Source: an uncultured bacterium (GTDB taxonomy: Bacteria > Desulfobacterota > BSN033 > UBA1163). From it: a DNA stretch of 37,712 nucleotides. Below are positions 1-37,712 of the stretch, one piece after another. Every line of letters begins with the position of its first letter. Within the stretch, counting starts at the first letter, position 1. The notes under the pieces are model-generated. The model made no database searches. It saw only the letters and a list, made by a program, of their open reading frames with translations, and was not told the origin of the DNA. A program made the translations under genes and the position numbers. The DNA is taken from positions 1-37,712 of the forward strand of contig CALIBK010000161.1 in NCBI GenBank assembly GCA_938045955.1, given 5' to 3'.

Positions 1-16
1 AATCCTGCGTGAACAT

Positions 17-85
17 GTCATTCCCGCGCAGGCGGGAATCCAGAAAAACCCTATAATACTGGATTCCTGCTTTCGCAGGAATGAC
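17..85. repeat. REP-like inverted doublet (two ~27-nt units, each a palindrome, in opposite orientation)
   Basis: GTCATTCCCGCGCAGGCGGGAATCCAG (17-43) and CTGGATTCCTGCTTTCGCAGGAATGAC (59-85) are near reverse complements; each contains an ATTCC(C/T)-N8-(G/A)GGAAT palindrome. Confidence 0.85.
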
Positions 86-242
86 ACCACTTGGCATAAT
101 ATTAACCTAACAAAAAAGTAGGTTAAAATTATAACATTAAAATAAGGCCCAGGATATCCAATAATATTTTGTTTTTTATCGACCTTTAAGAGGCATGATT
201 TCATTTTTTTAAAATTGACGCAGGATTCAGGATTAATAAAAA

Positions 243-404
243 CCTAAATTAAGCGATTCTTAATATTATTTAAGATAAATCCCTTCTGGATTCTCGTTTT
301 CATGTCAATGACATTTGCATTCATTGGGGGCAGTTGTCATTCTTGCGGAAGCAGGAATCCATTATCCTTGATTCAATGAATGACGAAAAATCGCTTAATT
401 TAGG
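243..404. repeat. MITE-like dispersed repeat, copy 1 (162 bp)
   Basis: Perfect 16-bp terminal inverted repeats CCTAAATTAAGCGATT (243-258) / AATCGCTTAATTTAGG (389-404); REP-like core; flanked by AAAAA on both sides; homologous to 11174-11337 and 37575-37712. Confidence 0.85.
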
Positions 405-555
405 AAAAAGGTAAAATCCTATCCGGCATCCCCCTCACCAAAAATATCTGAGGGGTCCGCAATCCCATGGAAGATACACACTTCTGAACTGAATAGGAAA
501 ACTGTCTCAGGATGAAGCATTGAATTATCCCTCACTGAAGATTGAGAATCATTTT

Positions 556-732
556 GGCCTGATAGGGGTATTTCCGAAACCCTGAGAACGCGGGTCGATT
601 CGGGAAAAAAACGGGATACAAAACGATCTACTGTAGAAGTGGGTTTCTCATCAAAACGGATTGAAATTGAGATCTTTTGATGCAAGTTAAGGTAACCGCA
701 CTCAGGGTTTTCTCCAATACCCCTATCAGGCC
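556..732. repeat. Long-range inverted repeat with ~30-nt arms
   Basis: GGCCTGATAGGGGTATT (556-572) and its exact reverse complement AATACCCCTATCAGGCC (716-732); similarity extends inward through GAAACCCTGAG / CTCAGGGTTTTC. Confidence 0.8.
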
Positions 733-841
733 TACTCTCTACCCAATACTGATCGATTACAGCGATAGATAAGTTTTGATTGAGACTTAAAATATATTCT
801 GGTAAAATAATTTAAGATCGATACATTGTATTTGGAAATCA

Positions 842-1348
842 ATGGAAGAAAAAGTTCTCAAGAGATTAAATAGGATGAAGAAGACAGGAGTAATTAAAGA
901 TTATGCTATTGGTGGAGCCCATGCCGTTGCGTATTACCTCGAACCGGTTAAGACTATTGATTTAGATATTTTTATATATACCGCGTCAGATCGAGATTTT
1001 TATATATTTAGGAATTATATAAAAAAATCGGGCTTTAAAATGAGAGGGACTCATGTGATTGTGGATGATATTCCTGTGCACTTTTTACCTGGTTCTTTAC
1101 ATCCGTTTATTAATGAGGCGATTAAAATGGCAAAAAAAATTAGGGTTAAAAATATTTCGACCAAAGTTCTCACAGTTGAGTATTTAATCCTATCGCTGCT
1201 TTTAGCTTTTAGATTAAAGGATAGAATGGTGATTCCAGATTTGTTACAATTGGCTGAAAAAGATAAATTAGAAAAAATCGTAAAGAGGTTCAGCGATGAG
1301 GAATATCCTCTGGATCAAAGATTACAAAGAATTTTGGAAAGTATTTGA
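842..1348 (+). CDS. Nucleotidyltransferase-fold protein (AbiEii/DUF6036-like)
   Basis: 168-aa ORF with IGGAHAVAYYLEPVKTIDLDIFI, a GG...DLD nucleotidyltransferase signature. Confidence 0.7.
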   Translation: MEEKVLKRLNRMKKTGVIKDYAIGGAHAVAYYLEPVKTIDLDIFIYTASDRDFYIFRNYIKKSGFKMRGTHVIVDDIPVHFLPGSLHPFINEAIKMAKKIRVKNISTKVLTVEYLILSLLLAFRLKDRMVIPDLLQLAEKDKLEKIVKRFSDEEYPLDQRLQRILESI

Positions 1349-1439
1349 AAGGCAAAGAGAAAAAGAGAGACAAAGACTTCGGTCTTTACCCTTCAGTAAA
1401 AAGCTCGAGATGATGCGCATCAAAATCAAATCACGATAA
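1296..1439 (+). CDS. Small 47-aa basic/helical protein overlapping the nucleotidyltransferase gene
   Basis: ATG at 1296 to TAA at 1437-1439: MRNILWIKDYKEFWKVFERQREKERQRLRSLPFSKKLEMMRIKIKSR, +1 frame relative to 842..1348. Below the length cutoff of the supplied ORF track. Confidence 0.45.
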   Translation: MRNILWIKDYKEFWKVFERQREKERQRLRSLPFSKKLEMMRIKIKSR

Positions 1440-1483
1440 GGATTGACAGAACTTTATGAAATTGTTAATGAATATAACTGGGC

Positions 1484-1560
1484 GGGCGATTAGCTCAGGT
1501 GGATAGAGCGTTGGTCTCCGGAACCAAAGGCCGTGGGTTCGAATCCCGCATCGCCCGCCA
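1484..1560 (+). tRNA. tRNA-Arg (anticodon CCG)
   Basis: Cloverleaf: acceptor GGGCGAT/ATCGCCC, anticodon loop CTCCGGA, T-loop TTCGAAT, encoded CCA. Confidence 0.95.
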
Positions 1561-1573
1561 TCTATTTAGAAAA

Positions 1574-1906
1574 ATGTGGATCAATCAGAGAAAATCTTAT
1601 ATAGCGGTTCTGGTTCTGCTCGTATGGACAATTCATCTTCTTTCTGATATCTCATTCGCCCAGGAGAAAAAAACAGAAGAACTCGAGCCTCATCATATTC
1701 AGATGCTCAAACAATTCAAAAATAAGATCGAAGGATGGCTCAAGGATATCAATGAACGAATCGAGAATGAGGATATTACCCGATTCGAGGTTCGGTTCTT
1801 AGAAATTTTGAGAAGTATTCTGGAATGGGCGAGGGATAAGATTGACAGCTGGATTGAGTCTGAGGGTAAAAAGATAAAAAAGAGGGGAAAAGGAGAGGAT
1901 ATTTAA
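1574..1906 (+). CDS. Small secreted hypothetical protein
   Basis: The track ORF starts inside the tRNA gene; the first ATG after the tRNA (1574) gives a signal-peptide-like N-terminus MWINQRKSYIAVLVLLVWTIHLLSDISFAQ followed by a charged helical region. Confidence 0.6.
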   Translation: MWINQRKSYIAVLVLLVWTIHLLSDISFAQEKKTEELEPHHIQMLKQFKNKIEGWLKDINERIENEDITRFEVRFLEILRSILEWARDKIDSWIESEGKKIKKRGKGEDI

Positions 1907-1916
1907 ACATATACTG

Positions 1917-2549
1917 ATGAAAGAGGAAAAGGTCTTTTTCCCATCCACAGGCTTTCAATTGGAAGGCCTCTTGAGTATTCAGGAGGCCTTTTCAAATAAA
2001 GGAGGCATTATTCTTTCCCATCCTCACTCCCTCTTTGGGGGGAATATGCATAACCATGTCATTGAGGTGGCCCTGGAAGTAGCCCATGAGACAGGATTTT
2101 CAACCCTTCGGTTTAATTTTCGGGGAGTAGGGAAGAGTGGCGGGGCCTATAGTGAAGGAATAGGAGAAAGAAATGATGTGGAGGCAGCGATTCAATTTCT
2201 TCAAACAAAAATGAATGACGAACATCTTCCTCTACTTTTCTTAGGATACTCTTTTGGAGCCTGGGTAGGTTTCCCGGTGGCTATCCGGGACGAACGGATT
2301 AAGGGCCTTATAGCGATCGCCCCACCCCTTCAGATGTTCGACTTTAATTCTTTGAAAGGTTGTAGAAAGAAAAAACTCATTATCGCGGGAAGCGAAGACC
2401 CGTGGTGCCCGAAATCTTTGCTGGACTCCTGGTATCAGGATTTAGAAGAGCCAAAATCTTTAAGCCTCATCCAGGGAGCAGACCACTTCTTTTTTTCTCA
2501 CGTCAGGTTAATTAAAGAACCCCTCTATAATTTCTTTAAAACCTTTTGA
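1917..2549 (+). CDS. Alpha/beta hydrolase
   Basis: 210 aa; nucleophile elbow GYSFGAW, HPHSLFGGNMHNHV, FNFRGVGKSGG, C-terminal D...GADHFF. Confidence 0.85.
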   Translation: MKEEKVFFPSTGFQLEGLLSIQEAFSNKGGIILSHPHSLFGGNMHNHVIEVALEVAHETGFSTLRFNFRGVGKSGGAYSEGIGERNDVEAAIQFLQTKMNDEHLPLLFLGYSFGAWVGFPVAIRDERIKGLIAIAPPLQMFDFNSLKGCRKKKLIIAGSEDPWCPKSLLDSWYQDLEEPKSLSLIQGADHFFFSHVRLIKEPLYNFFKTF

Positions 2550-3391
2550 ATCCTCCAACCTAATCGATGGAAAATAAGAATCCAGGGATAATAACGAAGG
2601 GCTCTCCTCATCTCTTCCAGGAATTTTAAATCACCACCTGAATAAGAATGAAGAAAACGAAGCCGATCTGTTCGTGAAATAGGAAGTCCGAAATCTTTCC
2701 ATTTATCTGCAGATCGGTTAAGGCGAAAAAGGTTTTTCACTCTCTCCTTTATGGTGAGGAATGCTTTTCGATAGGATCGATCGAAATCAATAATCAGAAC
2801 CTCATCCCCTGATACCAACAGATTTTTCAATTGTAAATCCCTATGGCAAAAACCAGCCTGATGGAATTTCTTAAGAAGAATTCCTGCCGATCGGATAACT
2901 TTTCGTTTATGAAGGATAGTCTGATGAGGAGGGTGAGATCCTACCCTTTCGAGATATTGGACCAGATTGAGGCTGTTCGGGAACTCCAAGGTAAGTAAAT
3001 AGGGTCGATAGAAAGGGGGAATAAGAACCTGGTGAACCGCAACAACAGGGGTGACCGTTGGAATCCCTGATGATCGAATCTCTTCGGTAAGAATCAACTC
3101 GTTAAAGGATCGTGCACCAGAGAGAAAAAGCCCTCTTGTAAAGAATCGAAGCAATCCTCCATGAGAATATCGGCGAATGACCACTCGTCTGTTTTCTTGA
3201 AATATAATGGTTGGATAACGTGTTCTTCCCTCGAAGTAATGGCGAGACTCTTTTTGGAGATAAAGAAGATTGTTTAGCTCTTTCTCGCTGTATTCAAGGA
3301 TTCTTGCCTTATAATCATCCTTTACGAGGAGATAGAGGCGTCCTTTTTTAATGAACGAGAAACCGGGGGGAGGGGATATTTTTTTTTGCAT
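2525..3391 (-). CDS. Kdo kinase / lipopolysaccharide kinase family (KdkA/WaaP-like)
   Basis: RRYSHGGLLRFF, kinase-like HRDLQLKNLLV and LIIDFDRS motifs. Confidence 0.75.
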   Translation of the reverse strand: MQKKISPPPGFSFIKKGRLYLLVKDDYKARILEYSEKELNNLLYLQKESRHYFEGRTRYPTIIFQENRRVVIRRYSHGGLLRFFTRGLFLSGARSFNELILTEEIRSSGIPTVTPVVAVHQVLIPPFYRPYLLTLEFPNSLNLVQYLERVGSHPPHQTILHKRKVIRSAGILLKKFHQAGFCHRDLQLKNLLVSGDEVLIIDFDRSYRKAFLTIKERVKNLFRLNRSADKWKDFGLPISRTDRLRFLHSYSGGDLKFLEEMRRALRYYPWILIFHRLGWRIQKVLKKL

Positions 3392-3440
3392 CCTTCGTTG
3401 AGGTTAAGGTAAAGAATTCATAGGAATTTGTCAAATAAAT

Positions 3441-3514
3441 GGGAATTAATCGTATGGATGAAAATTTTGAAAAATATAACAATTCGTCTGAACTTTTCCA
3501 TTACGATTAATCCC
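3441..3514. repeat. Intergenic inverted repeat with ~40-nt loop
   Basis: GGGAATTAATCGTATGG (3441-3457) versus CCATTACGATTAATCCC (3498-3514), complementary apart from two single-nt bulges; lies just 3' of the minus-strand GT2 gene. Confidence 0.65.
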
Positions 3515-3520
3515 GTGGTC

Positions 3521-4972
3521 CTAATTTTTATCTTCTTTTTGAGTGGATGAAGATACTCTAAATCTTCTCCGGGTGGCTCTCTCCCAGGAATCCTTTCTAA
3601 AGACGAGTTGAAAGAGGGCTTGAAGTCTCCACCAGGCATTCAGTTGTCTATACCCTAAGTTTTCAAAAATTCCATAGAGCATAAGTCTGAGAACAGAGGT
3701 CCACCTTGGATATCTCCTGTAGGTAATCTCTTCGAGAAAGATGGCTCCGATTGAAAGAAAAATTCCGTAAAGTAAAGCAAGCAAGAGAAAGAGCCAGAAC
3801 ATTTCGACGTTGAGAATTTTGAAATAATAGGCCAGGGGAATAGCCACGTATCCCAAAAGTTCTACAACAGGGCCTAAAAGTTCGATGAAGAAAGTATAAG
3901 GCATCGCAAAAAGACCAATTCGACCGTATTTCGGGTTGAAGAACATCCGAATGTTTGAAATTAGTACCGTAGCCAGACCCCTCTGCCAGCGACGTCTCTG
4001 TCGGGCAAGCATCACATAACGGTTCGGGACCTGGGTCCAGGAGACAGGTTCAGGAATGAAAAGGATTTTATATTTTTCTTTTTTTTCTTTCATATGACGA
4101 TGAAGTCGAACGATCAATTCAAAGTCTTCCGTTACCGTTTGAAGGCTATATCCTCCCACTTCCTGGACGATTTTCTTTTTAAATAATGAGAAGGCCCCCG
4201 AAAGAATTAAAAGACAGTTTAAAGCACTCCACCCTGTCCTTCCAAAAAGAAAAGCGCGAAGATATTCCACCACCTGAAACATCAGGATGCTTTTCTTAGG
4301 GAGTTCGATTTTAGTTACCCGTCCGTGCTCTACCGTACAGCCATCCATCACTCGAACAATTCCTCCGCAGGAGACCACCTCCTCGGGATATTCAAGGATC
4401 GGTTTAATGAGTTTCAATAAGGCGTCCTTTTCGAGTACCGTATCTGCATCGACTGTGCAAAAATAAGGGCTCCGGCAAGCATTGATTCCAACGTTGAGAG
4501 AATCGGGTTTTCCACTCTTTGGTTTATCAATGACCATGAGGTTAGGAAACTCGGGACTGGTATAGAATCCTTTAACCGGGGTAGTGGGGGTAATCGGTCG
4601 GTAAATGAGGTCAACCTTTCGAAGACGGAAATGTTGGATCAATGTTTCGAGGGTTTCGTCGGTGGAGCCATCATTAATCACGATGACTTCATGAATTGGA
4701 TAATCCAGGTCTAAAAGGGATTCAACGGTATCCACAATGGTTAATTTTTCATTATTGGCAGGAACCAAAATGGATACCGGGGGAGTAAGGGGGGAGGAAG
4801 CAATTTCCTGGTAACCTGCGTATCGACTCCTAAAGAGTTGGTTCAGGGCAACCTTTGCTGAGACACTTAGGAGAATAAGATAAACGGTATTGGTAAAAGC
4901 AAAATAAAAAAGAACAAAGTAATTGAACCCAACGATCAGAGAGATCAGGAATTCGTCAGATATCCAGTCCAT
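3521..4972 (-). CDS. Membrane glycosyltransferase family 2, processive polysaccharide synthase type
   Basis: 483 aa with N- and C-terminal TM segments, VINDGSTDET, VDADT (DxD), TEDFEL (TED) and QRRRWQRG (QxxRW) motifs. Confidence 0.9.
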   Translation of the reverse strand: MDWISDEFLISLIVGFNYFVLFYFAFTNTVYLILLSVSAKVALNQLFRSRYAGYQEIASSPLTPPVSILVPANNEKLTIVDTVESLLDLDYPIHEVIVINDGSTDETLETLIQHFRLRKVDLIYRPITPTTPVKGFYTSPEFPNLMVIDKPKSGKPDSLNVGINACRSPYFCTVDADTVLEKDALLKLIKPILEYPEEVVSCGGIVRVMDGCTVEHGRVTKIELPKKSILMFQVVEYLRAFLFGRTGWSALNCLLILSGAFSLFKKKIVQEVGGYSLQTVTEDFELIVRLHRHMKEKKEKYKILFIPEPVSWTQVPNRYVMLARQRRRWQRGLATVLISNIRMFFNPKYGRIGLFAMPYTFFIELLGPVVELLGYVAIPLAYYFKILNVEMFWLFLLLALLYGIFLSIGAIFLEEITYRRYPRWTSVLRLMLYGIFENLGYRQLNAWWRLQALFQLVFRKDSWERATRRRFRVSSSTQKEDKN

Positions 4973-5005
4973 GGTGAATTCGGTTTCCTTCCGTTCTGAA
5001 AATTT

Positions 5006-6244
5006 TTATTCAAGATAATTCAGAATCTTTTTGATTTCAGCTCTGACCTTTTCAGAAGGATGAAAAAAGGAGGCATGCCTCATCAAACTTGTAACTTTTA
5101 ACTTCACTAAAGAGGAGAGAAATTGTTTACTCATCTCTGCCTTCTCATTTTCTGGATGCTCCAGAGCATCAATCAATTCGTCTACAATCCCGGATCGCTG
5201 CATCTCTTCAGCAATCTGCTCCCTTGCATAGCGGTCCTCTCCCTCCATTAGAATTTTGATTAAAGCAGAAAAAGCGGGAAATCCCATCTGGCGGAGACTT
5301 TCTGCAGCCGCAGCTCGAACCTGCCAGTTTTCGTCAGTAAGTCTCTGGCACAGAAAGTCAATGATTTTTCCATTTCCCATCCTCCCCAGGGCTCGACATA
5401 CCTGGAGCCGGACGAACCAGACTGGATCACTCCCTGACTCCAAAAGCGATGGGATCGCTGAGGGATCTCCAATTTTCCCTAAAGCCCTTGCCGCTTTTGC
5501 CCGGATTTCAGGATTAGGGTGAGTCAATTTTCGAATGAGGGCTTGAGAGGCTTTTGGGGTTCCTATCTCTCCAAGACACTCGATAAGAAGGGCTTGCATT
5601 TCTTCGTCGCACTCATCCATTTTTGAAAGAATGGCTGGAACCACTGACTCCCCAAGTTTAATGAGAGTGTTCTTCAGGGTAGAGGCAAAAACTCCCTCTT
5701 CCTCAGTTGTGATTCGAGGAAGCCATGTCATTAAAAGGGGAAATGCTTTTGGGTCGGGAATCCTCCCGAGGGATCTCAGGGCTACCGACCTCACCTCAAT
5801 TTCAGGATCCCTTAACGCCTCGAGGAGATGACGGGTAGAACTTTCACTTCCGATTCGACCCAATTTGTCTGCTGCCAGACTCCTTTGCCAGCGATTCCCT
5901 GACTTTAGCATCCTCTGATAAAAAGTGGGATATCCAAGTTTTTCAAGCAGTTTTGTAATTCGCATCTTATTTTGATTAGAAGCCGACTCCCGGGCTTTCA
6001 GCAAAAGGTCCTCAAGGGCCTGCCATTGAATCGATTTTTCGGGAAATTTTAATTCAGTGGAATTAATAGGGACTTTTCCTTCCAAAAACATATTTATCTT
6101 TTTTTTGAGTCGTTCCCTTTCTCTATCCAATCTCGAAAAATAGATACCTCTCAGGATTCTTCTTATCGTAATACCAAAGACGATAAGAAGAAGGATAGAA
6201 ATAGATGCCAAAATGGCAGACTTTAAAATAGACTCCAGATCCAT
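5006..6244 (-). CDS. Membrane-anchored HEAT-repeat protein
   Basis: N-terminal TM ILKSAILASISILLLIVFGITI then repeated HEAT/PBS units (SLGRIPDPKA, CLGEIGTPKAS, ALGKIGDPSA, ALGRMGNGKI). Confidence 0.9.
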   Translation of the reverse strand: MDLESILKSAILASISILLLIVFGITIRRILRGIYFSRLDRERERLKKKINMFLEGKVPINSTELKFPEKSIQWQALEDLLLKARESASNQNKMRITKLLEKLGYPTFYQRMLKSGNRWQRSLAADKLGRIGSESSTRHLLEALRDPEIEVRSVALRSLGRIPDPKAFPLLMTWLPRITTEEEGVFASTLKNTLIKLGESVVPAILSKMDECDEEMQALLIECLGEIGTPKASQALIRKLTHPNPEIRAKAARALGKIGDPSAIPSLLESGSDPVWFVRLQVCRALGRMGNGKIIDFLCQRLTDENWQVRAAAAESLRQMGFPAFSALIKILMEGEDRYAREQIAEEMQRSGIVDELIDALEHPENEKAEMSKQFLSSLVKLKVTSLMRHASFFHPSEKVRAEIKKILNYLE

Positions 6245-6345
6245 ATTTTGATATTAAAATTTATTATATTTTCCCTCCATCTTCAATCACTCTCAGAGAA
6301 GGATCAAGGGCCAAAGTATTTTCGGGGATGGTTGGTAGTTGGAAA

Positions 6346-6374
6346 TTGACAATGGATAGAGGTTATTATACTTT
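6346..6374 (+). promoter_or_regulatory. Candidate sigma70-type promoter for the TPR/GH-CE4-barrel operon
   Basis: TTGACA at 6346-6351; TACTTT at 6369-6374 (17-nt spacer) or TATACT at 6367-6372 (15-nt spacer), 31-39 nt upstream of ATG 6406. Confidence 0.35.
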
Positions 6375-6405
6375 TTATAAAAAATTTTTTTATTAACGAT
6401 AGACA

Positions 6406-8823
6406 ATGGAGAGGAATTTTAAAGATATAGGTTTTTTGGCTTTAAGGCAAGGGGATGAACAGGAGGCGATTAATCTCTTCCTGAAGGCTCTTGAGAGGGA
6501 AGGGGAGGCAAAAATTTATTACGGATTAGGATTGGCTTACCTTCGGCTAGGAAATATTCAAAAAGCAAGATGGGCTTTTCATAAAGCCGTGGAGATAGAA
6601 CCCGATTACAAAGAATCCATTTCCTCCCTGCAGTCCCTCAATCAAATGCAAGAGAGACCGGATCCTTGTTCCGTTTCTTCAAGGGTTCGTTTCAGGGTTT
6701 CTTCTGATTATTTAGAAATGGAAGAGGAGGAAAAGTGGAGTAAAATTTTTTTTAAAGGGATTAATTTAGGATTAGGACTACCAGGATATTTCCCGGGGGA
6801 ATTCCCGATTGAAAAAGGAACCTATCTGAAGTGGTTTGAAAAGATTTCTGAGCTTGGTGCCAATTCTATCCGAATCTATACTCTTCATCCCCCATCTTTT
6901 TATGAAGCCCTTTACCAATTTAACCAATCCAAACCAAGACTCTATCTCTTTCAGGGGATATGGGTGGAGTTGCCCGAAAAAAATGATTTTTATGAAGAGT
7001 CTTATCTTAAAGACGTAAGGGAGAGGATTCGGAATGCAATTGATGCGGTTTATGGAAATGCCTATCTTCCCGAAAGACCAGGATATCCTTCCGGGTCGTA
7101 CCGGTTTAATGTGTCCCCCTATGTAGTTGCCTTCATTTTTGGCAGGGAGTGGGAGTCCTGTAGTGTAAAGGGTTTTAATGAACTTCATCATCGGAGGAAA
7201 AGAAATTATTATGGGAAATTTTTATCTATTGAAGACGCTACCCCCTTCGAACTCTGGATTACAAAGATGTTAGATGATCTTCAATCCTATGAAGAAGGGA
7301 AATATAGTCATTCCCATCCAGTGAGTGTGGTCAACTGGCCAACCCTTGATCCACTGATGCATCCTACAGAATCTAACTACGAAGCGAATATGGAGTTTCA
7401 AGGAATTAAAGTTCACCAAACCATATGTCAAGAAAATGAGGATGAGGAGACCCTTGATCTTTCAAAAATCCACTCCCTAAAAGGGGGAGGATTTTTTGCC
7501 ACCTATCATGTGTATCCTTACTATCCTGATTTTATGGTTAATGAATTTCTTGATGAGGAAGATCCCTTCTTAGCCTACCTTCTCAAATTGAAAAGACATC
7601 ATGGGAGTCAACCTATTTTAATTGGAGAATTTGGAGTTCCGAGCAGTCGAGAAATCGCACACTGGCACCACCGGGGATGGCACCATGGAGGACACTCTGA
7701 AATAAAACAGGGACAGATTGATGGACGATTAATCAGGACTATTTTTGAGGCAAAAATGGCTGGGGGGATACTGTTTTCTTGGTTCGATGAATGGTTTAAA
7801 AAAAATTGGCTTTACCTTCCCTATTATCATCCTTCAGAGCGGAAATCTTTTTGGTATAATATTCAGGATGCAGAGGAAAACTATGGTCTTCTGGGAGCCT
7901 ATCCTGGATATCCCAAAAAAAAGGTGAATCTTTCCGGAAAAGAGGAAGAATGGATCAACAGTAGCATTCTCTATGAAAAAGATAGTGATCAGATGATATT
8001 TAAGTTTAATGATGGTTTTGATGAAACCCGATTATTAAAAAGGCTCAGGGTTCAACATGACGAAGGATTTCTTTATATTTTAATTGAAACCAAAGGGAAG
8101 GTCGATTTTACAAAGGCACATTACCTTATAGGACTTGATACCATTTCACCCGAAAGAGGGGAATTCAGACTCCCTCTGAAGACTAATGTACTGCTCCCGA
8201 TAGGAATTGAGTTTTTAATCCACCTTGCTGGAAAAGAGAACAGCAGAATTCTCATTTGCAAAGAGTATGATAAATATTTAAATAAAGAGCGAGGAGAGAT
8301 TAAACCCGCTATGGGTGATCAGGGAGAATGGGTCCTCATCCAAAACAAGAGCAATATCAGGCGAGTGAGCAAAGATGGAACGAGATTCTTTCCTCCAAGA
8401 GTAAATTGCGTCTCCCTCTTGAAATACGGAAGTCTGGATCCCCTTCATCGTGCATACGATACACTTGCTGATTTTTATTTTGAAGAGAATCGAATCGAGA
8501 TACGTCTTCCCTGGGCTCTTTTACACTTTACCGATCCAAGTTCCAAATGGGTTCTGTGGAAGGATAAGGACCATTTATGTCAAAAAACTGAAGGTCTTCA
8601 TATTCTTATATTCTCTTATCTCCCCGAGAAGGGTCAACTTTATGCCAGAAAGACGGGTCTCGGAATCAATATTACGGATTCGTTCCCACAAAAACTTGAG
8701 CGTGATGAGATAAAGAGATATACCTGGGAAAATTGGCAAACCCCCATCTATCATACTTATTTGAAAGCGAGTTATTTCATTTATCAAAAGGCTCTAAAAC
8801 AGATTCCGGAGGGAATTGAGTGA
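6406..8823 (+). CDS. TPR domain + glycoside-hydrolase-like TIM-barrel protein
   Basis: 805 aa; N-terminal TPR (AIYYGLGLAYLRLGNIQKARWAFHKAVEIEPDY-like); GH-like FKGINLG..., GANSIRIYTLHPP, FGREWES and LIGEFGVPS. In-frame TAG immediately upstream of the ATG. Confidence 0.7.
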   Translation: MERNFKDIGFLALRQGDEQEAINLFLKALEREGEAKIYYGLGLAYLRLGNIQKARWAFHKAVEIEPDYKESISSLQSLNQMQERPDPCSVSSRVRFRVSSDYLEMEEEEKWSKIFFKGINLGLGLPGYFPGEFPIEKGTYLKWFEKISELGANSIRIYTLHPPSFYEALYQFNQSKPRLYLFQGIWVELPEKNDFYEESYLKDVRERIRNAIDAVYGNAYLPERPGYPSGSYRFNVSPYVVAFIFGREWESCSVKGFNELHHRRKRNYYGKFLSIEDATPFELWITKMLDDLQSYEEGKYSHSHPVSVVNWPTLDPLMHPTESNYEANMEFQGIKVHQTICQENEDEETLDLSKIHSLKGGGFFATYHVYPYYPDFMVNEFLDEEDPFLAYLLKLKRHHGSQPILIGEFGVPSSREIAHWHHRGWHHGGHSEIKQGQIDGRLIRTIFEAKMAGGILFSWFDEWFKKNWLYLPYYHPSERKSFWYNIQDAEENYGLLGAYPGYPKKKVNLSGKEEEWINSSILYEKDSDQMIFKFNDGFDETRLLKRLRVQHDEGFLYILIETKGKVDFTKAHYLIGLDTISPERGEFRLPLKTNVLLPIGIEFLIHLAGKENSRILICKEYDKYLNKERGEIKPAMGDQGEWVLIQNKSNIRRVSKDGTRFFPPRVNCVSLLKYGSLDPLHRAYDTLADFYFEENRIEIRLPWALLHFTDPSSKWVLWKDKDHLCQKTEGLHILIFSYLPEKGQLYARKTGLGINITDSFPQKLERDEIKRYTWENWQTPIYHTYLKASYFIYQKALKQIPEGIE

Positions 8824-9596
8824 GAATAACGAGAAGAGAATTTTTAAAGATCAGTGGAGGAGCCCTCTTTTTATCTCACTGGATAGGAGGAGAGGGATGG
8901 GGGAATACCTCAAAGATTCCCGTGCTTCTCTATCATGATATTTCAGAGACCTTTAGAGATGATTATACGGTATCGCCCGGGCAATTTGCAGCCCAGATGG
9001 AATGGCTCTACGAGGAGGGGTACCAAACCCTTTTTCTCAACGAGATCACCTCATTAAAGGAAAATGAATACAGGAAAGTTATCCTTCTCACCTTTGATGA
9101 TGGATATGCCTCTTTTTTGGATTTTGCTTTTCCATTGCTTCAGGTCTACCAGTTTAAAGCTACAATTAATTTTATTGGAGGGGAGGTCGGAAAATTTATT
9201 CATCTTGGTGGAAATAGGCCCACTATGAGCTGGGATGAATATCGTTACCTTCTTAAAAGTGGATTGGTGGATCTGGGTTGCCATACCTATCATCTTCATT
9301 TTAAAAGCGGGGTCTTATCCTTTTCGGAGGATACATTAAGAAGGGATTTAAAGTTGTTTCAAGAAGAAGCCCAACATCGGATTGGAAGAACATTAGAAAT
9401 CCTTTCATGGCCTTATGGAATCTTTAACGATAGGAGTATTCGAATAGCAAAAGGGCTCGGGTTCAAATATTTTTTAACTTCCAAAGAGGGATTTTTTAAA
9501 AGGGCCTCAGGAATTGAGACTATTCCCCGTCTCAATATCAATTATCGGCTTGATCTTATTTCATTTAGACATTATATCGAAAGGGAAGAGATATGA
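8820..9596 (+). CDS. Polysaccharide deacetylase (NodB/CE4-like) with Tat signal
   Basis: GTG start at 8820 overlapping the previous stop; TRREFLK twin-arginine motif; LLYHDI, LLTFDDGYAS, HTYHLH and SWPYG motifs. Confidence 0.9.
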   Translation: MRITRREFLKISGGALFLSHWIGGEGWGNTSKIPVLLYHDISETFRDDYTVSPGQFAAQMEWLYEEGYQTLFLNEITSLKENEYRKVILLTFDDGYASFLDFAFPLLQVYQFKATINFIGGEVGKFIHLGGNRPTMSWDEYRYLLKSGLVDLGCHTYHLHFKSGVLSFSEDTLRRDLKLFQEEAQHRIGRTLEILSWPYGIFNDRSIRIAKGLGFKYFLTSKEGFFKRASGIETIPRLNINYRLDLISFRHYIEREEI

Positions 9597-11173
9597 AGAA
9601 GAAGTTTATGATTTCAGGAATAATATTTTTGGTGCTGGCGTCCGTCTGTTTTTCAGTGACTCCGGAAGAACTGATCAAAGAAGGGAGATACGAGGAGGCG
9701 ATCAAAGCCTACCGGATATCCCTTTCCAGTTCTCGAAACGATAAAGAGAAGGCGAGACTCCATAAAGCGATAGGGGAAATTCTTGCCTCGAAGGGAGATT
9801 ATAAAGGGGCAGGAAAAGAGTATCTGAAGGCTCTTTCTCTGGACCGGATGGGTTTTACTGAAAACGAAAGATTTCGGATGGCCATTCACCTTTCCTGGGG
9901 GAACTATCTGAAAGAGGCCGTTGAGGAATTGTCAGATATCGTTAAAAATAATCCTGGTCATCTGGAAGCAAGGATTCATCTCGCCAGGTCTCTTTCCTGG
10001 GCAGGGAGATTGAAAGAATCCCTAAAAGAAGTCGAGCATATCCTGAGAGTAAGTCCAGAAAATAGAGATGCCTTATTCATCCAGGCAAATATTTTGAGAT
10101 GGAGAGGCAATCTTCATCAGGCCATCGCAATTTATAGAAATTTATTAGAAACAAAGGAAGACTTTGATATTCGGTTAGGGTTAACCTATGCCTTGTTGAA
10201 AAAGGGGGATAGGAAAGGAGCTCAGGAAAGTTTCCATCTCTTAAAACCCGTCTATCCCTATCAAGAGAGAGAGTTGAAAAAACTTGAGGAAGAAATTGTG
10301 AGAATGACACGACCTTCCATGGGTGGGACTTATCAATTCTATAAGGATTCGGATGATAATCAACTCAATCGATTTTCTGTCTCAGGAGGAGGATGGATCG
10401 ATCCTGTAAGAGTTGATCTCCTTTTCAGGCATACAGATGCAAGAGATGACGAAAGACATCACCGGAGCGAAGAGTTCTCTTTAAGGAGTTATTTGAAGAT
10501 CTTGGAGCCATTAACCATGGGAGGAGGAGCGGGAGTGACTCAACTCGCCCATAAAGAGACGGATCATTATTTTACTGGAAACCTCTTTGCCACTCTTGAT
10601 CTTCTTCGGGGGTTTTTAGGTGGAAGCATCAGCCGGAACGTCCTTGTAGATAATGCTCAGCTAATAGAAAATAGAATTCGGGTCACTGAGGGAGGGATCT
10701 ATGGAAGCCAGAACCTGACTGACTCTCTTTCTCTCCATGGAAGCTATTTTTACAGAGATTATTCCGATAAGAATCATTCCCATGATTTTCAACTGATCCC
10801 CAGATATGTCGTGTATCGAGGAAATCCGAGAACCTCCCTGGGTTATCGATGGAGATATCTCAATTTCGATAAACACACAAAAAGTGGATACTTTGACCCG
10901 AAGAATTTCATGTCCCATCAGGCATTATTATCTATCGATTATGAGAAAGCCCCTTTTTTCATCTTTTTAGAACCTTACATCGGGTACCAGTCCTTTAAGA
11001 GATACGGGGAGAGGGACCGAGATGTTATTCTTGGGGGAGCGGGGATACTCCGATGTCGAGTTTCAAAAAATATTGATGCGGAAGGAAGTGTAGAGGGGGG
11101 AAATTATGCCCTGGGAGCTGTTTCAGGGTTCAACTATTTTCAGATCTCATTTGGATTGAGGATTTACTTTTAG
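9593..11173 (+). CDS. TPR-containing YaiO-like outer-membrane beta-barrel protein
   Basis: Signal peptide, several TPR repeats, then alternating beta-strand C-terminal half ending ISFGLRIYF. ATGA overlap with the previous gene. Confidence 0.8.
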   Translation: MKKKFMISGIIFLVLASVCFSVTPEELIKEGRYEEAIKAYRISLSSSRNDKEKARLHKAIGEILASKGDYKGAGKEYLKALSLDRMGFTENERFRMAIHLSWGNYLKEAVEELSDIVKNNPGHLEARIHLARSLSWAGRLKESLKEVEHILRVSPENRDALFIQANILRWRGNLHQAIAIYRNLLETKEDFDIRLGLTYALLKKGDRKGAQESFHLLKPVYPYQERELKKLEEEIVRMTRPSMGGTYQFYKDSDDNQLNRFSVSGGGWIDPVRVDLLFRHTDARDDERHHRSEEFSLRSYLKILEPLTMGGGAGVTQLAHKETDHYFTGNLFATLDLLRGFLGGSISRNVLVDNAQLIENRIRVTEGGIYGSQNLTDSLSLHGSYFYRDYSDKNHSHDFQLIPRYVVYRGNPRTSLGYRWRYLNFDKHTKSGYFDPKNFMSHQALLSIDYEKAPFFIFLEPYIGYQSFKRYGERDRDVILGGAGILRCRVSKNIDAEGSVEGGNYALGAVSGFNYFQISFGLRIYF

Positions 11174-11337
11174 CTTAAATTGAGCGATTCTCAGTATTAT
11201 TTAAAGATAAACCCATACTGGATTCCCGTTTTTACCGAAATGACATTTTCATTCATTGGGGGTCGTCGTCATTTTTGCAAAAGCAGGAATCCAGTATCTT
11301 TAATTCAATTCGTGACGAAAAATCTTTCAGTTTTAGG
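11174..11337. repeat. MITE-like dispersed repeat, copy 2 (~164 bp)
   Basis: CTTAAATTGAGCGATTCTCAGTATTATTTAAAGATAA...TTTTAGG, alignable end to end with 243-404; flanked by TTTAG at 11169-11173 and 11338-11342. Confidence 0.85.
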
Positions 11338-11382
11338 TTTAGGATAATGTTAATTTAAAGGATATCCCGGGAGGAATAATTC

Positions 11383-12822
11383 ATGGAATACGAACCTGTG
11401 ATTGGATTGGAAGTTCATGCCCAGCTTTTAACACGGTCCAAAATCTTCTGTGGGTGTTCAACGAGTTTTGGAGAGGAACCCAACACCCAGACCTGTCCGG
11501 TCTGCACGGGACAACCTGGATCCCTTCCGGTCGTGAATCGCAAAGCAGTCGAATTTGCTATTCGCCTGGGACTGGCCACCCACTGTCGAATCGCTCCTTT
11601 CAGTCTCTTTGCCCGAAAGAATTATTTTTATCCCGATCTCCCCAAAGGATATCAGATCTCCATGTATGAGCATCCCCTGGCAGAGAATGGGTTCATTGAA
11701 ATTACCGTGAATGGAATAAAGAAGAGGATACGAATTATTCGGATCCATATGGAAGAGGATGCAGGGAAGTTGAAACATGGAGAGACTCCGGAGAAGTTTC
11801 CTTATAGCTATGTTGACTTTAATCGAACCGGGGTTCCCCTCGTTGAGATTGTGAGTGGACCGGACATCCGTTCCCCTCAGGAGGCAGGGGAGTATTTGAG
11901 AAGGCTAAGGGCCATTCTTCAGTACCTTGAGATCTGCACCGGAGATATGGAAAAAGGAACATTTCGATGCGATGCAAACGTTTCTGTTCGCCCCGTTGGC
12001 CAGAAGGAATTCGGAACCCGGACTGAATTGAAGAATATGAATTCCTTCAAACATGTAGAAAAAGCGTTAGAATACGAGATTAAGCGGCAGATCGAACTTC
12101 TCAGGTCAGGTGAGGAGGTCATCCAGGAGACGAGACTTTTTGATGCCAATACAGGGATGACAGTCTCCATGAGGGGAAAAGAGGAAGCCCATGACTATCG
12201 CTATTTTCCGGACCCGGATCTCGTCCCCCTTAGAATCGATGAACGGTGGATAGAAGAGATAAGAGCAGGCCTCCCGGAACTTCCGGATCAGAAGAAGGAG
12301 AGGTTTATCCAACAGTATCAGATCCCTGAATACGACGCGGAGATTCTTACATCGAGCAAAGCGATGGCCAAATACTTTGAGGAAACGGTAGCATTGTTCC
12401 CTGAACCAAAGGTCGTCAGTAACTGGATGATGGTGGAGCTTCTCAGGGAATTAAAGAGAGATGAAAGGGAGATTGACCAATGTCCCATTACCCCAAGACA
12501 TCTGGCAGGAATGCTTATCCTTATTAAGAATGGGACGATCAGCGGTAAGATTGCCAAGGATGTGTTTGAGGAGATGTATCGAACAGGAGAAGAGGCTGAA
12601 AAGATTGTGAAGGAGAGAGGTTGGGTTCAAATCCTCGATCGAGGAGAGATTGAAAGGGCCATCGAACAGGTTATCGAGGCTTATACCAAGCAGGTGGACG
12701 AATACCGAAAGGGGAAGGAGAAGATTTTCGGGTTTTTGGTGGGGGAGGTGATGAAGAAAACCAGAGGAAAAGCAAACCCCCAGTTGGTGAACGAACTTCT
12801 GAAAAAGAAATTGAAAGAATAG
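11383..12822 (+). CDS. gatB: Aspartyl/glutamyl-tRNA(Asn/Gln) amidotransferase subunit B
   Basis: [68 protein letters not shown] upstream. Confidence 0.98.
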
Positions 12823-12847
12823 GAAAAAAGCATGGAGCCTGTCGGTT

Positions 12848-13885
12848 ATGAATTTTAAGACGATTGAGTGGAGAGGGGATCATATCAGGATTCTGGACCA
12901 GAGGAGACTTCCTCTTCAGGTTCGCTATCTGGTCTGTGAGAATGCCTCCTCGGTTGCGCGAGCCATAAAAAGCATGGCTATTCGAGGGGCTCCGGCCATT
13001 GGAGTGGCAGCGGCTATGGGAATAGCCATAGGTGCGAAAAAAATAAGGATCGATCACCCGGAAAGATTTAAACAGGAGATGGAGAAGATTTTTCAACAGA
13101 TGGCTCAGACTCGGCCGACTGCGGTCAACCTGTTCTGGGCTATTGAAAGAATGAAAAGGGTATTTGAGGAATCATCCCGGGATATAAAGAGGGCAAAAGT
13201 AAGACTGGAAGAGGAGGCTTTAAAAATCTATAAGGAGGACTTAGAGATCAATCGGACAATAGGGGAGGTTGGAAAGAGACTCATTCAGGATGGTTCAGGA
13301 ATTCTAACCCATTGCAACGCAGGGGCGTTAGCTACGGCAGGTTATGGGACTGCACTCAGTCTGATTTATGCAGCGTGGGAGGAAGGGAAGAAATTTCATG
13401 TTTATGTCGATGAGACTCGTCCTATGCTTCAGGGAGCAAGACTCACCGCCTGGGAACTTTCCCAAGCCCACATCCCCTTGACAGTGATCACGGATAATAT
13501 GGCTGGTTGGCTGATGAAAGAAGGAAAGATAGACTTAATTCTTGTCGGAGCAGATCGAATCGCCAGAAATGGGGATACGGCTAATAAGATTGGGACCTAT
13601 AGTTTAGCCGTGCTTGCGAGGTATCATCGGATTCCCTTCTATGTGATCGCTCCTACTTCCACCATTGACTGGAAACTTCCCCGTGGAGAGACCATTCCTA
13701 TTGAAAAAAGAGGGGGAGAAGAGGTCACCCATATCGGGTCGAAAAGAGTTGCTCCCGAGGGGGTGGAGGTTTATAACCCCGCTTTTGATATAACCCCTAA
13801 CCAATTAATCCAGGCGATTGTTACGGAAAAAGGAATCCTATACAGGCCTTTTCAGGAGAGTTTAAAAAGAATTCAGACCTCATGA
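12848..13885 (+). CDS. mtnA: S-methyl-5-thioribose-1-phosphate isomerase
   Basis: AIRGAPAIGVAAAMG, LTHCNAGALATAGYGTAL, VDETRPMLQGARLTAWEL, VGADRIARNGDTANKIGTY. Confidence 0.97.
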   Translation: MNFKTIEWRGDHIRILDQRRLPLQVRYLVCENASSVARAIKSMAIRGAPAIGVAAAMGIAIGAKKIRIDHPERFKQEMEKIFQQMAQTRPTAVNLFWAIERMKRVFEESSRDIKRAKVRLEEEALKIYKEDLEINRTIGEVGKRLIQDGSGILTHCNAGALATAGYGTALSLIYAAWEEGKKFHVYVDETRPMLQGARLTAWELSQAHIPLTVITDNMAGWLMKEGKIDLILVGADRIARNGDTANKIGTYSLAVLARYHRIPFYVIAPTSTIDWKLPRGETIPIEKRGGEEVTHIGSKRVAPEGVEVYNPAFDITPNQLIQAIVTEKGILYRPFQESLKRIQTS

Positions 13886-14676
13886 AAACCCCGATTATTG
13901 CTTTGCTTACCGATTTTGGGACAAAGGATTATTATGTCGCTTCGATGAAAGGGGTCATCCTTAAGATTAATCCTCGATGTACGATCATTGATATCAGTCA
14001 CCAGGTATCTCCTCAGGATATCCGAGAAGGGGCATTTCTTTTAGCCAGTGTCTTTTCTTATTTTCCTGAGAAGACCATCTATCTGGCTGTCATTGATCCA
14101 GAGGTGGGAGGAAAGAGAAAACCCATCCTCCTCCGGACAAGGAATTATTTTTTTGTAGGCCCGGATAATGGGCTTTTTACGCTGGTTGCAGAAAAGGATG
14201 GAGTGGAGTGGGTCATCGAACTCACCCATTCAAAATACTTTCTTTCTCCCATCAGTTCAACCTTCCATGGAAGGGATATTTTTGCTCCTGTAGCCGCTCA
14301 TCTCTCTCTGGGAGTTCGACCTCAATCGCTCGGGAAGAGAATCGATCAATGGGTTAGACTTGATCTGAAAAAACCTGAAGAGAAGGGAGAAAGATTAATT
14401 GGAGAGATCTTTTTCATCGATCACTTTGGAAATCTCATTACGAATGTGGAGAGAAAGAGATTTTTTAGTTTTATCAAGGATTCTCCATTTGAAATTAAGG
14501 TTGGGAAAGAGAGAGTTTCAAAAATCGGCCAGGGATACTGGGAAGGGGAAAAGGGTGAGGTGATTGCACTCTTTGGAAGTGCCGATTTTCTGGAGATAGC
14601 CGTAAGAGAAGGAAATGCCCAAAAGCAATTACGATTGAACCGGGGAGATCCGATCCTTATCGAAAGGAGAGTCTAA
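13882..14676 (+). CDS. SAM hydroxide adenosyltransferase (DUF62 family)
   Basis: ALLTDFGTKDYYVASMKGVI, AVIDPEVGG, FVGPDNGLF, TFHGRDIFAPVAAHL. Confidence 0.93.
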   Translation: MKTPIIALLTDFGTKDYYVASMKGVILKINPRCTIIDISHQVSPQDIREGAFLLASVFSYFPEKTIYLAVIDPEVGGKRKPILLRTRNYFFVGPDNGLFTLVAEKDGVEWVIELTHSKYFLSPISSTFHGRDIFAPVAAHLSLGVRPQSLGKRIDQWVRLDLKKPEEKGERLIGEIFFIDHFGNLITNVERKRFFSFIKDSPFEIKVGKERVSKIGQGYWEGEKGEVIALFGSADFLEIAVREGNAQKQLRLNRGDPILIERRV

Positions 14677-15818
14677 TGGTTTCGAAAAAAGCACAGGAGA
14701 TCCCTCCCTTTATCGTGATGGATGTGCTTGAGAGAGCCCAGGAATTTGAGAGAGCAGGGGAGAGGGTCATTCATCTGGAGGTTGGAGAACCGGATTTCAC
14801 CACGCCTGAATGTATCAGTGAAGCGGGATATCGTGCCATCTGCGAGGGAAAGACCCATTACACCCATAGTATGGGGATTATCGAATTGAGGGAGGCCATT
14901 TCCGAGGATTACTGGAAAAACTATCGGGTGAAGGTCTCTCCAGAGCAGATTATTATTACTTCCGGGACCTCCCCGGCGATGTTTCTTCTCTTCTCTGCTC
15001 TCCTGGACCCGGGGGATGAGGTCATTCTTCCCAATCCTTATTATCCCTGTTATCCCAATATCATTCGATTCGTGGACGGGGTTCCAGTTTTTGTGGAGGT
15101 CTTTGAAGAGGAAGGGTTCCAGTATCTCCCTGAGATGATTCGCGAGAAGATGGGTCCCAGGGTGAAAGGGATTATGATTAACTCACCTTCCAACCCTACG
15201 GGAAATATAATGTCTGAAGAGAGGATGAGAGAAATTTCTGAATTCTCCCCCTATATCATCTCTGATGAGATTTACCATGGGCTGGTCTATGAGGGAGAAG
15301 CCCATTCGATCCTTGAATTTACGGATCGAGCGTTTGTCATCAATGGGTTTTCTAAACTTTATGCGATGACGGGATGGCGATTGGGGTATCTCATTGCCCC
15401 CAGGGAGTTTATCCGGCCCATGCAGAAGATTCAGCAAAACCTCTTCATCTCGGCCAGTTCTTTTTCACAATGGGCTGCCCTTGCGGGGTTGAAAGAGGGA
15501 GAGGAAGAGGTCAGAAGAATGCGCGAGACCTATGATCAGCGGAGACGATACCTGATTCCAAAATTGAAAGAACTCGGGTTCGGGATCAGGGTAGAACCTA
15601 CCGGGGCTTTCTATGTCCTTGCGAATGCAAAGAGGTTTTCTTCCAACTCCTATCGCCTGGCCTTTGATATTCTGGAGAAAGCAAAAGTAGGGGTGGCTCC
15701 AGGGATCGATTTCGGATCCAATGCAGAAGGGTATTTACGATTCTGTTATGCTAATTCCATGGAGAATCTCATCGAAGGGATGAATCGTCTGGAGGCCTAC
15801 TTAAAGCAGTATTATTAA
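14676..15818 (+). CDS. Class I/II pyridoxal-phosphate aminotransferase
   Basis: HLEVGEPDFTTPE, NSPSNPTGN, ISDEIYHGLVYEG, NGFSKLYAMTGWRLGY. Confidence 0.95.
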   Translation: MVSKKAQEIPPFIVMDVLERAQEFERAGERVIHLEVGEPDFTTPECISEAGYRAICEGKTHYTHSMGIIELREAISEDYWKNYRVKVSPEQIIITSGTSPAMFLLFSALLDPGDEVILPNPYYPCYPNIIRFVDGVPVFVEVFEEEGFQYLPEMIREKMGPRVKGIMINSPSNPTGNIMSEERMREISEFSPYIISDEIYHGLVYEGEAHSILEFTDRAFVINGFSKLYAMTGWRLGYLIAPREFIRPMQKIQQNLFISASSFSQWAALAGLKEGEEEVRRMRETYDQRRRYLIPKLKELGFGIRVEPTGAFYVLANAKRFSSNSYRLAFDILEKAKVGVAPGIDFGSNAEGYLRFCYANSMENLIEGMNRLEAYLKQYY

Positions 15819-16480
15819 AACCCTATTTCACGGGAGAGTTGGTGGGCTTTCCTTAAAGGTTCGGGCATTCGATATCCACGACAGGCATTGAGAATGACCT
15901 GGATGCTGGTTTCTAAATCGATTCGATGACCGGGAGAGATAAAAACAGGTTTCACTCTATCTTTGGTTCGAAGGATAGCTCCAACCTTTCTATCTCCAAT
16001 CCAAACCCATTGAATACTTCCTCGTAAAAGAGCTGGAGATTGAAACTGCCTCACCAGAGGGCTCTTCGCACATCCAATCGTGGGAAGATCCAGCCAGAGC
16101 CCCAAATGGGAAGCCAGCCCAAGCCCTCTCGGGTGAGCGATTCCGTGACCCTCAAAAATCATCAGGTCGGGCTTTGTTCTCAATTTCTTAAAAGCCTTTA
16201 AAAGGACCGGACCTTCCCGAAAGGCAAAGAGACCGGGAATATAAGGAAAGGAGATCTTCCCCCAGGCTTTAGCCGCGTCAATCAGTGTTAGCCCCGGGTA
16301 AGAAAAAACAGCAATTGCTCCGGACAGAATATCCTTCTCTTTTGAATAAGAGACATCTCCCCCTCCGATGGTTTCCAATTTCGAGAATGAGTTTTTAAGG
16401 AGAAGTTTGCTTCTCAATCGATTCTGAATCTCGATCGCTTGCTCAACGTTTACCTTCCAGGAATGAAGAGGAAGTCTCAT
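15815..16480 (-). CDS. nfi: Deoxyribonuclease V (endonuclease V)
   Basis: GGGDVSY, PYIPGLFAFREGP, MIFEGHGIAHPRGLGLASHLGLWLDLPTIGCAKSPL. Confidence 0.95.
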   Translation of the reverse strand: MRLPLHSWKVNVEQAIEIQNRLRSKLLLKNSFSKLETIGGGDVSYSKEKDILSGAIAVFSYPGLTLIDAAKAWGKISFPYIPGLFAFREGPVLLKAFKKLRTKPDLMIFEGHGIAHPRGLGLASHLGLWLDLPTIGCAKSPLVRQFQSPALLRGSIQWVWIGDRKVGAILRTKDRVKPVFISPGHRIDLETSIQVILNACRGYRMPEPLRKAHQLSREIGF

Positions 16481-16488
16481 CTTAAATC

Positions 16489-18228
16489 TTATGATCGGGG
16501 GAGGGGTTCGATCTTCCCATTCTTTACTCTGAAGAGAGTTAGTGTTCGGACCGATGTCCCGTTTTCTGAAAAACCCGTTAGCCCAGAGACCCCCTGGTAG
16601 TTGGAGATGTTTAAAAGGGCTTCCTTTATTTCCAGAGGAGAAGAGATGGATCTGGATTGAAGGATTTCGAACAGAAGTTTTGCACCATCATAGCAGATGG
16701 CCTCCAGGGTTTCGGGATTTCGTCGATACTCTTTCTGAAATCTCTCTACAAAAGATTTTACCTTTGGAGCCCCTGAGGGGAAGGCATCAACAAAGATTGC
16801 TCCCTCCGCTCCCGTCCCTCCGATCGAGAGAAGACCTGGACCATTCCAGGTGTTGACTCCTAAAAAAGTGATTCCTTTGATTCCGTGCATTTTTATCTGG
16901 GCCAGAATGGTTCCCACCCGGTGATGGGAGTCAGGGATAAAGAGGGCCTCTTTGTTTGAAATATATCGAGCCTTAAGGAACCCCTGAATCTCCTGTTGAA
17001 AGTCGGTTTGATCCTCTTGATAGATAAGTATCCCTGAAATTTTTCCCCCCAATCGACTCACTTCCTGTTTAAAAAGATTTTTGAAATATACGCCAAAAGG
17101 GGAGTTAGGATAGAGGATGCGGAAGGTTTGGAGTCCCAATTCTTTGATTGCAAAGGAGGCCAGGGTTTGAACCTGTTCCAGAGGAGTGATTGAGTTTTGA
17201 AAGACAAAGTCCCGTTTCTCCATGGAAACCTCTTTTTGAGAAAAACTGACCATGGGCACCTTAAGTTGTTGGGCTTTTTTTGCTGCTCCCTCCAGATTAA
17301 TACTTAATAGAGGACCCAGAATGACCATCACTTTTTCTCCTTTAATCAGATCCTCTATCGCCCTCTCAGCTTCCTTAGGATCTCCCCTGGAGTCTCGAAG
17401 AATGAGGGAGAACATCTCTTCTCTTGAGTTCTTCTCTTTAAAGGCAAACTGGATGGCCTGCCATGCCCTCTCTCCAAAGGATTTAGAAGAACCGCTGAGA
17501 GGAAGGAGAATTCCGATGGAGTATTTTGCCCTGGTTCGAAAAGGAATCTCTTCGGAGAGTTCTTTTGCCTGAATCCAGTAGTCCATTGCTGGATACTCTC
17601 TTCCGATTTCACCCAATATCCTCTGGGCACGAATGGAATTCCCTCGGTCCTTCTCCATCTTTGCCCATCGAAGTTTTGCATAACCTCCCACATAAGCTCC
17701 TCGAAAGGCCGTTTCGATACGGTTCAGTTCCTCTTCACTCTCTATTGCGTCGATCAATTCACGGATCTTCTTTTTTAACTCATCATGAGATCGTCCGGGG
17801 ATGAAGAGCCCCTTTCCATACCAATGGAGGGCCTGAAGTCGATCTTTCAATATAGAATAATTATCTCCAAGAAGGGTGAAGATCTGAATCATTCGGTCGG
17901 ATTGAGGAAGTCCAGAGAGGAGGTCTTTTAGGATGGGAATGGCATCGTGGGGGCGCTTCAGATGGGTGTAACATATTCCCATTCGGAATCTGGATTCCTC
18001 CAAGAGAGGGCTCCGGGGATATTTACGGATCAATTGTTGAAATCGCCAGAGGGCTTTTTGAAAGTCGCCTTTTTCGAAGAGTCTTTCTCCTTCCCTGAAA
18101 AGGTCTACCTCCTCAGGGGAAGGAGATTGAGACCAGGCGAAATATAAGCCATGAACGAAGAGGAGGGAGAAAAGAATAAAAAGGTAGGGAAGCTTTCTTT
18201 TTTCTTTAAGGGTGGATGGGAGTAACAT
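16489..18228 (-). CDS. TPR + periplasmic-binding (Peripla_BP_6/LpoA-like) protein
   Basis: Start moved from 18366 to ATG 18228, giving a signal peptide (KLPYLFILFSLLFVHGLYFAWS); TPR units, then IGILLPLSGSSKSFGERAWQ... Confidence 0.8.
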   Translation of the reverse strand: MLLPSTLKEKRKLPYLFILFSLLFVHGLYFAWSQSPSPEEVDLFREGERLFEKGDFQKALWRFQQLIRKYPRSPLLEESRFRMGICYTHLKRPHDAIPILKDLLSGLPQSDRMIQIFTLLGDNYSILKDRLQALHWYGKGLFIPGRSHDELKKKIRELIDAIESEEELNRIETAFRGAYVGGYAKLRWAKMEKDRGNSIRAQRILGEIGREYPAMDYWIQAKELSEEIPFRTRAKYSIGILLPLSGSSKSFGERAWQAIQFAFKEKNSREEMFSLILRDSRGDPKEAERAIEDLIKGEKVMVILGPLLSINLEGAAKKAQQLKVPMVSFSQKEVSMEKRDFVFQNSITPLEQVQTLASFAIKELGLQTFRILYPNSPFGVYFKNLFKQEVSRLGGKISGILIYQEDQTDFQQEIQGFLKARYISNKEALFIPDSHHRVGTILAQIKMHGIKGITFLGVNTWNGPGLLSIGGTGAEGAIFVDAFPSGAPKVKSFVERFQKEYRRNPETLEAICYDGAKLLFEILQSRSISSPLEIKEALLNISNYQGVSGLTGFSENGTSVRTLTLFRVKNGKIEPLPRS

Positions 18229-18739
18229 AATAGATTTCGGGAAGATGTCGGTAGCACTCCTCCACATCGATGCCATAACCCACAACAAAGACATCCTCAA
18301 TGGCTTTTCCCAGGTAATCTGGTTCGATCGAGACCTCCCTCCTTGCTTTTTTATCAAGCAGAGCACAGACCTTCACGGAGTTCGGACGCGAGAGGGAGAG
18401 CCGATCCTTCAGAAATTTCAAGGTATGACCGCTATCAATAATATCCTCAATAATGAGGACTTCTTTGCCTTCGATCGAAACCTCGATGTCTTTGGTGATT
18501 TCCACCTGTCCCGAACTCCTCATCTGACTCCCGTAGCTTGATAATCTCACAAAATCGATTTTTACAGGAATCCGAAGGTGGCGGATCAAATCCGAAAGAA
18601 ACATAAAGGCCCCTTTTAAAATACAGATCAGAATCAATTCCTTTCCCCGATAATCTTTCGAAATTTGATCCGCCAGTCGCTCCACGATAGATTCGATCTC
18701 TTCACGGGAAATCAAGGGATGAAGTTGATATTTCTCCAT
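18206..18739 (-). CDS. hpt: Hypoxanthine phosphoribosyltransferase
   Basis: LILICILKGAFMFLSDLIRHL, VLIIEDIIDSGHTL (PRPP motif), VGYGIDVEECYRHLPEIY. Confidence 0.97.
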   Translation of the reverse strand: MEKYQLHPLISREEIESIVERLADQISKDYRGKELILICILKGAFMFLSDLIRHLRIPVKIDFVRLSSYGSQMRSSGQVEITKDIEVSIEGKEVLIIEDIIDSGHTLKFLKDRLSLSRPNSVKVCALLDKKARREVSIEPDYLGKAIEDVFVVGYGIDVEECYRHLPEIYYVTPIHP

Positions 18740-18744
18740 AAATT

Positions 18745-19401
18745 TTAAAGGGCGTGCTCCAGGACGACAATCTCCATCTGGGACGGAAGACTCTTTTTGT
18801 CAAAAGAGATTTCATTCGTCCCTGGCCGTTTAATATGGGTCTTTCCTTTCAGAAAGTCTTCCACGGGAGAGATGGGAAATCCGCATTTGGAGGTTTTAAA
18901 ATGCATTGGAATGACTACCTTAGGTTTAATCTGTTGAGCTACCTCGGTTGCCTCTCTGGCATCAATGGTAAAGAATCCTCCTACCGGGAGAAAAAGGATA
19001 TCCACGGGGCCAATCTCTACCACTTCTTTTTCGCCCAATCGGTGGCCGAGATCCCCCAGGTGGCAAAGTTGCATTTCATCGACTGAAAGCACGAAGATTG
19101 TGTTTTCTCCACGTTCCTTCCCTCTGGAAGGATCATGATAGGTCGAAATCCCTTTAATGGGAATTCCCTTAACGTTTTTTGGACCACTTCCTTTGACGAT
19201 CTGAGGAGAACCCGGTAGGCTCTTGGTGTCGTTGTGATCCGCATGGTCATGACTCGTAAGCACGATATCTGCTTCATCTTTGATCTTCCCATAGGCCAGT
19301 TGGCCTCCATAGGCCCCGGATTCATAAGGATCAAAGATAATCTTTATCCCTTGCTCTGTAGTGACTAAAAATGAAGCATGTCCGTACCATTTGATTTTCA
19401 T
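18745..19401 (-). CDS. Metallo-beta-lactamase-fold hydrolase (UPF0173-like)
   Basis: IKWYGHASFLV, LTSHDHADHND, LCHLGDLGH, PMHFKTSKCG. Confidence 0.9.
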   Translation of the reverse strand: MKIKWYGHASFLVTTEQGIKIIFDPYESGAYGGQLAYGKIKDEADIVLTSHDHADHNDTKSLPGSPQIVKGSGPKNVKGIPIKGISTYHDPSRGKERGENTIFVLSVDEMQLCHLGDLGHRLGEKEVVEIGPVDILFLPVGGFFTIDAREATEVAQQIKPKVVIPMHFKTSKCGFPISPVEDFLKGKTHIKRPGTNEISFDKKSLPSQMEIVVLEHAL

Positions 19402-19449
19402 AGAGACCTCCTTTCCAGGCTTTTCCCCAAATGGCCAAGAAAATTTTTT

Positions 19450-19755
19450 CTATCTTTTCCTCAATTTTGCCTCCACGGCTTTTTTCTTCCCTTCAATCGT
19501 TCCCTTCTTGTCCCTTCGGTCATCAATTTTTATGGTGGTGAGGACTCGAAGAGCTCCCTTTTTAAAAGGAACTTCATGCATCTTGGAAGCGATGGATAAG
19601 AGCTTTTTTAAATCTCCTTCGATATTGGTCCCCATTGAAGTCAGTTCAAAGGGGATGTTCTCCCTTTTTAACACCTTGATACATTCAGCCACATACTCAC
19701 TCAAACTTGTCCCGGACGTTCCGATGGGGACGACACTGATTTCTAAGATGGCCAT
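19450..19755 (-). CDS. MTH1187/UPF0045-family putative thiamine-binding protein
   Basis: Start moved to ATG 19755: MAILEISVVPIGTSGTSLSEYVAECI...FELTSMGTNIEGDL. Confidence 0.85.
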   Translation of the reverse strand: MAILEISVVPIGTSGTSLSEYVAECIKVLKRENIPFELTSMGTNIEGDLKKLLSIASKMHEVPFKKGALRVLTTIKIDDRRDKKGTIEGKKKAVEAKLRKR

Positions 19756-19844
19756 CGATATCCTCCCTGGGTTAGGATTTAACCCATTTTTATCACTGAA
19801 ACAGGCTCTTGTCAATGACCAGATAAATATATTAATATGGTTTT

Positions 19845-20570
19845 ATGAATCAGCCTCAAGAAGTATCTGGTCTGATCGCTTTTTCTGCTGGATTTCTTTC
19901 ATTTATTTCTCCCTGCGTCCTTCCTCTGTTTCCCTCCTATCTGACCTATATCACCGGGATCTCCTTTAAAGAGCTCTCTGAACCACAGGGAAGGAAGTTA
20001 AGAGGGATGACCATTCTCCATTCTCTTCTTTTCATCATGGGCTTCTCTTCGGTATTTATTCTGATGGGTGCCTCGGCGACCTATTTAGGGCAGATTCTGG
20101 CAAGCTATCAAGAGTGGATCATGAAGGCTGGAGGAATTCTCATCATCATCCTGGGAATCCATTTCACAGGACTGATTCAGATTCCTTTCCTCCAGATGGA
20201 GAAAAGATTTGAGTTGAGAAAAAAACCCTTGGGTTTTTTAGGCTCCTTTCTGGTCGGAGTGGTCTTTGCGACGGGATGGACTCCCTGCATCGGTCCGATT
20301 CTTTCGACCATTCTGATCTATGCGAGTACCTCCCAGAAGTTTTCGACGGGTATTCTCCTTCTTACCCTTTATTCAATGGGATTAGGAGTTCCCTTCCTTC
20401 TTTCTTCATTAGCTTTCAATTCTTTCCTTTTTGCCTTTGAGTGGATAAAACGTTATATGCGGGTCATTACCCTGATCAGTGGAATATTTCTGATCCTTGT
20501 TGGAACTCTGATTCTTACAGATGCTTTCCGATCCCTCAGCTATTACTTCTATCAACTCTCCAGTCCTTAA
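19845..20570 (+). CDS. ccdA: Cytochrome c biogenesis protein CcdA
   Basis: AFSAGFLSFISPCVLPLFPSYLTYITG, FATGWTPCIGPILS, YSMGLGVPFLL. Confidence 0.95.
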   Translation: MNQPQEVSGLIAFSAGFLSFISPCVLPLFPSYLTYITGISFKELSEPQGRKLRGMTILHSLLFIMGFSSVFILMGASATYLGQILASYQEWIMKAGGILIIILGIHFTGLIQIPFLQMEKRFELRKKPLGFLGSFLVGVVFATGWTPCIGPILSTILIYASTSQKFSTGILLLTLYSMGLGVPFLLSSLAFNSFLFAFEWIKRYMRVITLISGIFLILVGTLILTDAFRSLSYYFYQLSSP

Positions 20571-20599
20571 TTTATCAAGAAGGGCCCCCTTTCATTCTC

Positions 20600-21694
20600 T
20601 CATTGTCTGAGGCTCATCAAGGCAAAGAGACCCCCCGAACCAAAAAGCAGGGTAGGGATCCAGGCAGAAAGAAGGGGTGGTAGGATTCCCGATTTACCGA
20701 AGGAAATAAAGGCATAGAAGGTGATCCCATAAGCAAAGCCAATCATTACACTCATTCCAATATTGAGGGCAATTCCTCCAGAACGACCGGTCCTGAGGGC
20801 AAATGGAATTCCTATCAGAACCATCACCAGATTTAGAAAGGGGTAGGAAAGTTTGGCATGGAGATCCACAAGATAGCGGGTGGGATCATAGCCGGAGAGT
20901 TTGATCTTCTGAATATAATTTTGGAGATCTGTATAGCTCATCTCTTTTGACTGACGTTCGATCTTCTGGAGAGAGTCCCAATCTTCTGAGAGGGAATACT
21001 CCTTCTCTGTAAAAGGGACGAGACGGATTGTCCCATCTTCCCCGAATTCTCGAATCGCTCCATTTAAAAATTTCCACCTTCCATTCACCCATTTTGCCTC
21101 CCGGGCATCGACCCGCTCGATACATCGAAATTGATCATCAAATTGATAAAGGGTGACTCCTTTTAAAACCTTCTCTTTTGAGTCAAGGAGTTGAATATTG
21201 AAGATTCGCTGGTCACTTCGATACCAGATCTTGTAATTCTTAAAGAAACTTGCAGGTTCCTGTTTTCGAACCTGAACAGAGAGCAGGTAATGAGTTTTCT
21301 GATTGGCCAGAGGAACAAGATATTCATTTCCGAGGAAGGAACAGAAACTCATCAAAAGGGCGATAAGGAAGAGAGGCAGTATGATTCGATAAAGACTCAC
21401 CCCTCCGGCTTTCATGGCTGTGAGTTCATTGTGTCTGGAAAGTGTCCCCAGAGTGAGGAGAATAGAGAGAAGAATGCCATAGGGGAGAGTCCATTGGAAA
21501 ACGATCTCGGGGATCTTGAAGAGGAGATATAAAAAGATAAGGGAGAAGTGAGCTTGATGCTTAATAAATATGTTGATCTTCTGAAAGAAGAGAACAATGA
21601 TATAAATAAGGACAAGGGTACTCAGGCTCAGACCAAAGATCTTTAGAAACTCCCGGAGGAGATAGCGATGGAGGATCCGAAACCTTTTAGACAT
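20600..21694 (-). CDS. lptG: LPS export permease LptG
   Basis: YjgP/YjgQ family: ELTAMKAGGVSLYRIILP; C-terminal TM block with GRSGGIALNIGMSVMIGFAYG. Confidence 0.85.
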   Translation of the reverse strand: MSKRFRILHRYLLREFLKIFGLSLSTLVLIYIIVLFFQKINIFIKHQAHFSLIFLYLLFKIPEIVFQWTLPYGILLSILLTLGTLSRHNELTAMKAGGVSLYRIILPLFLIALLMSFCSFLGNEYLVPLANQKTHYLLSVQVRKQEPASFFKNYKIWYRSDQRIFNIQLLDSKEKVLKGVTLYQFDDQFRCIERVDAREAKWVNGRWKFLNGAIREFGEDGTIRLVPFTEKEYSLSEDWDSLQKIERQSKEMSYTDLQNYIQKIKLSGYDPTRYLVDLHAKLSYPFLNLVMVLIGIPFALRTGRSGGIALNIGMSVMIGFAYGITFYAFISFGKSGILPPLLSAWIPTLLFGSGGLFALMSLRQ

Positions 21695-22868
21695 GCTCCC
21701 AGGTCCTTCTCCACTTCTCCTGAAGGAAGTCGATCCCTTCGGTTAACCAGAGAAGAGGCTTAAAAGGAGATTCTTTTGCTGACTTGATGAGGAGATAGAT
21801 TCCAAAAATTCCAAAAAGGAGATTTGGAACCCAACCCGCCCATGAGGGAGGGATTTCCTTTCCCATCGCAAGGATTTCTGATGCCGTAAGGGCAATGTAG
21901 TAGATAAGGATGATGAAAATACAGAGGATCAATCCATAGGATCTACTGGATCGGCGGGGCTGGATCCCGAGAGGAACGCCAATGAGTCCAAAAATCAGAC
22001 ATGAGAAAGGAATGGAATACCGCTTGTGAAGTTCCACTTCCTGAGAAGTGATATCCTCACCTGCCAGCCTCTTCTTCTCTATTTTTTCTTTAATCTCTTC
22101 AATTGACATTTCGTAGTCTTTTAATTTCTTTCCCATTTTTGCAAAAGCGCTGGACAGCTCCAGTCTAAGATCATAAGATTCGAAACGCATTTTTTGATAG
22201 ACATTCTGTCGGGGTTCGAATCGGTGAATCTCCCCTTGACGAAGGGTTAGAATCACCTCCTGAGATTTCGGATCGTTATAGAGATAGCCTTCTCTGGCAA
22301 AGATCGTATTCGTTTTTTCCTTATCCCTTTCATCATAGATTAGGACTCCTTCCATCTTTTTCCCCTGGATGGGAACTTTATCCACATAGATCACAAAGCC
22401 TTCGAACTCATCATTAAATACTCTTTCCTTAATCTCCACATCTGCCTTGGATTGAGCGATGAGAAAGAGCGTGGATTTAAAACCACGGTTTCCCCAGGGG
22501 AGACCATGAAAAACCAGAAAGGAGGTGAGGAGATAAGTTCCGATGGAGAAAAGAAGAACGGGAAAGTAGAGTTGGTAGAGACTTATGCCCGATGCCTTGA
22601 AAGCTGTAATTTCGCTATCCTGAGAGAGCCTTCCAAAGGCAAGGAGGGTTCCTAAAAGGAAGGCCATGGGAATGGTAAAGATAAGAAACGAGGGAGAAAT
22701 GTATAAGAGAAGCATAAAAATATGGGAGGGTTTCACTCCCCGGGTGACGATCAATTCGATAATTTTAAAGATTTTGTCCATTAAAAGGAGGATGGTAAAG
22801 GTTATCAAACCGATAAGAAAAATGGGAAGGATCTCTTTCAGGATATAGAGGGTGATGGTTTTTTTCAT
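21687..22868 (-). CDS. lptF: LPS export permease LptF
   Basis: YjgP/YjgQ family: SQDSEITAFKASGISLYQLYFP; ELHKRYSIPFSCLIFGLIGVPLG; overlaps lptG. Confidence 0.85.
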   Translation of the reverse strand: MKKTITLYILKEILPIFLIGLITFTILLLMDKIFKIIELIVTRGVKPSHIFMLLLYISPSFLIFTIPMAFLLGTLLAFGRLSQDSEITAFKASGISLYQLYFPVLLFSIGTYLLTSFLVFHGLPWGNRGFKSTLFLIAQSKADVEIKERVFNDEFEGFVIYVDKVPIQGKKMEGVLIYDERDKEKTNTIFAREGYLYNDPKSQEVILTLRQGEIHRFEPRQNVYQKMRFESYDLRLELSSAFAKMGKKLKDYEMSIEEIKEKIEKKRLAGEDITSQEVELHKRYSIPFSCLIFGLIGVPLGIQPRRSSRSYGLILCIFIILIYYIALTASEILAMGKEIPPSWAGWVPNLLFGIFGIYLLIKSAKESPFKPLLWLTEGIDFLQEKWRRTWEHV

Positions 22869-22988
22869 TTTTAAAATATTCTAAGGGGAGCAGAGTGGAG
22901 AAGTCAAGGAAGGATCAAAGGTTTGCAAATTTTCCCGGACCAAACTGACCGATCAAGTCCAGGGAGGTAATTGATATAGAAATATCCC

Positions 22989-23333
22989 TTATGGGAATAG
23001 GAGAATTCCCCCTTCTGACATTTTATGAATCGTTTCCTTCACTTTTTCATATTCCACTTCAGCGTAAAGATGAGGCTCAAGTCGTGGAATAGAAACACAT
23101 TTTTTAGTTATGGTATAGGCGTCTGGGTTCGGTTCCCCTTTATAGATTACAAGGAGGTCGATATCGCTTCCAACTGTGTAATTTCCCTTCGAATAAGATC
23201 CAAAAAGAATAACTTTAACAAGCGGGAGTTCTTCGTCCAATCTTTTGATTCGTTCTTTAAGGATTCGGAGAAGATCGGCTCGATCAAATTCTGGATAAAA
23301 GATTTTCACAGAACTGGATGATTTTTTCTGCAT
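22989..23333 (-). CDS. MNT-domain nucleotidyltransferase (putative antitoxin of HEPN/MNT pair)
   Basis: GSYSKGNYTVGSDID = GSx10DxD; start placed at internal Met (MQKKSSSSVKIFYPEF), overlapping the HEPN gene by ~50 nt. Confidence 0.85.
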   Translation of the reverse strand: MQKKSSSSVKIFYPEFDRADLLRILKERIKRLDEELPLVKVILFGSYSKGNYTVGSDIDLLVIYKGEPNPDAYTITKKCVSIPRLEPHLYAEVEYEKVKETIHKMSEGGILLFP

Positions 23334-23679
23334 GACCCAAAAGCCTCCTGGCTTCATCCTCAATATAACGAGTTCGTGGAGATCCAGAGGGATGAGCATT
23401 GGGATAACGAGTAGGGATATAAGCCTTATCCAGCTCTAAGGCACCATTTAATAGTTCTTTTGAAACTTCATGCTTTTTAGATAACTCTTGAAGCAAATCA
23501 CTTACAGAATGACCCCAGGCCTCCGCCCCCATTTTCTGAAAGACAGCCTTAACTGCTTTCTCTGCGGCTTGCTGCGATGAAAAACAGGACCATTCATAGA
23601 AGCCTTGCTCGATATCGCTTGATGCGTGTTTGAGATCTCCCTTCGCCTGATCCATCCAATCTCGACTTCTTTCTATCAT
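23284..23679 (-). CDS. HEPN-domain protein (putative toxin of HEPN/MNT pair)
   Basis: WMDQAKGDLKHA...CFSSQQAAEKAVKAVFQ; YIPTRYPNAHPSG contains an Rx4H motif. Confidence 0.88.
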   Translation of the reverse strand: MIERSRDWMDQAKGDLKHASSDIEQGFYEWSCFSSQQAAEKAVKAVFQKMGAEAWGHSVSDLLQELSKKHEVSKELLNGALELDKAYIPTRYPNAHPSGSPRTRYIEDEARRLLGHAEKIIQFCENLLSRI

Positions 23680-23790
23680 AGATCTTTAGATTAAATTCAA
23701 AGACTCAGATTCGACCCACAGGTTTGTCATTAAAAATGACCATGAATAGTCAGAGAGGGCAGAAATTAACCCAATTTATTGAAGGCATTA

Positions 23791-23863
23791 TGGTCCCAAC
23801 GGGATTCGAACCCGTGTTTTCGACGTGAGAGGCCGATGTCCTAGGCCACTAGACGATGGGACC
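23791..23863 (-). tRNA. tRNA-Glu (anticodon CTC)
   Basis: Reverse complement GGTCCCATCGTCTAGTGGCCTAGGACATCGGCCTCTCACGTCGAAAACACGGGTTCGAATCCCGTTGGGACC; anticodon loop CTCTCAC; CCA not encoded. Confidence 0.94.
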
Positions 23864-23963
23864 TTCTTTGTCCAAATTAACTCACAAACCCTCAAAAATC
23901 AAGGATAGATTGAAATGAATTCGAATTTCACTTATAATCGCTATCTCGGCGGAGATACAGTCG

Positions 23964-24935
23964 ATGATTCCTCTTCGAGATGCCATTCGATCAAAAACCT
24001 TTCCTGTTGTGAATACCCTCATTATCATCTTGAATGTCCTTGTCTTTTTCTGGCAGCTCACCCTGGGTCCAAGGCTTAATGAGATTCTGTTTCTTTATGG
24101 GATCGTCCCCCTCCGTTATTCTGATCCACAGATTGCTCTTCAATTCACAAGGTTTGAGCAGTGGTTCCCATTTATCTCTTCGATGTTTCTTCACGGCGGT
24201 CTGTTTCACATCCTCGGGAATATGTGGTTCCTCTATATCTTCGGAGATAATATCGAAGAAAGGCTCGGTCATCTCCGTTATCTCTTCTTCTACCTCCTTT
24301 GTGGCGTGGTAGCGGGTTTAGTCCATCTCTTTACAAACTGGGGTTCCAGGATCCCCACCATTGGAGCGAGCGGGGCTGTCTCTGGGGTCATGGGAGCCTA
24401 TCTTATCCTCTATCCTCATTCAAGAATTCTTACCCTTCTTCCGATCTTCTTCTTTCTTCATTTTGTAGAGATCCCGGCCTTTGTCTTCCTCGGTTATTGG
24501 TTTCTGATCCAACTTTTCTCAGCAAGCCTTACTCCTAAGAATGTGGGAGGAATTGCTTTCTGGGCTCACGTGGGAGGCTTTGTGGCAGGTTTCATCTTCG
24601 TTAAGCTCTTCGAGTGGGCTCCAAGAATTGGACTGGACTATAACCTTCGCCATTATACAGAAAGGAAGAGATCGCCTCGACTCCAAACCATCTATCCACA
24701 AATTCTTTCGGAAGATTTGGATGTATATGGAACCCTGTGGCTTACCCCCATAGAAGCGATCCGTGGGACTCGAAAGCTCATCTCTATTCCTCAGGGATTG
24801 CGTAAAAGAAATGTGATTGTCACTGTGCCGCCAGGAGTGGAAGAAGGAACGCGGTTACGTTTAAAAGGGTTGGGAAAGGCCGATCCTGAAGGAAATCGAG
24901 GAAACCTTTTCCTCGAAGTTCGAATCCTGGATTAA
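23964..24935 (+). CDS. Rhomboid intramembrane serine protease with C-terminal DnaJ-C-like domain
   Basis: HGGLFHILGNMWFLYIFGDNIEERLG, GASGAVSGVMG (GxSG), AHVGGFVAGF; C-terminus LWLTPIEAIRGTRKLISIP...VIVTVPPGVEEGTRLRLKGLGKADPEGNRGNLFLEVRI resembles DnaJ/CbpA CTDs. Confidence 0.85.
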   Translation: MIPLRDAIRSKTFPVVNTLIIILNVLVFFWQLTLGPRLNEILFLYGIVPLRYSDPQIALQFTRFEQWFPFISSMFLHGGLFHILGNMWFLYIFGDNIEERLGHLRYLFFYLLCGVVAGLVHLFTNWGSRIPTIGASGAVSGVMGAYLILYPHSRILTLLPIFFFLHFVEIPAFVFLGYWFLIQLFSASLTPKNVGGIAFWAHVGGFVAGFIFVKLFEWAPRIGLDYNLRHYTERKRSPRLQTIYPQILSEDLDVYGTLWLTPIEAIRGTRKLISIPQGLRKRNVIVTVPPGVEEGTRLRLKGLGKADPEGNRGNLFLEVRILD

Positions 24936-24960
24936 AATTGGTTTTAGAGTATTTTCTTAA

Positions 24961-26385
24961 ATGATAATCCAATCTGAAATCACCCCAAAGCATTCCCTTT
25001 CCAATTTTTTCGAGCCTGGGAGAATTGGTGTGATCGGATTATTAAGAGAAGGCTTTTTTGGCGGTTTAGTGGTCATCAAAACATTATTGAGAAACGGATT
25101 TTCAGGAGAAATCTATCCGGTAAACCCTTCTTACAAAGAGATTTTAGGTCTCAAGGTTTATCCCTCTATCAAAGATGTCCCCGCTCCTGTGGATTTAGTC
25201 TTGATCATTACGGGGAATCGGGCTGTTCCTCATATCCTTCGGGAATGTGGTGAGAAAGGGGTTAGAGCAGCCATTGTGGTTTCAGATGGGTTTGCCGAAA
25301 GGGACGAAGAAGGTGCAAAACTCCAAAAGGAGATAGTGGAGATTGGAAGACAGTGGGGGATCCGGATCCTTGGACCCAATACGGCCGGGATCGCCAATCC
25401 CTCGAAAGGTGTTCTTCCCAATCCATACGAATTAGGCTATGAGAGGCTGAAACCGGGGGGAGTGGCTCTCTGTGGTCAGACGGGAATGATTAACCCTCAG
25501 GCTTTTCCCTATGGAGATTTAGGATACGGGGTGAGCAAGATCTGTGATTTTGGGAATAAATGTGATGTGGATGAGTGCGATCTGATGGAGTACCTTGAGG
25601 AAGACTCCGACACAAAGGTCATTGCCCTTTATCTTGAAGGAATTCGGGATGGCCGAAGATTTATGGAGGTTGGAAGAAGGGTTCAAAAAAAGAAGCCTAT
25701 TCTCATTCTAAAGTCAGGTAGAACAGAAGAGGGAGCAAAAGCCACTTCTTCTCACACCGGGGCACTCGCGGTCAAGGATCAGATTTTCGATGGGGTCTGC
25801 AAACAAGCAGGCCTTCTTAGACTTGATAGTTTTGGGGAACTCTTTGAATTACCAAAGATCTTTTCCCACCAGCCCCTTCCAAAAGGAAATCGTCTGGGAA
25901 TCGTGACCTTTACTGGAGGGGTTGGGGTATTGGCCGTGGATGAAGCCACTCGATATGGTCTAAGGCCTACAATCCTTACCCGTAGAACGATAAGAGAGCT
26001 CAGTTCCATCTATCCGAATTTAGGAAAGCCTATCATCGATCTCGGTCCGCCCATGGCAGCCCTCAGGGATTATATTTCGATCTATCCAAAAATCCTGAGG
26101 GCAGTCTTAAAAGATGAGAATGTCGATTGTCTTTTCAACGTTATCTGGACAGGGCCTACCCAAACCTTCTTAGAGGAGTATCTCAGGATTTACCGACAGC
26201 TGAAAGAAATCAATCAAAAGACCGTTGCAACCTGGGTTTATGGCCCAAAAGTATCCCTGATCCAGGAGTTGACTTTTGGGCTTGAAGAATTGGGTTTCCC
26301 CGTATTTAAGGATTTGGAGAAGGCCATAAAGGCGTTAGGATTGGCCTCCCATTATAGTGTCTTAAAAAGGAGAGAAGAAAGATGA
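24961..26385 (+). CDS. ADP-forming acyl-CoA synthetase, alpha (CoA-binding/ligase) subunit
   Basis: GVIGLLREGFFGGLVVIKTLL (CoA binding), GPNTAGIANP, SSHTGALAVKD (phospho-His region). Confidence 0.88.
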   Translation: MIIQSEITPKHSLSNFFEPGRIGVIGLLREGFFGGLVVIKTLLRNGFSGEIYPVNPSYKEILGLKVYPSIKDVPAPVDLVLIITGNRAVPHILRECGEKGVRAAIVVSDGFAERDEEGAKLQKEIVEIGRQWGIRILGPNTAGIANPSKGVLPNPYELGYERLKPGGVALCGQTGMINPQAFPYGDLGYGVSKICDFGNKCDVDECDLMEYLEEDSDTKVIALYLEGIRDGRRFMEVGRRVQKKKPILILKSGRTEEGAKATSSHTGALAVKDQIFDGVCKQAGLLRLDSFGELFELPKIFSHQPLPKGNRLGIVTFTGGVGVLAVDEATRYGLRPTILTRRTIRELSSIYPNLGKPIIDLGPPMAALRDYISIYPKILRAVLKDENVDCLFNVIWTGPTQTFLEEYLRIYRQLKEINQKTVATWVYGPKVSLIQELTFGLEELGFPVFKDLEKAIKALGLASHYSVLKRREER

Positions 26386-27080
26386 AGAGAGTTTCGATCG
26401 TTGATCGATTAAAGAAAGAAGGAAGAACCATTTTAACCGAGATAGAAGCAAAAACCTTTCTCAAACAGGAAGGAATCCCCGTTATAGAGACCCGTCTTTC
26501 GAAGACACCAAAAGAAGCGATTTCTATCTCCCAGAGGATAGGATTTCCTGTGGTACTAAAAATTTCATCTCCCGAGATTCTCCATAAGAGTGAGGCGGGA
26601 GGAGTAAAGCTCTCTTTAAAGAATGCTCAGGAGGTGAAGGTTGCTTATGATGAGATCATGGAGGCTACACGAAAAAAGTATCCTCGAGCAACGATTCATG
26701 GAGTCACGGTTCAAAAAATGGCTAAACCCGGAACGGAAGTCATAGTCGGGACGGGTAAAGATCCTCAGTTCGGGCCTTTTATCATGTTTGGACTGGGAGG
26801 AATCTTTGTCGAACTCCTAAAAGACGTCTCGTTTCGAATCATCCCTATCACCAGAAGGGATGCCCGGGAGATGATCGGAGAGATCAAAGGTTATCCCCTC
26901 TTATTAGGATATCGGGGAAGGGAGTCCGTGAGTCTCTCAGCTCTGGAAGAAATCCTCTTAAAGGTTTCTCAGTTGATTGAGAAATACCCCGAGATCAAAG
27001 AATTGGAGCTCAATCCTCTTTTTGCTTACAAAAATAGAGTCTTGGGGATCGATGCGAGGATCCTCCTGGAGGGGCCATGA
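26382..27080 (+). CDS. ADP-forming acyl-CoA synthetase, beta (ATP-grasp) subunit
   Basis: ILHKSEAGGVKLSL, FGPFIMFGLGGIFVELLKDVSFRI, ELNPLFAY; overlaps the alpha gene by 4 nt. Confidence 0.88.
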   Translation: MKRVSIVDRLKKEGRTILTEIEAKTFLKQEGIPVIETRLSKTPKEAISISQRIGFPVVLKISSPEILHKSEAGGVKLSLKNAQEVKVAYDEIMEATRKKYPRATIHGVTVQKMAKPGTEVIVGTGKDPQFGPFIMFGLGGIFVELLKDVSFRIIPITRRDAREMIGEIKGYPLLLGYRGRESVSLSALEEILLKVSQLIEKYPEIKELELNPLFAYKNRVLGIDARILLEGP

Positions 27081-27208
27081 AGCAAACTCCAAGGGCCTGC
27101 AAAGCCCATTATTACGGGATCTCCTAATCAGAGGAACTCGAAGAAAAGGAAGACTCTGGATCGAGGGGAAGATGCTTCGTTTTACGGGTCCTCCGATATT
27201 CTCCATCC

Positions 27209-27286
27209 TTAACCCTTCCCATTTCCTTCATTTTTGAAAACCTTTTTACAATACCCGCAATTAACATGTCCATGGCCTCGTTTCAA
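27209..27286 (-). CDS. Possible 25-aa CxxC mini-protein
   Basis: TTG start preceded by AAGGAG with 8-nt spacing; MKRGHGHVNCGYCKKVFKNEGNGKG then TAA. Confidence 0.2.
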   Translation of the reverse strand: MKRGHGHVNCGYCKKVFKNEGNGKG

Positions 27287-27364
27287 GAGAAGGTCTCCTT
27301 TGAGATTTGATTTTCAATCGGACGGGTTTTAGAATTCAATCATTTCGCAGATGGATGAAGAGGG

Positions 27365-28531
27365 TTGAATAAAAAAATCCTGGCCATTCTCAGCTCTGCC
27401 CATTTTGTCACGGACTTGAATCAGGGAGCTCTTCCTGCACTTCTCCCTTTCTTTAAAGAAGCCTTAAATCTTTCTTATACCATTTCAGGAACCATTGTCC
27501 TATCGTCCAATCTTACCTCTTCCATCATTCAGCCTATCTTTGGACATCTTTCAGATAGAAGGCAGATCGAGTGGCTCCTTCCTCTGGCGCCTCTCATTGC
27601 CTGTGTGGGAATCTCTCTCACGGGATTGACCCAGACCTACTCCCTCCTGATTACCTGTGTCGTTCTCAGCGGGATCGGAGTTGCCGGTTTTCATCCTGAA
27701 GGATTTAAGACTGCCCACTTTTTTACAGGAGAGAAGAAAGCCACAGGAATGTCCTTCTTTGCGGTAGGTGGAAACTTGGGGATTGCCATCGGTCCTCTCT
27801 GGGGGATGCTTCTGGTGACCTCCTTTACCCTTAAAGGAACCCTGGCCATGATCCTGCCTGGAATCCTTATCTCAATAATTCTCTTCGTTCATCTGGGGAA
27901 AATTTCAACTCCTGTAAAGAGTTTCTCTAAAGAGGTCTCAGGGCGAAAAAAGGGTCCCCTCTCCAGAGATCAGAAACTCTCTTTCTTTTTTCTTGTTCTT
28001 ACGGCTACGATTCGGGCCTGGACCCATTTTGGTCTTGCCACCTTTATTCCATTCTACTATATCAATTACCTCAAAGGGAATCCCATTTATGCAGGAAAAC
28101 TCATTTCCACCTTTCTTATCTCAGGATCCATAGGAACTCTTCTGGGTGCTCCCATCGCAGATCGAATTGGTCATAAGCGGTTCTTGCTGGCCACCTTGAT
28201 CCTCTCTTTTTTCTTGCTTCTCCTTTTTCATCAAAGCAGCGGTTGGTGGATCTTCATCTTTCTGGGACTCTCAGGAATGGTTCTCATCTCCTCCTTTGCA
28301 ATTACCACCGTCATGGCTCAAACCTTGCTTCCCCAACACTTAGGAATGGCTTCAGGAATGATGGTTGGATTTACGATGAGCGCTGGAGGAATGGGGGTTA
28401 CCCTCCTTGGGGTCATCTCTGATCTCTGGGGGGTTCCTATGGCCATGAAGGTGATCCTTCTTCTTCCATTGATTGCTTTTGGGGTAGGATGGATGGTAAA
28501 GTATCCTCTCAGATTAAAGGAGGAGAGATGA
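27365..28531 (+). CDS. MFS transporter, fosmidomycin-resistance (Fsr)-like
   Basis: TTG start; SSAHFVTDLNQGALPALLPFF, IIQPIFGHLSDRR, 12-TM pattern. Confidence 0.85.
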   Translation: MNKKILAILSSAHFVTDLNQGALPALLPFFKEALNLSYTISGTIVLSSNLTSSIIQPIFGHLSDRRQIEWLLPLAPLIACVGISLTGLTQTYSLLITCVVLSGIGVAGFHPEGFKTAHFFTGEKKATGMSFFAVGGNLGIAIGPLWGMLLVTSFTLKGTLAMILPGILISIILFVHLGKISTPVKSFSKEVSGRKKGPLSRDQKLSFFFLVLTATIRAWTHFGLATFIPFYYINYLKGNPIYAGKLISTFLISGSIGTLLGAPIADRIGHKRFLLATLILSFFLLLLFHQSSGWWIFIFLGLSGMVLISSFAITTVMAQTLLPQHLGMASGMMVGFTMSAGGMGVTLLGVISDLWGVPMAMKVILLLPLIAFGVGWMVKYPLRLKEER

Positions 28532-29490
28532 TGACCATTCTGGTCACAGGAGGAGCAGGCTTCATTGGTTTCCATCTGTGTGAACGACTTCTTAGGGAGG
28601 GCTATCGGGTCATCTGCTTTGACAATTTTGATCCTTTTTATGATCCAAACCTAAAGATCAGAAATGTCGAAGAGCTCACCCTGAGATTTCCCGAAACCTT
28701 CTCTCTCGTTACAGGAGATATTCGAAACCGGGATCATTTAAAAGAGACCTTTCAAACCGAAAGGATCGATCTGGTTTTTCATCTGGCTGCCAAAGCTGGG
28801 GTCCGGCCCTCCCTGTTAGAGCCTCAGCTCTATGAAGAGGTCAATCTCCGGGGAACGATATTTCTGCTGGAAACATGCAAAGGGTTTGGCGTAAAAAAAT
28901 TCATTTTTGCCTCCTCCTCCTCGGTTTACGGGGAGAGCAGTCAAGTCCCTTTTTCTGAAGAGGACCCCGACCTTAGACCCATTTCTCCCTATGGGGTGAC
29001 TAAAAGGGCTGGGGAACTTATTTGTTACTGCTATCATTATCTCTATCAGATGGAGGTGGCCTGTCTTCGAATCTTTACAGCCTATGGCCCGAGGCAGAGG
29101 CCTGAAATGGCCATCCATAAGTTTACCGCCTTGATGGATCAGGGTGAGGAAATTCCAGTATACGGGGATGGATCCTCCCGGAGGGATTACACTTATATCG
29201 ATGATCTCATCGATGGGATGATGGCAGTGCTTGAGCATCACCAGGGTTTTGAGATTTATAACCTTGGAGAATCTCGAACGACTTCCCTCAACGAGCTGAT
29301 CCATCTCATTGAAGAGGCTTTAGGGAAGAGGGCTAAGATTCAGAGATTGGAGCCACAGAAAGGAGATGTCTCCCTGACCTATGCTGATATTCGGAAGGCT
29401 AAACAGAGGTTAGGATATCAGCCCAAAATCAGTATAGAAGAAGGAATCAGAAGATTTGTCCGATGGTATAAGGAGAGAAAAAGGATCTAA
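28528..29490 (+). CDS. NAD-dependent sugar-nucleotide epimerase/dehydratase
   Basis: Start moved to ATG 28528 (AAAGGAGGAGAG RBS): TILVTGGAGFIGFHLCERLL, FASSSSVYG, YGVTKRAGE; overlaps the MFS stop. Confidence 0.93.
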   Translation: MMTILVTGGAGFIGFHLCERLLREGYRVICFDNFDPFYDPNLKIRNVEELTLRFPETFSLVTGDIRNRDHLKETFQTERIDLVFHLAAKAGVRPSLLEPQLYEEVNLRGTIFLLETCKGFGVKKFIFASSSSVYGESSQVPFSEEDPDLRPISPYGVTKRAGELICYCYHYLYQMEVACLRIFTAYGPRQRPEMAIHKFTALMDQGEEIPVYGDGSSRRDYTYIDDLIDGMMAVLEHHQGFEIYNLGESRTTSLNELIHLIEEALGKRAKIQRLEPQKGDVSLTYADIRKAKQRLGYQPKISIEEGIRRFVRWYKERKRI

Positions 29491-29553
29491 TCCTTTGGGA
29501 GGAGAAAAGAGATAATCCTTTAATTCGGTGGTTCAAAAGGGAATGACTCAAAA

Positions 29554-31065
29554 TCAGGAAGGGAAGTAGATTCTCCAGAGAGTCCCTGAAGGAGTATCCT
29601 CGAGGGCAATTCCTTTTGAAAGAAGAAGGTTTCGAATTTCGTCAGCCTTTTTCCAGTCCCTCTTTTTTCTTGCCTGATTTCTCTCTTCGACGAGTGCGAG
29701 AATCTCTTTCTCGGTCAGGCCGAGTCTTTTCAGCCCTCTCTCCCTCTGTTGTTGAAGATAGACTTCGGGATCTTCCTGAAATAATCCCAAGACCCACCCT
29801 ATTTTTTTAAAGTGACGATACCCTCTGGATAGAAGAGGAAGAAGTTCTTGGGAGGGGTTTTTAGAATAAAGGTCCAGAATGGCGTTCAGAGATCTCTGCA
29901 AGTCATGGAAATAACCTAAAGCCTGAGCCGTGTTGAAATCATCATCCATGGCCTCCTTGAATCTATCTGGAAAGGTCTCGATCCTTCCGGCCAACTCCTT
30001 GAGAGGGGCTTCTTCCATCATGGTTTTCTTCTTCGATGAGGAGAGGTTCGAGATTTCTTCTGGGAGAGGAAAGGGAATATTTTCTTTAATCCCTTTGAGA
30101 GTTGAATAGAATCGATCCAGGGCGACCTGACTTTCCCTCAAACCTTCTTCAGAATAGTCTACCGGATTTCTATAATGATGGGAAAGAAGGAAGAGTCGAA
30201 GGACTTCAGGATGCCAGTGGTCAAGGATCTCTTTGATTGTCAGGATGTTTCCGAGGGATTTTGACATCTTCTCTTTGTTGATGTTTACAAATCCGTTATG
30301 GATCCAATAGAGTGCAAAGGGTTTTCCTGTGGCTGCCTCCGATTGAGCGATTTCATTTTCGTGGTGAGGGAAAATGAGATCTTTCCCACCCCCATGGATG
30401 TCGAAAGTTTCCCCCAGATGCTTCTGACTCATCACCGAACATTCGATATGCCATCCGGGTCTTCCTTTTCCCCAAGGACTCTCCCAGAAGGGTTCGCCCG
30501 GTTTACTCGCTTTCCACAGAGCAAAATCCAGAGGATTTTCCTTCTTTTCGTCGATCTCCACCCTTGCTCCTGCCTTCATCTCCTCTAAATTTCTTCTGGA
30601 GAGTTTCCCATAGTCCTTGAATTTTTCTACAGAGAAAAAGACATTTCCATCTCTCTCATAGGCATATCCTTTCTGGATCAGGGTAGAAATGAGATGGATC
30701 ATTTCAGAGATATGATCGGTGGCCCGGGGTTCCACGGTGGGTCTCTCGAGGCCCAATCGCCCCATATCGGTATAGAACTCTTTAATATATCTGTCTGCAA
30801 TCGTTTTATAGTCCACCCCTTCTTCGTTGGCTCGTCTAATGATTTTATCATCGATATCCGTAAAGTTCCGGACATAGGTGACCTCATACCCTCGATATCG
30901 AAGGTATCGATAGATGATATCGAAGACAATCGCTGATCTGGCATGACCAATATGACAGAGGTCATAGACAGTCACTCCACAGACATACATTCCTATCCTA
31001 TTCTCGTGGAGTGGGACAAACTCCTCTTTTCTTCCCGAAAGGGTATTATAAATTCTAAGAGACAT
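29554..31065 (-). CDS. cysS: Cysteinyl-tRNA synthetase
   Basis: [36 protein letters not shown]. Confidence 0.98.
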
Positions 31066-31086
31066 CGACTCCTTACTCCTTCCTTT

Positions 31087-32538
31087 TTAGGGGTCCTCTC
31101 CTTCGAGAGCTATTTTCAGGCGTTTCATCACTCTTTCCTGTCCGAGAAGGGGGAGGATTTTGGCTAATTCTGGTCCTTTCATCTTTCCTGTGATTCCCGC
31201 ACGGAGAGGAGCATAAAGGGATTTCCCTTTATGACCCGTCCTCTCCTCAACCTTGAGGAGAAGGGAAGCCCAGCTCCCTTCCCCTTTTTTAGGGGATTCC
31301 TTTAAGATAGCATAAATCTCTTGAAGGATTTTTTGATTCTCAGGATGTTTGAGAATCTTCTTTGCCTCCTCTTCAATCGCAAATTTTTCGTCAAAGAAAA
31401 TCCCCAGATATTCCTCTACTTGAGAAAGAACGGTGATATTCTCCTTCAGAAGGGAAATCACCTCCAATAAGTATTTTTTTTCACATTGATCTACCTTAAT
31501 CCCCGCCTTTTCAAGAGATGGGGTCAATAGGGTGAGCAGCCGATTCTCATTCATTTTTCGAATATAGTGGCTGTTTAACCACTCCAATTTCTGCCGGGAG
31601 TGAATTGGGGCGTTCCTCGAAAGAGAGGAAAGAGAGAATTCCTCTCGTAATTTTTCTATGGTAAAGAATTCTTCTTTTGAGGGAGGAGTCCAACCCAAGA
31701 GGAAGAGATAGTTGAGAAGGGCTTCAGGTAAAAAGCCTTCTTGCCGATAATGAGCAACCGCTGTGGCACCGTGGCGTTTACTTAAAGGGGTTCGATCTGG
31801 TCCAAGGATGAGAGGATGATGGGCAAATTGAGGGGGTTCCCAGCCGAAGGCTCGGTAAAGAAGGATCTGCCGGGGAGTATTGGAGAGATGGTCATCTCCT
31901 CGGATGACATGGGTGATCTCCATCAAGTGATCATCAATGACACAGGCAAAATTATAATCCGCTATTCCATATGAGCGGATAATGATAAAATCACCGATTC
32001 CACTTAATTCAAAACTCATTTTTCCGTGGATGAGATCTTCAAAGAGGACAGTTCCCCTCCCCACAGGAAATCGAAGGACAAAAGGGACCCCTTCAGATTC
32101 CTTTTCGGAGATCTCTTTCCGGGTAAGGAGACGACATTTTCCGTCGTATCTTGGCATCAATCCTTGAGAGAGTTGTTCCTTTCGCAAGGCTTCAAGCCTT
32201 TCGCGGGAGCAGAAACATTTATAAGCCTTTCCTTCCTGAAGTAATTGTTCTCCAAATTGACGATAAAGAGAGATCCTTTGAGATTGGCGATAAGGACCGT
32301 AGGACCCTTTTCCATCTGGGCCTTCGTCCCATTCAATCCCTAACCATCTTAAATCTTCCAGAATGGCTTGAACGAAAGCTTCCGATGAACGTTCCGCATC
32401 GGTATCTTCAATTCGGAGAATGAATCGACCCCTCTCTCGTTTAGCAAACACGTAATTGAAAAGGGCAGTTCGGGCATTCCCAATATGGAGGAGCCCTGTG
32501 GGAGCGGGAGCAAAACGAACTCGGACAGTAGGAGCCAT
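31087..32538 (-). CDS. gltX: Glutamyl-tRNA synthetase
   Basis: VRFAPAPTGLLHIGNARTALFNY, RIEDTDAERS, LSKRHGATAV. Confidence 0.98.
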   Translation of the reverse strand: MAPTVRVRFAPAPTGLLHIGNARTALFNYVFAKRERGRFILRIEDTDAERSSEAFVQAILEDLRWLGIEWDEGPDGKGSYGPYRQSQRISLYRQFGEQLLQEGKAYKCFCSRERLEALRKEQLSQGLMPRYDGKCRLLTRKEISEKESEGVPFVLRFPVGRGTVLFEDLIHGKMSFELSGIGDFIIIRSYGIADYNFACVIDDHLMEITHVIRGDDHLSNTPRQILLYRAFGWEPPQFAHHPLILGPDRTPLSKRHGATAVAHYRQEGFLPEALLNYLFLLGWTPPSKEEFFTIEKLREEFSLSSLSRNAPIHSRQKLEWLNSHYIRKMNENRLLTLLTPSLEKAGIKVDQCEKKYLLEVISLLKENITVLSQVEEYLGIFFDEKFAIEEEAKKILKHPENQKILQEIYAILKESPKKGEGSWASLLLKVEERTGHKGKSLYAPLRAGITGKMKGPELAKILPLLGQERVMKRLKIALEGEDP

Positions 32539-32570
32539 TAGTGTTTATCAGATTCTCTAAAGGATTTTCT

Positions 32571-33068
32571 TTAGAGAGAGGATTGGGAGGAGTCAGGAGC
32601 CTCCTGAACTAAAACAATAGCATAGGCAGCGATTCCTTCTCCCCTCCCGGCAAAACCTAACCCTTCGGTCGTCGTTGCCTTTATACTAATCCTTCCCGAT
32701 TCCATCTCTAAGATCTCCGAAATCATTTTTATCATCTTCGGGAAATATTCGAGGAGTTTTGGTTTCTCAGCAACAATCGTTGTATCGATGTTTAAGATTT
32801 GGAATCCTTTCTCTTTAACCATCCCGAAGACTTTTTTCAAGAGGAGGAGACTCGGGATATTTCGGTATTGGGGGTCCGTATCTGGAAAGTGACGCCCGAT
32901 ATCTCCCTCTGCAATCGCCCCGAGGAGGGCATCACAAATGGCATGTGTAAGAACATCCGCATCGGAGTGACCCTGAAGGCCAAGGAGATAAGGGATTCTT
33001 ACTCCCCCTAAGATAAGGGGACGGTTAGGAACTAAGGGGTGGACATCATAACCAAATCCCATCCTCAT
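32571..33068 (-). CDS. ispF: 2-C-methyl-D-erythritol 2,4-cyclodiphosphate synthase
   Basis: MRMGFGYDVHPLV, GHSDADVLTHAICDALLGA, IKATTTEGLGFAGRGEGIAAYA. Confidence 0.98.
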   Translation of the reverse strand: MRMGFGYDVHPLVPNRPLILGGVRIPYLLGLQGHSDADVLTHAICDALLGAIAEGDIGRHFPDTDPQYRNIPSLLLLKKVFGMVKEKGFQILNIDTTIVAEKPKLLEYFPKMIKMISEILEMESGRISIKATTTEGLGFAGRGEGIAAYAIVLVQEAPDSSQSSL

Positions 33069-33778
33069 CTCTCTTCCCCATTTGATTTAGATGCCATCTG
33101 AAGAATGAGCTGGGCAAGCATCAGATCCTCCTGGGTCGTAATTTTAATATTGGAATAAGAACCTGGAAGGAGGTGGACCTTGATCCCTAATCTCTCCACA
33201 AGGGTGGCGTCATCAGGAACAGACATTTCTTCAAGAGCAGGAGTGAAGTAGGCTTTTCGAAGAATGGAGGCCTGAAAAGCCTGGGGGGTTTGAACCTGCC
33301 AGAGAGAAGATCTTTCTAATGTATGGAGCACGATTCCATCCGAGGTCGCCATCTTGATGGTATCCTTCACAGGTACTCCCACCACTGCAGCTCCCGAGCG
33401 GGTAGCTTCTTCAATGGAGGCCTCAATCATTTCCTCAGTCACAAAAGGACGAACCCCATCATGAATGACGACGATCTCCGTATCCTCGGGTAAAGCCTCA
33501 ATCCCTTTTTTTACAGAATCCTGTCTCCGTTTTCCTCCCGGGATAATTTTTAACACCTTTTGATAATGATAAGGTTCGATCACTTCTTTCAGACAGTACT
33601 CCAGATCCTCCTCTCCCACCACGACCAGGATGAAACGAATAAGGGGGCATCTTTCGAAAGAGGCAAGGGTATGGCTCAGGATAGGTTTCCCGCCAAGAGA
33701 GAGAAACTGTTTCTTCCTCACCCCCCCAAGACGCTGGCCTTTCCCTGCAGAGACAATAATCGCATCCGATTTAATCAA
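33065..33778 (-). CDS. ispD: 2-C-methyl-D-erythritol 4-phosphate cytidylyltransferase
   Basis: IIVSAGKGQRLGGVRKKQFLSLGGKPIL, VVIHDGVRPFV, QVQTPQAFQ; overlaps ispF by 4 nt. Confidence 0.98.
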   Translation of the reverse strand: MIKSDAIIVSAGKGQRLGGVRKKQFLSLGGKPILSHTLASFERCPLIRFILVVVGEEDLEYCLKEVIEPYHYQKVLKIIPGGKRRQDSVKKGIEALPEDTEIVVIHDGVRPFVTEEMIEASIEEATRSGAAVVGVPVKDTIKMATSDGIVLHTLERSSLWQVQTPQAFQASILRKAYFTPALEEMSVPDDATLVERLGIKVHLLPGSYSNIKITTQEDLMLAQLILQMASKSNGEER

Positions 33779-33803
33779 GGGTGGCTTCTTCCTGCAGTTC
33801 TAT

Positions 33804-34865
33804 TTAATAATCCGTATGGAAGGAGTAATAATAATCTTTCCCCCGGCTCTCCCGGGCCGCTTCTTCTTTTAATTTTGCAAAGATCATCCTTCCCGCAGGG
33901 GTCTGAAGCACACTGGTTACCACAACATCCACATTTTTACCGATCTGTCTTCGACCGTTGTCCACCACAATCATGGTCCCATCATCGAGATAAGCCACAC
34001 CTTGACCGGTCTCTTTCCCCTCTTTTAAGATCTTCACATTGATTTCTTCTCCTGGGAGAACGACTGGCCTCAAGGAATTGGCAAGGGCATTGATGTTCAG
34101 GACTTCAATCCCCTGGAGTTCGGCTACTTTATTGAGGTTAGAATCATTGGTGACAATTTTCCCACCTACCTGTTTCGCCAGTTCGATCAATTTAGCATCT
34201 ACCTCTCGGACAGAGGCATAATCGGTATCAATGATCTGGACATCGGTGTTTGTCTGCTTCTGTAAATGATTCAGAATTTCCAGGCCTCTCTTTCCCCGCG
34301 TCCGTTTGATAGGATCCGAGGAGTCTGCAATGCGTTGAAGTTCATTGAGAATAAAAGTGGGGATGATAAGGGTCCCTTCAAGGAAGCCTGTTTCTGCAAT
34401 ATCAGCAATTCGACCATCAATAATCACACTCGTGTCAAGAATTTTCGGAGGTCCCCCCCTGGAGGAAAGTTTGGTAAAGGGTCTTCCTCCTACAGGGTGA
34501 AACTCTTCCCCTTTTTTTAACCCGATTCGAAGACCAATATACCCACAAGTCCCATAGAGGAGAGCGGAAAAGGGGAGAGATAAAGGTGATGTTCCGATCA
34601 GACGGGAGAAAAAGATACCAAAAATGAGATAAGCCATGATCAATCCCAATCCTAACCCGATAAAACTCCCTAAAAGGCATCGGAGAGGGATCTTCTTTAA
34701 TCTCTCCTCAATAAGGAGAGTGAGGCCGGCCAGGATCACTCCTCCGAGTCCCCCGATTAAAGGCATGTGAGGAGAAGGGGAGAGAGATTTCATGAATTCG
34801 AATCCTCCCCATCCACAGACAAAGAATAAGATAAGGCGAATAATCCAGACCTCCATTGTTTTCAC
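33804..34865 (-). CDS. PIN/TRAM-domain membrane protein (YacL-like)
   Basis: N-terminal TMs; [35 protein letters not shown]-terminal TRAM-like [30 protein letters not shown]. Confidence 0.93.
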
Positions 34866-34926
34866 CTCCTTTCATGAGAGAAATAGATTCTAAATAGGGA
34901 GAAGATAGGAGAGGTAGGGATGAATC

Positions 34927-35409
34927 TTAAGACCCAAAGATTGCCTTGATCTCCCTTAAGATTTCAGATTCTTTGACCTCTCGGGCAATAGCCAGTTCTT
35001 TTACCAAAAGATTTTTGGCCATATCAAGGATCTTTTTCTCTCCAAAGGAGAGCTCTTTTTCGTTTTTAAGGAGATGAAGATCTCTTAAAACCTCTGCAAT
35101 CTCGTAAATTGAGCCCGTGTTAATCTTTTCCATATATTCTCGATACCTTCGATTCCAGGTCTGGTTGTCGATCGTGACATCGTGGTTCTTTAGAATCTCC
35201 ATCACTTTTCGGACGTCAATTTTTCTGATCACTGTTCGTAAGCCTGCAGATTTCACATTATCTTTGGGAACCATGATGGTCATTCCATTGTCTACAAACC
35301 GGAGGATATAAAAGATCTGCTCCTTTCCAGAGATTCTTTTCGTTTCGATGGCTTCAATGACTCCAACCCCATGACCCGGATATACTGCTTTATCCCCTAC
35401 TTGGAACAT
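34927..35409 (-). CDS. CarD family transcriptional regulator
   Basis: MFQVGDKAVYPGHGVGVIEAIE...YILRFVDNGMTIMVPKDNVKSAGLR. Confidence 0.93.
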   Translation of the reverse strand: MFQVGDKAVYPGHGVGVIEAIETKRISGKEQIFYILRFVDNGMTIMVPKDNVKSAGLRTVIRKIDVRKVMEILKNHDVTIDNQTWNRRYREYMEKINTGSIYEIAEVLRDLHLLKNEKELSFGEKKILDMAKNLLVKELAIAREVKESEILREIKAIFGS

Positions 35410-35500
35410 AGAATTATACCTCCTTCCTCATCTTCTCCCTACAGAAAGGTCACCTTTATGAAGATGGATTTAAAATTCAATGAGAGGGTTGTAGGATAGA

Positions 35501-36637
35501 TCAGGACCCTTCTGTATTGACTAATTTTATAATATCCATCGTCTCGGGTTTCTGTCCTTGAATCCAATGACCCATGGAGGCATCGATTCCCAAATAGGCT
35601 GAAATCTGAATCCTTCCCTTGACCTCCTTTCGCTCCTCGTGACTCCCTATTGGAAGAACCTCCATCACATCACCAATCTTTAAACCACTCAGTTTTCCTG
35701 CATTAATATAGACTTCTCTCCCCTCCACCTTGGCAATCCGTCCATACCATTCAACCTTATCAAGTTCTTTAGAGAGATCCCGGGCTAAATCACTTAAAGC
35801 AATCTCAATGGCTTTAGATTTCGCCTTTTCTTCAGCAAAGGTCCCTTTCACTTTGGTGGCAATGAGGGGGTTTTGGGCGGAAAGAGTCTTTATCATCTTT
35901 CCATGTCGGGTTTCAAAGATTCTCGCTTCAATCTGGATGATCGACGAGGCAAGCTCCTCCAGGTCCTTTGGTCCTTTTGCAGTAAACATATAGGGACCGG
36001 AAAGCTGGCCGGTGACCACTGCATGAATCCCAAAGGCTTCGTTTAAAAGTCGTAAGCCTTTCTCAGTCTCCAATTCTCTTTCGGAAAGCCCTCTTTTTTC
36101 AAAGAATTCTTTTACCAGTGGATAGTCTATAAAAATAAGATGCGGAGTTTTTTGTGAGATCTCTTTAATCAATTTTTCGGCCATCCAGTCTCCAAATACC
36201 TCTTCGTCCGAAGAGGTCCTATCATCGAAGTGGGCAATGAGCACTTTCTTTTTTAATAAAGGAATAGGTGGAAGGGGGATCGTCCGGAAAGCGTCCGATT
36301 TTATAGTAAGAGATTGGGGGGGAGAGGAAAGGGTGATTTGACTCTCTTCTTTTTGGGCTGATGGAAGAAGATAGGATTCTTTATTGCTTAGGTATTCCTC
36401 TATAGGGATATAAATGTATTTAGGTTTATTGGGATCTTGTTTGGTCTCTGGATTAAGGACCTTTACGTACTCCAATCTATCGATGATCACGATTTCTTTA
36501 TCTACTAACTCTTTCATTTTTGCCTTATGAGGAGGCCCCTTCTTGATGGGAAACCAGGAGGGGGTGGAACAGGCAAAAATAAAAATAGGAAGGATGAAAA
36601 GGACGAAAAATGGATACTTAGCTTTTTTCAAATCCAT
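35501..36637 (-). CDS. Lipoprotein with CsgG/FlgT-like domain
   Basis: Lipobox-like FIFACSTP; KVLIAHFDDRTSSDEEVFGDWMAEKLIKEI; C-terminal GREVYINAGKLSGLKIGDVMEVL. Confidence 0.55.
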   Translation of the reverse strand: MDLKKAKYPFFVLFILPIFIFACSTPSWFPIKKGPPHKAKMKELVDKEIVIIDRLEYVKVLNPETKQDPNKPKYIYIPIEEYLSNKESYLLPSAQKEESQITLSSPPQSLTIKSDAFRTIPLPPIPLLKKKVLIAHFDDRTSSDEEVFGDWMAEKLIKEISQKTPHLIFIDYPLVKEFFEKRGLSERELETEKGLRLLNEAFGIHAVVTGQLSGPYMFTAKGPKDLEELASSIIQIEARIFETRHGKMIKTLSAQNPLIATKVKGTFAEEKAKSKAIEIALSDLARDLSKELDKVEWYGRIAKVEGREVYINAGKLSGLKIGDVMEVLPIGSHEERKEVKGRIQISAYLGIDASMGHWIQGQKPETMDIIKLVNTEGS

Positions 36638-36761
36638 CTTTCCTTTTTATTTTAATAAATTATATCCTAAAAAAGTTAAAAAATCAATTAAAGAAGTGGA
36701 AATTTGTGAAAAAAATATACAAAGTTTAATTGTTTTTTAACCATTTGTTATTTTTAATTTA

Positions 36762-37544
36762 TTATAAATTCTTATGGATGGTTGTGAGGTGGGTAATGAC
36801 TCTTTTTAAATCATCGGGTGTGTCCACCCCGATTGGTTCATAATCAACATATATTAATTTGATTCTGTAACCATTTTCTATAACCCGGAGCTGTTCCAAT
36901 TTTTCAAAATTTTCTAAGGGGGTAACCTTCATCTGCGCCAATTTTAAGAGGAAGCTCCGGCGATAAACATAAAGCCCAATGGTTTTAAAGATTTTTTGAG
37001 AAAGGAGTCTTTCTTTTAATTTTGAATCCGATAAGATCCGGTCGAAGGAAAAATCCCTTGGAAAGGGGATAGGAGCTCTTGAGAAGTAGAGGGCAAATCC
37101 TTTTCTGTCGACCACCACCTTTCCCTGATTGGGGTTTATCCAATCCCTTATATCTTTGATCCTCGTCATAAGGGAGGACATCATCAGAGTTTTATCTTTC
37201 AATAGTGGCCTTATGGCTTGATCAATAATTCTTCCCCTAATTAAGGGTTCATCCCCTTGGACATTAACAATAATGTTTGATCGCAGGGTTTGAGCAACTT
37301 CTGCCACCCGATCGGTTCCCGTGGGGTGGGTTGAGGAGGTCATCACTCCCTTGGCCCCAAATTTTTGAACGACCTTTAGGATTCTCTCGTCATCTGTAGC
37401 AATGATCACTTCATCTATTAATTTTGATTGGCAAACTCCCTCATAGACCCACTGGATCATTGGTTTTCCTAAAATATCAGCGAGGGGTTTTCCCTCAAAA
37501 CGAGTCGATCCATAGCGGGCTGGGATGATGGCTGTAATCTTCAT
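36762..37544 (-). CDS. kdsB: 3-deoxy-manno-octulosonate cytidylyltransferase
   Basis: IIPARYGSTRFEGKPLADILGKPMIQWVYE, VIIATDDERI, NVQGDEPLI. Confidence 0.97.
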   Translation of the reverse strand: MKITAIIPARYGSTRFEGKPLADILGKPMIQWVYEGVCQSKLIDEVIIATDDERILKVVQKFGAKGVMTSSTHPTGTDRVAEVAQTLRSNIIVNVQGDEPLIRGRIIDQAIRPLLKDKTLMMSSLMTRIKDIRDWINPNQGKVVVDRKGFALYFSRAPIPFPRDFSFDRILSDSKLKERLLSQKIFKTIGLYVYRRSFLLKLAQMKVTPLENFEKLEQLRVIENGYRIKLIYVDYEPIGVDTPDDLKRVITHLTTIHKNL

Positions 37545-37574
37545 GGAATGGGTTTAACGGATACTTAAATTTAA

Positions 37575-37712
37575 CCTAAATTGAGCGATTCTTGGTATTA
37601 TTTAAAGATAACCACTCTGGATTCCCGTTTTCACGGGAATGACGTTTTCATTCATCGGGTGGCAGTCGTCATTCCTGCGGAAGCAGGAATCCAGTATATT
37701 TGATTCAATTAA
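37575..37712. repeat. MITE-like dispersed repeat, copy 3 (truncated by window end)
   Basis: CCTAAATTGAGCGATTCTTGGTATTATTTAAAGATAA...GTCATTCCTGCGGAAGCAGGAATCCAGTAT; alignable with copies 1 and 2. Confidence 0.85.

Follow-up and report, generated by a model that had tools for sequence, protein, structure and literature searches.

A candidate exopolysaccharide synthase cluster of the PNAG kind with a HEAT-repeat partner and a separate TPR-glycosidase

The cluster described here covers positions 3521-11173 of the window, the stretch of 37,712 nt that was analysed. Its open reading frames were read in that sequence, and gene content, homology, motifs, predicted folds and co-occurrence were computed. 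It consists of five genes and the intergenic region that separates them into two groups:

3521-4972, minus strand: GT2 polysaccharide synthase, PgaC/IcaA-like (483 aa; Pfam GT2, E 3.8e-22)
5006-6244, minus strand: HEAT-repeat protein with one N-terminal transmembrane segment (TM) (412 aa; Pfam HEAT_2, 2.6e-44)
6245-6405, no strand: divergent intergenic region between two transcription units
6406-8823, plus strand: TPR and TIM-barrel glycosidase-like protein (805 aa; Pfam TPR, 5.6e-9)
8820-9596, plus strand: CE4 polysaccharide deacetylase, PgaB/IcaB-like, with Tat signal (258 aa; Polysacc_deac_1, 3.4e-19)
9593-11173, plus strand: outer-membrane export protein (OMP), PgaA/BcsC/PelB type (526 aa; Pfam TPR)

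The initial annotation had proposed two divergent transcription units sharing the 6245-6405 region, and both the reading frames and the gap were confirmed. The three plus-strand genes are coupled, as had also been stated: a GTGA overlap (8820-8823) joins the TPR-glycosidase and CE4 genes, and an ATGA overlap (9593-9596) joins the CE4 and barrel genes. A promoter search of the gap was uninformative (one site, versus 1.8 expected by chance). Two relatives of the same family and 13 other loci carry the genes on a single strand in the order HEAT-GT2-glycosidase-CE4-OMP. Since all five genes lie on one strand in these relatives, the divergent layout is peculiar to the source genome among its clade. 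A WaaP-like kinase gene (2525-3391) was considered as a sixth component and discarded, as it does not adjoin GT2 in relatives; the WaaP-like gene of a Gemmatimonadota locus (L074) adjoins a trpE-like gene.

All the motifs on which GT2 had been called typical of processive synthases were located (D175xD177, TED at 281-283 and Q325xxR328W329), plus D101, and the catalytic residues are near-invariant throughout its clade. A processive-type GT2 with TM helices and the D, DxD, TED and QxxRW motifs, and a TPR outer-membrane exporter encoded in the same cluster, are both features of synthase-dependent systems. The best E. coli match of GT2 was PgaC (103 bits). In a quick tree, in which the long E. 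coli branches (NfrB, BcsA, OpgH) were badly placed, the GT2 relatives formed one clade (99 SH-aLRT) spanning Bacillota, Acidobacteriota, Gemmatimonadota, Nitrospirota, Thermodesulfobacteriota and Halobacteria, separate from E. coli PgaC, BcsA, OpgH, ArnC, YfdH and WcaA. The processive assignment also withstood comparison with non-processive, lipid-directed transferases, GT2 standing apart from ArnC/YfdH and nearest to PgaC.

The HEAT-repeat protein has, as annotated, a single N-terminal TM; because positive residues come after it, the repeats should face the cytoplasm. The last repeats are conserved (W276, R279, D304 and R310). Of 71 clade GT2 genes, 66 are directly preceded by a HEAT gene in the same orientation, and the exceptions appear to reflect artefacts or an insertion. 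The pair also occurs without the glycosidase and CE4 genes (HEAT-GT2-OMP in L167-L169). This adjacency and this independent occurrence indicated that HEAT-GT2 is a conserved unit. Co-location across genomes was analysed from the glycosidase side, after setting aside many TPR-only matches from the homologue searches. Among 61 full-context loci, defined by at least 6 kb on each side of the glycosidase gene, 49 contained GT2 and HEAT within 8 kb, and these came from several bacterial phyla and from Halobacteria. A clade GT2 was located elsewhere in 17 of the 23 genomes in which GT2/HEAT was not seen beside the glycosidase, with HEAT upstream in 16 of these 17. A lack of co-location, which would have spoken against the initial annotation, was thus not borne out. 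Receiver domains were encoded in 41/61 full-context loci; Bacilli clusters contain a Hpt-REC-GGDEF protein and a hybrid kinase, the GGDEF being joined to REC. No receiver-domain gene adjoins HEAT-GT2 in the source genome. With regard to c-di-GMP regulation of the synthase, that genome has GGDEF and PilZ genes elsewhere and none inside the cluster.

The CE4 protein begins with the twin-arginine sequence MRITRREFLK, in agreement with its annotation as a Tat-borne deacetylase. The strict Tat pattern is present in 13 of 18 relatives, the other five being close variants with two arginines, and the source genome contains two tatC genes. Profile comparison aligned CE4 with PgaB (hhalign 99.5%, E 8.5e-23); the TFDDG motif and the paired histidines H155/H160 are invariant, and the metal and catalytic residues are intact. 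The protein stands alone, not fused to a hydrolase as in PgaB, and reached 121 bits against the NCBIfam PgaB model (cut-off 322). CE4 is missing from Bacilli and most other relatives, and therefore deacetylation is not general in this group. The OMP was modelled as TPRs, expected to be periplasmic, followed by a 16-stranded barrel (AF2, pLDDT 93.2), which is the architecture of PgaA, and it matched PgaA across both TPR and barrel (hhalign 95.8%, E 7.9e-9), with an NCBIfam PgaA score of 35 against a cut-off of 367. Its best PDB fold matches were BcsC, 4y25 and PelBC. From the original description as a TPR/YaiO-like barrel, the TPR outer-membrane barrel was retained and the YaiO-like label rejected (hhalign 0.6% versus YaiO) in favour of the PgaA/BcsC/PelB type.

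The TPR-glycosidase comprises TPRs (residues 5-80), a TIM barrel (about 110-500, with E248 and E408) and a C-terminal beta-rich region (about 510-780). Its sequence matched neither PDB glycosidases nor Pfam/NCBIfam GH families; the PDB sequence search returned essentially TPR matches, and a fold search with the AF2 model (pLDDT 94.3) was therefore required. GH157 gave the top PDB matches, followed by GH2 beta-glucuronidases. LaGH157, a structure solved with laminaribiose, was the nearest solved fold to the catalytic part (Foldseek E 5e-14) at only 11-12% identity, a likeness of fold alone, as sequence comparison gave no match to family GH157. E248 and E408 are kept in 58/59 and 59/59 homologues, respectively, and lie behind strands 4 and 7 of the modelled (beta/alpha)8 barrel, the positions of the acid/base and the nucleophile in clan GH-A (4/7 superfamily). 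On the basis of this model, the protein is probably an active clan GH-A enzyme. Kinship with the PgaB hydrolase was rejected (0.2% versus PgaB). An N-terminal domain of about 390 aa found only in Bacilli gave no Pfam, NCBIfam or PDB match, and was rejected as a hidden CE4, having neither TFDDG nor the paired His motif.

No signal peptide was found on the TPR-glycosidase. An N-terminal hydrophobic segment is present in 0/18 TPR-glycosidases of the source clade versus 57/71 elsewhere, and a hidden signal peptide is unlikely because the gene start overlaps the GT2 end in relatives such as L059 and L068. The protein could thus be cytoplasmic and not act on exported polymer, for instance by binding HEAT-GT2 as a scaffold or sensor through its TPRs. 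We give this reading about one chance in three, since secreted and unsigned TPR-glycosidases alike retain the barrel with its catalytic glutamates, and since the overlapping CE4 gene with its Tat signal, together with the Tat/lipobox-like N-terminal segment of the Halobacteria glycosidase, fits co-export.

The parallel to PgaABCD, the E. coli system for poly-beta-1,6-GlcNAc, proved stronger than first claimed. GT2 is nearest to PgaC, CE4 is homologous to the PgaB deacetylase domain with its D-H-H site, the OMP is homologous to PgaA, and a membrane-anchored partner lies beside GT2. That partner is, however, a one-TM HEAT protein and not PgaD (profile comparison 0.3%, no homology), and no PgaD-like ORF was seen among the ORFs of the cluster. 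The hydrolase is a separate TPR and clan GH-A protein unrelated to the PgaB C-terminal domain, and CE4 is a separate Tat substrate. HEAT and TPR-glycosidase are thus foreign to PgaABCD, as had been noted. Staphylococcal IcaADBC (PIA/PNAG) shares an IcaA-like GT2, an IcaB-like stand-alone deacetylase and a non-PgaD accessory protein; it is not known to include a HEAT protein, glycosidase or outer-membrane protein. YaiO-YaiP-YaiS of E. coli combines a GT2, a deacetylase and a small outer-membrane barrel, whereas the OMP studied here is not YaiO-like, YaiS gave no CE4 match and YaiOPS is without HEAT. BcsABZC (cellulose) and PelA-G have a TPR and barrel exporter of the same fold and a GH in the operon; their synthases belong to different families or subfamilies, their hydrolases differ and they are not known to include HEAT. 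NfrAB-YbcH, an E. coli c-di-GMP-controlled synthase system (PMC8669469), shares a GT2 and a large TPR outer-membrane protein, although the GT2s are just remotely alike (E 0.003) and HEAT, CE4 and a clan GH-A partner are not annotated at that locus. The cluster contains neither an NfrB-type GT2 nor a YaiO-type barrel. We consider it probable, with some confidence, that the cluster represents a PNAG-type, synthase-dependent exopolysaccharide system in which two components have been exchanged for others.

A simpler view would be a divergent pgaABCD operon and nothing else, forming a beta-1,6-GlcNAc polymer, with HEAT as PgaD analogue and TPR-glycosidase as PgaB-hydrolase analogue. The CE4, OMP and GT2 likenesses and the GlmS/GlmU genes in operons of relatives agree with it, and Bundalovic-Torma et al. 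report environmental bacteria with pga-like clusters in which pgaB and pgaD are undetectable (PMC7112194). We regard it as rather unlikely: every NCBIfam PNAG cut-off is missed widely (for PgaC, TIGR03937, 119 bits against 422), GT2 forms a clade of its own, and neither HEAT nor the glycosidase is homologous to its supposed counterpart. As the scores fall far under the PNAG cut-offs, the polymer need not be PNAG. Moreover, a UDP-sugar dehydrogenase gene directly follows GT2 and its receiver gene in five Brevibacillus, followed by GlmS and GlmU, and is ill-suited to a GlcNAc homopolymer.

These Brevibacillus operons point to UDP-GlcNAc as a likely precursor, and the dehydrogenase suggests that the polymer contains uronate, at least there; GlmS/GlmU also adjoin an archaeal glycosidase (L093). 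A co-polymer of N-acetylhexosamine and uronic acid following hyaluronan-like logic, partly de-N-acetylated in the source lineage, would agree with this, with the dehydrogenase of Paenibacillus L116 and with GH2 beta-glucuronidases as next folds after GH157. It is improbable, as the dehydrogenase is limited in this sample to one Paenibacillaceae group and absent from the window, and clan GH-A likeness does not reveal substrate. That GT2 is non-processive and lipid-directed, making a surface glycolipid while OMP and CE4 serve another process, is very improbable: the WaaP/Kdo-kinase-like gene directly downstream on the GT2 strand would favour it, whereas that gene's placement in relatives, the processive motifs, the separation from ArnC/YfdH and an OMP of the polymer-export class in one gene run with GT2 at at least 15 other loci argue against it.

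Returning to a PNAG-kind system with two replaced parts, we infer polymer formation, the substrate, the HEAT function and the place and action of the glycosidase as follows. The five genes very probably encode a machine for building a sugar polymer at the inner membrane, taking off acetyl groups and releasing the polymer through a pore in the outer membrane. GT2 would polymerise a UDP-sugar, most likely UDP-N-acetylglucosamine, and feed the chain through a channel of its own in the membrane. HEAT, anchored beside GT2 with its repeats in the cytoplasm, would occupy the position of PgaD (PNAG) or IcaD (staphylococci), an obligate partner on which the synthase depends for stability or switching; phosphorelay control via HEAT would be the likeliest switch, because many relatives encode HEAT beside a receiver-domain protein. 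Tat-exported CE4 would deacetylate the chain as it emerges, and the TPR protein with its 16-strand barrel would conduct the chain over the outer membrane. The TPR-glycosidase, anchored or exported in most relatives, may cut or edit the polymer; that of the source genome may leave together with CE4 by the Tat route or else work as a cytoplasmic enzyme. The original proposal that the system makes, trims, deacetylates and exports a polymer is thus supported overall, except for periplasmic trimming, as the TPR-glycosidase has no export signal in this lineage. More tentatively, and at somewhat less than even chances, lineages may equip the HEAT-GT2 unit with a glycosidase, deacetylase and exporter of their own, the product being an undescribed GlcNAc-containing polymer.

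Synthase-dependent polysaccharides make up a large share of the biofilm matrix, and the known synthase systems use few accessory designs (PgaD, IcaD, BcsB, PilZ). Neither a published description of a HEAT-partnered synthase nor an experiment on any member of the system came up in a search of the HEAT and glycosyltransferase/exopolysaccharide literature that took in few subscription journals. A HEAT partner beside the synthase in several phyla and in archaea, often near receiver domains, is a candidate new synthase switch. The cluster also illustrates module exchange clearly: deacetylase and hydrolase, a single protein in PgaB, are here encoded by two overlapping genes, with the hydrolase from another family. 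HEAT-GT2 flags many genomes from the environment, together with the culturable genera Geothrix, Brevibacillus, Neobacillus, Priestia, Deinococcus, Thermus and Halovivax, as likely producers of a polymer so far unrecognised.

The five genes lie at the ORF positions proposed in the initial annotation, which an ORF check reproduced exactly together with the GTGA and ATGA overlaps:

3521-4972, minus strand, GT2 synthase
5006-6244, minus strand, HEAT-repeat protein
6406-8823, plus strand, TPR and TIM-barrel glycosidase-like protein (TPR-GH)
8820-9596, plus strand, CE4 deacetylase
9593-11173, plus strand, TPR-barrel outer-membrane protein (OMP)

Pfam matches in this set were GT2, HEAT, TPR, and CE4. 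The processive-synthase motifs of GT2 (D101, D175xD177, TED281-283, and Q325xxR328W329) were present, and its catalytic residues were near-invariant in 65 relatives. Its top NCBIfam model was PgaC/IcaA (119 bits against a cut-off of 422), and PgaC was the closest of the E. coli glycosyltransferases compared (103 bits, 25%). In a quick maximum-likelihood tree, the cluster-derived GT2 genes formed one group (support 99) separate from PgaC, BcsA, OpgH, ArnC, YfdH, and WcaA; NfrB was also placed within this group, but by a very long branch, and its position was taken as an artefact. Directly downstream of GT2 is a gene for a WaaP/Kdo-kinase-like protein (2525-3391, minus strand), found at this place in no relative examined. 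The mechanically assigned start of ORF 1499-1906 overlaps a tRNA-Arg(CCG) gene (1484-1560), and therefore the true start of this ORF is placed further downstream.

Scanning species-level genomes with the glycosidase profile yielded more than 583 relatives, the best 80 of which were studied, the parts of the cluster being located by HMMs. The expected co-location was observed: GT2 and HEAT occurred within 8 kb in 49, and a receiver domain (REC) in 41, of the 61 glycosidase loci with enough flank, counts that, like the other neighbourhood counts below, are biased toward Bacilli and toward the 80 best matches. Twenty-three genomes had a glycosidase and no strong GT2 nearby; 17 of them had a strong GT2 elsewhere, preceded by HEAT in 16, mostly with a receiver domain ahead of HEAT. 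In the clade of the window (Thermodesulfobacteriota, Nitrospirota, Abyssobacteria, and others), 15 loci showed the one-strand order HEAT-GT2-GH-CE4-OMP, and the window carries the same genes with HEAT-GT2 inverted. The order was [Hpt-REC-GGDEF]-HEAT-GT2-GH-[REC]-[hybrid kinase] in Bacilli, GH-HEAT-GT2-REC-UDP-sugar dehydrogenase-GlmS-GlmU in Brevibacillus, and CE4-GH-OMP-REC-HEAT-GT2 in Geothrix. Halovivax has the same GH, GT2, HEAT, and REC parts spread across about 9 kb, and Deinococcus radiophilus plasmid pRadio2 has TPR-HEAT-GT, as named in public annotation. An inserted, by eye transposase-like ORF splits the OMP gene in one genome (L060:12471-13676), and in a close relative another parts HEAT from GT2 (L059:7411-8817).

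The HEAT gene was directly upstream of GT2 in 66 of the 71 GT2 genes grouping with the window's synthase, with only two HEAT matches elsewhere within these loci; the HEAT HMM was trained on these same genes, although only the HEAT protein of the window had served for the first detection. Apparent causes of the five exceptions are a contig end (L173), over-long ORFs (L058, L079, L170), and the inserted ORF of L059. The single N-terminal transmembrane segment already recognized in this protein is followed by a basic stretch, so a cytoplasmic orientation of the repeats is expected. The association of HEAT with receiver domains suggests that the synthase is under phosphorelay control through this protein. 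PNAG and PIA synthases depend on an accessory membrane protein, PgaD and IcaD respectively, which share no homology with one another (PMC7112194). HEAT would be a third such answer, unrelated to either. Within the literature library searched, no paper connected HEAT repeats to an operon for a polysaccharide synthase.

The N-terminus of CE4 (MRITRREFLK) bears out the proposed Tat motif, and tatC occurs twice in the genome. CE4 aligned with the PgaB deacetylase domain (99.5%, E 8.5e-23), and TFDDG and histidines H155 and H160 were invariant. The OMP model (pLDDT 93.2) shows TPR helices followed by 16 strands, its top five PDB matches being three BcsC entries, PelBC, and 4y25 (PgaA). Profile comparison joined OMP to PgaA across TPR and barrel (E 7.9e-9) and gave no relation to YaiO, so the former YaiO-like label was dropped. 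Since the PgaA TPR domain binds PgaB and increases both its activities (PMC9384988), the OMP TPRs may naturally work together with CE4.

Neither Pfam nor NCBIfam matched the middle or the C-terminal part of the 805-aa TPR-GH. Its AlphaFold2 model (59 homologues, pLDDT 94.3) predicts a (beta/alpha)8 barrel preceded by about two TPRs and followed by a beta-rich C-terminal domain; the best Foldseek matches in the PDB were GH157 and then GH2 beta-glucuronidases. E248 after barrel strand 4 (58/59) and E408 at the end of strand 7 (59/59) are conserved in the clan GH-A arrangement, so the modelled protein is likely an active enzyme. A hydrophobic N-terminus was present in none of 18 TPR-GH proteins of the window's clade versus 57 of 71 elsewhere, and an overlooked signal peptide is unlikely because the gene start overlaps the GT2 end in relatives. 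TPR-GH would either be co-exported with CE4, a Tat substrate encoded by the overlapping gene, or act inside the cell. In Bacilli the glycosidase is fused to a well-conserved N-terminal domain of about 390 aa (L109:8801-10000 and others; e.g., WSGWIGR, EFNTFASPT) with zero matches in Pfam, NCBIfam, and PDB. ORFs of about 415-490 aa from the window's phylum (L038-L042, L044, L045) share the first half of the barrel (residues 94-321, E about 1e-9 to 1e-13), several beginning with a signal-peptide-like stretch. In an unannotated stretch of a Paenibacillus cellulosilyticus replicon, two tandem glycosidase homologues precede HEAT-GT2 (L194:7815-13118).

From these homologies, GT2 would most likely polymerise and translocate a hexosamine polymer that CE4 would de-acetylate in the periplasm and OMP would export. 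In Brevibacillus and the archaeon Salinadaptatus, GlmS and GlmU are encoded next to the synthase or the glycosidase, which points independently to UDP-GlcNAc. The Brevibacillus run comprises:

about 15,560-20,500 (L106, L107, L129, L131, L135), UDP-sugar dehydrogenase, GlmS, and GlmU-like nucleotidyltransferase, after GT2 and REC

In Brevibacillus the dehydrogenase allows a uronate as second sugar, and these clusters are a candidate hexosamine/uronate polymer operon.

The PgaABCD parallel drawn initially held for GT2, CE4, and OMP, and HEAT and TPR-GH proved foreign to that system as anticipated, no relation to PgaD and PgaB, respectively, being detected by profiles. Several defining features of the PNAG system were tested in the cluster and not found, and it was therefore filed as a new variant among synthase-dependent systems rather than a PNAG member. 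The nearest prior mention, of pga-like organisation without detectable pgaB and pgaD in environmental bacteria (PMC7112194, section 11), may have touched the HEAT-GT2 group.

In a sample of the window's phylum, GT2 of this group occurred in 16 of 297 genomes, three of which (L167-L169) have HEAT-GT2-OMP but neither GH nor CE4; both are present in every complete locus of the five-gene type. Small proteins follow OMP in such clusters (L167:11883-12374, 163 aa; L168:12395-12934, 179 aa), with weak phosphatase/sulfur-transferase-like matches. The distribution of GH and CE4 indicates a HEAT-GT2 core, with OMP serving as the exporter in Gram-negatives and GH with CE4 forming a paired cassette, as if the two activities of PgaB had been rebuilt out of two genes.
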